Part shown: piece after piece, positions 1 to 45,017 of the stretch | Numbering within the stretch: the first letter of the stretch is position 1 | Layout of the letters: each line of letters begins with the position of its first letter | Virus record (IMG/VR): IMGVR_UViG_3300042448_002162 | Coordinates: 1 to 45,017 of that record | Source of the DNA: a virus | Strand: one strand, 5' to 3' | Length of the DNA stretch: 45,017 nucleotides | Position numbers and translations under genes: made by a program | Notes under the pieces: model-generated | What the model was told of the DNA's origin: nothing | The model's input: only the letters and a program-made list of their open reading frames with translations | The model's database searches: none

Positions 1-13
1 TACAAACTTAACC

Positions 14-208
14 GTGAGCTCCTCTATTTTCCCCGTCCCACTTCTTCAAACCGCCCGTGAAACCGTCTTGGCCGACTTTACAACTTTAGCCGAGCATAGC
101 GTTAAACGAGCCACCACAGGCCCTGATCGTATTGCTCTCACTGAGTTCAGTGAGCAGCTCATGCAAATCAAAACCTCTTGGGCAGAGAAAGGCTTGATTA
201 GTAAATGA
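14..208 (+). CDS. Small unknown protein, 64 aa
   Basis: GTG-start ORF of 64 residues, with no recognised domain and no membrane segment. It is mainly helical in composition. Its stop overlaps the start of the next gene (ATGA at 205-208), so the two are probably translated together. The window begins 13 bases upstream, so a longer upstream start cannot be excluded. The overlap with an excisionase-like gene suggests an integration or early-control role, which is inference only. Confidence 0.5.
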   Translation: MSSSIFPVPLLQTARETVLADFTTLAEHSVKRATTGPDRIALTEFSEQLMQIKTSWAEKGLISK

Positions 209-429
209 AAATTGAGCCACCGACACAAATCGGGCTCAATACCCGTGAAGCCCGCGAGTATGTTGGCGCACGCGCCCTGCTGGAACACCTCGTCACCGCC
301 GGCCTCAAGCCCATCTACAAAGGCAAGGGCCACCGCCAAGTCATCTATCACCGCGCCGACATCGACACCGCACTCAAAGTGCTCTGTCTAAACGGCGGTC
401 ACGATGAGGAAGCTAAAGCCCAGCATTAA
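205..429 (+). CDS. Excisionase-like HTH DNA-binding protein
   Basis: A 74-residue protein whose middle has the pattern of MerR/excisionase-type helix-turn-helix domains: T-R-E-A-R-E-Y-V-G-A at residues 13-22, then a helix, G-L-K-P, a basic turn and the closing Y-H-R-A-D-I-D. This family binds att or operator DNA. Its 3' end overlaps the convergent integrase gene by 17 nt. An Xis-like partner beside an integrase is the usual arrangement, although Xis and Int usually lie in tandem rather than convergent. A plain regulator is the alternative. Confidence 0.65.
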   Translation: MKIEPPTQIGLNTREAREYVGARALLEHLVTAGLKPIYKGKGHRQVIYHRADIDTALKVLCLNGGHDEEAKAQH

Positions 430-1471
430 CGTGCTCCCTGAGAGGGATGCAGCCCACATAATTCTTGTAAGTCACCTCGATCCCATCGCCTAACCACCTC
501 GCCACCGTCGCTACCGGACACCCGCCCATAACCAACAACGTCGCATAAGTATGTCTCAGCGTATGCCATCCCACCCACCCCAACTCAGCACCACTTACCA
601 AGCGTTCAAACGTATGCCTTGGTATCCAGCGATATTTTTGCTTCTTCCGTCGAACGTCATCACGCACCAAATAAGTTCCACTGAACTTTATGGCGCTCAA
701 ATACCGCCACAGCACATCATTCAGCGGCACACGCCGAGCCTCCCGATCCTTTGGGACAAAAGTGTCCGTGGCACACACCACGATCTCACCGCCACCCTCC
801 CAGAGACGCAGCCACTCCACCCTGGCCTCAAGCATCTCATTGAGCCGCAAGCCAGCGTGGAAGCCCAGCATCAGCATCGTCTTGAGGTCATCTTGATCAC
901 AAGCCGAGATAAGTTTATCGCGCTGCTCCTTGGTCAGGAAACGTTCAGCCCGAGTTTTCCTAACCAAAGGCAATTCAACATTCAGCATTGGATTTCTTGG
1001 CAGTCCACCCTCCTTGACCAACCACGCAAAGAAACCGTGGACTCGCAGCAGGTAGGTTTTCACTGTAGGTTCAGAATGTCCACTCCGGCGCATCTTTTCA
1101 CGCCACGCCTCAATCAAGCGCGGAGTTACCGCAGCAACCATAGTAGTTATACCAACTTCGACCCCAAACAGTTTCAGGACCGATTGATCAGCGTCCAGAG
1201 TCCATCGACTCAACTTCTTAGCTTTACGCTCCCTCATATACCGATCAGTTTCAAAAATCAGAGTGCCGGGCGTATATTGTGGAGCCCGCTGATTACGGAT
1301 CTGCAGAGCCAGATCCACAGCCTCCTCGAACGACGAGGTTTCAAGAGCCCTTCGCGGAGGGCGAACCCCATCCATTTGAGGCAATCGGTAATAGTAACGG
1401 CCACCGATTTTAGACAGACCGCGGACCTTCACAGCTTGACCACTTTTCTTGACCACTTTGTCGGTTTTCAT
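413..1471 (-). CDS. int: Tyrosine recombinase / phage integrase
   Basis: A 352-residue site-specific recombinase. An N-terminal Arm/SAM-like DNA-binding region (about 65-165) precedes the catalytic domain (about 175-345). Visible catalytic positions are Arg209 (HAGLRLNE), the H-x-x-R box His303/Arg306 (WHTLRHTYAT) and a nucleophile Tyr338 (or Tyr335) in TYKNY. The third His/Trp box reads LGDG rather than the common LGH, a deviation of unknown effect. Length is normal for the family. It starts at ATG 1471 on the minus strand, divergent from the replication block, and would catalyse integration and excision between attP and attB. No attachment core could be identified in the window. Confidence 0.93.
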   Translation of the reverse strand: MKTDKVVKKSGQAVKVRGLSKIGGRYYYRLPQMDGVRPPRRALETSSFEEAVDLALQIRNQRAPQYTPGTLIFETDRYMRERKAKKLSRWTLDADQSVLKLFGVEVGITTMVAAVTPRLIEAWREKMRRSGHSEPTVKTYLLRVHGFFAWLVKEGGLPRNPMLNVELPLVRKTRAERFLTKEQRDKLISACDQDDLKTMLMLGFHAGLRLNEMLEARVEWLRLWEGGGEIVVCATDTFVPKDREARRVPLNDVLWRYLSAIKFSGTYLVRDDVRRKKQKYRWIPRHTFERLVSGAELGWVGWHTLRHTYATLLVMGGCPVATVARWLGDGIEVTYKNYVGCIPLREHVNAGL

Positions 1472-1629
1472 GTGGGTAATATGGTCAAAAGGTGGGTTTT
1501 GGGAAGTCCTTTACTTGGGCAAGCGCCCTTTTTAGCACAGAAAAATCTCATATTGGATGAATCGCCAACCTTCCTAAACTCCACATCCTCAGCCTTTCCG
1601 GCGAGACATGACCACAATGCTTGACCACT
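1472..1629. promoter_or_regulatory. Divergent intergenic region, int / replication block
   Basis: This 158-nt gap lies between the minus-strand integrase and the plus-strand early block. It should hold both divergent promoters and perhaps attP, but no convincing -35/-10 pair or repeat is visible. A short GGGC-AAGC-GCCC stem followed by T5 (around 1517-1535) is too weak to call a terminator. TTGACC stands shortly before both divergent starts (12 nt before the int ATG on the minus strand, and just before ATG 1630). Confidence 0.3.
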
Positions 1630-2226
1630 ATGGCCATCGACCCAACCTACATGGATCATGCGCGCCGCTTGGATTCAGCCGCCGCAGCCGAGTATAAAAA
1701 GTGGCTGGAAGGCATGACCCCTGCCGAGCGCGCCAAGCTCATTGAGCTTGGTATCGACGCCCCAGCCCCCGAGTCATCGCACGCCTCCGGCCACTCCCCC
1801 AGCGAGACGCAGGATGCTGCCGAGTCACCCCTCGCCGTCATCGGTTTCGACTACGATGCCCTTGACCGCGATCCCTCCGACCCCGCACCCCGCGCCAGTG
1901 GTCTCGACCCGCTCGTCATCCAGCGCGTCATCGGTCTCCTGCTCATTGAGCAAAACGTCCGCATCTCCGTTGCTGGACTCTGCTTCGCCTTGAATCTGGA
2001 TGCCCTGAACGGCCTTGGCAGCATCCGCGAATATGCCGCGCAGATCGATGTCTCACCCGAGGCCATCAGCAAAAAGAAACGCCAATGGGAAGCCGAGCTT
2101 GGCATCAGCAGCACCACCTTTGGCAAGACCACCAAAGCCAAAGCCGCACTCTCACAGGCCCAGCGCCTCAAGCACTGGCGCAATAAAACATGGACCAGCC
2201 CCACCCCACCCTGCCCACATCCGTAA
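1630..2226 (+). CDS. Unknown early protein with HTH-like segment
   Basis: 198 residues from ATG 1630. A TTG three codons upstream is possible but weaker. The first 80 residues are acidic and Pro/Ser-rich. The rest is helical, with a segment at about 145-165 (VSPEAISKKKRQWEAELGI) of helix-turn-helix style, so DNA binding is plausible. It is the first gene of the + strand replication block. Function is not recognised. A small-terminase-like DNA-binding role was considered, but only the HTH style supports it. Confidence 0.6.
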   Translation: MAIDPTYMDHARRLDSAAAAEYKKWLEGMTPAERAKLIELGIDAPAPESSHASGHSPSETQDAAESPLAVIGFDYDALDRDPSDPAPRASGLDPLVIQRVIGLLLIEQNVRISVAGLCFALNLDALNGLGSIREYAAQIDVSPEAISKKKRQWEAELGISSTTFGKTTKAKAALSQAQRLKHWRNKTWTSPTPPCPHP

Positions 2227-2254
2227 CATTCCGTCACAAGTTACATCCAGTGAC
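2223..2254. promoter_or_regulatory. Phased GTNAC cluster
   Basis: Four GTNAC pentamers, each followed by A: GTAACA 2223, GTCACA 2233, GTTACA 2240 and GTGACA 2250. Offsets are 10, 7 and 10 bp. The cluster begins in the stop codon of the upstream gene and ends 19 nt before ATG 2273. It resembles an operator array, and related arrays lie at 40156-40207 and 41488-41573. Confidence 0.5.
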
Positions 2255-2272
2255 ACCACCCACCCCACCTTT

Positions 2273-3121
2273 ATGTCCGACATCCAGCCCACCATCAATC
2301 CCCGCCTCCTCTTCCTCTTCGATGCCCTCCGCACCAAGCCCGTGCCAGAGGCCGACCTCGACCCCGAGCTTATTGAGCTTGGATTGCAGGCCCGTGTCAT
2401 TCGTCGCATCCTACCTATTGATGAGTCTGGAGTCCCGACTGTCTGGCTCACCGGCACAGGAGTCGAGACCGCCCTCGCCATGCGCTCAGAGGGCCAGTTG
2501 CTCCTGAACCTCGACATCTGCCGCCACGGTTTGCGCCTTCACCGCGACCTCACACAGGAAGAGTGGAGCATCACCCTTTCCCGTCTCCGCATCGTCAAAG
2601 AGACCTACCACACCGCCCTCGCCGACCTCCTCAATTACGGCCGCAGCCAGTTTGGCACCGAGTTCGTGGAGACTCAGATCACCCAGCTTGCCTTCCCGTT
2701 TGAGGACATCACCCATGCAAACAGCATTGGCCTCACCCCGCTCAGCTTGCGCGAAAAGTGGAATCTCACCAGCGAGCACTACTACGTCCTTGGCCTGAAA
2801 TTCGCCACCGACACCGTCTCACAGGAATTGTGGGCACAGCGCGCCCATGAGCATCACCTCTCACCGCTCGCGCTTAAGCGATCCATCGAGAAGGATGTGA
2901 TCATCACCGATCAGGATCTCAAGCAGGGCGTCGGCCAGTCCAGCGGCGTCCTTACCTTGCAGGGGCTTAGCCTTAAATTCCGTCAGTGGAAGACCCAAGT
3001 TGGCGGCACCGATCACATCCTGAATTGGCCGCTTGATCGCCGCATCGCCTTCCTCACCGAGGTCGAAGACCTCATCGACACCGCCATCCGCGTCCGCGAT
3101 TCCCTCCCCGCTTATGAGTGA
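2273..3121 (+). CDS. Unknown replication-block protein, 282 aa
   Basis: Start placed at ATG 2273 (MSDIQPTINPR). The upstream in-frame extension is low-complexity and overlaps the previous gene. The protein is soluble, Leu-rich and largely helical, with no recognised domain and no Walker or zinc motif. It ends in an ATGAGTGA overlap with the DUF4406-like gene, so the genes are co-translated. A replication or DNA-handling role is inferred only from the neighbouring primase. Confidence 0.7.
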   Translation: MSDIQPTINPRLLFLFDALRTKPVPEADLDPELIELGLQARVIRRILPIDESGVPTVWLTGTGVETALAMRSEGQLLLNLDICRHGLRLHRDLTQEEWSITLSRLRIVKETYHTALADLLNYGRSQFGTEFVETQITQLAFPFEDITHANSIGLTPLSLREKWNLTSEHYYVLGLKFATDTVSQELWAQRAHEHHLSPLALKRSIEKDVIITDQDLKQGVGQSSGVLTLQGLSLKFRQWKTQVGGTDHILNWPLDRRIAFLTEVEDLIDTAIRVRDSLPAYE

Positions 3122-3509
3122 TTTTATACCCAAAGGCATGGGTCCAATATTCCCCATCAAGGGATACCCTGATGCCGCCAATCTCAGCCGCACCGTCTAT
3201 CTAGCTGGCCCCATCTCCAGCGATCCAAACTGGCGTCGCACCTTTGCCTTCGCTGAAATGGATGTGCGCCGAATGTTCAATCCCGCCCGCATCCTCTCCC
3301 CCACCACCTTCCCTGATGGCTGGGACTACCAGCACTACATGGAGCATTGCCTCATCATGGTTCGGCGGGCTGATGCCCTCGTCATGCTGCCAAATTGGCA
3401 GAGCAGTCCCGGCGCCTGCGCCGAGCACGCCTACGCCACCAGCCTTGGCATTCATATTTTCAATCTGCCCAGCTTCCCCACCCGCGCCCTCTCAAACATC
3501 GCCCCATGA
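3114..3509 (+). CDS. DUF4406-like (2-deoxyribosyltransferase-fold) protein
   Basis: 131 residues from ATG 3114, chosen because it gives the short overlap with the upstream stop and leaves the domain intact. The domain opens with VYLAGPIS (about 27-34), followed by a helix, MFNPA, a central DGWDYQHYMEHCLIMVRRADALVMLPNW and the closing SPGACAEHAYATSLGI. This is the DUF4406 / nucleoside 2-deoxyribosyltransferase-like pattern, with the G-x-x-x-E signature in the last helix. Phage members are thought to act in nucleotide metabolism, although substrates are mostly unknown. Its start and stop overlap both neighbours. Confidence 0.75.
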   Translation: MSDFIPKGMGPIFPIKGYPDAANLSRTVYLAGPISSDPNWRRTFAFAEMDVRRMFNPARILSPTTFPDGWDYQHYMEHCLIMVRRADALVMLPNWQSSPGACAEHAYATSLGIHIFNLPSFPTRALSNIAP

Positions 3510-4843
3510 GTGATACCGCCCAGCTCATTGCCGAGTTAAAACTCCGCCACCCGCTCCTCACCTGGCTGCAGAAAGACGGCCTCGTCCTACGCCGTCACAG
3601 CACCGGCCGCTGGATGGCCTGCTGCCCCTTCCATGTTGAGAAGACACCCTCCTTCCACGTTTGGGAGTCCGATCACCACTACCACTGCTACGGCTGCGGC
3701 GTCCATGGTGACCTCCTCGACTACCTCACCCACAGCCGAGGTATGAGCAAAGCCGAGACCATCGCCGCCCTGCTGGTCGATTCCCCCGACCTGCGCAGTG
3801 GCGACTTCAAGCCCACACCGAAGGCCGCCCCCGCACCCCAGCTTATCGAGGCGCTCAAACCTCAGCGCCAGCTTGCTTGGCAGACCGCCTGTGAAGCCCT
3901 CGCCACCGATCAGCGCGAGATCCAGCGACTGGCCGACTGGCGCGGGTTCAGCCCAGACACCATCATTGGCGCAGCACAGGCCCGCCTCATGGCCCGCTGG
4001 CAGTATTTTGGCGAGTCCCGTGAAGCCTTCCTAGTTCAGGCCCCCACTCACGCCCTCACCGGGCACGAGACCGGCGGCACCGACCTCGTCCCCATCTCCA
4101 TCCACTGCCGCCTTGCGCCAAATTCACAGGGCAATCCCCACTCAAAGCCCTCATGGCGCTTCGACCCCACCGGCACCCGCGCATGGCCCTTCTTTTGGGG
4201 CAATCCCATCGGTGCCAAATGGATCTTCTTTACCGAAGGCCAATGGGATGCCATGGCCATCGCCGACATCTGCGGCTGGCACTGGCCCACCTCCATGCCG
4301 CCCGGCGTCTGCATCATCGGCCTGCGTGGAGCCCAGTCATGGCGTCTCATGCTTGATCCCACCATCGGCATCCCCATCGATCCCGCCGCCTGCGCCATCG
4401 CCATTGGAGATGCCGACACCGCCGGCACCAAATGGTATGAGGAAGACGGCTTTCTCGACATCCTCAGCCCCCGCCTCTCCCGTCTCGTCACCCTCCTGCC
4501 CACCGCCCCAGGGTGCAAGGATCTCAATGACCTCATCAAAGCAGGCCACCTCACCGGCACCGACTTCCTCGCTCAGATCCGGCCACGGCTCACCACCCCC
4601 ACCCGACCCGACACCCCGCCACTCGCCTTCTTGAAGTGGTGCCGCATCGCCGCCCTCACCAGTGGCACCATCGGCATGACCGCCCGCCTCATCCTCATGG
4701 ACCCCAGCCACCCCAAAGGCAGGCGCAGTCCCGGCTACTGGCGCACCTACTGGCGCACCCTCAATCTGGCCGACCAGATCCACGCCGATCACCTCCACCT
4801 CATGGAGCAGTGGCAGCAGGGATTGCCCCCGCCCACCACCTGA
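3506..4843 (+). CDS. DNA primase, CHC2 zinc finger plus TOPRIM
   Basis: 445 residues from ATG 3506, which overlaps the upstream stop by 4 nt. The N-terminus has a CHC2-type zinc finger (C40-P-F-H43 ... C61-Y-G-C64). A linker follows, then a TOPRIM-like catalytic core with Glu244 in FFTEGQWDA and the D-x-D pair Asp302/Asp304 (IAIGDADTAG), and a closing KDLND at 338-342. The product would make RNA primers for phage replication. It has no helicase domain. That activity is probably supplied by the downstream 6617-7987 gene. The C-terminus is Pro-rich. Confidence 0.88.
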   Translation: MSDTAQLIAELKLRHPLLTWLQKDGLVLRRHSTGRWMACCPFHVEKTPSFHVWESDHHYHCYGCGVHGDLLDYLTHSRGMSKAETIAALLVDSPDLRSGDFKPTPKAAPAPQLIEALKPQRQLAWQTACEALATDQREIQRLADWRGFSPDTIIGAAQARLMARWQYFGESREAFLVQAPTHALTGHETGGTDLVPISIHCRLAPNSQGNPHSKPSWRFDPTGTRAWPFFWGNPIGAKWIFFTEGQWDAMAIADICGWHWPTSMPPGVCIIGLRGAQSWRLMLDPTIGIPIDPAACAIAIGDADTAGTKWYEEDGFLDILSPRLSRLVTLLPTAPGCKDLNDLIKAGHLTGTDFLAQIRPRLTTPTRPDTPPLAFLKWCRIAALTSGTIGMTARLILMDPSHPKGRRSPGYWRTYWRTLNLADQIHADHLHLMEQWQQGLPPPTT

Positions 4844-4893
4844 CCGACCCGCCAGTTGACTGCCCATGATCATCCCTTCCACCAGCCCTCACC

Positions 4894-5424
4894 GTGCCCA
4901 CACCCGCCGCCCTCACCGAGACCCAGCGCCGCCTACCTCCGCGGCTCCGGCGGCAGCCGAACACCCGGCCCCGCCTCCGTGTTCAGATGCCGAATGAAGA
5001 GCGTGACCTTGCCGACACCGCCCACGATCTCGGCACCGCCCTCGCCAGCCTCACCACACCCATCCTCTTCCGCCGTGGCCGCATCATCGTCTATCCCGAC
5101 CTCATCCCTGAGACAGATGGCCTCTACCGCATCGGCCTCATCCCCCTTGATCCCGCCACCGCCCGCACCTTCTTCTCCGATCACATCGAGCTTTGGCGGC
5201 AGAAATTCGGAGCCAATGGCCAGACCCGTGAAATCACCGTCACCCTCAGCAAGAGCGAGGCCGAAGGTCTCCTCACCGCCTCCCAGTTCATCAGCAAACT
5301 GCCCGAGATTACCGGCGTCCACGCCCGCCCCCTTCCCGTCTTAGATCACAGCACCACCGCCATCCGCCTCCTCCCCCTTGGATATGACCCCATCACCCGC
5401 ATCTACACCTACCCATCCACCTGA
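4894..5424 (+). CDS. N-terminal half of a split helicase/primase-type protein
   Basis: 176 residues from GTG 4894. ATG 4987 (MPNEERDLADT) is the alternative start. The conserved-looking part runs from ALASLTTPILFRRGRIIVYPDL to AIRLLPLGYDPITRIYTY. As I recall the family, this resembles the region just before the AAA+ core of phage/plasmid helicase-primase proteins (pattern: ...LLPxGYDxxTGIYT). Here the reading frame stops right after YTYPST, and a protein resembling the rest of that family begins at 6617. It may be a truncated or deliberately split subunit. The family match is a memory-based inference. Confidence 0.6.
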   Translation: MPTPAALTETQRRLPPRLRRQPNTRPRLRVQMPNEERDLADTAHDLGTALASLTTPILFRRGRIIVYPDLIPETDGLYRIGLIPLDPATARTFFSDHIELWRQKFGANGQTREITVTLSKSEAEGLLTASQFISKLPEITGVHARPLPVLDHSTTAIRLLPLGYDPITRIYTYPST

Positions 5425-5638
5425 CGCCACCCGCGCCACCTTGGAGCACAGCATCAGCGTCGAGCTGCGCCGCTGTTATTTGCTGGTCGAGAAATACATC
5501 GCCAAGCCCACCTGCCCCACCAGCACCCACCGCTACCTCCTCCTCACCCAGCTCATTGAATCCACCAAACAAGCCCTACTCACCGATGACCTCGCCGCCC
5601 TCTTCACCGCCTACACCCACCTCCGCGCTGCCAAGTAG
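5384..5638 (+). CDS. Small helical protein, 84 aa
   Basis: ATG 5384 lies inside the end of the preceding gene (41-nt overlap in another frame). After a Pro/Thr-rich start, residues 20-84 form a regular helical pattern (SVELRRCYLLVEKYIAKP ... LLLTQLIESTKQALLTDDLAALFTAYTHLRAA). No known domain. It is the first of the genes lying between the two helicase-like parts. Confidence 0.5.
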   Translation: MTPSPASTPTHPPDATRATLEHSISVELRRCYLLVEKYIAKPTCPTSTHRYLLLTQLIESTKQALLTDDLAALFTAYTHLRAAK

Positions 5639-5788
5639 CCGCACTGCATAGACAGAAGGCTTTGGGTCTAACCAAGAACTAAACGATTGGTTCCGCCCGC
5701 TGATCAAACCTGGGGAAACCATCACAAAATGCTTAATGCGGTTTCGACTGCTCAACGATAAGGCTGTGGCGACGGCGCGCACAAAATC
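5639..5788. other. Non-coding gap inside the split helicase region
   Basis: 150 nt without a credible gene. It is AT-richer than the flanks. It holds a small AACCAA/TTGGTT inverted repeat (5670-5692, 11-nt loop). No promoter or terminator is convincing. Confidence 0.4.
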
Positions 5789-6073
5789 ATGAATGCAGAA
5801 CTGATCAACTTCGAGCCGTTGCCACCAGTCGCTGGTTCTGTGCTGCCGCGCTGCCCAGCCTGCGGGCGCAAACCCAAGCTCTATGTCAGCATGACATGCA
5901 ACCAACCCGACTGGTGGCACGCATCCATTCGATGCCCTCTACCATGTCACGCTGTGAGAGACGCGGGTGATGAACGGAGAGAAATAGCGATCAAAGAGGC
6001 GACGCACGCATGGTCGTCCTATTCACAGAACGATAAAACTGTGCCGACCGAGGGCGGCGAAAAAACACTATGA
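5789..6073 (+). CDS. Lar-like zinc-ribbon protein
   Basis: 94 residues with a treble-clef-style pattern: C-P-A-C-G-R-K-P at about 22-29, then W-W-H-A-S-I-R-C-P-L-P-C at about 42-53, and a final A-I-K-E-A-T-H-A-W-S-S-Y. This layout (CPxCG...C...C...AxxAWN-type ending) is that of the Lar restriction-alleviation-like family found in many phages. The ending has WSSY where WN is usual, so antirestriction activity is only possible. It overlaps the next gene by 4 nt (ATGA). Confidence 0.6.
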   Translation: MNAELINFEPLPPVAGSVLPRCPACGRKPKLYVSMTCNQPDWWHASIRCPLPCHAVRDAGDERREIAIKEATHAWSSYSQNDKTVPTEGGEKTL

Positions 6074-6372
6074 AAACACAATCGACTAACACGCCGACCG
6101 AAGGTTGGCACCAGTGCCTGGTTCTGGCGTTCAAGCGCCTCAAATACATCCGATTCGGTGAACCATATTGGACGCACCGCTACCGCTGGCTCTACCTGCC
6201 GTGGGAATGGTCACGCAAGAAAAGCGCACATGGAGGCTGGTTCTTCCTGACATGGCGGACTCCCATCGAAATGTTCGTCGGAGTCGAAAACCTCGCCCGC
6301 TGGCAAAACAAACGCACGGCACGCCGTCGCCAGAACAGTGTATTAAACGAACCCACTTCGCATAATTCATGA
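6070..6372 (+). CDS. Unknown basic Trp-rich protein, 100 aa
   Basis: 100 residues, very rich in Trp, Tyr and Arg in the middle (WTHRYRWLYLPWEWSRKK, about 34-51) with a basic C-terminus. No known domain. It overlaps its upstream neighbour by ATGA, which supports translation. It lies in the segment separating the two helicase-like parts. Confidence 0.5.
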   Translation: MKTQSTNTPTEGWHQCLVLAFKRLKYIRFGEPYWTHRYRWLYLPWEWSRKKSAHGGWFFLTWRTPIEMFVGVENLARWQNKRTARRRQNSVLNEPTSHNS

Positions 6373-6611
6373 CCGCGGACACCTTCACGAAACCCACCGC
6401 CGGCTATCCACCCACGATGGTTGCCACCGTCTCTGCCTCCACTGCGTCGCAATTCATCAACCGAGCAGGCCGCCCAACTCGACGCGAGCTGGAGTCCCAA
6501 TCCCTGCCCCTCCGGCAAGCCTGTAAACACGCGGGTTGTCCACCTGCCCACTGCCAACAAAACCCACCCTTTTACCAGCCCTTTGCAGGCCGGAAAAGAA
6601 AGCACTCCTAA
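6369..6611 (+). CDS. Doubtful small ORF, 80 aa
   Basis: 80 residues starting in an ATGA overlap with the previous gene and stopping 5 nt before the helicase-like start at 6617. The spacing favours translation. The sequence (Ser/Thr/Pro/Cys-rich, many His and Gln) is not clearly protein-like, and a long open frame on the opposite strand covers the same bases. No function is proposed. Confidence 0.3.
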   Translation: MTADTFTKPTAGYPPTMVATVSASTASQFINRAGRPTRRELESQSLPLRQACKHAGCPPAHCQQNPPFYQPFAGRKRKHS

Positions 6612-6616
6612 CCCTC

Positions 6617-7987
6617 ATGGCCCCCACCGCACCCTACCTTGTCCAGTTATACCGCGAGTTCCCTTTTGCAGAGGGCAGTTTGCGTGACCTCACCACCGCC
6701 GCCAGCAGTTTAGAGGCCATCCCCACCGCTTCATGGCCGCGCAGCTTCCGCGTGCATCTGGCCTGCATGGTCTCCCTCATCATCAATGCCATGCTGCCGA
6801 AAGGCTGCAACAGGCTCGGCTTTGCCTACAACGCCAATGCCCAGCGTTCCGGCAAGTCCCTGCTTGCTCAGTCCGCCATCTGTCCCGTCCATGGCTGGAC
6901 AGCCGGACGCTCCTGGCCCGTCTCTGGCGAAAAGAAATCCACCACCGATGAGAACGAACTCCGCAAGGTGCTCGACACCATCTCCCTTGAAGGTGCCAGC
7001 TACGCCTTTTTCGACAACATCCGCGCTCAGGTGGAGTCACCTAACCTTGAAGCCTTCATGACCCTGCCCGTGTGGAATGGCCGTATCCTTGGTGGCAACC
7101 GTAGCTTCACCGCCGCCACTAATTGCAGCATCATCATCACTGGCAACAACCTCAAGCTCAGCGTGGACATGGTCGAGCGCTTCCTCCAATGCGACCTCTT
7201 TGTGGAGGAAGTCGAAGCCCAGTCCCGTGTGGTCGAAAACACCATCGAACAGGCATGGATCATGGCCCATCGTGAGGAAATCTTCGCCGCTGCCTACGGG
7301 CTCGTCACCCACTGGGATAACCAAGGCCGTCCCAACTCACCCGGTCGTGTTCGGCGTGGTTTTGAAACGTATTCCCACATGGTCGGCGGCATCATTCACG
7401 CCGCTGGATTTGGCGACCTCTTTGAGTCCCGCCAAGCCGACTCCAACAGTGGTAACAGTGTCGATTCCGACATGCGCAAGCTCGTCAATCTCATGACCGA
7501 AAAGATGCACACCACCCTGCTTGCTCAGGGTTCTCCCACCCATCCCTTCACCTTTGATGACCTCGTTCAGCTCAGCTTTCAGAATGGTCTCTTCACCTAT
7601 TACCTTGAGGGCAGGGAAGAAGCGTCTGCCGCCACCGGACTCATTCGCATCCACCTCAGTCAGAGTGCCAATGCCCGCTTTGGTGCCTGCCTGAAAAACT
7701 ACGCACCCGAGCGCCGCGGCAGAACGTGGGGCATGCCGCACGGTGGCATCTTCCGCTTCCGCTGTGAAGGTGAAGGCCGCGCCCGCAAATACATTGCCAC
7801 CTTGGAGCTGACACCTCGCGCCCGCATCCACCAGCTCATGCTGGCAGAGAACATCGGCCTTGCCAGTCTTTCCAGTGTGCTTGAATCACAGGGTTTCCCC
7901 GCCTTGGACGCCATCGATCCCAGCGATCAGCTCCAGATCATTCAGACCTGGCCCATCTTGTTGCGTCAGATCCGGGCCCTGAACTAG
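6617..7987 (+). CDS. AAA+-like helicase core protein
   Basis: 456 residues from ATG 6617, the first start giving a family-like N-terminus (YLVQLYREFPFAEGSLRD). The P-loop-like stretch N74-AQRSGKS81 keeps G-K-S but lacks the first Gly of a classical Walker A. A Walker B-like strand YAFFDN (129-134, Asp133), a sensor-type SIIITGNN (171-178) and an arginine in VERF (Arg188) follow in the expected order. This resembles the ATPase half of phage/plasmid helicase-primase proteins. With the CHC2/TOPRIM primase upstream it would unwind DNA at the fork. Its last 102 nt are overlapped by a convergent minus-strand gene. Confidence 0.75.
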   Translation: MAPTAPYLVQLYREFPFAEGSLRDLTTAASSLEAIPTASWPRSFRVHLACMVSLIINAMLPKGCNRLGFAYNANAQRSGKSLLAQSAICPVHGWTAGRSWPVSGEKKSTTDENELRKVLDTISLEGASYAFFDNIRAQVESPNLEAFMTLPVWNGRILGGNRSFTAATNCSIIITGNNLKLSVDMVERFLQCDLFVEEVEAQSRVVENTIEQAWIMAHREEIFAAAYGLVTHWDNQGRPNSPGRVRRGFETYSHMVGGIIHAAGFGDLFESRQADSNSGNSVDSDMRKLVNLMTEKMHTTLLAQGSPTHPFTFDDLVQLSFQNGLFTYYLEGREEASAATGLIRIHLSQSANARFGACLKNYAPERRGRTWGMPHGGIFRFRCEGEGRARKYIATLELTPRARIHQLMLAENIGLASLSSVLESQGFPALDAIDPSDQLQIIQTWPILLRQIRALN

Positions 7988-8287
7988 CCACTTGCCCACC
8001 GGGCAGCGCTCCGTCGTCAGCAGCATCTTCATCCGGCTGCAGCCACACTGCGCATGTCCGCAGCCACCCGTGCCACCATACGCATCCACGCGCCACCACT
8101 CGCAGTCTTGGCAGATCGCCAGCCTGCGCTGGGTTTCCATCGGCGGCACCAGCACCGGCCTTTGCAGCAGCACCTGACTCACCACCCTGCCCACCGCCTG
8201 CACCGCATGCACACCCCGCCTGCCCATGCTTGGCATGTCAGGCACCACCAGCTTGCGCTTGCTCGCATACATTTCCTCCGGCGTCAT
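7886..8287 (-). CDS. Cys-rich zinc-binding late protein
   Basis: 133 residues, last gene of the minus-strand late block. Six Cys occur in a compact region: C59-Q-D-C62-E-W-W, C76-G-H, C81-G-C83, and C95-P-V-G-K-W. This is a small zinc-ribbon/knuckle arrangement common among uncharacterised phage tail-end proteins. The cysteine module ends at Trp100, one base beyond the helicase stop. The remaining 33 codons run on across the 3' end of the convergent helicase gene, as if read-through sequence had been captured where two modules were joined. Confidence 0.65.
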   Translation of the reverse strand: MTPEEMYASKRKLVVPDMPSMGRRGVHAVQAVGRVVSQVLLQRPVLVPPMETQRRLAICQDCEWWRVDAYGGTGGCGHAQCGCSRMKMLLTTERCPVGKWLVQGPDLTQQDGPGLNDLELIAGIDGVQGGETL

Positions 8288-8291
8288 ACCA

Positions 8292-9821
8292 TCACGCCCG
8301 TGTCAGCACCACCGTCGCACCCTGCACATCCACCCCGCTGGCTGTGGTGAACATCGTCCCGTAAGCGTAGCACTGCCCAGCCGGCACCGTCACCGTTTGC
8401 GTCACCCCAGCCGCCGCCACCGCCAGCGTCCAGGTCTCATCCTCTTCCGCGATGTAAGGGATGTCGATTCGGTAGCGAAACTGCACCGTGGCCATGCTTG
8501 CGCCACCACTCACCACAACCACCGTTTGTTCCTGAACATAATCAGCATTGCTGGCAAAACGTAGCAGCTTCCAAACTCCCGCCGTCGCCGCACTTTGCGC
8601 TGCCACTGCCGCCGCATATTCAGCATCTGCCACTGCCTTGCGCCGGGTGGCATCGAGTTCATTGTGGATCGCCGCCGCCAGCGCCGCCTGCCAAGTCCGC
8701 TTGGTGGCATGATAAGCCAGCACCGTTGTCGCATCCGGTTCAGCCCCGCCACTGGTGCACCATGCCAGCATCGCCGCCTTCCATGCCGTGTGCGTGGCCG
8801 TGAAATCACTCTCAAACGCCGCCAGATCCGCTGTAGCCGCCGCCACATCCGCTGTGGCCGCCGTCAGTTCTGATGTGCGTGCGCTTACTGCTGTGGCGGC
8901 GCTGCTCACCACGTCAGCCAGTGATGCCGCCGTGACATTGCTCGACATTGCCGTCCCGCAAGCCGTGGTCTTTGGCAGACTGCCCTTGTAAAGCGTCTCC
9001 ACCACACCCCAGGCAATGCTGCCCAGTGCCGGCAGCGTGCCCAGCTTGGTCGTCACATACGAGCTGAGTTCAGCATCTGTGGACTCCAGTGAATAATCAT
9101 CCGTGTAAGTCAGGCTGGCCGTGCCATGCGTTGGTGCTCCCACACCCAACACCTTGTATTGCGTGCCCGTGATCGTCGGCGTGCCCAGCGTTGCCGCCGG
9201 GCAGCACTCATCGGACGCCTCAGTGTTGTAAAGCGTGATGTATTGCCCAATCTTTAGCGCACTGTAATATGATCCCGTGGCATTTGTGCCATAATACACC
9301 CCGCATGGAGCTACGTGACTCACCTCCGCCCGTGTCCATGTCCAGCTTCCCGTCAGGCACGCATCCGTGTCCACGCTCCAACTGCCGGAAAAACTCTCCG
9401 TGGCACACAGCTTGTAAGTCGGCCCACCCGGATCACGCGTGTCATTCTGCCCACTGATGGTGGAACTGCCTGAACAGCTCAGGTTGCCCAGCATGTCCAG
9501 TTCCTGCGTGAAGGTGGAGTGCACATCCCCGCCAGCGCTCACCGGTGCGCCCGACGCAATTTTTTCTGTCCAATGACTTTCCAGATCTGACACCACCTTT
9601 TTATACAGCTTCACTCCTGTGTCAGGATCAGCAAAGCCCACTTTAGGCAGACTCAGCACCCGTGCTTTCACCTCCAGCACCGCACTAGCCCCGCTGCTAC
9701 AGGGCGTGCAGTTGTCCACACCCTCTGCAGGTGCCACATCTGGCGTCACGGAATGGCAGTTCTGCGCCTTTTCCACCCAGGTGAAGCTCGGCGTAAAATC
9801 ATGGCAGAGTGTCGTGGCCAT
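8292..9821 (-). CDS. Putative tail-tip / structural protein, 509 aa
   Basis: 509 residues. An N-terminal part with scattered cysteines (13 or more in the first 310 residues) and Ser/Thr/Gly-rich beta segments is followed by an Ala-rich coiled-coil-like helix (about 310-430, with repeats such as TAATADVAAATADLAAFESDF). A C-terminal beta domain has VVVSGGASMATVQFRYRIDIP. No known domain. Its position after the tape measure gene and its mixed beta/coiled-coil build suggest a tail-tip or fibre component, by inference. The start is ATG 9821, immediately after the upstream stop. Confidence 0.6.
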   Translation of the reverse strand: MATTLCHDFTPSFTWVEKAQNCHSVTPDVAPAEGVDNCTPCSSGASAVLEVKARVLSLPKVGFADPDTGVKLYKKVVSDLESHWTEKIASGAPVSAGGDVHSTFTQELDMLGNLSCSGSSTISGQNDTRDPGGPTYKLCATESFSGSWSVDTDACLTGSWTWTRAEVSHVAPCGVYYGTNATGSYYSALKIGQYITLYNTEASDECCPAATLGTPTITGTQYKVLGVGAPTHGTASLTYTDDYSLESTDAELSSYVTTKLGTLPALGSIAWGVVETLYKGSLPKTTACGTAMSSNVTAASLADVVSSAATAVSARTSELTAATADVAAATADLAAFESDFTATHTAWKAAMLAWCTSGGAEPDATTVLAYHATKRTWQAALAAAIHNELDATRRKAVADAEYAAAVAAQSAATAGVWKLLRFASNADYVQEQTVVVVSGGASMATVQFRYRIDIPYIAEEDETWTLAVAAAGVTQTVTVPAGQCYAYGTMFTTASGVDVQGATVVLTRA

Positions 9822-9824
9822 GGT

Positions 9825-10445
9825 TCAGTCCCAACTCATGGCAAACTTGGTTTCCGTGCAGTTCATGTAAACCACCCGCCTGCCAAACCAGCGGTTCACC
9901 TTTTCAATCTGCTCCACCATCGTGATCCCCGTGGCATCACTGGTCACTTTCAGCACCGGCAGATAAATCGCACTCGGCGCACCCGTGGCGCTGAACCATG
10001 CCGTCACCGGAGTTGGCAGGGATGAACCGGATGCCATCGCTGCGCCCGTCACACCACCCTCCCCACTCAGCGTCACCGAGACCCACACATACAGCACGGA
10101 GGATGAACCGACCGTGAACGGCCCTGCCATCCCGGTCGGCACAATCCCATTCACCGTGCCACTGGTCAGACAGAACTGAAATCCCGTGCTGCCACTCGGC
10201 GGTGATCGGTAGCGCCACGGATGATCCGACACTGGCGCACCCCGCGCGCGGCCACGGGTGGAGATGGTCACCCCGTTTGGCCCATTGCGCACTTGGATGC
10301 CCGGCCCACCGCGCACATGCCTACCCGCCGCCGCCTCCTGTGCCAGCACCCCCAGCGCATTCAGCCGCTCCGACGTGATCGCCTCGCGCATCCGCGTGCC
10401 CGGCGTGGTCTCACTCAGCGTTTGGGAAAATCGGTCAGCACTCAT
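9825..10445 (-). CDS. Putative tail-tip protein, 206 aa
   Basis: Start set at ATG 10445 (MSADRFSQTL), 2 nt after the stop of the preceding gene. A longer frame would overlap it. A helical start (residues 1-50) contains an RHVRGGPGIQVRNGPNGVTIS motif of the kind found in phage tail-tip proteins. Beta-rich, Gly/Ser-rich sequence follows. No enzyme motif. Role inferred from position between tape-measure-adjacent genes. Confidence 0.6.
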   Translation of the reverse strand: MSADRFSQTLSETTPGTRMREAITSERLNALGVLAQEAAAGRHVRGGPGIQVRNGPNGVTISTRGRARGAPVSDHPWRYRSPPSGSTGFQFCLTSGTVNGIVPTGMAGPFTVGSSSVLYVWVSVTLSGEGGVTGAAMASGSSLPTPVTAWFSATGAPSAIYLPVLKVTSDATGITMVEQIEKVNRWFGRRVVYMNCTETKFAMSWD

Positions 10446-10447
10446 GG

Positions 10448-11200
10448 TCAGTAAACATCCGTGTTCCAGCCTGCCGGTCCGCTCAATAGCCATTCCTTCT
10501 GCACTTCATAAACAATACGGCTACCACCCGCTGGTGCCCCGCGCCGCTTGTAGGTGAACCCCATGTAAAGCCAAGTCCGTGATCCCAATGATCCAGGGAA
10601 ACCCGGCACCGGCACACTGCTGGCAATCTTGCCAAACCCCGTGGCGCTTGGCAGACTGTCACTCACATAAATCTGCCGGTAGTTCACGGTCGGTGCCAAA
10701 AACGACTCCAGCCCGCCCATCGGATTGCGCCCACCACCCGTCAGCACGGGGGCAAAGCGCTCAAACACGCACTTCACATTGCTTGTCCCGATCATGTTCG
10801 TGTCCGGGTCGATGAAGATTGCCCCGTTCAAAGGTGCGGCAGGCGTGCCTGCCAGCGTGCTGGCAAAAAGCTGATGCGTCTCAATCGGCTGCTCCTGCAT
10901 GGAGATGGTCAGCTCATACTGCGGCACATCAAACATCGCCGGCTCAGCGCCCGCATAGCGGCAGTCCGCCCGCAGGCCCGTGGGTGTCTGTGTGATCGTC
11001 CGGCTCTCCATCCACACATTAGACGAGAGTGGATGCTCCTCCCCCAAAGATGGCAGATACGCCGCCAGCGCCACCCCCGGCACACCAAAGACCTCAAAGC
11101 TGGCCTCACCTTCACTCAGCCCATTCTTTTTCTGCGTCAGCCGCAGACTGTCAGGCAGCGTGCGCGCCGAGTTGACCGGACCAAAAATTTTCAGAGCCAT
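10448..11200 (-). CDS. Putative distal tail protein, 250 aa
   Basis: 250 residues, beta-rich, with no signal peptide or catalytic motif. It follows the tape measure gene directly, the place of the distal tail or tail-tip protein in siphoviruses. An ATTGAC box stands 15 nt upstream of ATG 11200, a variant of the box before many late genes. Function inferred from position only. Confidence 0.6.
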   Translation of the reverse strand: MALKIFGPVNSARTLPDSLRLTQKKNGLSEGEASFEVFGVPGVALAAYLPSLGEEHPLSSNVWMESRTITQTPTGLRADCRYAGAEPAMFDVPQYELTISMQEQPIETHQLFASTLAGTPAAPLNGAIFIDPDTNMIGTSNVKCVFERFAPVLTGGGRNPMGGLESFLAPTVNYRQIYVSDSLPSATGFGKIASSVPVPGFPGSLGSRTWLYMGFTYKRRGAPAGGSRIVYEVQKEWLLSGPAGWNTDVY

Positions 11201-11224
11201 ATCGCAGCGCCTGCTGTCAATGCC

Positions 11225-14077
11225 TCACCGCATCCGCAGTTCCGCCGTGCCCTCCTGCTCTTCCACGGCCTTGATCAGCTTGTCCAGTCGATCCGTGATG
11301 GCCTTGATGTCGCCACCGCCATACGTGCTGCCACCGCCCCCGATCCGGGCCATGCTGTCAGACACACTGCGCTCACCCATCGCCACGCCCAGCAGACTGC
11401 CCTGCCGGTCCATCTCACGGCTCATGCGTGCGCGGTTAAACTCCGCCTGCGTCTGGCGTTTTGCCTCCTCATCACTCAGGCCCGTGTCCATCAGCGCCTG
11501 TTCCCGCGCCTTACGACCCGCCTCCTCACGCGCCAGCGCCGCCTTCTCCTCCATCTCCCGCATCTTGTCGCCGCGACCACCCAAGCGCGCTGCCTGTGCC
11601 CGCAGATCAAAGCCACCCGCCTTGAACTCACCGGTGCGCTCCTGCTTGGCAATCTCCTTCTGCGTGTTCAGCCGCAGTTGATCAATCTCCAGCAGCTTGC
11701 GCCGCGCCGCATAGATCCGTTCATCCATGCTCTCCGTGCGTGCTTGGATCTCCAATCGCTGCCTGTCTGCATCCAGCGCCGCCTGCTCAGCCGCCAGCCG
11801 CCCATCCAGCCCAGCGCCCGCCACCTTCACATCCAGCTCCGCATTGCCACCCGCGGCATCCGCCGCCTTGCGTTCCTGCTCAGCCTGCGCCCGCTTGGCA
11901 ATCTCCTCCGGCCGGTTCATGATGTCCGCACCAACCTCAGCCTTGCGCCGCTCCACCTCTGCCCGCATCGCTTGCGCCGTGCGCGGATCCATCTTGGCCA
12001 TACCGGCAATGTCAGCGAGGCGCCGCCGGGTCTCCAGTTGGTCTTCTAGTGCAATGGTCAGCTCCCGGACTTTTTGCGCCTTTTTACCATCTTTATCCTC
12101 TTCCAAAGTCGCCTCAGTCACGGCGTTTTGCGCCGCCTCAACATCTGCCTGCACAGCCACCCATTGATCCCAAATTTTGAGCTTTTCCTGCATCACAGCA
12201 ATCTCGCTGCCACTGGCCTCTGCCTGCATCAGCACTGCCTTGGCCAGTTCAATCTCCTGAGTTTTTAACTCTGCCGCCCGCTGTGTCAGCATGGCATATC
12301 CCGTTGGATTCAATGCTTGTTTTTTTGGATCATCCAGCCCACGACCACGGAAAGCCTCTTGCACTTCTTTTTGATCGGTTCGATTGCGCGCCAGCGCCGT
12401 CTGCGCTTCGGCCCCGCCCTCGGTGTAGCTCATCTGCCCAGCAATCTCCCGTGCTGCCGCTTCACGACGGCGCAGCAGTTCATTCGCCTCGATTTCACTG
12501 TCAGCAGCACGGCCTTCCGGCGTCATCATGGCCCGATTGGCTTCACGCTCTGCCGCGGCATTGTTGCGTTGATTGCCTTTCAGCGCCGTCATGGTGTCCA
12601 CCACATTTTGCGGTTGCTCCAGTCCAGCGCGATTGATCTTGTCCAGATAAGCCAAGTGCTCCTTGAGCGCGTCGATCTTATCCCGCGCTGCCTTCTGTTT
12701 TTTGCCCTCACCAGCCAGCGCAGCATCAGCTTCCTGCTCGTAAGCTTCCCTGAGCTTGGCCAGGGTTTGCTGGTAGCCCAGGCTGAGTTCATCCAGCGTT
12801 TTGATCGCTGCCGCCTGCGCTTGCAGTTGGGTGATCAGTGACCGCGTGGCCCCCTGATACTCACGCAGCGCCGCGCTGGTTCGTGCCGCCTTGTCACGGA
12901 TCATCAGCAGGCCCGACCCCAGCAGCAGCAGCGCCGCCACCAGCAGCACAAACGGCCCCGATGCCAACAGCAGCAGGCTCCGACCCAGCGCCGTCACACC
13001 CAAGCGCGCCACCAGCGCCGCCTTGCCCAGCGCCGCCACTCCCGTCACCAGTTGGTAGATGCGCACCACACCCACGACACTGGCCAGACCCACAATCGCC
13101 ACCGATAGCAGGGCCACCGCGCGCGCCACCACACTCATCACCACCTGGACAGGCTTCCAACTCGTCACCATGGCCAGTGCCTTATCCTTGAACGTCGTGG
13201 CAATCGTGATCACACTGCCAAACGCCTGCCCCAAATCTGCCGCCACGGGTGTCAGGTTCTGCATGGTCTCCATCTGCGCCTGCATCGCCTCCTTCTGCCC
13301 TTCCAAGAAGTTCATGCTGAAACTCGCCTGCATCTGATCCTGTGCATCCGCCACAGCTTGCTGCATGCCTTCCAGTGTCCGGCTGGTGTATTCCATGGTG
13401 CCCTTGCTGCGTTTGAGTTCCCCCTCAACCACCGCCCACACCTCAGCAAATCCAGCACCACTAGCCTGCAACTGCTCCAATCGGGTGCGTGCTCCACCAC
13501 TGACTACCCCGAGTTCAGCCAGTCGAAACAGCACCTCACCCACCGGGCGTCCCGCTGCCAGTCCATCGTAGAGACGGCCCACGTAGATCGACATCTGTTC
13601 AAAGTCGGTGCCCGCCTGCGCTGCGGCATCCCCCACCTGCATCATCATTTCCTTGGTGCTCAGCGCGCCACGGCCCAGGGATTCCATCACTCGGTTGCCC
13701 GCCACCACATCCTTCATGGCAAACGGTGTCTTGACGCTGAATGCCTGCATCTCACGCACCCGCTGTTTGGCGGCATCCAGTCCCTTGAGCATGACCCGCA
13801 GTTGGTTCTGCACCTTCTCCATGCTGGCCGCACTGGCCAGTCCCATGCTGGCAAAGCCCTTGGTCAGGGAAAACACGCCTTTGAGCGCCCCGTAGGCCAT
13901 GCCTGCGACGAGTGACAGCGGTCCCAGCACCTTATGCGCCAGCGCCTGCCCCAGTCCAGCCATCGCCGCCTCCGCCTTGCTGCCACCCAGCGCCAGTGTC
14001 ACCAGCGCCGCTCCACCACCTTCGATGGCAGAGGATTTGTTGCTATTGACCAGATTGCGCAGATTCGGGAGTGCCAT
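11225..14077 (-). CDS. Tail tape measure protein
   Basis: 950 residues, the second-longest gene of the late block. The N-terminus has the tape-measure signature (about 80-200: ASMEKVQNQLRVMLKGLDAAKQRVREMQAFSVKTPFAMKDVVAGNRVMES), then membrane-spanning hydrophobic stretches at about 310-390 (VARAVALLSVAIVGLASVVGVV, LLLLASGPFVLLVAALLLLGSGLL). A long Ala/Glu/Lys/Arg helical and coiled-coil rod runs to the end. Such proteins set tail length and enter the host envelope on ejection. If length scales as in other siphoviruses (about 0.15 nm per residue), the tail would be roughly 140 nm. The start overlaps the chaperone gene by 35 nt, and a GTTGAC box lies 14 nt before the ATG. Confidence 0.9.
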   Translation of the reverse strand: MALPNLRNLVNSNKSSAIEGGGAALVTLALGGSKAEAAMAGLGQALAHKVLGPLSLVAGMAYGALKGVFSLTKGFASMGLASAASMEKVQNQLRVMLKGLDAAKQRVREMQAFSVKTPFAMKDVVAGNRVMESLGRGALSTKEMMMQVGDAAAQAGTDFEQMSIYVGRLYDGLAAGRPVGEVLFRLAELGVVSGGARTRLEQLQASGAGFAEVWAVVEGELKRSKGTMEYTSRTLEGMQQAVADAQDQMQASFSMNFLEGQKEAMQAQMETMQNLTPVAADLGQAFGSVITIATTFKDKALAMVTSWKPVQVVMSVVARAVALLSVAIVGLASVVGVVRIYQLVTGVAALGKAALVARLGVTALGRSLLLLASGPFVLLVAALLLLGSGLLMIRDKAARTSAALREYQGATRSLITQLQAQAAAIKTLDELSLGYQQTLAKLREAYEQEADAALAGEGKKQKAARDKIDALKEHLAYLDKINRAGLEQPQNVVDTMTALKGNQRNNAAAEREANRAMMTPEGRAADSEIEANELLRRREAAAREIAGQMSYTEGGAEAQTALARNRTDQKEVQEAFRGRGLDDPKKQALNPTGYAMLTQRAAELKTQEIELAKAVLMQAEASGSEIAVMQEKLKIWDQWVAVQADVEAAQNAVTEATLEEDKDGKKAQKVRELTIALEDQLETRRRLADIAGMAKMDPRTAQAMRAEVERRKAEVGADIMNRPEEIAKRAQAEQERKAADAAGGNAELDVKVAGAGLDGRLAAEQAALDADRQRLEIQARTESMDERIYAARRKLLEIDQLRLNTQKEIAKQERTGEFKAGGFDLRAQAARLGGRGDKMREMEEKAALAREEAGRKAREQALMDTGLSDEEAKRQTQAEFNRARMSREMDRQGSLLGVAMGERSVSDSMARIGGGGSTYGGGDIKAITDRLDKLIKAVEEQEGTAELRMR

Positions 14078-14756
14078 GCACCACCCTCTGCGTCAACGCC
14101 CGCATACGCAGGGCCCGCAGCTCCATGAGCTTCGCCTCGGTAGGAGTCGGGTCAGTCATCGCCCGCGCTGCCGCCGCCTTGCGCATCAGCTCCCGATCCG
14201 TGCTGGTGATGAATTTCCGCCCGCCCTCACGGCTGGCCAGTGTCTCCTGCAGCCAGCCAATCAGTGCCGCCGGCCACACCCCCACCACCTCACGGCAGGG
14301 AAAGCCCGCCTCCACCATCGCCGCCCAACTGTCCAGAAACATGGGCGCATCCCGCTTTTCCACCGTTGCGCCCGCTGCCTGATCACGCACCATCATCTCC
14401 GGTGCCCGCAGCGTGGCCTCAGCATAGCCAGTCATGATCGCCCATTGCTCAGGCAGTGACCGCCACCAGCGCAGTAGCACCAGCGTGAAGCGCACCCGCT
14501 CCCAGACCTGCCACCAGCCCCGCCGCCGCCGGGTCAGCCAGCGGCCCGCCTGCCAGGGGTCCATGCTGCAAAGGCGCGCCGCCAGATCCAGCTCGGGCAG
14601 GTTCATTTTCCCACCCGTCACCACACCACTGTTGATCATGCGCAGCAGTTCCATGTGCAGCAGCGTCAGCGGTCGGAGTCGATGCCCCAGCACCCGCCAG
14701 TCACCGCCCCCGCACCAGGCCAGCAGCACTTCATCCAGTTCAGGGTGTTTACTCAT
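14043..14756 (-). CDS. Tail assembly chaperone-like protein
   Basis: 237 residues, helical, very rich in Trp, Arg and Leu, with no known motif that I can name. It lies between the tail-tube gene and the tape measure gene and overlaps the latter by 35 nt, the place of gpG/gpT-type chaperones. No slippery heptamer near its end was needed to explain the frames, so it appears to be one unfused ORF. ATG 14756 is preceded by a GTTGAC box at 14 nt. Confidence 0.6.
   Translation of the reverse strand: MSKHPELDEVLLAWCGGGDWRVLGHRLRPLTLLHMELLRMINSGVVTGGKMNLPELDLAARLCSMDPWQAGRWLTRRRRGWWQVWERVRFTLVLLRWWRSLPEQWAIMTGYAEATLRAPEMMVRDQAAGATVEKRDAPMFLDSWAAMVEAGFPCREVVGVWPAALIGWLQETLASREGGRKFITSTDRELMRKAAAARAMTDPTPTEAKLMELRALRMRALTQRVVHGTPESAQSGQ
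14092..14097 (-). promoter_or_regulatory. GTTGAC box, tape measure gene
   Basis: 14 nt before ATG 14077, inside the coding part of the chaperone gene. Confidence 0.6.
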
Positions 14757-14770
14757 GCAGCTCCACCCCC

Positions 14771-14776
14771 GTCAAC
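14771..14776 (-). promoter_or_regulatory. GTTGAC box, chaperone gene
   Basis: 14 nt before ATG 14756, in a true intergenic gap, so not a by-product of a stop codon. Confidence 0.6.
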
Positions 14777-14780
14777 GATC

Positions 14781-14809
14781 GAGGCCGGAGGGAACCACCC
14801 TCCGGCCTC
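14781..14809 (-). terminator. Strong hairpin after the tail-tube gene
   Basis: A perfect 12-bp inverted repeat (GAGGCCGGAGGG, 14781-14792; 14798-14809) with a 5-nt loop, between the tail-tube stop and the chaperone start. There is no T-run after it, so it may be an attenuator or RNA-stability element that raises the tube protein over distal tail genes, rather than a full terminator. Confidence 0.6.
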
Positions 14810-14839
14810 TAACCCTTGTCATCCTACCGTCAGCGGCCG

Positions 14840-15232
14840 TTAAGCCACAATCACTGTGCCAGCCTGATCCGTGATCTGGCTGTAGCTCACTCCAGTGGCG
14901 CTGCCAGTCTGGAAGTCATCTTTCTTCACCCCCAGCTCACGGCCGGTGATGATGAGCACAAAAGTCTTGTAAACAAAGGTCTGGCCAATCGCCGCTTCAA
15001 ACAGGCCCGCATTGCTGATGTAGCCATTGAGCGTGAAGCTCTTCTTGCCCTGCGTGTCCAGCGCCAGCGACACCGTGCGGTTGTAGATGTCCTTGCCCTC
15101 GGCTTCCACTTCGGGAGCCACCTGCATCGTCAGATCCTGCGGGGTCAGTCCGATCGTTGCTGCGATTGCTGCGGCCTCACCATCGGTGAAACCATAGACG
15201 TAACCTTGATTGCCAAATTGTTTGAGAGCCAT
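14840..15232 (-). CDS. Putative major tail tube protein
   Basis: 130 residues, beta-rich (YNRTVSLALDTQGKKSFTLNGYISNAGLF ... FVYKTFVLIITGREL), with no signal peptide. Its size, its place just before the chaperone and tape measure genes, and the following strong hairpin (which would favour high expression) fit the tail tube subunit. Direct family identification was not possible from memory. A GTTGAC box stands 14 nt upstream of ATG 15232, with AGGA close to the start as an ordinary ribosome-binding site. Confidence 0.55.
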   Translation of the reverse strand: MALKQFGNQGYVYGFTDGEAAAIAATIGLTPQDLTMQVAPEVEAEGKDIYNRTVSLALDTQGKKSFTLNGYISNAGLFEAAIGQTFVYKTFVLIITGRELGVKKDDFQTGSATGVSYSQITDQAGTVIVA

Positions 15233-15246
15233 GTCCTGCGTGCCCT

Positions 15247-15252
15247 GTCAAC
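15247..15252 (-). promoter_or_regulatory. GTTGAC box, tail-tube gene
   Basis: 14 nt before ATG 15232, 1 nt after the TAG stop of the upstream gene. Confidence 0.6.
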
Positions 15253-15253
15253 A

Positions 15254-15706
15254 CTACACCTCCACATCCGGCGTATAGACCGCGCCGCCTTCCTGTTTTT
15301 CGATCACCCCACAGCCCACATTCAGCTCCAGCAGCGCGCCGATCTCATGCGCCGTGTTGGCCGTGGTTGTTTGCAGCACCGTCAGGCCATACACCCGCAG
15401 CCCGTGATCCTCATCTTCCGCTGGTCGTGGCAGAGCCTCCAGCGCCAGTCGCACGGCTTGCACAATGCCACCATGCTGCTCCGCCGTGACCTCGCCCAAG
15501 GCATGCGTGACCAGCAGATACACTTTGACGTAAAACACCCCGCTCTCAGGTGTGGTTTCACGGGCATCATCAGCCTGAATGAGCGCATACGGCGGGTCAG
15601 ATTCAGGATTTTGCTGGCTCAGCAGCCAGCCAATCTCAGGCACACGGGCGCTCAGCTCCGTTCCCAGCATCAGTTCCACCCGTTGTTCGATTGTCGTCGT
15701 CGCCAT
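15254..15706 (-). CDS. Putative tail terminator / neck protein
   Basis: 150 residues with the alternating helix/strand pattern of small tail-completion proteins (IEQRVELMLGTELSARVP..., then FYVKVYLLVTHAL, then IVQAVRLALEAL). Placed between the connector-type gene and the tail tube, where the tail terminator usually lies. GTTGAC box 14 nt upstream of ATG 15706. The TGA inside that box is the stop of the preceding gene. Confidence 0.5.
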   Translation of the reverse strand: MATTTIEQRVELMLGTELSARVPEIGWLLSQQNPESDPPYALIQADDARETTPESGVFYVKVYLLVTHALGEVTAEQHGGIVQAVRLALEALPRPAEDEDHGLRVYGLTVLQTTTANTAHEIGALLELNVGCGVIEKQEGGAVYTPDVEV

Positions 15707-15720
15707 GCAGCACCGCCGCC

Positions 15721-15726
15721 GTCAAC
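15721..15726 (-). promoter_or_regulatory. GTTGAC box, 150-aa gene
   Basis: 14 nt before ATG 15706. Overlaps the TGA stop of the upstream gene. Confidence 0.6.
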
Positions 15727-16063
15727 GGTCGCCCACCGGCCCGCAGTCAAGCTGCACCCCGGCACCGCCCAGATCCAGCACCCGCAGCACCCGCGCGCGC
15801 AGCTTTTTATCCACTCGCAGCACCACGCGGCCCTTGAGCTTGTCCGCTCCTTCTGGGTAACACTTGGTTACTTGTAACTCAGTGAGAAACACCTGAAACA
15901 TCACGCCGCTGTTGACCGACATCGGCCCCTGATGCGTGGCGCTGGATTCCGCATCGCTCACCACCGCAGTCAGCTCAAGTTCACCCAACGTAATAGCCTC
16001 CCCCATCTGATCCAGCGCAGCCTCCGTCTCAAGAGTCCACGCTGCGTCAAAGGGAGAGGCCAT
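15722..16063 (-). CDS. Putative head-tail connector protein, 113 aa
   Basis: 113 residues, mostly beta (ITLGELELTAVVSD, FQVFLTELQVTK, KLKGRVVLRVDKKLRARVLRVLDLG). No signal peptide. It lies between capsid-associated small proteins and tail genes, so a head-tail joining role is a fair guess, nothing more. Its stop codon is the TGA inside the GTTGAC box of the next gene. Confidence 0.5.
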   Translation of the reverse strand: MASPFDAAWTLETEAALDQMGEAITLGELELTAVVSDAESSATHQGPMSVNSGVMFQVFLTELQVTKCYPEGADKLKGRVVLRVDKKLRARVLRVLDLGGAGVQLDCGPVGDR

Positions 16064-16086
16064 GCCGGGAGAAGCTGGAAATCAGG

Positions 16087-16506
16087 TTAAGCCACCGAAC
16101 CGCCAGCGAGGATGCCGTAATTCAGTGTGGTCGCGCTCAGTGCCACACCGATCACAATCACAGCATCACCAGACAAAGCTGGAGCTACCGTCACCTTGCC
16201 GGGTGTCTCGCCGAGCACAAGGATGTCACCCGCAGCCATGACCACCGTGGTCGTGGCACCCGTGGTCAGCACCGGATCTTTGGAAACCACGATCAGGGAC
16301 TGACCAGCAGCAGCAGCATTCATGGCCATGCCATAAACGACCTTCGCAGCCGCAGCGCCATTGGCGTCTGACAACCAGAACAGGCCCGTGGTTTCAGCGC
16401 GGTAAACCTGATCACCAGCGGCAATCGCTTCACCCGCAACGCCGACCACTTTGGTGGCGGCTGTGCTTGGTTTGAGTCCGGTGGAAGAAAAAACGGGAGA
16501 GGCCAT
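16087..16506 (-). CDS. Small decoration-like protein (paralogue of next gene's N-terminus)
   Basis: 139 residues of small beta-strand segments rich in Ala/Gly/Val (KVVGVAGEAIAAGDQVY, GQSLIVVSKDPVLTTGATTTVVMAAGDILVLGETPGKVTV). The composition and GDQVY/GDILVLG turns resemble DUF2190-type head decoration proteins. Residues 1-130 align throughout with residues 1-130 of the 16559-18028 product, so the two arose by duplication. GTTGAC is present upstream but 44 nt away from ATG 16506. Confidence 0.55.
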   Translation of the reverse strand: MASPVFSSTGLKPSTAATKVVGVAGEAIAAGDQVYRAETTGLFWLSDANGAAAAKVVYGMAMNAAAAGQSLIVVSKDPVLTTGATTTVVMAAGDILVLGETPGKVTVAPALSGDAVIVIGVALSATTLNYGILAGGSVA

Positions 16507-16558
16507 AATGAGTGAGTGAAAGAGAGTTGACTGTTCCCTCCTCTCACCCTGTCAACGC

Positions 16559-18028
16559 CTAGACCAGTGAGCCATCTGCGCCCGGTCCATTGGTGCCACC
16601 CGCAGCACCTGCGCTGGCATAAGCTGCGCCCGCTGTGCCCGCCGTGCCATTGGCTCCCCCTAAAGCCCCAGCGCCCCCCGCACCGCCAGCACCAGCAGTT
16701 GCTGTGCCGGCCGCCCCGCCCGCGCCACTAGCACCACCCGCACCACCGGCATACGAAGTGATGGCTGATCCGGCCCAGGCTCCCAGCACAATGTCGCCAC
16801 CATCACCACCGCGGCCACCGACACCACCTGCCCCGCCATTGGCCGTTGCGATCCCACCGTTACCACCGTCACCACCCACCTCCGGCACCGAAACATTATT
16901 GGATGCCCCACCAGCGCCACCGGCACCAGCATACGCAGTGCCTCCTGCACCTCCCGCGCCACCATCTCCACCCGGCCCACCCACCGCCGTGATATAGGAC
17001 ACTGTTCCCGCGCCCGCCAGCGTCACATCCCACGCGCGGTTGCCCGCACTACCAGCGCCCGCCGCCGTGCCACTGGCATAGGCGTCATCACCATTCTCAC
17101 CATCAAGCGCTGGTGAATTGGGCGGTGGCGAAAAGCCCGCACTGCCACTGCTACTGCCACCACTGGCCCCATTGCTGCCCGGCGTGTAACTGCTGCTGGC
17201 ACTCACCTGCAGCAGATCGATGCTCGTCTCAGCATCCCCCGTGATCGTGCCCGCTGAGTCCGCGCCCGCGCCGACATGCCCAACCTTTACCAGCGCGGTG
17301 ATGTGCACATGATTCAGGGTCAGCAGCGCATCCGGCAGACTGCCAAAACTCACCTCACCCAGCGACACCACACCCGTGTCATGGCTGCGGATCGTCAGCC
17401 CCGCCGTCAGCAGCGTGTCCAGACTGGCGCTGGCGCTCAGGCCATCCGCGCCATCGAGCACGCGGATCGTTGTCGTCTGGCCCGGATAAGCCGCTGCCAG
17501 TGCCCCCACGGCCGCCGCCATGCTCAAATAAGGCTGCTCCAAATAGCCCAGCGTGCCACCACTGTCATTGCCCCCACTGCTCACAAACGCCGTGCGCGTG
17601 TAAACCGTGCCCACCGGTGTCTCTCCGCCCAGCAGCGGTTTCAGATGGATCTCCGTGGCTGAATTAGCCACCGCCACCACCACCGCTGTGCTGGCCGGCA
17701 CCGCCGACCCGATTCTCAGCGCTCCCGGCGCCGTGCTCAGCACGATCACCGACCCGCTGGCAATCACTTCATTCGATGTGGCGCCCGTCTGTAAATGCGG
17801 ATCTTCCAGCACCACCAGCAGGCTCTGGCCCACGGCAGCCGCATTCAGCGCCAGCCCATGCACCACCCGCCTGCCCGCCAGCCCATTGGCATCCGACTGA
17901 TACCAGCGCTCCGTTTCCGGCACGCAGTAAACAGCAGCCCCATAGGCCACCGTCTCACCAGCAATACCCACCACCTTCCGTGCTCCAGCACTCGGTTTCA
18001 GGCCGGACGCAGAAAAGACAATAGCCAT
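16559..18028 (-). CDS. Gly-rich virion protein: decoration-like domain fused to a glycine-rich fibre
   Basis: 489 residues in three parts. Residues 1-130 are a paralogue of the neighbouring 139-residue protein (shared GLKPSxxAxKVVGxAGE, QSDANG, LNAAAxGQSL, TGAT). Residues about 135-270 are beta-helix-like (TTIRVLDGADGLSAS ... LTIRSHDTGVVSLGEVSFG). From about 285 to the end the sequence is almost only Gly/Ala with GGAGGAGG blocks, resembling PE_PGRS or collagen-like low-complexity fibres. This suggests a capsid-anchored surface fibre, by inference. The stop is TAG at 16561-16559. Confidence 0.65.
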   Translation of the reverse strand: MAIVFSASGLKPSAGARKVVGIAGETVAYGAAVYCVPETERWYQSDANGLAGRRVVHGLALNAAAVGQSLLVVLEDPHLQTGATSNEVIASGSVIVLSTAPGALRIGSAVPASTAVVVAVANSATEIHLKPLLGGETPVGTVYTRTAFVSSGGNDSGGTLGYLEQPYLSMAAAVGALAAAYPGQTTTIRVLDGADGLSASASLDTLLTAGLTIRSHDTGVVSLGEVSFGSLPDALLTLNHVHITALVKVGHVGAGADSAGTITGDAETSIDLLQVSASSSYTPGSNGASGGSSSGSAGFSPPPNSPALDGENGDDAYASGTAAGAGSAGNRAWDVTLAGAGTVSYITAVGGPGGDGGAGGAGGTAYAGAGGAGGASNNVSVPEVGGDGGNGGIATANGGAGGVGGRGGDGGDIVLGAWAGSAITSYAGGAGGASGAGGAAGTATAGAGGAGGAGALGGANGTAGTAGAAYASAGAAGGTNGPGADGSLV

Positions 18029-18031
18029 GGC

Positions 18032-18292
18032 TCAGGGTTTGGTAGCGCCCGAAGCCTCAGAAGTCTTCTCAGCATCACGGGCCGAGATGAAACCGATCCC
18101 ACCCAGCAGCTCCGCCTTCGCCAGCATGATCTGGGCCGCATCGATCTCCGCCGTGCCATTGGCCACCGCCGCCGCCTGATCCACCAGGACCAGGGAGGCA
18201 TGCAGGATCATGCCAATACCCACCAGCGTGGTGTTGTGATTGGCCAGCGCAGCGCGCAGGTATTTCGTCAGATAATTGAGCAGGAATTGCAT
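18032..18292 (-). CDS. Small holin-like protein, 86 aa
   Basis: 86 residues with one hydrophobic stretch (TTLVGIGMILHASLVLVDQAAAVANG, about 21-46) and an ending LLGGIGFISARDAEKTSEAS. This pattern (TTxxGIGxIL ... G ... GIGxIxAxDA) is that of small phage holin-like membrane proteins. It lies with a lipoprotein and a two-helix membrane protein, a typical lysis set. The final gene assignment (holin or another membrane protein) is open. Confidence 0.5.
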   Translation of the reverse strand: MQFLLNYLTKYLRAALANHNTTLVGIGMILHASLVLVDQAAAVANGTAEIDAAQIMLAKAELLGGIGFISARDAEKTSEASGATKP

Positions 18293-18318
18293 GATTTTGA
18301 GATTGTGTTTTTGAGTGA

Positions 18319-18564
18319 CTATTTACTGACCGTTACATTCTTCACCGCTTTGGCCGACCTATTGGCAGCCTGTGTCCGGCGCACATCGTCCTTGATGATT
18401 TCAGCGGCAGCCACGCTGTCTGTGCCGATTCGCAGCAGATCCATCAGCGAAAGGTTGCCCTCGCGCAGTGTCCAGTCATTCAGCTTGCCCATACTGCATC
18501 CGCTTAGCAGTCCCACCAACAACATTAGAACAGCCACTGTCCGCAGGAGAAGTTTGTTTTTCAT
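18319..18564 (-). CDS. Small lipoprotein (possible outer spanin)
   Basis: 81 residues with a lipoprotein signal: MKNKLLLRTVAVLMLLVGLLSGC, with Cys23 as the lipidation site (LSGC lipobox). The mature part is about 58 residues, charged and helical. Position beside holin-like genes suggests an Rz1-type outer spanin. It is not nested in a partner frame as Rz1 often is, and it is not Pro-rich. GTTGAC box 14 nt upstream of ATG 18564, overlapping the upstream stop. Confidence 0.6.
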   Translation of the reverse strand: MKNKLLLRTVAVLMLLVGLLSGCSMGKLNDWTLREGNLSLMDLLRIGTDSVAAAEIIKDDVRRTQAANRSAKAVKNVTVSK

Positions 18565-18578
18565 TCCTGCCGCCCAGC

Positions 18579-18584
18579 GTCAAC
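18579..18584 (-). promoter_or_regulatory. GTTGAC box, lipoprotein gene
   Basis: 14 nt before ATG 18564. Overlaps the upstream stop codon. Confidence 0.6.
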
Positions 18585-18966
18585 CATGCGGCCGCATCTT
18601 GTCCTCGATCGCGTTTTTCACAAAGCCACGAAAGTGCTGCAACTGCTCCTCATTCAGCTCCGCAATCCTCTCCAGACTCACCGCATGTTTGTCCAGCGCC
18701 GTGCACATCCGCTCCTCCCGCGCTGTGCTCTCCTCCTTGTGCAGTTTCCAGGTCTCCGTCATCTCCGCCTTGTGATCCCGCTGGCTTTGCAGGAACAGCT
18801 TGCCAATGAAGAACACCGCCGCCAGCAGGATGCCTTTGAGGCCCACCTCATCCCAGCCTTGAAGATTCAGCGATTGACTGGCATCCGCCACCCATGCACC
18901 AAGGCCGATCAGAGCCAGCAGTGTCAGCTTGATTTCAGTGAGAAAGTGTTCGGTAAAATTCATCAT
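18580..18966 (-). CDS. Two-helix membrane protein, holin-like
   Basis: 128 residues from ATG 18966 (or 18963). The longer open frame adds residues overlapping the sigma gene and is unlikely. Two transmembrane helices (about 12-28 and 43-60) are followed by a long charged helix (QSQRDHKAEMTETWKLHKEES ... ERIAELNEEQLQHFRGFVKNA). This is the layout of several small phage holins or inner-membrane spanins. It overlaps the end of the sigma-factor gene by 32 nt. Confidence 0.6.
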   Translation of the reverse strand: MMNFTEHFLTEIKLTLLALIGLGAWVADASQSLNLQGWDEVGLKGILLAAVFFIGKLFLQSQRDHKAEMTETWKLHKEESTAREERMCTALDKHAVSLERIAELNEEQLQHFRGFVKNAIEDKMRPHG

Positions 18967-19441
18967 CTTCGTTGAGTTGCAGCATTGCCCTGACTTGTTC
19001 CCGCACCTTTTTCCGGAAGCGATACAGCGCCACCCGTTTGGCATCTTCCATGCCCGGTTTCCAGATCACCGTGGCCTCAGTGACTCCACAGGCTTCCAGC
19101 ACCCGCGCCACATCCGCCCGGCTGGCTTCCGCATCTGGCAGCAGGGCCGCATCCGGCACCTCCGCGCATTGATCCAGCCCCACATGCTCCGACGTGCCAC
19201 CCCGGCAGGGCCGTGCTGCCCGTGTTTTCCGCGCACTGATCACCCAGCCCAGATTCATCCGCAGCCAGGCCCCCACATTGCGCGCCTCATCCAGCTTGAT
19301 CCCCAGCCCCTTCCGCATCAGCAGCACAAACAGATCCTGCACACAATCCTGCGCCTCCATCTCCGAACGGCGATGATACCCCACCGCATACGCCACCAGA
19401 TTCTGCCGGTGCTCTGTGTAAAGCTGGCTGATTTCACACAT
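18935..19441 (-). CDS. ECF-like RNA polymerase sigma factor, phage-encoded
   Basis: 168 residues from ATG 19441 (an upstream TTG at 19456 would overlap the previous gene). Residues 1-70 match sigma region 2: LYTEHRQNLVAYAVGYHRRSEMEAQDCVQDLFVLLMRKG, including the DxVQD(L/V)F core-binding helix, then WLRMNLGWVISARKTRAARP. Residues 105-150 have a weaker region-4-like HTH (RADVARVLEACGVTEATVIWKPGMEDAKRVALYRFRKKV). It may direct late or lysis transcription. Being embedded in the late block, it could act as a feed-forward switch. No anti-sigma partner is seen. Confidence 0.75.
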   Translation of the reverse strand: MCEISQLYTEHRQNLVAYAVGYHRRSEMEAQDCVQDLFVLLMRKGLGIKLDEARNVGAWLRMNLGWVISARKTRAARPCRGGTSEHVGLDQCAEVPDAALLPDAEASRADVARVLEACGVTEATVIWKPGMEDAKRVALYRFRKKVREQVRAMLQLNEDDEFYRTLSH

Positions 19442-19445
19442 GCTG

Positions 19446-19763
19446 TTATTCTCCAATGGTCACGGTGCCGTCTTCATTGCGCACAAAGGGCAGCGGTGGT
19501 GTGTAGTCAGATGGGTCCAGTTCCACCCCCTGTGACAGCAGGAATGCCACCGCCGCAGCGTGTCGGTCAAACAAGGCGCAGCAGTTTGTCCCCCACTGCG
19601 CCGCTTGCTCGGTAGGCGTAACTGTTGGGTGTTTCCAGAATAGCTTGAAAGCTTCTCTGATGCTGCTGACAAAGCTTTGCACACCGTCCTTGGCAGTCTG
19701 GTCAATGGTCTGGGCAACCGAATAGGCTGCATTGACCGGGGGTGGTGTTAGGAGATCGTTCAT
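19446..19763 (-). CDS. Unknown late protein, 105 aa
   Basis: 105 residues, helical first half (NAAYSVAQTIDQTAKDGVQSFVSSIREAFKLFWKHP), then a Cys-Cys dipeptide (GTNCCALFDRHAAAVAFLL) and a C-terminal beta stretch. It overlaps the next upstream gene by ATGA at 19760-19763. No family recognised. It sits between fibre-type genes and the sigma factor. Confidence 0.55.
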   Translation of the reverse strand: MNDLLTPPPVNAAYSVAQTIDQTAKDGVQSFVSSIREAFKLFWKHPTVTPTEQAAQWGTNCCALFDRHAAAVAFLLSQGVELDPSDYTPPLPFVRNEDGTVTIGE

Positions 19764-20221
19764 GGTGTTGTAGTGCTTAGGATTTCGGTTTTGCGGGATT
19801 CACTCAAGATGCCAGCCGTCACTAGTGCAGTCAGCCCAGCAAGGATACGAGCGTCATCGGCCCGCACGGTAGCGGTCCACATCGTGAGCTCTTTATCAAG
19901 GAGCTTGATGCCAACGTCCGGGCAAGTGATGATGCCTGCCTTCTCGGTATCGGTAAGCTCTGCCCAGAACTCCGACTTAGTCGGCCACACCTTTACTGCT
20001 GGTGGCAAGTCGGTGATAGTCCAACTGTAGTGGATCGTGCGGGCAGGAACGTCGATGGTTTCGACTCTGGCTAGGAGCTGTGTAACAGGGTTATACGCAG
20101 GAGTCTCATCGTGCGTCACAGTCATTGCCAAGTATTCAGCAGACAGCCCGACAATATCCTCATCGTCGCTGCGTGGATACTGACTAACAGCCTGAGTTAC
20201 GGTGTTGTATAGAAGTCTCAT
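19760..20221 (-). CDS. Tail-fibre-associated unknown protein, 153 aa
   Basis: 153 residues, soluble, mixed alpha/beta, no known domain. The start ATG at 20221 shares one base with the stop of the LamG gene (TAATG), so it is translationally coupled. The position just after fibre genes would suit a fibre chaperone or assembly protein, by inference. Bases here are clearly more AT-rich than in the neighbouring head and tail genes. Confidence 0.5.
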   Translation of the reverse strand: MRLLYNTVTQAVSQYPRSDDEDIVGLSAEYLAMTVTHDETPAYNPVTQLLARVETIDVPARTIHYSWTITDLPPAVKVWPTKSEFWAELTDTEKAGIITCPDVGIKLLDKELTMWTATVRADDARILAGLTALVTAGILSESRKTEILSTTTP

Positions 20222-20988
20222 TAGAAGTTAGAGAAAGCACTAGTTGGTGGCGTAAAGTTGGCTATATATCGACCGACACCTTTACTGATGCGGATGTCGT
20301 CAAATCGGCCATTTAGAAAATGGTAACGTGTTGGCAACCCATAAGGCAGACACCCTATTTGTAGCGCAACTGTAGAGCCTGTCATGTTTGTGCTATCTGT
20401 AGCTGTGGTGCCGTATTGCACGCCATCAATAAACATCCTTAAACTAGTGCCACTGCGGCAAACCGCAAAATGCTGCCATAATCCATTGGTTGGCACCCAT
20501 GTCCAAGCGGTTGTCGAGGCTATCATTGTTCCTCCCCACAAAAATTCTAAACAGTGACTTGTATCATTGAACCTAAAAGTAAATCCATTTCCGCTGTTAT
20601 AGGTACTGACGAAAGTACTGGCGTCTGACGCTGCGGTAAATTTTACCCAGCCTTCTATTGTAAATGCGCCTGTCCCAAAATCCCAGTCAGAGGAGTCTTC
20701 AACTTCAAGATAATCTCCCGTCCCATCCAATAACACTGACGCCGTCCCAAATTTAGGGGCCGTAGTATTTAGCTGCGCGTTACCACCAAAAGTGACGGTA
20801 TTGTTCACTGAGCTAGAGTCGGTGGTGCTGGTCGCACCATTGGTGCCATCGGCGTGCAGTAGCAGTTTGACGCTACTGAACGATGGGTCGCCCCCTCCCG
20901 AGGTACTCACAAAACCAAAGATGAATCCAGCAGCGGGTAATGCTGCGAGGATGCAAGCTATAGCGAGGATGTGTTTGACGCAGCGCAT
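20221..20988 (-). CDS. Exported LamG/concanavalin-like domain protein
   Basis: 255 residues from ATG 20988. A longer frame overlaps the fibre gene. A signal peptide (MRCVKHILAIACILAALPAAGFIFGF, about 1-26) is followed by a LamG-like jelly roll at about 45-240: SVKLLLHADGTNGATSTTDSS, YLEVEDSSDWDFGTGAFTIEGWVKF, WQHFAVCRSGTSLRMFIDGVQYG, RFDDIRISKGVGRYIANFTPP. Such domains bind carbohydrate and are frequent in phage fibre proteins, but a Sec signal is odd for a virion protein, so it may instead be secreted in the lysogen. Confidence 0.72.
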   Translation of the reverse strand: MRCVKHILAIACILAALPAAGFIFGFVSTSGGGDPSFSSVKLLLHADGTNGATSTTDSSSVNNTVTFGGNAQLNTTAPKFGTASVLLDGTGDYLEVEDSSDWDFGTGAFTIEGWVKFTAASDASTFVSTYNSGNGFTFRFNDTSHCLEFLWGGTMIASTTAWTWVPTNGLWQHFAVCRSGTSLRMFIDGVQYGTTATDSTNMTGSTVALQIGCLPYGLPTRYHFLNGRFDDIRISKGVGRYIANFTPPTSAFSNF

Positions 20989-20989
20989 T

Positions 20990-23386
20990 TTAGTCGATTG
21001 TTCCGATGACCCAAACTTTGACTCCCTCTCCCGTGTTGTCTGTGGTGGTTCCAACTTGGTCGATAAAAAACTCAAGAACTGCGTCCTCCGCGAATGCCGT
21101 TGAGGTCAGCGTGTGTGCAGTGGCAGCTGTGGCACTTGTAGTTTCACCAGCATCTACAGATAGTTTGTTTGTAGTCATCACGCTAGTCCCATCCTTATGG
21201 ACATCCACGATAAAAGTAGCTCCCGTAGCAGCCTTAGTGAGGCAGCACTTTAGCCGCGTGATTGTCATCGCATACGGCATACGGAAAGTCCGCTTTGGGA
21301 CAGTGCTGGACGCAGTATTGTCGCTCGTTTCGTCAGAGAGCTCTATGCCATGCGCCGTTTCTGGCGTGGCTGGTGTTGGTGGTGGTGCTGCTGCGCCGAC
21401 TACTGCCCAACCTGTATTACCAGTGCCGGAAGTTTTGGTGTAAAGCTCTCCCGTTGACCTATCGGTGTAAGCACTTCCTATAGCAGCTGTTTCCACGCTT
21501 TCAGGAGAGCCAGTCCCGCTCCCAACCCAGACTGTTGGTGTGGTGTAGTAGCGCACTTGGGAAGCTACACCAGTGCCAGTAGCTACTGGCTTGATCGTGT
21601 TCGATCCGCTGGCTGCTGAGATTTCGAGATACTCATCATTGGCCCCGCTCGGATCGGTCTCGTAAACTCGCACCTTTTGGGGGTTAGTCGAGTTCGAGAA
21701 CGCCATGGTATTAGAGGCGTCTTTTCTCATGTAGGTATCGCCACCAAAGGAGATGCTGGTAGTGGTCAATTCCACGGCGGCTCCAGAGGTAAGGTAAACT
21801 GCGGGGCAAGCAGAATAACCTAGATAGAGCGCACCTCGCGTGGTGTCGATTACACTGCCGCTGACTTTCAGCATGAAATTGGAGTCATCCTTAATTTCGA
21901 CCACTTGACTGTTTGATTCACTGGCATCCGAGCTGGTCACACGGAATCTCTTGGCTCCATTCTTTTGGACCATCATCAGGTCACCCGTGAATGCTGCCGG
22001 GGAATTTAGGCCAAACATGCTGCCTGCTGTGTTCCAAGTATTTGAGACCGTCACCGTAGAGGGCTCAATTTGCAGCAATGGTGTCGAGGTTGAACCTGTC
22101 CCTGCATACACAGTGCCTGTGAGTTTCAGTGCTGGTGTGGAGGCTACAGCATTGACCGTCAGTAATTGCGCCCCCGTAAATGTATTGGCTCCCAGTGTGG
22201 CACCGCCACCACTGCCATTGCTGGCTGCGGTGATCCTGCCATCAGCATCCACGGTCAGGTTTGTGGACGTGTAACTGCCCGCTGTGACTGCCGTGGAAGC
22301 AAGCTGTGTTGCCCCAATAGCGTTCGCTGTAATAGTTGTCGCATTCCCAACTGAGGTTACTGGACCCGTGAGGTTCGCATTCGTTGTGACAGTCGCTGCG
22401 TTTCCAGTCGTGTTCTGATTCAGGGTGGGGAAGTCAGTAAGCCCAGCAGCAGAACCGTTGGTAGTTAGAATCGTTCCCGCCACAGCCCCACCAGCCAGAT
22501 TCGCTGTTCCCATCGTCAGCGAACCGCCTGCGATGGTGGTGATGCTACCTGCGTTTTGTCCAGCGGTGCCATACATCATCAACGACCCGCCATTGCCACC
22601 GTGCTGGCCGTCTGCATCGGCACCTTGCAGCAAAAGAGATCCACCAAGACCTCCATGCCATGGCGACGCACTGGCCCCACCGAAAAAGCGCACCATGCCA
22701 TCTGAGTAGCGAGTGGGCCCGCCGACGCGCCCTTGAATATCACCGTCCGATACAATCTGACCAAGGAACGATGGAGACGCTAGCGGTGCATAAGTGCTGG
22801 CGGCGGATGCAGTCGTGAGATAGTCGCTGATGGTCGCGCTCTGAGTCGCCAGCGTGCCCAGGCCGAGGGTGGTGCGTTGAGTGGTGGCATCGGCATCATC
22901 GAGCAGGGCGCGTCCGGCCGTCGTGGTGACCAGTGCAGCGATGGCGGTAAGGTCGGAGTCAAGTTGCTGGTAGGTGCTGGCGGCGGATGCGGTCGTGAGA
23001 TAGTCGCTGATGGTCGCGCTCTGAGTCGCCAGCGTGCCCAGGCCACTAATCTGACCCGCCGTGATGCCTGTCAGCGTCGCTCCACTGCCCGTGGTGGTTA
23101 AAAACAAACCCGTGCCGGATTCATCACTGAGGACACTGCGCAGTTGCTGCGAGCTGGTGGCCGCAAACTGGCTGAGCGGATCACCAATCATCGCGTTACC
23201 CGCGCCCACCGTAAGCATGGCCGGCACGCCTGCCGTGAACCCAATCGCTTTGCCATTTTCCGCCGTGATGCCGTAGCTGGTCATGCCAGTGCTGCCGCGC
23301 TTGCGCAGTTCCCATTGCCCCACGGTTTGAGCGCAGGCAGACAGGATGAAGATGAAGGTAAAAAAGCCGCAGAGGAGGGATCGCAT
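20990..23386 (-). CDS. Tail-fibre-like protein with lipoprotein-type signal
   Basis: 798 residues. The N-terminus (MRSLLCGFFTFIFILSACAQT) has a signal peptide with LSAC lipobox (Cys18), unlike ordinary virion fibres. The body is fibre-like, with phage-fibre repeats (LGTLATQSATISDYLTTASA twice, 60 residues apart), a Gly-rich section (GNGGSLMMYGTAGQNAGSITTIAGGSLTMGT), trimerisation-style beta segments (TGNAATVTTNANLTGPVTSVGNATTI) and a C-terminal jelly roll (ATFIVDVHKDGTSVMTTNKLSVDAGETTS). It would mediate host recognition if in the virion, or display a fibre-like ligand on the lysogen. Bases are AT-richer than neighbours. Confidence 0.75.
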   Translation of the reverse strand: MRSLLCGFFTFIFILSACAQTVGQWELRKRGSTGMTSYGITAENGKAIGFTAGVPAMLTVGAGNAMIGDPLSQFAATSSQQLRSVLSDESGTGLFLTTTGSGATLTGITAGQISGLGTLATQSATISDYLTTASAASTYQQLDSDLTAIAALVTTTAGRALLDDADATTQRTTLGLGTLATQSATISDYLTTASAASTYAPLASPSFLGQIVSDGDIQGRVGGPTRYSDGMVRFFGGASASPWHGGLGGSLLLQGADADGQHGGNGGSLMMYGTAGQNAGSITTIAGGSLTMGTANLAGGAVAGTILTTNGSAAGLTDFPTLNQNTTGNAATVTTNANLTGPVTSVGNATTITANAIGATQLASTAVTAGSYTSTNLTVDADGRITAASNGSGGGATLGANTFTGAQLLTVNAVASTPALKLTGTVYAGTGSTSTPLLQIEPSTVTVSNTWNTAGSMFGLNSPAAFTGDLMMVQKNGAKRFRVTSSDASESNSQVVEIKDDSNFMLKVSGSVIDTTRGALYLGYSACPAVYLTSGAAVELTTTSISFGGDTYMRKDASNTMAFSNSTNPQKVRVYETDPSGANDEYLEISAASGSNTIKPVATGTGVASQVRYYTTPTVWVGSGTGSPESVETAAIGSAYTDRSTGELYTKTSGTGNTGWAVVGAAAPPPTPATPETAHGIELSDETSDNTASSTVPKRTFRMPYAMTITRLKCCLTKAATGATFIVDVHKDGTSVMTTNKLSVDAGETTSATAATAHTLTSTAFAEDAVLEFFIDQVGTTTDNTGEGVKVWVIGTID
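22794..22864 (-). repeat. 71-bp direct repeat copy 1, in fibre gene
   Basis: Matches 22974-23044 with a single difference (cag against cgg near the 5' end). Units lie 180 bp apart, a multiple of three, so the repeat keeps the reading frame and gives the repeated LATQSATISDYLTTASA segment. It is a product of in-gene duplication. Confidence 0.9.
22974..23044 (-). repeat. 71-bp direct repeat copy 2, in fibre gene
   Basis: The partner of the copy at 22794-22864, with one mismatch in 71 bp. The near identity at DNA level suggests recent duplication or gene conversion. Confidence 0.9.
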
Positions 23387-23407
23387 GTCGTCAGGTTGAA
23401 TGAATGA

Positions 23408-23953
23408 TTAAGCCGGAGGTTCGCCAAGATTGAGCGCCAGATGGTAAACCGTGCCATCTGCCGCCTCGTAACGCATGAACCCGCCTGCCGTGATGGTCTG
23501 CGGCACGCCCAGCGGATTGCCTTCGTCGTCGCCCGTGCTCACCTTGCGTTGCAGGGTCAGTTGCAGGTCATCGCTGGCTTCCCAGTCGGTGGCTCCGCTC
23601 AGTTTCCACAAGATTTCACCCAGCACCGGCAGGCTGGTTTTCAGGGGGTTGGCCGCCAGTAGAGTCACCACGCTCACGGTGTTGAAACTCAACCGCGCTG
23701 TGTAAAATCCGCTGCTCACATCGTCCGGTGCCGTGAAGCTGGTCTGCTCTGCCAGCAGCACACCACCCTTAGTGTCACGCACCACCAGCTTGAGTTCCGT
23801 GCCAGAGGGCAGGGCATAGGGACTGCCATGCTGGATGAAGCGGATCTCCACCCGCTCACCCGTGAGCGCCTTCACCAGTTGCCGGTAGCCCCCGGCTCTC
23901 GCCGGATACTCGCCGCTCACTGTGCCCTCAGTCAGGTTTACATAACACCGCAT
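23408..23953 (-). CDS. Putative tail/baseplate beta protein, 181 aa
   Basis: 181 residues, beta-rich (VEIRFIQHGSPYALPSGTELKLVVRDTKGGVLLAEQTSFTAPDD ... FYTARLSFNT). This resembles the N-terminal beta domain that attaches fibre proteins to a tail tip. It stands directly before the fibre gene, which fits an adaptor. No enzyme motif. GTTGAC box 15 nt upstream of ATG 23953. Confidence 0.55.
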   Translation of the reverse strand: MRCYVNLTEGTVSGEYPARAGGYRQLVKALTGERVEIRFIQHGSPYALPSGTELKLVVRDTKGGVLLAEQTSFTAPDDVSSGFYTARLSFNTVSVVTLLAANPLKTSLPVLGEILWKLSGATDWEASDDLQLTLQRKVSTGDDEGNPLGVPQTITAGGFMRYEAADGTVYHLALNLGEPPA

Positions 23954-23980
23954 ACACTACAAGTGCCCGTCAACCGACAC

Positions 23981-24012
23981 AAAAAAGCGCCGCCAGTTTC
24001 CCGGCGGCGCTT
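23981..24012 (-). terminator. Rho-independent terminator after major capsid gene
   Basis: A perfect 10-bp stem (23985-23994 with 24003-24012, AAGCGCCGCC) and 8-nt loop. On the minus strand the stem is followed by TTTTTT from 23986 down to 23981. It lies between the capsid stop and the tail gene, so it would separate high capsid expression from the distal genes. Confidence 0.85.
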
Positions 24013-24036
24013 CATCCTTCTGACTTCATCCTTTCA
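24009..24036 (+). repeat. Degenerate CCTTCAT-type array
   Basis: A short, worn copy of the heptamer array (CTTCATCCTTC...CTTCATCCTTTC). It reads CTTCATC on the + strand although the genes around it are minus-strand, and it overlaps the end of the capsid terminator stem. Confidence 0.4.
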
Positions 24037-25008
24037 TCAGGCCCACTGAGTCGTGATGAGGTAGCCCTCATTCACATCCGTGACCTTCTCCGTGCTGTTC
24101 TGACGCACGCGGACAATGTCCGAGCGGTTGGTTTCATCACGGTAGCTTTCAGCCACATACAGGCCGGAAGCATCTTCCGTCCAGACGATCGTGCGGCCGA
24201 TACCGCCTTCGCTGAACTCACCCGACTTGAGGTTGGCCAGCAGCACCGTGCTGGTGCCCCAGATCGCGCTCAGGGAAAGGGTGCCGCCCTTTTTGGCTGA
24301 GTTGCGGCTGCGGGTGCCGAGCAGGATTTCCTTGACCTCAAGCGCATCCGCCAGTTCAGCCAGATTGAGGCGCTTGTTGCCCACATCCGCATGGTTGCCG
24401 AACACATAGGACAGCAGTTTTGGGGAGCGGCGCAGGCGGTCATAGACCACGTTGCTCATCACCAGACTCATGTCCTCCTGATTCACACCACGGGCGGTCA
24501 GGTATTGCTTGGCTTCCTGGATGTCACGCGGCAGGTCGATGGTCGCCAGATTGGCTTCCGTGTAGGCCACCACGCTATTGGCGGCGGTGAAACCGCTGTT
24601 GGCAGCGCTCATCACCTTGTCTGCCACACGCTTCTCATAGGCCAGTGCCGTGTTGCGGCGCAGCTTCTGGGAGCTGGAAACTTCCATGTCGAAGAACTTC
24701 TTCACCTTGCGGGCGTCCGTTTCATCGACCGCCTCTTCAAGGCCCCTGTCCTCGCAATCGAAGGTGTCCCATTCGTAGCTGCGGTTGATGCGCTTGTAGC
24801 CGGTGCCTGGGGCGCGCTTGGTGTCGGTGTCAGCGTCCAGAAGGCCGCCGTTGCCGATGTTGTAGCGCGGGTAGCGCCCGGTTGGGTCCTCGCTGGAGTA
24901 AACCCCAAGGACTTTGTCTGCGATCAGACCCTTGTCAGCTTCGCGGGCCTGTTCAAGCAGGACGCGGATTTCTGGGCGGGAGACGGCGGCTGTGTTTGCG
25001 TATGCCAT
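24037..25008 (-). CDS. Major capsid protein
   Basis: 323 residues. The N-terminal half is helical (SRPEIRVLLEQAREADKGLIADKVLG). The body has KRINRSYEWDTFDCEDRGLEEAVDETDARKVKKFFDMEV, with the later LPRDIQEAKQYLTARGVNQEDMSLVMSNVVYDRLRRSPKLLSYVFG and the ending GIGRTIVWTEDASGLYVAESYRDETNRSDIVRVRQ. The layout, length and context (after protease/scaffold, before tail) fit a phage major capsid protein. A specific fold was not established beyond that. A Gly/Cys-free prohead-cleaved N-terminus is possible. A strong terminator follows the gene. Confidence 0.85.
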   Translation of the reverse strand: MAYANTAAVSRPEIRVLLEQAREADKGLIADKVLGVYSSEDPTGRYPRYNIGNGGLLDADTDTKRAPGTGYKRINRSYEWDTFDCEDRGLEEAVDETDARKVKKFFDMEVSSSQKLRRNTALAYEKRVADKVMSAANSGFTAANSVVAYTEANLATIDLPRDIQEAKQYLTARGVNQEDMSLVMSNVVYDRLRRSPKLLSYVFGNHADVGNKRLNLAELADALEVKEILLGTRSRNSAKKGGTLSLSAIWGTSTVLLANLKSGEFSEGGIGRTIVWTEDASGLYVAESYRDETNRSDIVRVRQNSTEKVTDVNEGYLITTQWA

Positions 25009-25049
25009 AATTTTGTGTCGTTAAAGTGTGTCTGTTCGGTTGAGGTTGA

Positions 25050-25766
25050 TCAGTCGTAAGTGACACGGATGATGGTGCCGTCCGCGCTGGACGATTCCAA
25101 AGCCTGCCCGATCTTCGGCATCAGCAGGTTCAGCGTGACCGAGACGGCGATGTTGCTGCCGCCACCAGACTCCACCGCAGCGGAGAGACGCACGTAACGG
25201 CGGGCCGTTGGAGCCAGCACAATGTTCGTGGTCAGGGCCGCAGAACCGGCCGAGCTAGCACCGGTGCGGGTGATGGCAGGCACGCCCACCATCGTGGCAA
25301 AGGTGATGTCATCGGCGCTGTCCTGCACCGTGAAGGTAGCCACCTTGGCGTCCACCAACGAAGGCAGGGCAGGGATGACGACCTGCACTTGCAGACCGTT
25401 CACCGGATCAGCCGACAGGTCATGGCTGGCCGTCACCGCCGTGGCGGCTGCGGCTGGCATGGCGATGGCCTTGGCCACGGCTGCATGCTTGTCGATCTTG
25501 CCCAACGCAGCGCCCTGGATGGCATCACCAGCGGTGATGGCCGTGGTGCCGTCATGGGTGGCGTAGTGACTGCCGTTGGTGCGGCGATGCACGCCCACCG
25601 TGTTGGCAGAGGGTTCAGAGCCGTTGAAATCGGCTTCGCTGCTGCCCATGAACCGCTGGGCGGCTCCGGCATGGACGGCGAAACCCGCCACGTTGGCGAT
25701 TCGGCGGCCCATCGTGATGGCCACGCCGGTATCGGCGACCAGACTCAAATGTGTGCTATGTTGCAT
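25050..25766 (-). CDS. Capsid decoration-like protein, 238 aa
   Basis: 238 residues lying between the protease/scaffold and the major capsid genes, the usual place of head decoration proteins. The N-terminal part (ITMGRRIANVAGFAVHAGAAQRFMG ... ITAGDAIQGAALGKIDKHAAVAKAIA) has small beta turns. The later part (LPSLVDAKVATFTVQDSADDITFATMVGVPAIT) is a beta-sandwich type seen in phage-surface proteins. Function by position. Confidence 0.6.
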   Translation of the reverse strand: MQHSTHLSLVADTGVAITMGRRIANVAGFAVHAGAAQRFMGSSEADFNGSEPSANTVGVHRRTNGSHYATHDGTTAITAGDAIQGAALGKIDKHAAVAKAIAMPAAAATAVTASHDLSADPVNGLQVQVVIPALPSLVDAKVATFTVQDSADDITFATMVGVPAITRTGASSAGSAALTTNIVLAPTARRYVRLSAAVESGGGSNIAVSVTLNLLMPKIGQALESSSADGTIIRVTYD

Positions 25767-25804
25767 GATGTGTGTTTTTTCGTGTGTGAGATTCAGCCGC
25801 AGGA

Positions 25805-26551
25805 TTAGAGGGTCGTGATGCCCTTGTTCTTCTGGTGCGCCGTGTAGTCCGCCGGGTAGGTGGCGATGGCGAACTTCATGGCCTCAGCCTTGGCCGAGAA
25901 CTCCGACAGAGTCGGCTGGCTCTTGCGCAGTTCCGTGAACTTGGCAGCCACGCGCTTTTCAAAGGGCGATCCTGCTTCCACTTCACCGGATTCATCGAAC
26001 ATGATCGACTCGGCGCTGCTGCTCAGCTTCACCGCACCGCCGGACTGGTATTCAGCCACCAGTTCACGCAGCGCCACGTTTTCAGCCTGCACTTCCTCAA
26101 AGCGGGTGATCAGCGCCTCCTGCTTGGCCTCAATGGTGGCAAACATGGTCTGTTCAGCCTGACGCTTCTTGGCCTGCTTCTCACCGGCAAGCATGGCTTC
26201 CAGTTTGTTGCAGCGAGCTTCAAAGTATTTGATCGGGTCGTTGTTGGAAAGGGCATGAGCTTCGGCAGCTTCGTGCTCGCCTTCGCCTTCGCCCTCACCT
26301 TCGCCCTCGCCTTCACCCTCGCCTTCACCAGCTTCTTCAGCCAGCATCAGACCGCCTTCGCCGTCTTCGACAAGAGTGCCGTTGTCGATGAGTTCCTGGA
26401 CTTCTTCATCAGAGAGTTCCGGTTCATCGTCGTTTTGACCACCGGCTTCAATCGCTTCGATGCGCTGATTGATGCCGTTGATAGCGTTCATGACATCCGC
26501 CAAAGTCGGTTCAGCGGCAGGAGTGGGATTGGATTCAGTGGTTTTAGCCAT
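25805..26551 (-). CDS. Nested in-frame scaffold protein (predicted)
   Basis: Predicted second product of the protease gene starting at Met195 (MAKTTESNPTPAAEPT), 248 residues. The start is preceded at 15 nt by GTTGAC, the same box as other late genes, with CCGGAGAAAGG just before it as a ribosome-binding site. Gene C/Nu3 of lambda uses the same plan, with protease and scaffold sharing a C-terminus. Internal initiation is inferred, not shown. Confidence 0.55.
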   Translation of the reverse strand: MAKTTESNPTPAAEPTLADVMNAINGINQRIEAIEAGGQNDDEPELSDEEVQELIDNGTLVEDGEGGLMLAEEAGEGEGEGEGEGEGEGEGEHEAAEAHALSNNDPIKYFEARCNKLEAMLAGEKQAKKRQAEQTMFATIEAKQEALITRFEEVQAENVALRELVAEYQSGGAVKLSSSAESIMFDESGEVEAGSPFEKRVAAKFTELRKSQPTLSEFSAKAEAMKFAIATYPADYTAHQKNKGITTL

Positions 26552-27133
26552 GCCTTTCTCCGGACTGTCAACGCCCGCGCTGAACATCCCGCCCGGATTG
26601 GCCGCTGGACTGGCCACCAGATCAGTGCTCACCAGCTCCGTGCAGCGTGCATGTTTCGGGGTGCCGGCTTTCAATGGCACCTTGCGCCCGCCTGCCGCCA
26701 GCGTGTAATCCGTCTTGGTCTTTTCATCATGGAAGATGGTCTCCCCATCCGCCGTCTCCGGCTCGCCACGGAAGGCCACGGACAAGCCAACACTGTTCGG
26801 CATCCGCTCCGCCATTTCCAGCAGATGCTCCGTGGTGGCATACGTCCGGAGGAGATGCCAGTCACCGCGCACCTTGTCGCCATCGATGCGGAAGTTGGTC
26901 AGGAAACCGTTCACCGCATCCACACCACTGCCATGATTGGTCTTCACCGGCACCTGGCCCATCTTTTTGGCGCAGAGGTAGATTTGTTTCAGCGTCTTGC
27001 CATCCACCTCCAGCCCATGACCCTTGGCCGTCAGGCCACCAGTAATCATGCTCACGCCGCTGATCACGGCATTCTCTGCATCCACGGCACCATCGGCACC
27101 GAACGTCTCAAATGTGTATAGGGGTTTGCTCAT
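25805..27133 (-). CDS. Prohead protease fused to scaffold protein
   Basis: 442 residues. The first about 190 match an S78/U35-like prohead protease layout: VPVKTNHGSGVDAVNGFLTNFRIDGDKVRGDWHL with candidate His67, then GLSVAF with candidate Ser118, and STDLVASPAANPGG near 169-182. From about 195 onward the protein is scaffold-like and acidic, with (GE) repeats at 269-287 and a coiled coil (RCNKLEAMLAGEKQAKKRQAEQTMFATIEAKQEALITRFEEV). An in-frame internal ATG at 26551 has its own GTTGAC box. ATTGAC precedes the main start by 17 nt. Catalytic residues are my reading and should be checked. Confidence 0.75.
   Translation of the reverse strand: MSKPLYTFETFGADGAVDAENAVISGVSMITGGLTAKGHGLEVDGKTLKQIYLCAKKMGQVPVKTNHGSGVDAVNGFLTNFRIDGDKVRGDWHLLRTYATTEHLLEMAERMPNSVGLSVAFRGEPETADGETIFHDEKTKTDYTLAAGGRKVPLKAGTPKHARCTELVSTDLVASPAANPGGMFSAGVDSPEKGMAKTTESNPTPAAEPTLADVMNAINGINQRIEAIEAGGQNDDEPELSDEEVQELIDNGTLVEDGEGGLMLAEEAGEGEGEGEGEGEGEGEGEHEAAEAHALSNNDPIKYFEARCNKLEAMLAGEKQAKKRQAEQTMFATIEAKQEALITRFEEVQAENVALRELVAEYQSGGAVKLSSSAESIMFDESGEVEAGSPFEKRVAAKFTELRKSQPTLSEFSAKAEAMKFAIATYPADYTAHQKNKGITTL
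26273..26329 (-). repeat. (GE)n coding repeat in scaffold
   Basis: A run of alternating Gly-Glu codons (residues 269-287 of the fusion protein), built from short purine-rich 6-bp units with small variations. A low-complexity acidic linker just before the coiled coil. Length is likely to vary between relatives. Confidence 0.8.
26567..26572 (-). promoter_or_regulatory. GTTGAC box, internal scaffold start
   Basis: 15 nt before the in-frame ATG 26551, within the protease coding region. Its presence suggests that this ATG is a real start. Confidence 0.55.
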
Positions 27134-27159
27134 TGCAAAACCCCACCCCTGTCAATCCT

Positions 27160-28143
27160 TCACGCGCCGCGCCGCATCTCCCGTTGCAGCATCGACCCAC
27201 GCCCGGAAGCCTTCTCAGCCCCCCCCTGCATAAAGCCCTTGCCACGGCCACCGCTGGAGCGGCTCACCAGTCCAGCGCGCAGATCCCGCAGCTTGGCCCC
27301 CGCCACCTTGAGTCCCTTGCTGGCCAGCTTGCGCCCGCCCTGCGTGCCACCGAGCAGCCCCGCCCCGGCCAGTGCCGACGCTCCCGCCCCCACCGCCAGC
27401 TTCTTGCCATACGCCTGCCGCATCGTCACCGGGTCCGCCCCACCCGTCGCCGCCCCCACAAACTGCCCATCACCATCACGGGTGCGGTCGGAGAATTTGA
27501 TCACTTTGCCATCCGGCTGGACTTTCCACAGGCCGCGACCCTTCTTGTCCACCTTTGGCTCGTAGCTGGTTTTGCGGATGTTGTTATTCTTCCTGAGAAG
27601 CCGGTCAATTCCAGCACCAGCCGCCGGAATTAAATTGCTTAAAACGTCATCAGCAGGTGTGGGGAGAAAAAGCGGAATGCTGGCATAAGTAGCCGCGTTG
27701 CGTTTCAGATGCGCCACCACCCCGCGCTCCTTTTGCACTCCGTCATTCGTGTTCATGTAACCTCCAGCAAACTCCGTCACCTCACCCTGCGCCATCAGCA
27801 TTAGGGTTTTGGCAGCGCCGGGTTTGCCAGCCTTGGCCAGCAGCTTGGCTCCGGCTTGCGGGTCAAAGCTGCGGATCTCGACATCCATGCCATACTTTTT
27901 CTTGCCATCCCGCTGGTTCATGTTGCGGCCGGTGATCTTGTATTCCACCAGCGCCGTGCCCGTCTCCGGCACCGCCATGACATCATCCTTCACCCGGTTC
28001 ACATACAGATTCGGATACTGAATCTTCGGTGCTTTGGAGTCACCCGATGATGCCAGACAGGGGTAACTGTCGTCATAGGTGTAACCAAGATCCAGTTTTT
28101 CAAACTGCGTGAGCAAGCGGGAGAGTTGGGAGAGGGATGTCAT
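27160..28143 (-). CDS. Unknown basic virion-type protein with C-terminal Gly-rich helix
   Basis: 327 residues. It opens with MTSLSQLSRLLTQFEKLDLGYTYDD, a short L-x-x-F motif (LTQFE) shared in style with the two next upstream genes. The middle is soluble and mixed. The C-terminus has an Ala/Gly hydrophobic patch (VGAGASALAGAGLLGGTQGGRKLASKGLKVAGAKLRDLRAGL) and a basic, Gly-rich tail ending MLQREMRRGA. The group of three probably belongs to internal head or DNA-ejection proteins, by inference. Confidence 0.55.
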   Translation of the reverse strand: MTSLSQLSRLLTQFEKLDLGYTYDDSYPCLASSGDSKAPKIQYPNLYVNRVKDDVMAVPETGTALVEYKITGRNMNQRDGKKKYGMDVEIRSFDPQAGAKLLAKAGKPGAAKTLMLMAQGEVTEFAGGYMNTNDGVQKERGVVAHLKRNAATYASIPLFLPTPADDVLSNLIPAAGAGIDRLLRKNNNIRKTSYEPKVDKKGRGLWKVQPDGKVIKFSDRTRDGDGQFVGAATGGADPVTMRQAYGKKLAVGAGASALAGAGLLGGTQGGRKLASKGLKVAGAKLRDLRAGLVSRSSGGRGKGFMQGGAEKASGRGSMLQREMRRGA

Positions 28144-28170
28144 GGCGGCGGTGGCATGAGGGATGATGGA

Positions 28171-28962
28171 TTACTTGAGCTTGCCCACGACTTTACGCAG
28201 ACCCAGCGCACCCTTGATTTTGCGCAGGGCTGGCTCGGCATGATAAGATGCTTGAGCCATGCCTTTTTTCAGGCCGCGCTTTCCTGCCTGCATGCCGCTG
28301 GTGACGGCATCACCGTAAGCATTGGCGCGAGTTGGGGTGAATCCATACTTCTTCTTGGCGGCACCCATGATGGCGCGGTCACCAAGATAAGCACCCGCAC
28401 CAATCCCGGCTGCAGCACCACCAGCGATTGCCAGTTTTTTCTTTTTGTTGGATGGCTGCTCCGCAAACTCCACCAGCGCCCCATCCAACTGCGCTTCCAG
28501 TTCGACCAGACGTTCAGCGGTAGAGAAGCGCACGCCTTTGAGGGCCGCCATCGCAGCGCGGCCCACACCCATGCCGGGTTTTTTCCAGCCCATGCCAGCA
28601 GCACCGGCACGCGCACCCTGATAGGCACCTTTGAGATTCTTGCCATAAGCACCCGCACGCGCTCCAGCGGCATCCATAGCAGGCTTCACTTTGTCCATCA
28701 CCTCATTGCCCACGGACTTGTAAGCATCACGGGCACGCACCGGACCAGCGGCGGCAGCGCGGTTCATCACGCTCTGATGGCCGTAGATTCCGGCACCACC
28801 GAGCACAGCGGCACCCACGCCCGCCTTGACCATGCGACCATTGCGCTTCTCGCGCTGCTGCTGCTGCCACGGGTATTCCCCACTGGCATTAGCCACCAGG
28901 GCAAATTGGTTGAGTGCCCCGTTGAGACGGGAGGAGAGTTGAATGAGTTGGCGTGTGTTCAT
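28171..28962 (-). CDS. Unknown basic Gly/Ala-rich protein, 263 aa
   Basis: 263 residues made of two similar halves. Each starts with a short amphipathic motif: N-terminal LIQLSSRLNGALNQFALV and, at about 145-170, LVELEAQLDGALVEFAEQPSNKKKKLAIAGG. Each continues into a Gly/Ala hydrophobic helix (GAAVLGGAGIYGH; AAGIGAGAYLGD) and basic sequence. The leader shares ACAGACACACTTT with the capsid gene leader. An in-gene duplication with possible membrane-active segments. No enzyme motif. Ejection or internal virion role is inferred. Confidence 0.55.
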   Translation of the reverse strand: MNTRQLIQLSSRLNGALNQFALVANASGEYPWQQQQREKRNGRMVKAGVGAAVLGGAGIYGHQSVMNRAAAAGPVRARDAYKSVGNEVMDKVKPAMDAAGARAGAYGKNLKGAYQGARAGAAGMGWKKPGMGVGRAAMAALKGVRFSTAERLVELEAQLDGALVEFAEQPSNKKKKLAIAGGAAAGIGAGAYLGDRAIMGAAKKKYGFTPTRANAYGDAVTSGMQAGKRGLKKGMAQASYHAEPALRKIKGALGLRKVVGKLK

Positions 28963-29000
28963 GGAAAAAGTGTGTCTGTCAGTTTGGGTGAAGTTGTCAA

Positions 29001-32000
29001 TTAAGCCGCTGCCCCTGCGGATGGTTTGGGCATGAATCGAATGTTGGACGGTGGCGGCCCACCTGCCGCGGCCCGCTTCTTGTGCACGGCTTGCAGCGCC
29101 TTGCGGATCTTGGCCCGCTCAGCTTGCACGGCCCGCTCCGTGGCTCCGGTCAGCTTCTTGCCGCCCAGCTTGTGCATGACCGCTGCGCCCAGACCCGTGC
29201 CGGCCAGTGCCGCACCCGCCCAGAGCTTGCGCTCGTTGTCGATCTTTTCATACCACTCCTTCGGCCGCCGCTCACGGCCCTGACTGCCCGGTGCAAACAC
29301 CCGCGCCGACCGGCCCCGCGCATCCCGCAGATCCCAGCCCGCATCCAGCGGATCATTGAAGCGCGTCAGCTTGCCCAAATGTGCGGCCAGATTCAGCGTG
29401 CCCGTGCCAGCCCCCGGCGCTGGCTTTGGCTTGCGCACCCGTGGTTTCACCACCTTGGGTTGCGCAGCTTTGGTTGCTGCCGCCTGCTGTTTCAGCGCCT
29501 CGGCCTGTGATTTGATGTCAGCGGCAATCTCCGCCGCCGTGCTTTGTTTCTTACCAGTCTGCGCAGCGGCATGAGCGGCGGCCGTGCCCTTGTCTGGAAA
29601 GGCGTCTGGAAAGACCTTGTTCACGGCATCCTTGCCCTTGGTTTTCAAGCCCTCAACACCGCGTTGCAGCTTGGGAAACTTGCGGTAAGCCAGCCCGGTG
29701 GCCAGAATGGCCCCGCCTGCCACAAGCTGATTGCGCTTGCGCTGGAACCATGGCTTTTCCCACTCGCGCTTTTTCTCGCGACCCCAGGCATCTTTTTCCC
29801 GTTTGTCGCCGCGCAGATGCTTGACGGCATCTGCCGCCAGACCACCGCCGCGCTCCGACACCATGCGCACGGTGTTGGCCTTGCGCATGATGCTGCGCCC
29901 GACCTGCCCCGTGGTGGCTTCCAGCGGATTGTCAGCGATGTCTTGCATCCCACGTTTGAGTTTACCCACTGTCTCCGGCGCAAACTTGCGAGCGCCTGAT
30001 TCATGGTCTGCCAGCATCTTGCGCATCCGGTGATAGTCATTCACATCACGTTTGCGGTAGCCCTTGGCTTTGCCGGTGAAGGTATCCCAAGCATCGACAA
30101 AACGCCCGCCATGCAGATCCGCCTGCTGCTCACTGCTGCCAAACTTGCGCAGCACGCGCAGATCACCCATCTCCTGTTGTGCCTTCCGGCCCACCATGCC
30201 ACCCACGGCACCGCCCAGTGCTGGCGCTCCGTTCTCCACGGCATACGCTCCCGCCCGCGCCCTGCGCTTGGCCCACTTGCCCAGCGGCTTTTCAGGATTG
30301 CGTTTCAACAGCGCACGGTAAAGCGGTGCCCGCACCTTGCCGCCCAGCATCGCCCCAGCCAGCGTGCCCACGGCTGCGCCGATGACGCCAAATTCAGAGA
30401 AGTGCACACCCGAAACGGCGCGCGTCACCTTAGCGGCGATATGCTGCGGTTTCAAAAAATTAGCTCGGTAGCGGTCACCACTTCCATACTTCAATCCCAG
30501 CCTTTCAGCGACCTTACGGCTGACGTTCCGCTTGGCATAGGTGGTCTTGTGCATCACCTGACCTGTGTGGGAATCAATCACGCCATAAGCTTCGGAAGGA
30601 TCAATCACAGCGAACTGCGTGAGCTTCATCTGCCCCTGTGGCCCGACTTGCAACAGCCGGATTTTTTTACCGATACGCACCACCTTCTGCGCCCAGCCCG
30701 GTGCTGGTGCTGCTGCCGCCGCCCGCTGGCCGCGCCGGAATCCACCGCGCACCTTGGCCTGCCAGCGTTTCGGGTCACGCAGCGGTTGCGTCAGATCGCC
30801 ATACACCCGCCCCATGTCCGCACCGATCCGCGTGGCATGGCGCACATTGGTCGTGGTGGCCTTCACATCCTTCACCGCCGGTGCCACCGCCTTCACCACC
30901 TTGCGACCCTGATGCACCAGATACCCTGCTGCTCCCGTCGCCGCCGCCGCTCCACCGAGCACAGCGATGTCCCGCGCCTGGCTCAGCTTGTCACGCTTAG
31001 GAGCTGTTTCAAAAGTCGTCATGGCCCGTGGATCTGCATGCGTCCACATCTTCATTTGCCCAATGATTTTTGGCACCGCCGCCAGCTTGCGCCCAGCCTT
31101 GGCCAGTCCGCGATTCATCGACTCCACTGGGGCAATCAAAGGTGAACCTGCGACCTTATCCAGTGTCTCCTTGGTCGTGATCGCCGCTTTGCGCCAAGCC
31201 TTGCCAATCTTGCCCGCCTGCCGCAGCCCGACATTGGCCCGCGCCAGCGTGCGCCGCACGGCTGGAGTCAACTCCGTCACGGCCTTCTGCCCCTGCTTGT
31301 AAAGCTTGTGCCCACCGTAGCCCGCACCACCGATCAAGCCCAGCGTGCCCACATCCTTGGCCAGCCCCAGCTTGTCCCGCAGATCCCGCGTGCGATTGCT
31401 TGGCGTTTCCGCGAACTGATGGAGCCCCAAGAGCTTGGCACTCATCAGCGCTGGATAAGGCCTGCCAGTCGCAGCATCCAGAATCGGCCCTTTACCCTTC
31501 GGCACCACTTTGGTGCGCCGGACTGGTGATGCCTTTCGGGCATCTGCCGCCCGTTTTTTTCCCCATCGATCCAAGCCGGGTTTGATTTTGTTCCGCAGCT
31601 TCACGGCAGCCACCGTGCCCGCTAACAAGCCAGCCACAGGCAGGACATTGTTTTTGAAGGATCGCCCCAAATTGCCCAAAGCCCTTGGTAGGTCTTTTTC
31701 AGGATGATGTGCTCGCAGGTCCGCATCCTCGGTTTGGTTGATCTTCTTTTGCCGCAATGCCCGCACCAGCACGGCCGCGCCAGCACCTGCCGCCGCTGCT
31801 TTACGAGTCACGCCGCGCCGCCCACGCAAAAAACCTCCGCCAGCCAAGCCAGCCAAAGCACCGCCGCCCGCATGACCCACATAGGAATTGATGTTTTGGT
31901 TGGCATACACATCCGTCAAAGACTCTTGAGGTTTGGTCAGTTTTGGCTGCCCATCAGGATTTATTTTCTGGTGAATTTTTGCCGCTGCTTTGCCTCCCAG

Positions 32001-32843
32001 ATAATTACCCAGCAAGCCACCCCCAAGGGTGCCCACCAGCGCCGCAGACGGTAGATCCCTCGTGGCCACTTTCCCTTTTTGCCATGCTTTAGCCACCACA
32101 CCCGCACCCGCATAATTGCCCAATAAACCGCCTGCAATGCCTGCTACATTTTTAGCATAAGCTTTTCCGCGCCAGCCAGACTGCTCATCCTTGTCCGCAA
32201 ACTCCGTGGTCTTCCCCGTGCTCAACCGGGCCGGGGTCAGATCGAGCACGTTCAGGCTGCTGGTGATCGCTCCGCGCTCGGCTTTGGCGAGGAAGTGATG
32301 GCCATCGACAATGCGGTCGTTCATGAGCAGGATGTATTTGCTGCCGGCCTTGATCTTGCCATTGACCTCTTCCCAGGCGCGACTGGCCCGCAGGGTGCCC
32401 AGAGATTTGCGCGCTGATTTCAAATTCTCGGCATCCGCCTTGCCAATCAGTTCCGTCACCGTCATGCCGTAATGCACCAGCGGCGTGCCTGCTTTAGCAT
32501 CGACAAAGCGAGTCACCTCAGCCTGCACTTCTTTGGGCAGGGACTTGAAGGCCATGTCTTCGATGAACGCGCTGAACTTCCAGTCACCACCCGTGGCCAC
32601 ACTGTCCACGGTCTCACTGCGCTTGCCTTTGTTCGTGGCTCCCAGCACCGCCCCGGCCAGACCGCCAGCCCGTGCGCCGTGGATGTTCGCCGTGCGACGC
32701 CGTGTGCGCAGCAGCTTGCGCAGTGCCGCCGGGATTTTCACTTTGCCATCCAGCACCATGCTGCCGAGATACGCCCCGGCCGTGCCGGTGATGAGTGCAT
32801 TGCGGGCACGGTCGCCCCCTGAAATTTTAGAGTTGTCAGCCAT
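29001..32843 (-). CDS. Giant repetitive basic protein with ParB-like domain
   Basis: 1280 residues from ATG 32843, chosen by the GTTGAC-14 nt box (a GTG nine bases upstream is possible). At about 115-205 lies a ParB/sulfiredoxin-like stretch (YILLMNDRIVDGHHFLAKAERGAITSSLNVLDLTPARLS). Then come six or more modules. Each opens with an F motif (TEFAD, LHQFAE, MTTFE, LTQFAV, VHFSEFG, LTRFND), then a charged part, a Gly/Ala hydrophobic helix such as VAGIAGGLLGNYAGAG, and basic sequence. Very Lys/Arg/Ala/Gly-rich throughout. Probably an internal virion protein or a precursor cut into membrane-active peptides. Role inferred. Confidence 0.6.
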   Translation of the reverse strand: MADNSKISGGDRARNALITGTAGAYLGSMVLDGKVKIPAALRKLLRTRRRTANIHGARAGGLAGAVLGATNKGKRSETVDSVATGGDWKFSAFIEDMAFKSLPKEVQAEVTRFVDAKAGTPLVHYGMTVTELIGKADAENLKSARKSLGTLRASRAWEEVNGKIKAGSKYILLMNDRIVDGHHFLAKAERGAITSSLNVLDLTPARLSTGKTTEFADKDEQSGWRGKAYAKNVAGIAGGLLGNYAGAGVVAKAWQKGKVATRDLPSAALVGTLGGGLLGNYLGGKAAAKIHQKINPDGQPKLTKPQESLTDVYANQNINSYVGHAGGGALAGLAGGGFLRGRRGVTRKAAAAGAGAAVLVRALRQKKINQTEDADLRAHHPEKDLPRALGNLGRSFKNNVLPVAGLLAGTVAAVKLRNKIKPGLDRWGKKRAADARKASPVRRTKVVPKGKGPILDAATGRPYPALMSAKLLGLHQFAETPSNRTRDLRDKLGLAKDVGTLGLIGGAGYGGHKLYKQGQKAVTELTPAVRRTLARANVGLRQAGKIGKAWRKAAITTKETLDKVAGSPLIAPVESMNRGLAKAGRKLAAVPKIIGQMKMWTHADPRAMTTFETAPKRDKLSQARDIAVLGGAAAATGAAGYLVHQGRKVVKAVAPAVKDVKATTTNVRHATRIGADMGRVYGDLTQPLRDPKRWQAKVRGGFRRGQRAAAAAPAPGWAQKVVRIGKKIRLLQVGPQGQMKLTQFAVIDPSEAYGVIDSHTGQVMHKTTYAKRNVSRKVAERLGLKYGSGDRYRANFLKPQHIAAKVTRAVSGVHFSEFGVIGAAVGTLAGAMLGGKVRAPLYRALLKRNPEKPLGKWAKRRARAGAYAVENGAPALGGAVGGMVGRKAQQEMGDLRVLRKFGSSEQQADLHGGRFVDAWDTFTGKAKGYRKRDVNDYHRMRKMLADHESGARKFAPETVGKLKRGMQDIADNPLEATTGQVGRSIMRKANTVRMVSERGGGLAADAVKHLRGDKREKDAWGREKKREWEKPWFQRKRNQLVAGGAILATGLAYRKFPKLQRGVEGLKTKGKDAVNKVFPDAFPDKGTAAAHAAAQTGKKQSTAAEIAADIKSQAEALKQQAAATKAAQPKVVKPRVRKPKPAPGAGTGTLNLAAHLGKLTRFNDPLDAGWDLRDARGRSARVFAPGSQGRERRPKEWYEKIDNERKLWAGAALAGTGLGAAVMHKLGGKKLTGATERAVQAERAKIRKALQAVHKKRAAAGGPPPSNIRFMPKPSAGAAA

Positions 32844-32857
32844 GCTGGCCACTCCAC

Positions 32858-32863
32858 GTCAAC
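32858..32863 (-). promoter_or_regulatory. GTTGAC box, giant gene
   Basis: 14 nt before ATG 32843, in a clean intergenic gap. Confidence 0.6.
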
Positions 32864-32882
32864 TTGGCAGGTTCTTGGTTCC

Positions 32883-32922
32883 CGCCTTCATCCTTCATCC
32901 TTCACTCTTCATCCTTCACCCC
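32883..32922 (+). repeat. CCTTCAT/CCTTCAC heptamer array
   Basis: About five 7-bp units of CCTTCAT/CCTTCAC type, between the giant gene and the next gene upstream. It reads CCTTCAT on the + strand against minus-strand genes, as do the other arrays. Confidence 0.8.
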
Positions 32923-33137
32923 ACCTTCCACGCTTCAATCCGCTGGTGCACAAATACCTGCCTGCCCAGCCGCCGACTCATGGCCTCATGCCAGACATAG
33001 GTCTCACCCTTGATGATGACCCGCCGCGCAAACGGCGGATCACTGCCCGGTTCACTGGCGGCGATAAGTGTGAACTCACCGCCGTCCTGCGCGCCACCGT
33101 AGCACACGCCCAGATTGGATTTCTCCACGGCACTCAT
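32916..33137 (-). CDS. Unknown late protein, 73 aa
   Basis: 73 residues from ATG 33137, just before the stop of the SSB-tailed gene. Beta-type sequence (EFTLIAASEPGSDPPFARRVIIKGETYVWHEAMSRRLGRQVFVHQRIEAW). No known domain. The gene end overlaps the start of the heptamer array. Confidence 0.5.
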   Translation of the reverse strand: MSAVEKSNLGVCYGGAQDGGEFTLIAASEPGSDPPFARRVIIKGETYVWHEAMSRRLGRQVFVHQRIEAWKVG

Positions 33138-33139
33138 GC

Positions 33140-33475
33140 TCAAAAGGGAATGTCGTCGCCTTCGGGTGCCGCTCCTGCCGGTGGCCCAGTTTCATTGGCG
33201 GGTTTCTGGCTGGGGGTTTTGCCGCGCCCGTTGTCCATGCCAAACAGCTTCACCCGCGCTGAGCTGGTGCCCTTTTCCATCTGGCCGCGTGCCAGTGTGG
33301 CCAGCACGGGATTGAGCGCATCGACATGCAGCCGCACCTCCGACCATTCATTGCCGGCATTGTCCTGAAACACCATGAGCACGCCCAGCTCACGGTATTC
33401 AATGGTCGCCTTCTGTGCGCCCTGTTTCATGTAACTGCCCACGGGCAGACAAAGTCGGTGTGTGATCTCAGCCAT
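33140..33475 (-). CDS. Small protein with SSB-type acidic C-terminal tip
   Basis: 111 residues. The C-terminus is a Pro/Gly-rich linker (NGRGKTPSQKPANETGPPAGAAPE) ending in GDDIPF, the acidic tip of bacterial and phage single-stranded DNA-binding proteins that docks partner enzymes. The N-terminal about 75 residues are strand-rich (HRLCLPVGSYMKQGAQKATIEYRELGVLMVFQDNAGNEWSEVRLHVD), compatible with an OB-like fold but not identified as one. It lies between the portal and giant genes, unusual for an SSB, which is normally an early gene. A DNA-packaging or ejection link is possible. Confidence 0.6.
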   Translation of the reverse strand: MAEITHRLCLPVGSYMKQGAQKATIEYRELGVLMVFQDNAGNEWSEVRLHVDALNPVLATLARGQMEKGTSSARVKLFGMDNGRGKTPSQKPANETGPPAGAAPEGDDIPF

Positions 33476-33486
33476 ATCGATTGGTT

Positions 33487-35208
33487 TTAGTTGGGGATGA
33501 TTTGTTCTGCTTCGGCCAGGTCCATGCCATAGGTGGCAACTAGAACCGTCACAGCCTGTTCCCGAGTCAACTCGCCCATGTTCAGTTTTTTCATGATGTC
33601 CAGCAGACCCTTGACCGCGTCCTTGCCATGCGCCGCCGCCAGTCCAGCCGGGGCAGGGGAGCCCGCTTGTTCAGCCATTTGATCAGGAGCGTTTTCATCC
33701 AGCACCGGTTGCTCGGCATCAGGATCTCCGCGTGTCTGCATCGCCGCCAGAAGCTGCGTGGCATTCGGGAAGCGTTCACTTTGCAGTTCGATCGGCACGC
33801 CCGTAGTTCCTGCCACCTCCTGCCGGATGGTCATCTCCCGTGCTTGGGACTTGCACAGTTCCTCAAAGTCACCGCCCAGCTTGCCCTCAACCAGATCACT
33901 CAGGCTGATGGCCCCGACCTCCAGCAACTGCAAGTCAGCCGACGTATCATGGCCGACATCACCCGTGATCTCAGCACCAAAGTTCCACTTGCCCGCGCCA
34001 CGTTTCGGATGCTGGCGGATTTCCTTGTTCGCCACCCCGCGCCGCAGCACCCGCACCACCACCTCTTCCAGCAGCTTGCGCCGCATCAGCTCACGGAAAT
34101 GCTTCAAGGTGCGCATGACCTGATTCACCTCGATGCGTGCCGTGACCCCACCCAGCATGGCCAGATTCCAGATGAACCCAAACGGCATGTCCAGCTTCAC
34201 GGCAAACTCACGGATCTTGTTTTCGTAATACGCCATGTAAGCCCCGTTCGGGCGATTTGGCGGATTCTGAAAAACAATGTCATCCCCCTCCGGCAACCGC
34301 TGGATGATGCCGCTCTTCATGTCCATCTTGTTCAACCCGTCCGCACTCTTGCCATCCCAGGCCGTGCCGGACTTGCTGCCATACGGGTTGTTCGATTTCA
34401 GGAATCCGGCAAAGCTGGCGGCAAACTTGGCGGCATCCATCTCGGATTGATCCAGTTCCTTGAGGTCTCGCGGCACCGTCAGTGCCCCGCCTGCCCAGCA
34501 GATGCCACGGGTCTGGTCGATCCGCTCAGCATCCATCAGCAGCACAAAGTTGGACGGTGGCACTTCCTTGTCCAGCTCATACTGGTTGTTGCGGTTGCGC
34601 TTGTAAATCTTGTAACCGGTGACCTCACCATGCTCGCCCAGCTTCACCCCGCGCACCTCGTTGTTGCTCTGGTTGCCCGCCTGATTTGGATCACCAATGC
34701 GGTCCGCCTCAATGCCTTGCAATTTCAGCGCGCCACCTTCATCCACGAAATGCACGCCCACATCCCCGTCCCGCAGCATGGAGCGCAGGTAGAGCTGGCA
34801 GAGCTTGGTGAAATCATGCTGGCCCTTGAAATCACAATCCTTCTGCCAGTTCTCAAAGTAGGCTTCATACTCGGCATCAGTCTCACTGTCACCCGTGCGG
34901 CTCTGCCACTTGATCGTGCCCAGCGAGTAGCGCGTGGTCCGGCTCAGCACCCCGTTCCACAGCGGTGAATTGCGCTCCAGATCCCGGCTCTCCCACATCA
35001 GCTTCACCACATCCAGCGACATGCGCGGATTCTCTGGCGAGCCATTGCGCCCAGGCGTGCCCCCGCTGGTGCCGCGCCGACCATCCCCGCTCACGCCATC
35101 ATAACCAAACTGGGTCAGCATCTGCCGCGCATGACCGCGCTCCAGCGCCGTGGTTGGTGACACATACGAGATGACTTTTTCGAGCAGACTGAGTGTTGGC
35201 TTTCCCAT
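33487..35208 (-). CDS. Portal protein (lambda-type)
   Basis: 573 residues, typical portal length. The N-terminal part has LERNSPLWNGVLSRTTRYSLGTIKWQSRTGDSETDAEYEAYFENWQ. Then comes FTKLCQLYLRSMLRDGDVGVHFVDEGGALKLQGIEADRIGDP, with the KIYKRN/YELDKEVPPSNFVLLMDAERIDQTRGICWAGGAL crown region. The stem/wing has MDMKSGIIQRLPEGDDIVFQNP. The late part is acidic and ends MDLAEAEQIIPN. This is the lambda gpB/SPP1-type pattern. It forms the dodecameric ring through which DNA enters and leaves. GTTGAC box 14 nt upstream, overlapping the previous stop. Confidence 0.88.
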   Translation of the reverse strand: MGKPTLSLLEKVISYVSPTTALERGHARQMLTQFGYDGVSGDGRRGTSGGTPGRNGSPENPRMSLDVVKLMWESRDLERNSPLWNGVLSRTTRYSLGTIKWQSRTGDSETDAEYEAYFENWQKDCDFKGQHDFTKLCQLYLRSMLRDGDVGVHFVDEGGALKLQGIEADRIGDPNQAGNQSNNEVRGVKLGEHGEVTGYKIYKRNRNNQYELDKEVPPSNFVLLMDAERIDQTRGICWAGGALTVPRDLKELDQSEMDAAKFAASFAGFLKSNNPYGSKSGTAWDGKSADGLNKMDMKSGIIQRLPEGDDIVFQNPPNRPNGAYMAYYENKIREFAVKLDMPFGFIWNLAMLGGVTARIEVNQVMRTLKHFRELMRRKLLEEVVVRVLRRGVANKEIRQHPKRGAGKWNFGAEITGDVGHDTSADLQLLEVGAISLSDLVEGKLGGDFEELCKSQAREMTIRQEVAGTTGVPIELQSERFPNATQLLAAMQTRGDPDAEQPVLDENAPDQMAEQAGSPAPAGLAAAHGKDAVKGLLDIMKKLNMGELTREQAVTVLVATYGMDLAEAEQIIPN

Positions 35209-35222
35209 GCCACGCCACCCGC

Positions 35223-35228
35223 GTCAAC
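35223..35228 (-). promoter_or_regulatory. GTTGAC box, portal gene
   Basis: GTTGAC exactly 14 nt before ATG 35208. The TGA inside it is the stop codon of the preceding gene. Confidence 0.6.
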
Positions 35229-35463
35229 CCGGCAAGCGACTGCCAAACAGCACCGGTGTCAGATCTGCCAGCAGCACCATCAGCTCTTCCGTCACCGCTC
35301 GGTTTCCCGGCGCCGGCAGCGCCCGCCACTCGGGAGCACCGGAATAGTCCACCTCTTCCTGCCATGCCAGCTCAATCCGGCATCGCGTCATCTGCCCGGT
35401 CTGCACAAAGCTGCGCACCCCGCGCGCGGCGTCCTGTTCCGTGGTGGTTTCCTTGAACGCCAT
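35224..35463 (-). CDS. Unknown small head-block protein, 79 aa
   Basis: 79 residues from ATG 35463 (MAFKETTTEQDAARGVRSFVQTGQMTRCRIELAWQEEVDYSGAPEWRA). The start shares one base with the stop of the gpW-like gene, so the two are coupled. No family recognised. It sits just before the portal gene. Its own stop codon lies inside the GTTGAC box of the portal gene. Confidence 0.55.
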   Translation of the reverse strand: MAFKETTTEQDAARGVRSFVQTGQMTRCRIELAWQEEVDYSGAPEWRALPAPGNRAVTEELMVLLADLTPVLFGSRLPG

Positions 35464-35699
35464 CAGAATCCGGAAAAGTCCGCCCTCCCTCTCATGACGC
35501 CAGTGCTGGCCTTGCCATTCTTCACACGGACGCAAGCCTGCAGCATGTCATCAATCCGCCGCAGATCCTGCGTGTAGCTTTTGCTGCCGACCGACTGGCT
35601 CAGGTAACCCTTGCGCGCCGTTTTCAGGCGCGTGATTTCCTCCTCCAGTTCCGGTCCGGTGTAGCTCTCGTAAACCTCAAGATGTTGCGACATACTCAT
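35463..35699 (-). CDS. gpW-like head-tail joining protein
   Basis: 78 residues from ATG 35699. The start is chosen by the GTTGAC box at exactly 14 nt (GTG 35705 and ATG 35693 are alternatives). The core (TGPELEEEITRLKTARKGYLSQSVGSKSYTQDLRRIDDMLQACVR) has the two-helix-plus-strand pattern of gpW, and the position immediately upstream of the portal region matches lambda order (W then B). It would join head and tail at the portal. Sequence similarity is moderate, so this is a structural inference. Confidence 0.6.
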   Translation of the reverse strand: MSMSQHLEVYESYTGPELEEEITRLKTARKGYLSQSVGSKSYTQDLRRIDDMLQACVRVKNGKASTGVMRGRADFSGF

Positions 35700-35713
35700 G
35701 CCCACACCCCAGC

Positions 35714-35719
35714 GTCAAC
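35714..35719 (-). promoter_or_regulatory. GTTGAC box, gpW-like gene
   Basis: GTTGAC 14 nt before ATG 35699, downstream of the amidase stop by 2 nt, in a GTTGACGCTGGGGTG context. Confidence 0.6.
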
Positions 35720-35721
35720 GG

Positions 35722-36303
35722 TCAGGGTTTCGGCATGCCCTTGAACCCGCAGGCCTCCCGCATGGCCTGCATGGGGAAAGCCGGGCCCGGATCATTCTTG
35801 CGGTCCGGTGCCACATCTTCATGGCCGATCCCATCATCCAGGTTGTAGCGCTTCACCAGCACTTTCGACAGCGCTTCACAGGCTGCAATTTGCGCTGGCG
35901 GATACGCCTCCCACTCCTGCACGGGCCCGCCATTGCGATGCCGCGCCCGCACCAGCGGCAGCTTGGTCCAGCGTTTGGCCAGCGCTGTTTCATCGCCAGC
36001 ATTGGCCAGCTCGATCCCGATGGCGCAACTGTTCAGCCCGCTGAATCCCTGCCACTTGCTCACCCCGGCATGACCGCAGGTTTTGTTGAATGGTCGGCAC
36101 TGATAGATCGTGCCATCCCGATCAATCACCACATGAGCACACGCACCCTTGGCTGCCGTGCTGTTCCAGTAATTGATGCTGGAGACTGCCGTGGCTCCGC
36201 TGGTGAAATGCCAGACCAGAAAGCGCCGCACGTTCATGGGCGAGCCCCCGACAACCGGACGCCGCACCGCCGTATCCAACCAATGATCTGCTGTGATATT
36301 CAT
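35722..36303 (-). CDS. N-acetylmuramoyl-L-alanine amidase (endolysin)
   Basis: 193 residues from ATG 36303. Amidase_2/PGRP-type domain: FLVWHFTSGATAVSS (Zn ligand His32), AHVVIDRDGTIYQCR, CAIGIELAN (Glu98), and GHEDVAPDRKNDPGPAFP (His161 and Asp171 as remaining ligands or partners). It cleaves the bond between muramic acid and the stem peptide in peptidoglycan. It lacks a signal peptide, so export would need a holin. It lies at the 5' end of the late block, about 17 kb from the holin-like genes. GGTGAC, a one-base variant of the late box, stands 15 nt before the ATG. Confidence 0.88.
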   Translation of the reverse strand: MNITADHWLDTAVRRPVVGGSPMNVRRFLVWHFTSGATAVSSINYWNSTAAKGACAHVVIDRDGTIYQCRPFNKTCGHAGVSKWQGFSGLNSCAIGIELANAGDETALAKRWTKLPLVRARHRNGGPVQEWEAYPPAQIAACEALSKVLVKRYNLDDGIGHEDVAPDRKNDPGPAFPMQAMREACGFKGMPKP

Positions 36304-36379
36304 CAGCAAACTTGGCCTGTCACCAATCCCGCTTGCTGTTCCGCCCTTCATCCTTCATCCTTCCGCCTTCCTCCTTTCC
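36304..36379. promoter_or_regulatory. Divergent region between late block and + strand block
   Basis: 76 nt between the amidase start and the HTH gene start. The right part (36340-36379) is a heptamer-type array (CCTTCAT, CCTTCC, CTCCTTTCC) ending in the GTG start. No convincing promoter hexamers are seen in it. The late promoter may lie further right, in 36626-37032. Confidence 0.4.
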
Positions 36380-36625
36380 GTGAAAACCATCACCCTGCCC
36401 GCCAACTACGATGTCTGGCTCACCGAGCTGAACGATCACCTCAACCGGCATCGTGGCAGCAAGACCGCCCTGGCCCGTCATCTCATGCACCAGCGCGGCC
36501 TCACCACACTGAACTCCGCACAGGCGGCCGTCAGTAGTTTTGCCAGTGGCAAGGTGCAGCCCATGGCCGCGTATTTCCTCGACATCGCCACCTGGCTGGC
36601 AGAGCAGCAGGAACGCGGACGCTAA
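36380..36625 (+). CDS. HTH regulator-like protein, 81 aa
   Basis: 81 residues from GTG 36380. An upstream ORF extension runs back through the repeat array. The sequence VWLTELNDHLNRHRGSKTALARHLMHQRGLTTLNSAQAAVSSFASGKVQPMAAYFLDIATWLAEQ fits an XRE/Cro-like five-helix domain: RGSKTALARHL as helix 2, AQAAVSSFASGKVQP as recognition helix and turn. It is the first + strand gene and is divergent from the late block, the position of a phage repressor. A terminator-like stem follows. Confidence 0.65.
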   Translation: MKTITLPANYDVWLTELNDHLNRHRGSKTALARHLMHQRGLTTLNSAQAAVSSFASGKVQPMAAYFLDIATWLAEQQERGR

Positions 36626-36633
36626 CATCTCCC

Positions 36634-36664
36634 GCCTTCATCCTTCACCCTTCATCCTTTCCCC
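36634..36664 (+). repeat. CCTTCAT/CCTTCAC heptamer array
   Basis: Four 7-bp units after the HTH gene. The core is the same as at 39871, 42295 and 42511, which makes this a dispersed repeat rather than chance low complexity. Confidence 0.85.
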
Positions 36665-36692
36665 CGCCTCCACCACCCACCGGACGGCAGGC

Positions 36693-36711
36693 CCGGCACC
36701 TTGCCGGTTTT
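36693..36711 (+). terminator. Terminator-like stem after HTH gene
   Basis: CCGGCA and TGCCGG with a 3-nt loop (36693-36707), followed by TTTT. A short but plausible rho-independent terminator on the + strand. Confidence 0.55.
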
Positions 36712-36728
36712 GGTGCATGATAGGTAAT

Positions 36729-36746
36729 TTACTTATACATAAGTAA
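36729..36746. promoter_or_regulatory. 18-bp palindrome, operator candidate
   Basis: TTACTTA and TAAGTAA around TACA, a perfect 7-bp inverted repeat in an AT-rich stretch between the divergent blocks. A dimeric HTH protein, such as that encoded at 36380, could bind here. This is inference. Confidence 0.55.
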
Positions 36747-36772
36747 GTTTCACCTAGTGGCTAGAAAATTGC

Positions 36773-36815
36773 AAACTTGGCACGCTTTTCCATTTTCAGG
36801 AACCGTGCCAAGTTT
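36773..36815. promoter_or_regulatory. 12-bp inverted repeat with 19-nt spacer
   Basis: AAACTTGGCACG (36773-36784) and its exact reverse complement (36804-36815) around a 19-nt AT-rich spacer. It does not look like a terminator, because no T-run follows. It could be a pair of operators or the arms of a replication or recombination site. Confidence 0.6.
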
Positions 36816-37006
36816 CCAGAAAAGTTTAGAATGCGGGAATGTTTAATTTCAGGAAAAGAGTGAACTGTACTTGATATACTTATGTCATCATGTAAGGTAG
36901 GGCAGTGGTTCACGCTGAGAAGCGTCAAACCTTAGCGAGGGCCGCGCGCCTTCCCGTTTTTCTCGAAACCATTCTGGAATCGAGCGGGAAGTCCGTGCCC
37001 GAAATA

Positions 37007-37021
37007 GCACGCCCAGCGTGC
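37007..37021. repeat. GCACGC-N3-GCGTGC palindrome copy 1
   Basis: A perfect 6-bp stem with loop CCA, 11 nt before ATG 37033. Part of a 32-nt repeat (from 36991, opening GTCCGTGCCC) found again at 37885-37916 with 26 of 32 bases equal. Confidence 0.7.
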
Positions 37022-37032
37022 CTCTAAAATCC

Positions 37033-37791
37033 ATGAAAAAATCCCCTATCGCGGCCCCTGCCGCTCCTGAATTCGCTAAGCTCGACTTGGCTAGCCTTGC
37101 CAGCGCATCAAGCGAACAAATCAAATCACTGGCAATCGCTGAATTTTCAGCTTTTGACGCCATCACAAATTCGCGCCTCCCTTATATGGGTGCAATCCGT
37201 CATCATGCTTCCCGCGCTGGCTTGTCACTCGCTGAACTCGTAAAAGAGCACGGTTCAAGCACGCGTAAAGCGTTTGAAGATTCCAAGTCGTTCGCTGAAA
37301 TCCTAGCGGCCCTTGGTTCCATCCTGCCGCAACTCGCTTATGAGTGCATCACACGCGCTGAAAGTCGCGAGCTTGCCACCTATCTTGCCAGCATCAAAAA
37401 AGATACTGGCACGCTGGAAAAGCTCACAAAGTATCTTAGCGGCCCTTGCAAGTTTCGCTCAGGATGGATTAAATACATTCTGGAAAAATTCCCTGCCACG
37501 GCCCCTGCCACGGATGACGCCACGGATGACGCCACGGATGACGCCACGGATGACGCCACGGATGACGCCACGGATGACGCCACGGATGACGCCACGGCCC
37601 CTGCCACGGCCCCTGCCATTATCAGCGCGATTGAACTTGTCGAGCTTGTAAAAGGCCATCTTTCCCGCATGAGTGACAAGCAAGCCGAAGCGGCACGCTC
37701 CATGCTGGCGGCCCTTTGTAACTCGCCTGAAAAGCTAAAAGTTCTGCTTTCGCCTCCCTCGAATGTGGCACCTTTCAAGGCGGCAGCATAA
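37033..37791 (+). CDS. Unknown protein with TDDA tandem repeats, 252 aa
   Basis: 252 residues from ATG 37033 (MKKSPIAAPAAPEFAKLD). GTG 37018 is possible but lies in the hairpin. Two helical regions (about 40-150 and 195-245) flank a linker of seven tetrapeptide repeats (D-D-A-T) with A-T-A-P variants on each side. No known domain. Base composition is lower in GC than the + strand neighbours and codon use differs, which points to a separate origin. A strong terminator follows, so it is probably transcribed as a single gene. Confidence 0.6.
   Translation: MKKSPIAAPAAPEFAKLDLASLASASSEQIKSLAIAEFSAFDAITNSRLPYMGAIRHHASRAGLSLAELVKEHGSSTRKAFEDSKSFAEILAALGSILPQLAYECITRAESRELATYLASIKKDTGTLEKLTKYLSGPCKFRSGWIKYILEKFPATAPATDDATDDATDDATDDATDDATDDATDDATAPATAPAIISAIELVELVKGHLSRMSDKQAEAARSMLAALCNSPEKLKVLLSPPSNVAPFKAAA
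37507..37590 (+). repeat. Seven 12-bp tandem repeats
   Basis: GCCACGGATGAC repeated seven times without a mismatch, flanked by diverged GCCACGGCCCCT units. In frame, so each unit encodes A-T-D-D. The copy number is likely to vary. Confidence 0.95.
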
Positions 37792-37801
37792 ACCGAACGG
37801 G

Positions 37802-37835
37802 AAAAGGGCCGCGCTGAAAAGCGCGGCCCTTTTTT
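37802..37835 (+). terminator. Strong rho-independent terminator
   Basis: A perfect 14-bp stem (AAAAGGGCCGCGCT, GAAA tetraloop) running into T6, 10 nt after the stop of the TDDA gene. The A-run on the left means it could also act in the opposite direction. Confidence 0.92.
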
Positions 37836-37860
37836 AACGGCCCCTATTTCCGGCACCCGT

Positions 37861-37982
37861 CCGCATCCGTGCGGCACAAGGGATGTCCGTGCCCACGATA
37901 GCACGCTCGGCGTGCCCTACCCCGTCCGCCGCTCTGCGGCACCAAGCTAGAATCATACCCACCACCACACGCTCGGCGTGCT
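37861..37982 (+). repeat. Imperfect tandem pair of 60-nt hairpin units
   Basis: Two similar units (about 37857-37916 and 37921-37982). Each has CCGTCCGC, a short stem ending GCGGCAC, then a variable stretch and a CACGCTCGGCGTG hairpin (37901-37915 and 37968-37980). The second lies 9 nt before ATG 37990. They extend the GCACGC family seen at 37007. Regulatory or mobile repeat, function unknown. Confidence 0.65.
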
Positions 37983-37989
37983 CCCTCTT

Positions 37990-38808
37990 ATGTTATCCGA
38001 TCTCCTCGCCAGTCCAGGCACCAAAGCCTTTGAGGCCCGTGCGGCCAAATGGAAAGCCATCAAAGCCACCGCCGACCCCGTCCGGTTTCTCCCGACCGAT
38101 GACGCACCCGATCCCGAAAATGTGCCCACCAAGGGCTTCACCGCCCCCGCCTGCCATGACGAGTTTTTCCATGGCCCCATGTCCTACTCCGCCCACCTCG
38201 CGGATGCGAATCTTGAGGTCAAAGCGGATGGCACCCCGCGCTACAAAAACGGCAAGGCCGTGCTGCTCTTTGCCCAGAAGGCCAGTCCAGGCACCTTTGC
38301 CAGCCGCGCTGGCAAACTGCGCAAAGCCAGCACCATCTCGACCATCAAGGCCCAGCGCTGGATGGCCCCCGAAGGCGAGGCCCATGCACGGCGGATGGAT
38401 CGCTTCACCCGTGGCTGGATGGCCACCAAAGCCGGCCTCATGACCCGTCTGGCCGATCCGGCCCCGTCCGGCCCCAAACCCAAAGCACCCGCCAGCATCC
38501 GCGCCCACTGGGAGCTGGCCATCGACGGCACCCCGCCGGAATGCGGCCCGCCTGTGATCAAGGCCGTCTGGTGCTCCGGCAAGACCATCAAGGCCAAGAC
38601 CGTGAAGGCCAAGGCCCCCGCCCCCACCCTGCCACCGCAACCTGAACCCGCCCCTGTGCCTGCCTTCAAGGCCCGCACTCTAGCCTACCGTCCACCCGCC
38701 AACCCCACCCAAACCAGCACCAGCACCAGCGCCTGGGGCCGCAGCAGCATCAGCATCTGGGAAAGCCAGCATGACCTGAGCTTCCTCGGCACCCGCGCCC
38801 AAGCCTAA
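37990..38808 (+). CDS. Unknown protein, 272 aa
   Basis: 272 residues from ATG 37990 (MLSDLLASPGTKAFEARAAKWKAIKATADPVRFLPTDDAPDPENVP). The N-terminal 150 residues look globular. From about 165 the chain is Pro/Ala/Lys-rich (KTIKAKTVKAKAPAPTLPPQPEPAPVP) and ends in a Thr/Ser-rich tail. No recognised motif. A terminator follows at 38831. It has its own hairpin leader. Confidence 0.55.
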   Translation: MLSDLLASPGTKAFEARAAKWKAIKATADPVRFLPTDDAPDPENVPTKGFTAPACHDEFFHGPMSYSAHLADANLEVKADGTPRYKNGKAVLLFAQKASPGTFASRAGKLRKASTISTIKAQRWMAPEGEAHARRMDRFTRGWMATKAGLMTRLADPAPSGPKPKAPASIRAHWELAIDGTPPECGPPVIKAVWCSGKTIKAKTVKAKAPAPTLPPQPEPAPVPAFKARTLAYRPPANPTQTSTSTSAWGRSSISIWESQHDLSFLGTRAQA

Positions 38809-38830
38809 ACCACCCAACCCCAACCCGCCC

Positions 38831-38859
38831 GCCCGCTCCCCAGCGGCGCGGGCTTTTTT
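38831..38859 (+). terminator. Rho-independent terminator
   Basis: GCCCGC pairs with GCGGGC across an 11-nt loop and is followed by TTTTTT. It closes the 37990 gene and separates it from the following small genes. Confidence 0.75.
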
Positions 38860-38885
38860 ATACCCACACCCCAACACCCACACCC

Positions 38886-39101
38886 ATGAAACTCACCTAC
38901 ACCCCACTCAGCCCCAACGCCATCGCCATGCCCGAAAGCATTGGTGAAGAAACCGCCGTCCGCAGTCACGCTGCCAACATCCTGCGCAGCGCCCGCCGCA
39001 CCAGCGTCGGCACTCTCAAACCCCGTGAACTCCGTCCGCGCAATGCGGGCAAGTCCGGTCTCTGGAAGCTCGCCAACGGCCTGCTCCAACTCTGCTGGTA
39101 A
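38886..39101 (+). CDS. Small unknown protein, 71 aa
   Basis: 71 residues, basic and Arg-rich in the middle (ILRSARRTSVGTLKPRELRPRNAGKSG), ending LWKLANGLLQLCW. No domain known. It lies just upstream of the TGACCTC array. Translation is plausible from its compact frame and strand fit, not certain. Confidence 0.45.
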   Translation: MKLTYTPLSPNAIAMPESIGEETAVRSHAANILRSARRTSVGTLKPRELRPRNAGKSGLWKLANGLLQLCW

Positions 39102-39149
39102 CCTTAAACCAGAGCCTCAGAGCCTCAGAGGTCAGAGCCTCAGAGCCTC

Positions 39150-39205
39150 TGACCTCTGACCTCTGACCTCTGACCTCTGACCTCTGACCTCTGACCTCTG
39201 ACCTC
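39150..39205 (+). repeat. Eight TGACCTC heptamers
   Basis: Eight perfect 7-bp units in front of the next gene. Upstream (39112-39149) come AGAGCCTC/AGAGGTC units, including the reverse complement, so an imperfect hairpin can form with the array. The same 7-bp unit size as the CCTTCAT arrays but a different sequence. Confidence 0.92.
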
Positions 39206-39219
39206 TAACTCTTCCCATC

Positions 39220-39870
39220 ATGGCTCTCTATCTGCATCTCTTCCACGGCCGCAGCCACCCCGACGATCAACCTGAGGACTGGGGAAGTGTCGGCCCCACC
39301 TTCGGCCCGATCAAAAGCCTCAGCGGCACCTACGGCGACGCACCCCACTTCCTCTTTGAAAACCTCAAAGAGGGTTACCTCACCATCGTCAATGACTTGA
39401 TCTACTATGCTGACACCTATTACGGCGACTGGTGCGTCACCACAGATGGCCCCGAGACTGACACCTTCTCTCAGCACCTCGCCACCCCGCCCGGAATGCC
39501 CGTGCCTCCCCATCCAGATGAGGGCGACGAGTGTGGCGTCTTTGCACCGGAACCGCCCATCACCGCCATCGTCCCTGCTCCTGAGGCACCTACCCTCACT
39601 GAGGTGGATATGGCCATGATCGACGCACTGATTCATCTGCGCGAGATCAGCCGGGATGACCAAACCAATGCCCTCGCGGAGCGCATCGCCCTCGTCATGG
39701 CTGAGCGTCTCGGCCCATTCGATCCCAAGGCTGGTTTCGAGACCGTCGAGCAAGCCTACTACCTCATCCAAGCCACCGCCGACCCCATCGCCAGCCTCGC
39801 GGCTGTAGTCGCTGAAAACATCCGCCACCACGAGTTTGGCTTCTGCGCCAACCTGCTCATGGAATGGTAA
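39220..39870 (+). CDS. Unknown plasmid/ICE-style protein, 216 aa
   Basis: 216 residues. The N-terminus (YLHLFHGRSHPDDQPEDWGSVGPTFGPIKSLSGTYGDAPHFLFENLKEGYLTIVNDLIYYADTYYGDWCVT) resembles a family of unknown function found on plasmids, phages and integrative elements, from my memory of its GPxFGP...YGDW pattern. The rest is acidic and helical, with a long Pro/Glu linker (about 88-125). It sits in the accessory block with similar small genes, separated from them by repeat arrays. Confidence 0.55.
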   Translation: MALYLHLFHGRSHPDDQPEDWGSVGPTFGPIKSLSGTYGDAPHFLFENLKEGYLTIVNDLIYYADTYYGDWCVTTDGPETDTFSQHLATPPGMPVPPHPDEGDECGVFAPEPPITAIVPAPEAPTLTEVDMAMIDALIHLREISRDDQTNALAERIALVMAERLGPFDPKAGFETVEQAYYLIQATADPIASLAAVVAENIRHHEFGFCANLLMEW

Positions 39871-39907
39871 ACCTTCATCCTTCATCCTTCACCCTTCATC
39901 CTTTCCC
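39871..39907 (+). repeat. CCTTCAT/CCTTCAC heptamer array
   Basis: Five heptamer units in direct succession, following the stop of the 216-residue gene. Core identical to those at 36639, 42296 and 42512. Confidence 0.9.
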
Positions 39908-39932
39908 CCAAAACCCAAACCCACCCCACCCC

Positions 39933-40118
39933 ATGAAAGCCAGCATCAAAAACAACATCCTCACCATCGAAATCCCCCTGCAAGCCCCCAAGATCAGCGC
40001 CAGCGGCAAGTCCTACCTGCTGGCCAGCGACACCACCAAGAACGCCGCTGAATACACCGATGCCAGCGGTGCCAAGAAGCAAGTCACCGTGGCCCTCAAC
40101 GCCTACTACAAACCCTAA
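39933..40118 (+). CDS. Small unknown protein, 61 aa
   Basis: 61 residues from ATG 39933 (MKASIKNNILTIEIPLQAPKISASGKSYLLASDTTKNAAEYTDASGAKKQVTVALNAYYKP). An upstream extension is merely the repeat array. The strand pattern (ILTIEIPL...SGKSYLLAS...VTVALNAYY) looks like a small family of unknown function in phages and ICEs. No catalytic motif. Confidence 0.55.
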   Translation: MKASIKNNILTIEIPLQAPKISASGKSYLLASDTTKNAAEYTDASGAKKQVTVALNAYYKP

Positions 40119-40131
40119 CCCGTCCGCTGTC

Positions 40132-40156
40132 CCGTGCCGCCACTCCGGCGGCACGG
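40132..40156. terminator. GC hairpin after the 61-residue gene
   Basis: CCGTGCCGCC pairs exactly with GGCGGCACGG across a 5-nt loop. No T-run follows, so it is either a weak terminator or an RNA structure that protects the message. Confidence 0.55.
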
Positions 40157-40207
40157 TGACAGTCTGCGTCAGTTCGTTACCAAATGTAAATAAACTGTTT
40201 CAGTTAC
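40156..40207. promoter_or_regulatory. GTNAC cluster before the 317-residue gene
   Basis: GTGACA at 40156, GTTACC at 40176, GTAAA (one mismatch) at 40186 and GTTACA at 40203. Distances are 20, 10 and 17 bp. The last site is 19 nt before ATG 40227. Related to the arrays at 2223 and 41488. Confidence 0.5.
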
Positions 40208-40226
40208 ACCCCAAACCCCAACGTCC

Positions 40227-41180
40227 ATGGATCCCCTCACTCAAACCACCCTGCTGGCCCGCCAGAAATTCAGCCTCTTCGGCAACAACCTGAAAGACGA
40301 TGACCTCACCGATGAGGTGCACCGGAAGCACAACATGAGCGACAAGGCTGGAAAATACAGCCGCTGCCGCCTGCCGGATGACTGCCTCAAGCCCATCCGC
40401 CAGATCCGCAGCGCAGCGAAGAGCGACCACGAAAAGCAGACCTTCGTGGCCCCCTTTGGCAGCATCATCCCAGCTTCCCGCTCGGAAGCCTACCTGCGCA
40501 GCATGGCCGCATGGAAGGTGCAGTGGGACGCCGCCGTCCGCCGCTTCATCGACAATTACGCTGCCTACAAGCAGCGCGCCCGCCTTGAGATTTTGAAGGA
40601 TGCCTACCGTGAAGAGGACTACCCCGCCGCTCACACGCTACCTGACCTCTTCTGCTTCGATTACGGCCTGCTGCCCCTGCCCAATCCCGATGCTCTCGAC
40701 GCCGTGCCCGGCCTGTCCGATGCCCGTGTGCAGATGCTCAAAGACCAGCTTGCCCAAGCCACCGCACTGGCTGGCACCCAAGCCCGCAATCAGCTCATGG
40801 AGCGCATCACCGAGAAGATGAACAGGTTGTTCCAGTCCCTCTATGAGACCGGCCCCGATGGCCAGCCACGGCTCAAGGCCGAGCCGCAAATCCACGCCCG
40901 CACGCTGGAAAACCTCAACGAGATCCTTGAGCTGGCCCCGCAATACAACATGACGGCCGATCCCACCATCAACCGGCTGGTTTCAGATGCTCGCCGGATG
41001 CTCAACCGCACGCAGTCCGATCTGCGCGACAGCGCCATCGCCCGCACCAGCACCGCCGCTGCCCTGTCCACGCTGGCCACCAGCTACGGCCTCAACCTGG
41101 CCCCGCGCAAGCTCGCCGCCCCCGCCGCTCCGAAACCCGCTCCAGCACCTCAACCCACCCCTGACTCCATCGCCGCATGA
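40227..41180 (+). CDS. Unknown helical protein (DUF3150-like size and context), 317 aa
   Basis: 317 residues, almost all helical (EAYLRSMAAWKVQWDAAVRRFIDNYAAYKQRARLEILKDAY ... MLKDQLAQATALAGTQARNQLMERITEKMNRLFQSLYE ... LENLNEILELAP), with a Pro/Ala tail. The sequence style and the presence of an AAA ATPase further down make a DUF3150-type protein possible, but the match is from memory only. It overlaps the next gene by 4 nt (ATGA), so the two are coupled. A GTNAC array lies before it. Confidence 0.5.
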   Translation: MDPLTQTTLLARQKFSLFGNNLKDDDLTDEVHRKHNMSDKAGKYSRCRLPDDCLKPIRQIRSAAKSDHEKQTFVAPFGSIIPASRSEAYLRSMAAWKVQWDAAVRRFIDNYAAYKQRARLEILKDAYREEDYPAAHTLPDLFCFDYGLLPLPNPDALDAVPGLSDARVQMLKDQLAQATALAGTQARNQLMERITEKMNRLFQSLYETGPDGQPRLKAEPQIHARTLENLNEILELAPQYNMTADPTINRLVSDARRMLNRTQSDLRDSAIARTSTAAALSTLATSYGLNLAPRKLAAPAAPKPAPAPQPTPDSIAA

Positions 41181-41479
41181 TCACCGCCTGCACCACCCGC
41201 CGCCGCACCCAGCCCGGCCGCATCCACACCGACTTGGCGGAAGCCAAGCTGCAAGCCGCCAGCACCACCGTGCCCCAGCGCTACCGCCCACCCACCGCCT
41301 TCACCATGTTTGGCAAGGAGGGCGACTACTTCAACATCGACCACGACGGTTACGTCCGCCGTGTCCGTGTCTGGGACAAGACCAGCAAGCAGTGGGTCTG
41401 GCTGCGCTGCGCTGCCTTTGACCCCGCCACCACCACCCTACCCACCCCAGCCGCCACCGGCCTGCCGTTCGCCGCCTGA
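41177..41479 (+). CDS. Unknown protein, 100 aa
   Basis: 100 residues with a central stretch FTMFGKEGDYFNIDHDGYVRRVRVWDKTSKQWVWLRCAAF that looks like a small beta domain, and an Arg/Thr-rich N-terminus. The ATGA start overlaps the upstream gene. No recognised family. Its stop is at the edge of the strong inverted repeat 41498-41553. Confidence 0.5.
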   Translation: MITACTTRRRTQPGRIHTDLAEAKLQAASTTVPQRYRPPTAFTMFGKEGDYFNIDHDGYVRRVRVWDKTSKQWVWLRCAAFDPATTTLPTPAATGLPFAA

Positions 41480-41487
41480 CCTCATCC

Positions 41488-41573
41488 GTTACATTGGGTG
41501 ACAATTAACTTTACGAAACACTGCCGCCAGTGTTCAGTTTAGTTAATTGTCACTTTTTGTTACAACCCGTCAC
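41488..41573. promoter_or_regulatory. Phased GTNAC array around a nested inverted repeat
   Basis: GTNAC pentamers at 41488 and 41498, then at 41549, 41559 and 41569, with exact 10-bp steps within each group. The second and third are the tips of a 13-bp inverted repeat, GTGACAATTAACT (41498-41510) with 41541-41553. Inside it lies a 7-bp stem, AACACTG (41517-41523) with 41528-41534. T5 follows the outer arm. The last site lies 7 nt before ATG 41581. It could be an operator, a terminator, or both. Confidence 0.65.
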
Positions 41574-41580
41574 CACCACC

Positions 41581-41814
41581 ATGACCATCGAAATCGCCAA
41601 TGGCACCGCCCGTGCCCTGTGGACGGATGCCGTCGATCTGCGTGAACTCGGCCCTTGCACGGTCGAGCGCGCCAGCACGGTGGACTTCAATTTCCTGACT
41701 CAGGAATGGGAAGTCCGAATCCAGTCCGACCACGCCCCCCTGTTCGCGCACTCCGACCGCAGCACCTGCCTGCAATGGGAGCACGATCACGACCACCTCC
41801 TCCTCGCCCAGTAA
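41581..41814 (+). CDS. Small plasmid/ICE-type protein, 77 aa
   Basis: 77 residues from ATG 41581 (MTIEIANGTARALWTDAVDLRELGPCTVERASTVDFNFLTQEWEVRIQ). The AVDLRELGPCTVERAS...V.. pattern and the late LQWEHDHDHLL recall a small family found in integrative elements and phages (memory-based). No known activity. Part of the accessory block. Confidence 0.55.
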   Translation: MTIEIANGTARALWTDAVDLRELGPCTVERASTVDFNFLTQEWEVRIQSDHAPLFAHSDRSTCLQWEHDHDHLLLAQ

Positions 41815-41838
41815 CCCAACCCACCACCACCACCGTCC

Positions 41839-42294
41839 ATGTCCCACATCACCACCATCAAACTGGTCATCAAAGACCTCGCCACCCTCGAAGCCGCCTG
41901 CGCCGAACTCGGCGCATCCCTCCACCGCAACGTCCAATCCTACAACTGGTATGGCGCCAAAGTCGGGCCCGAGCCATTGCCGGAAGGCATGACCCTAGCC
42001 GACCTCGGCAAGTGTGATCACGTCATCCGCCTGCCGGGCGTGCATTACGAGATTGGCGTCGTCGCCAGCAAGACCACCGCCGGCAGTTACACCCTCGCCT
42101 GGGACTTCTTCGGCCAAGGCAAAAACCCGCGCCATGACGGGATGAAGCTCAAGGAGCGGTTCGGGGACAACCTCGTCCGCTTGCAGGACACCTACGGTGC
42201 CCACACCGCCATGGCCATGCTTCGGCAAAAGGGCTTCCTGCCCGTCCGCAAGACTCTGCCCAACGGGGCCATCCAGATCACCTGCGCCGCCTAA
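41839..42294 (+). CDS. DUF1257 (Ycf35-like) protein
   Basis: 151 residues. The opening MSHITTIKLVIKDLATLEAACAELGASLHR and the later YEIGVVASKTTAGSYTLAWDFFGQG...LVRLQDTYGAHTAMAMLRQKGFLPVRKTLPNGAIQITCAA match the DUF1257 family, whose plastid member is Ycf35. The family's biochemical role is unknown. In plastids, cyanobacteria and phages it often lies with a DUF2997 protein and an AAA ATPase of Ycf46 type, and this set is present here within 2.8 kb. Heptamer arrays separate the genes. Confidence 0.8.
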   Translation: MSHITTIKLVIKDLATLEAACAELGASLHRNVQSYNWYGAKVGPEPLPEGMTLADLGKCDHVIRLPGVHYEIGVVASKTTAGSYTLAWDFFGQGKNPRHDGMKLKERFGDNLVRLQDTYGAHTAMAMLRQKGFLPVRKTLPNGAIQITCAA

Positions 42295-42322
42295 CCTTCA
42301 TCCTTCACCCTTCATCCTTTCT
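42295..42322 (+). repeat. CCTTCAT/CCTTCAC heptamer array
   Basis: Four heptamer units between the DUF1257 stop and the GTG of the DUF2997 gene. The 3' end runs directly into the start region. Confidence 0.9.
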
Positions 42323-42511
42323 GTGAAAACCATCACCATCACCCTGCACAACGGAGCCACCTCCGTGGAGACCAGCGGCTTCAAAGGCAAATCCTGCCAG
42401 ACCACCACCGCCCAGATCGAGGCCGCACTCGGCACCGTCGAGACGGTCAAAAAGAAACCCGAGTTCCACGCCCAAACCAGCACCAGCACCTACCAAAACG
42501 CCAACGCTTAA
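42323..42511 (+). CDS. DUF2997 family protein
   Basis: 62 residues from GTG 42323. An upstream extension would read through the repeat array. MKTITITLHNGATSVETSGFKGKSCQTTTAQIEAALGTVETVKKKPEF has the DUF2997 arrangement (MKTIxVxxxxxGxxxVETxGFxGxSC...LExALG...KPEF). Partner of the DUF1257 protein by genome context. Function unknown. The same GTGAAAACCATCACC start context occurs at 36380, but the proteins are otherwise unrelated. Confidence 0.75.
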   Translation: MKTITITLHNGATSVETSGFKGKSCQTTTAQIEAALGTVETVKKKPEFHAQTSTSTYQNANA

Positions 42512-42540
42512 CCTTCATCCTTCACCCTTCATCCTTCCCC
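42512..42540 (+). repeat. CCTTCAT/CCTTCAC heptamer array
   Basis: Four heptamer units, filling the entire gap between DUF2997 and the ligase gene. Confidence 0.9.
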
Positions 42541-43635
42541 ATGAGCACCACCACTCTCTACAACCGCCAAGGCGGATCTGACAAAGTCTATCAGGTCACC
42601 ATCGACCCGATCACGGCCACCACCAGCATCGTCACCTTTGCCTACGGCCGCCGTGGCGGCACCCTGGCCACTGGCACCAAGACGCCCGAACCCGTCCGGC
42701 ACGCCGTTGCGGCAGACATCGCTACCAAACTCATCCGCAGCAAGCAGGCTGGCGGTTATGTCATCGCCACCGATGGCCAGACCGCGCCAGCCATCGCCCC
42801 AGCCGTCAGCACCGCTCCCACTGCCGACCCCACCCTGCCCATGCTGCTCAACAGCATCAGCGAAGCCGAGCTGGATCGCCTGCTGCGTGATGACCGCTAC
42901 TGCGCCCAGCAAAAGCACGACGGCAAACGCATGACGCTCACCCTCACCAGTCAGGGCGGCCGTGGTGTCGTCACCGCCGTGAACAAACGCGGCCTGCCCT
43001 GTGGCTTCCCCGCCACCGTCCAGCGCGCCATGCTTGCACTCGATCACGAATGTGTGATCGACGGTGAAATGGTGGGCGATACCTTCCACGCCTTTGATCT
43101 TCTGAGCATCTGCGGCGTGGACATCAGCCACCGTGAGTATTCCAGCCGCTTTGAGGCTCTTTGGAATATGCTCAACGATGATGGCGGCAATAGCCAGATT
43201 CACCTGCAATGCGTCGATTCCGAAGACGATTACGCAAGCAAGCAAGCCCTACTCAACGAACTCCGCGCCGACAATGCCGAAGGCATCGTCTTCAAAGACC
43301 TGCACGCCCCGTGGCAAAGCTCCCGCCCCAGCACTGGCGGCCCAGCCCTCAAGTTCAAATTCACCGAGACCGCCAGCTTCATCGTCGGCGGCATCAGCAC
43401 CGGCAAGCGCAGCGTCGAACTCATCCTCTACGAGGATCAGGCCCGCGTCCGTGGTGTCGGTGCCGTGACCATCCCGCCCAATCACAGCATCCCGCCCGCG
43501 GACTCCATTGTCGAGGTGCGCTACCTCTACGCCTTCCCTGGCGGCTGCGTCTTCCAGCCCGTCTATCTCGGCCCCCGTGACGATGTCACGCCCCAGGAGT
43601 GTCACATCTCCCAGCTCAAGCTCAAAGCCGCTTAA
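42541..43635 (+). CDS. ATP-dependent DNA ligase with N-terminal WGR-type domain
   Basis: 364 residues. The first about 75 are WGR-like (TTLYNRQGGSDKVYQVTIDPITATTSIVTFAYGRRGG... KLIRSKQAGGYV), with Tyr in place of the first Trp. A linker leads to a nucleotidyltransferase core: motif I K125-H-D-G-K-R130 (adenylated Lys125), NKRG at 148-151, VIDGEMVG at 172-179, HAFDLL at 183-188, motif IV EGIVFK at 247-252 and motif V KFKF at 271-274. The C-terminal about 85 residues would be the OB-type domain. It seals nicks in DNA. The two-domain fusion recalls the DNA ligase/WGR proteins of some bacteria and phages. Confidence 0.85.
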   Translation: MSTTTLYNRQGGSDKVYQVTIDPITATTSIVTFAYGRRGGTLATGTKTPEPVRHAVAADIATKLIRSKQAGGYVIATDGQTAPAIAPAVSTAPTADPTLPMLLNSISEAELDRLLRDDRYCAQQKHDGKRMTLTLTSQGGRGVVTAVNKRGLPCGFPATVQRAMLALDHECVIDGEMVGDTFHAFDLLSICGVDISHREYSSRFEALWNMLNDDGGNSQIHLQCVDSEDDYASKQALLNELRADNAEGIVFKDLHAPWQSSRPSTGGPALKFKFTETASFIVGGISTGKRSVELILYEDQARVRGVGAVTIPPNHSIPPADSIVEVRYLYAFPGGCVFQPVYLGPRDDVTPQECHISQLKLKAA

Positions 43636-43640
43636 CCCAA

Positions 43641-43665
43641 CTCCTCACCCTTCATCCTTCTCCCC
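43641..43665 (+). repeat. CCTTCAT-type heptamer array, shortened
   Basis: CTCACCCTTCATCCTTCTCCCC, about three units, fills the gap before ATG 43666. Confidence 0.75.
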
Positions 43666-44235
43666 ATGTCCCAGCCCGCCCTCAACACCGACCTGCTCAA
43701 AGCCGCCAAACACATCAGCAGCGCCGTCATGGCTGCCTCCCGCGCGGAGGTGGCCCGCCACGTTTGGACCAGCCTCAAGTGGCAGATCAAAGGCGATACC
43801 GCCGCCCATCTCTGCCACCTCTTTGGCAACATGCTCGAAGGCAGCGAAGTCCTCGACCTGCGTAACAACAGCGACGGCACTCCACAGCCCTTGTTCACCC
43901 TGCTCCGTCGCAACCTGCCCCATGACCATCCGGCATGGGCATGGGTGATCTGCCCCCATGGGGCCGAACAGCACCAGCCCAACCCCCAGCAGCAGTATCT
44001 GGAAGACGGCGGCACCACCTGTCCGCACTGCGGCAGCACCGCCATTCAAGCCAGCAACTTGGAGCCGGACGGCATGACCGCCGACCAGATGGTCGATTGT
44101 CAGGAGTGCCACGCCTCATGGTGGGATCAGTTCCACCTCATCGGCTACCGCGACCTGCAACCACCCTGCACCACACCCGAAGAGGATGAAGGAATCCCCC
44201 TGTTCCACTCCGAAGAAACCCACCATGAAGACTGA
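43666..44235 (+). CDS. Unknown zinc-ribbon protein, 189 aa
   Basis: 189 residues. A helical N-terminal half precedes a zinc-ribbon-type segment, CPHCGSTAIQASNLEPDGMTADQMVDCQECHASWWDQ (about 119-155), with two C-x-x-C pairs, suiting nucleic acid binding. A Pro/Glu tail follows. It overlaps the next gene by 11 nt. No specific family named. Confidence 0.6.
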   Translation: MSQPALNTDLLKAAKHISSAVMAASRAEVARHVWTSLKWQIKGDTAAHLCHLFGNMLEGSEVLDLRNNSDGTPQPLFTLLRRNLPHDHPAWAWVICPHGAEQHQPNPQQQYLEDGGTTCPHCGSTAIQASNLEPDGMTADQMVDCQECHASWWDQFHLIGYRDLQPPCTTPEEDEGIPLFHSEETHHED

Positions 44236-44545
44236 ACAAATCCCCAACCTGCCCGCCAACACCGTCCCCTGGGTCATGGCCGTGCCTGTCGTCAGCACCC
44301 GCCACATCAAGGAGACCGACAACGCCGCCCTGCTTGAGGAAGATCCGCACAGCAGCCCCATGATGGCCCGCCTGCCAGGCGGCTATCTGCTCGATGTCGA
44401 TGACCTCAGCGAATGGATGGAAGACGCCTGTTACTCAGATGCCTTCCTCAACCTCATCGAAACCTTCCACAACCTCGGCTTCCACCACCTCCGCCTCGAC
44501 GGCGACGGTCAGGAATACTCCGACCTCCCCACCTTCAACTGGTAA
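44225..44545 (+). CDS. DUF5983-like protein
   Basis: 106 residues from ATG 44225 (MKTEQIPNLPANTVPWVMAVPVVSTRHIKETDNAALLEED ... YLLDVDDLSEWMEDACYSDAFLNLIETFHNLGFHHLRLDGDGQEYSDLPTFNW). The STRHIKETD, SDAFLNLI and closing L-P-T-F-N-W recall DUF5983, a small family common on plasmids and ICEs (from memory). Its start lies inside the zinc-ribbon gene, so the two are coupled. Confidence 0.55.
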   Translation: MKTEQIPNLPANTVPWVMAVPVVSTRHIKETDNAALLEEDPHSSPMMARLPGGYLLDVDDLSEWMEDACYSDAFLNLIETFHNLGFHHLRLDGDGQEYSDLPTFNW

Positions 44546-44572
44546 CCCATCACATAAACCACCCACCATCCC

Positions 44573-45017
44573 ATGAACACCACCACCCTGCTCACCCAAC
44601 GCATCCAAGCCGGCTACGCCGGACTCATCCTTGTCTCCCATGAGGAGTCACGCGCCGAAGCCCTGCTCGACGCAGTCTGCACCAGCCTGGAATACGGCCT
44701 ACACGCATGGTCAGTCACGCAAGGCCGGGTCGATACCCGCGCTCAAACCGTCGCCGCCGAAGATGCCTTTGAAGTCCTCAAAAGCGTCAGCGGTCTGCCT
44801 GAAAAGACCGTTCTGCTCCTGCGGGATTTCCATCTGATCCTGGCCGATCCCAACCCCATGCTCTACCGCCAGCTCAAGGACAGCCTGCAGATATGCAAGC
44901 AGCGCCTCATCAGCATCGTCATGCTCATGCCAGAGGTGAAGCTCCCCATTGACTTGGAGAAGCACTTCTCCGTCATCGACTTCGCCCTGCCCGACCGTGC
45001 CGAACTGCTGGCACTGG
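44573..45017 (+). CDS. AAA ATPase N-terminal part (Ycf46-like), cut by window end
   Basis: At least 148 residues are seen, and no stop occurs before the window ends. The visible part (LLTQRIQAGYAGLILVSHEESRAEALLDAVCTSLEYGLHAWSVTQG ... EKTVLLLRDFHLILADPNPMLYRQLKDSLQICKQRLISIVMLMPEVKLPIDLEKHFSVIDFALPDRAEL) matches the N-terminal domain of the Ycf46/FtsH-type AAA ATPases (pattern xARYPLIxVxTxEExR...LxDxHxfL...PExKLPxELEKxxxVxDxPLPDRxEL). The Walker A motif would lie beyond the window. It completes the DUF1257-DUF2997-ATPase set. Confidence 0.75.
   Translation, partial: MNTTTLLTQRIQAGYAGLILVSHEESRAEALLDAVCTSLEYGLHAWSVTQGRVDTRAQTVAAEDAFEVLKSVSGLPEKTVLLLRDFHLILADPNPMLYRQLKDSLQICKQRLISIVMLMPEVKLPIDLEKHFSVIDFALPDRAELLAL

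Follow-up and report, generated by a model that had tools for sequence, protein, structure and literature searches.

The viral genome analysed here carries at its 3′ end one version of a conserved five-gene module borne by mobile elements. We propose that its products constitute a protein-remodelling machine that is driven by ATP, has its own adaptors and acts on a DNA-bound complex, a reading to which we assign a probability of roughly 50%. The window is the whole of IMG/VR record IMGVR_UViG_3300042448_002162 (45,017 nucleotides) and stops inside the ATPase gene, so that it holds most of the five-gene set: a partial AAA ATPase gene along with genes for DUF1257, DUF2997, p94 and DUF3150 proteins. 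All five families were recovered by using held-out profiles, which were seeded solely with sequences from outside the window's lineage (E values from 8e-13 to 5e-26). An earlier sequence-only reading had placed six genes in a single plus-strand cluster at positions 41839–45017. All six are present as named, and its left border lies too far to the right, leaving out the DUF3150-family and p94 genes.

The window encodes the first 148 amino acids of a Ycf46-type tandem AAA ATPase (positions 44573–45017, + strand; held-out profile E = 8.9e-22), representing the start of the degenerate D1 half. This N-terminus is 92% identical to that of a full-length homologue from a near relative (L010:10001–11536 of contig IMGVR_3300046004_002250), whose product is complete at 512 amino acids. 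The relative has a degenerate first AAA half and a predicted active second half containing the single intact pair of motifs, Walker A (GMPGTGKS) and Walker B (YIDEID). The Walker motifs on which the sequence-only reading depended therefore exist in this lineage. Indeed, 44 of 45 full-length homologues have just one Walker A motif, located in the second half, and the remaining example (L054) carries an apparent intein within this motif.

A structural model of the full-length ATPase (pLDDT 88.5) has the p97/Cdc48 D1–D2 tandem as its best Foldseek match in the PDB (TMq 0.62). VCP/Cdc48 also tops a PDB profile search, AAA_lid_3 is matched weakly, and the protein belongs to the classical AAA clade. 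It shares with Cdc48/p97 the two AAA halves that match in fold over the whole length, the classical AAA core and a second half whose P-loop is intact. Unlike Cdc48/p97, it has no P-loop in the first half and no N-terminal ubiquitin-adaptor domain, and its partners are unrelated small proteins. The ATPase also falls outside Cdc48/p97 proper, scoring 71.5 bits against the NCBIfam model TIGR01243 (cut-off 802.65) over one half only.

The DUF1257 (Ycf35-type) protein of 151 amino acids (positions 41839–42294, + strand) has no direct match to Pfam PF06868, but is recognized with 91 bits (E = 4.8e-26) by a held-out profile of 76 members, none from the window lineage and several above the PF06868 threshold. 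Relatives in Pseudomonas phage SM1, to which the window protein is matched by tblastn, Aeromonas phage HJ05 and Rhizobium phage I4 exceed the PF06868 cut-off. The window protein begins with Met-Ser-His, and within the family Ser2 is conserved in 100% and His3 in 91% of members. Its structural model (pLDDT 83.7) finds no PDB match at E ≤ 0.001, and thus the fold pointed to no function. Immediately downstream, a 62-amino-acid DUF2997 protein (positions 42323–42511, + strand, with a likely GTG start at 42323) matches PF11211 at E = 2.3e-12, with 47 bits against a cut-off of 24.1. Its GxxC motif retains a Cys residue that is invariant in 39 of 39 distinct relatives. The two families are fused in one 188-amino-acid Nostoc plasmid protein. 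A cyanobacterial gene (L145) apparently joins DUF1257 to a NACHT-type NTPase, and this fusion looks real; two other cyanobacterial candidates (L144 and L146) are merely open frames that continue 5′ of a Met-Ser-His start lying within them.

The fourth member is a DUF3150-family protein of 317 amino acids (positions 40227–41180, + strand; held-out profile E = 8.8e-26). This family adjoins AAA, DUF1257 and DUF2997 genes in many contigs. PF11348 is matched by five of ten members of the DUF3150-like family (best E = 1e-24), and the window protein itself has no direct PF11348 match. The fifth, p94, comprises 77 amino acids with no named Pfam family (positions 41581–41814, + strand; held-out profile E = 8.1e-13) and aligns by hhalign with the I4_88/SM1_31 family at 98.1% probability (E = 7.5e-14). 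In other genomes p94 usually lies immediately 3′ of DUF2997. Several further DUF3150 candidates were considered. Those proposed by size and position upstream of the modules in pRA1, Vibrio, Thermovibrio and Planktothrix were rejected (hhalign below 1%), whereas Firecracker gp99 (25%) and a Nostoc gene (19%) stay possible members that Pfam does not support.

Homologue searches of the sequence collection, with individual proteins and a restricted AAA alignment as queries, reveal that the neighbours of DUF1257 in other genomes are not random. The proposal that DUF1257, DUF2997 and the AAA ATPase form a conserved, strand-consistent module is thus borne out by gene order. DUF1257 and DUF2997 occur together in 41 loci, in 33 of which DUF1257 is followed by DUF2997 with no other module gene between them, and all five families are found together in ten loci when the window lineage is counted once. 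(The Rhizobium I4 DUF1257 protein, used as a query, returned a sister phage only.) When viral contigs were selected on the AAA gene alone, a DUF1257, DUF2997 or DUF3150 partner was present in 18 of 18 high-scoring contigs versus 6 of 35 others (p = 2e-9), a contrast that may be sharpened by the ranking profile, which was seeded with module-bearing loci.

The module ranges over phages, an archaeal virus, conjugative IncA-type plasmids, Nitrospirota and cyanobacteria. Samunavirus SM1, Aeromonas HJ05 and Rhizobium I4/L338C carry the AAA, DUF1257, DUF2997 and p94-family genes in conserved order, but DUF3150 and a homologue of the window ligase were not found in them, and another protein follows the AAA gene. 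Acidianus tailed spindle virus, an archaeal virus, encodes an AAA protein and DUF1257-like and DUF2997-like proteins consecutively (A525-A128-C70), with seed-only profile E values of 7e-6 for A128 and 2.4e-10 for C70, although p94 and DUF3150 were not found there. The same three families are consecutive on two MOBH conjugative plasmids, IncA plasmid pRA1 and Vibrio plasmid pVPS91, where the neighbours differ and p94 and DUF3150 were not detected. Related ATPases also occur with neither DUF1257 nor DUF2997 detectable in mycobacteriophage Firecracker, and with module partners not found in Streptococcus satellite Javan368.

Also in favour of the module is the correlation of AAA, DUF1257 and DUF2997 distances across 32 loci (Mantel r = 0.28–0.45, p ≤ 8e-4). 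However, phage DnaB distances likewise correlate with those of the AAA protein (r = 0.96, nine loci), and therefore co-variation by itself is no proof of interaction.

Genes for Ycf46 and Ycf35 occur in red-algal plastids and in cyanobacteria; we know of no established biochemistry for either. The plastid link of the trio, as judged by homology, is carried by the cyanobacterial proteins. Their DUF1257 and DUF2997 families are identical to those of the module, and the cyanobacterial AAA gene adjoining DUF1257 matches the module AAA profile at about 1e-160 to 1e-170. All three cyanobacterial genomes checked have a DUF2997–DUF1257 pair and, at a separate site, an AAA–DUF1257 pair, the latter found in host genomes; neither DUF3150 nor p94 was seen there. 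Because the pairs are split in this way, the five genes are not obligate companions. One pair belongs to the Synechocystis cluster duf2997-ycf35-fed7, which includes a ferredoxin gene (PMC4284462). We infer that slr0374 (Ycf46) and slr0376 constitute an AAA–DUF1257 pair; another report describes responses of the slr0373-slr0376 operon to iron, sulfur, nitrogen, salt, light and oxidative stress (PMC7496141). The same source, citing Jiang 2015, gives the sole phenotype mentioned in the literature consulted: lower activity of the carbonic anhydrase EcaB in a Synechocystis Ycf46 mutant, a result that does not point to DNA and in that respect counts against a DNA target.

Computation establishes the module, its gene order, the DUF1257–DUF2997 fusion and the fold and class of the AAA protein; a complex, its unfolding activity, the adaptor role and the DNA-bound target go beyond this as parts of a proposed model. 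On that model, the ATPase would assemble as a Cdc48/p97-like hexamer, wherein the first AAA half, lacking a P-loop, is a likely docking ring and the second half would consume ATP to pull protein substrates. The most probable role of DUF1257 and DUF2997 is that of a single small unit, either adaptor or substrate, acting via the nearly invariant N-terminal Met-Ser-His of the former and the invariant Cys of the latter, with DUF3150 and p94 as putative helpers. In phages and plasmids, such a complex may remodel or dismantle a protein assembly bound to the DNA of the element itself as this is replicated or partitioned. A DNA-related setting is reasonable because the module lies near DnaB-type helicase genes (13 of 38 compared locus groups), Pol I genes (9 of 38) and ParA/ParB-type genes (two plasmids, Firecracker and one near relative of the window).

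The sequence-only reading had instead drawn a DNA-related function from the ligase, which would make the cluster a unit for DNA end joining or repair. The product of this gene (364 amino acids, positions 42541–43635, + strand; PF01068 E = 4.5e-10) has the features of an ATP-dependent DNA ligase with a WGR domain as read from its sequence, including intact catalytic motifs (KHDGKR, FHAFD, EGIVFK and KFK). The WGR domain, at residues 3–92, falls just short in Pfam (20.9 against a cut-off of 22) but is matched by PADLOC WGR_XIII at 7.5e-21, and the protein scores below every NCBIfam equivalog cut-off. A homologue near the module in one other contig (L053, 9e-51) and a Ku-like gene lying some 4.7 kb away from the Firecracker AAA gene also favour end joining. 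Yet no other fetched locus outside the window lineage has a homologue of the ligase, which makes it an accessory rather than a core gene and the repair explanation highly improbable. Two neighbours are similarly restricted among the fetched loci to the window lineage: a zinc-ribbon protein (189 amino acids, positions 43666–44235, + strand), recognized by its C-x2-C ... C-x2-C motif alone with no Pfam family over cut-off, and a DUF5983 protein of about 106 amino acids (positions 44225–44545, + strand, in a frame open from 44186), which passes the PF19419 cut-off (1.3e-11). As part of our preferred explanation, and held with the same reserve, all three genes may well be lineage-specific passengers or accessories. 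The DnaB-type and Pol I neighbours could also suggest that the ATPase loads the replicative helicase DnaB of the phage or assists replisome assembly. DnaC and DnaI are initiator-clade AAA proteins, whereas the best matches of this ATPase are classical AAA proteins, and the cyanobacterial AAA–DUF1257 pairs reside in host genomes; a loader is thus highly improbable.

A different possibility is a redox- or metal-linked regulator, in which the DUF2997 Cys and DUF1257 His residues would engage in thiol- or metal-based chemistry while the ATPase would reset or assemble the target, the whole serving as a stress unit for host fitness. The high conservation of these residues, the fed7 cluster and the operon's stress responses favour this idea, as does a Paenibacillus locus in which a 4Fe-4S protein and a DsbA-family protein adjoin the module. 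We nevertheless consider it unlikely: in the inspected phage loci, no neighbour of the module was recognizable as a ferredoxin or Fe–S protein, and a lone invariant Cys may be structural. Somewhat less probable is a conflict system that protects the element from other elements or counters host defence, despite its carriage by phages, plasmids and an archaeal virus and the apparent DUF1257–NACHT gene. PADLOC (8.8e-29) and NCBIfam match the AAA core to that of IetA of the IetAS anti-phage system, but over the core alone and with 90.6 bits against a curated cut-off of 510. No IetS-type (subtilisin-like) protease was recognized beside the module ATPase, which argues against IetAS membership, and Pfam shows no peptidase family among the scanned cluster proteins. 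Furthermore, no constant toxin or nuclease member was recognized, and the module sits near replication genes. The earlier suggestion of superinfection control likewise finds no support, as PADLOC yields only a generic AAA core and the WGR domain.

Returning to the remodelling machine, these families occur together in tailed phages, IncA-type plasmids, Nitrospirota and an archaeal virus. This pattern suggests that the Ycf46 and Ycf35 families and two further recurring partners work together as a single machine, whose substrate probably lies outside photosynthesis. The available parts of the literature on the AAA, DUF1257 and DUF2997 families neither describe the five-gene module nor show its function, and the literature searched makes no mention of DUF3150. 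The module could, at about even odds, be an ancient and hitherto undescribed AAA system for protein remodelling, with five components, that travels with phages, archaeal viruses and conjugative plasmids and has cyanobacterial Ycf46, Ycf35 and DUF2997 as a domesticated or sister branch. If so, a phage or plasmid version would offer a genetic handle on a long-standing cyanobacterial and plastid puzzle. The analysis names partners for co-purification, residues for mutation (DUF1257 Ser2 and His3, the DUF2997 Cys and the AAA Walker B) and small genetic systems for scoring the effect of its loss.

An Rfam scan of the window gave no match. Just before p94, the plus strand can form a strong hairpin (positions 41496–41555; −32.8 kcal/mol, z = −7.6) with a 15-bp outer stem and a 7-bp inner stem, which might serve as a terminator, attenuator or operator. 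In the near relative L010 the outer stem is identical, and the inner stem is altered yet still paired.

The window covers the whole of a 45,017-base virus record. Genes for a portal protein, major head protein, amidase and integrase, together with a tape-measure match, mark it as a temperate-looking tailed phage. The reported gene cluster lies on the plus strand at its right end, where DUF2997 (PF11211, 47 bits versus a Pfam cut-off of 24.1), DNA ligase (PF01068) and DUF5983 (PF19419) all score above threshold. A direct Pfam search of the window returned no match for DUF1257 or the ATPase N-terminus. As a control for circularity, each family profile was rebuilt without the window or any of its near relatives and then run against all fetched open reading frames. 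These held-out profiles recover the window members of DUF1257 (4.8e-26), DUF2997 (4.6e-17), the DUF3150 family (8.8e-26) and p94, an unnamed small protein family (8.1e-13), as well as the ATPase N-terminus (8.9e-22). Family members from outside the window lineage pass PF06868 (DUF1257), PF11211 (DUF2997) and PF11348 (DUF3150). The cluster of DUF1257, DUF2997 and AAA ATPase proposed by the sequence-only reading is confirmed, and the module extends from three to five genes.

The partners of the ATPase are not random neighbours; randomness would have counted against the module. Among contigs first picked from IMG/VR by AAA alone, DUF1257, DUF2997 or DUF3150 occurs in the fetched neighbourhood of all 18 with an AAA score above 250 bits versus 6 of 35 lower-scoring contigs (Fisher P = 2e-9). 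Taken singly, DUF1257 is present in 14/18 versus 3/35 (P = 6e-7) and DUF2997 in 16/18 versus 3/35 (P = 9e-9). The gene-order loci are a non-random sample, some from one genome, and their counts thus indicate recurrence rather than frequency: DUF1257 and DUF2997 appear together in 41, with DUF2997 the next module gene in 33 and the order reversed in five, and strands are mixed relative to the ATPase only in L095 and L143. All five families occur in ten loci (window lineage counted once), and a Nitrospirota contig, L149, carries them back to back as AAA-1257-2997-3150-p94. Distances of AAA, DUF1257 and DUF2997 also co-vary (r 0.28-0.45).

Annotated hosts of the module include Pseudomonas phage SM1, Aeromonas phage HJ05, Rhizobium phages, Agrobacterium phage JP1 and Rhodobacter phage RcMenchie. 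Seed-only profiles, run prior to iteration, already picked up divergent members. In Acidianus tailed spindle virus, consecutive AAA, DUF1257-like and DUF2997-like genes (L028:4285-6515) place the module in an archaeal virus. The IncA Aeromonas plasmid pRA1 carries an AAA-DUF1257-DUF2997 block (L094:4038-6198), the DUF2997 search matched about 23 comparable large plasmids of enterobacteria and Aeromonas, and further module-bearing plasmids occur in Thermovibrio, Planktothrix, Paenibacillus, Nostoc and Vibrio. On Nostoc plasmid pC052_F, DUF1257 and DUF2997 are naturally fused into one 188-residue protein adjoining the AAA gene (L098:5605-6168). DUF2997 is rare in Nitrospirota (5/198). DUF1257 is found in 59 of 117 sampled Cyanobacteriota genomes, mostly in one to three copies, and the fetched regions contain DUF2997-DUF1257 or AAA-DUF1257 pairs. 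Of the 58 genomes that lack it, those listed are mostly small (about 2-4 Mb) and perhaps belong to non-photosynthetic relatives or picocyanobacteria. At cyanobacterial locus L145:2697-5372, a DUF1257 domain forms the C-terminus of an apparent NACHT-type NTPase, read as two open reading frames, an arrangement that hints at DUF1257 being employed by a conflict protein. Our search of freely accessible papers found no description of the five-gene module or of its forms in phages and plasmids, and an earlier account may exist.

IMG/VR holds four relatives of the truncated window ATPase, with 85-92% identity across its N-terminus. The complete gene on L010, a 63-kb near relative of the window (IMGVR_3300046004_002250), encodes 512 residues with a strong AAA domain at positions 265-387 (PF00004, 5e-23), and its GMPGTGKS and YIDEID motifs supply the Walker A and B sequences for which the sequence-only reading had proposed to look beyond the window. 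Of 45 distinct full-length homologues (>250 bits), 44 carry a single Walker A, in every case within the second half. The sole exception (L054:2299-4911) has a 280-residue insert that splits Walker A between GPPG and TGKS; with Cys at its start, His-Asn at its end and an HNH-like stretch within, it appears to be an intein lodged within the P-loop. The AlphaFold model of the L010 protein (pLDDT 88.5) aligns with p97/Cdc48 at a TM-score of 0.62 by query length across some 550 columns, and VCP/Cdc48 proteins are the best matches in a PDB profile search. Because the second AAA half alone, roughly half of the protein, could not reach this score, we interpret the N-terminal half as a second, degenerate AAA unit. 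After the L010 ATPase gene lies a 209-residue protein with DnaJ-like CxxCxGxG repeats and no Pfam match (L010:11536-12165).

Computation establishes the module, its gene order, the fusion, the co-variation and the AAA class and fold. We infer that DUF1257 and DUF2997 would work as a single unit and that the ATPase would pull on a target protein. Functional residues would include the Met-Ser-His with which DUF1257 begins (across 36 distinct sequences, Ser2 is always present and His3 in 91%) and the Cys that never varies in DUF2997 (39/39). The predicted DUF1257 model (pLDDT 83.7, pTM 0.81) has no counterpart among solved structures at E <= 0.001. The main rival to this protein-pulling scheme is redox chemistry, which draws on ferredoxin and Fe-S neighbours and on the way the Synechocystis operon responds to stress. 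A DUF2997-ycf35-fed7 cluster is on record in Synechocystis (PMC4284462), and PMC7496141 places Ycf46 (slr0374) within the stress-responsive slr0373-slr0376 operon and, citing Jiang 2015, associates its loss with lower activity of the carbonic anhydrase EcaB.

Replication genes recur near the module: among 38 compared locus groups, 13 have a DnaB-type helicase and 9 have Pol I. ParA/ParB-type genes lie nearby on the Planktothrix and Vibrio plasmids, in mycobacteriophage Firecracker and in L010, where an N6-methylase and a weak match to a DNA clamp also occur. This gene content speaks for a role early in the life of mobile elements or on their replication side, from which a DNA target does not necessarily follow. 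The window ligase, with its WGR domain and motifs that fit an active nucleotidyltransferase, had been taken as a hint of a DNA-related function, a reading now weakened: among fetched loci, its only homologue outside the window lineage is in L053, a contig with ATPase, DUF1257, DUF2997 and p94 as well. Its presence near the module in two lineages marks the ligase as a probable recurrent accessory, not key to the module.

Upstream of p94, window positions 41496-41555 form a very stable predicted hairpin (z -7.6) that has no Rfam family; it is kept in L010, where the inner stem is altered yet still pairs. Arrays of the heptamer CCTTCAT, mostly intergenic and in a single orientation throughout, lie at window positions 32885, 36345, 36635, 39872, 42295, 42512 and 43649. 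They are absent from the other four module phages checked and present in the window relatives L010 and L011. Near matches to CTTCATCCTTCA number 18 in the window versus 0.17 expected. Two perfect tandem repeats are also present: the 12-bp unit GCCACGGATGAC (7.6 copies, 37507-37597), inside an open reading frame of repeated DATD, and the 7-bp unit CCTCTGA (8.7 copies, 39146-39206).
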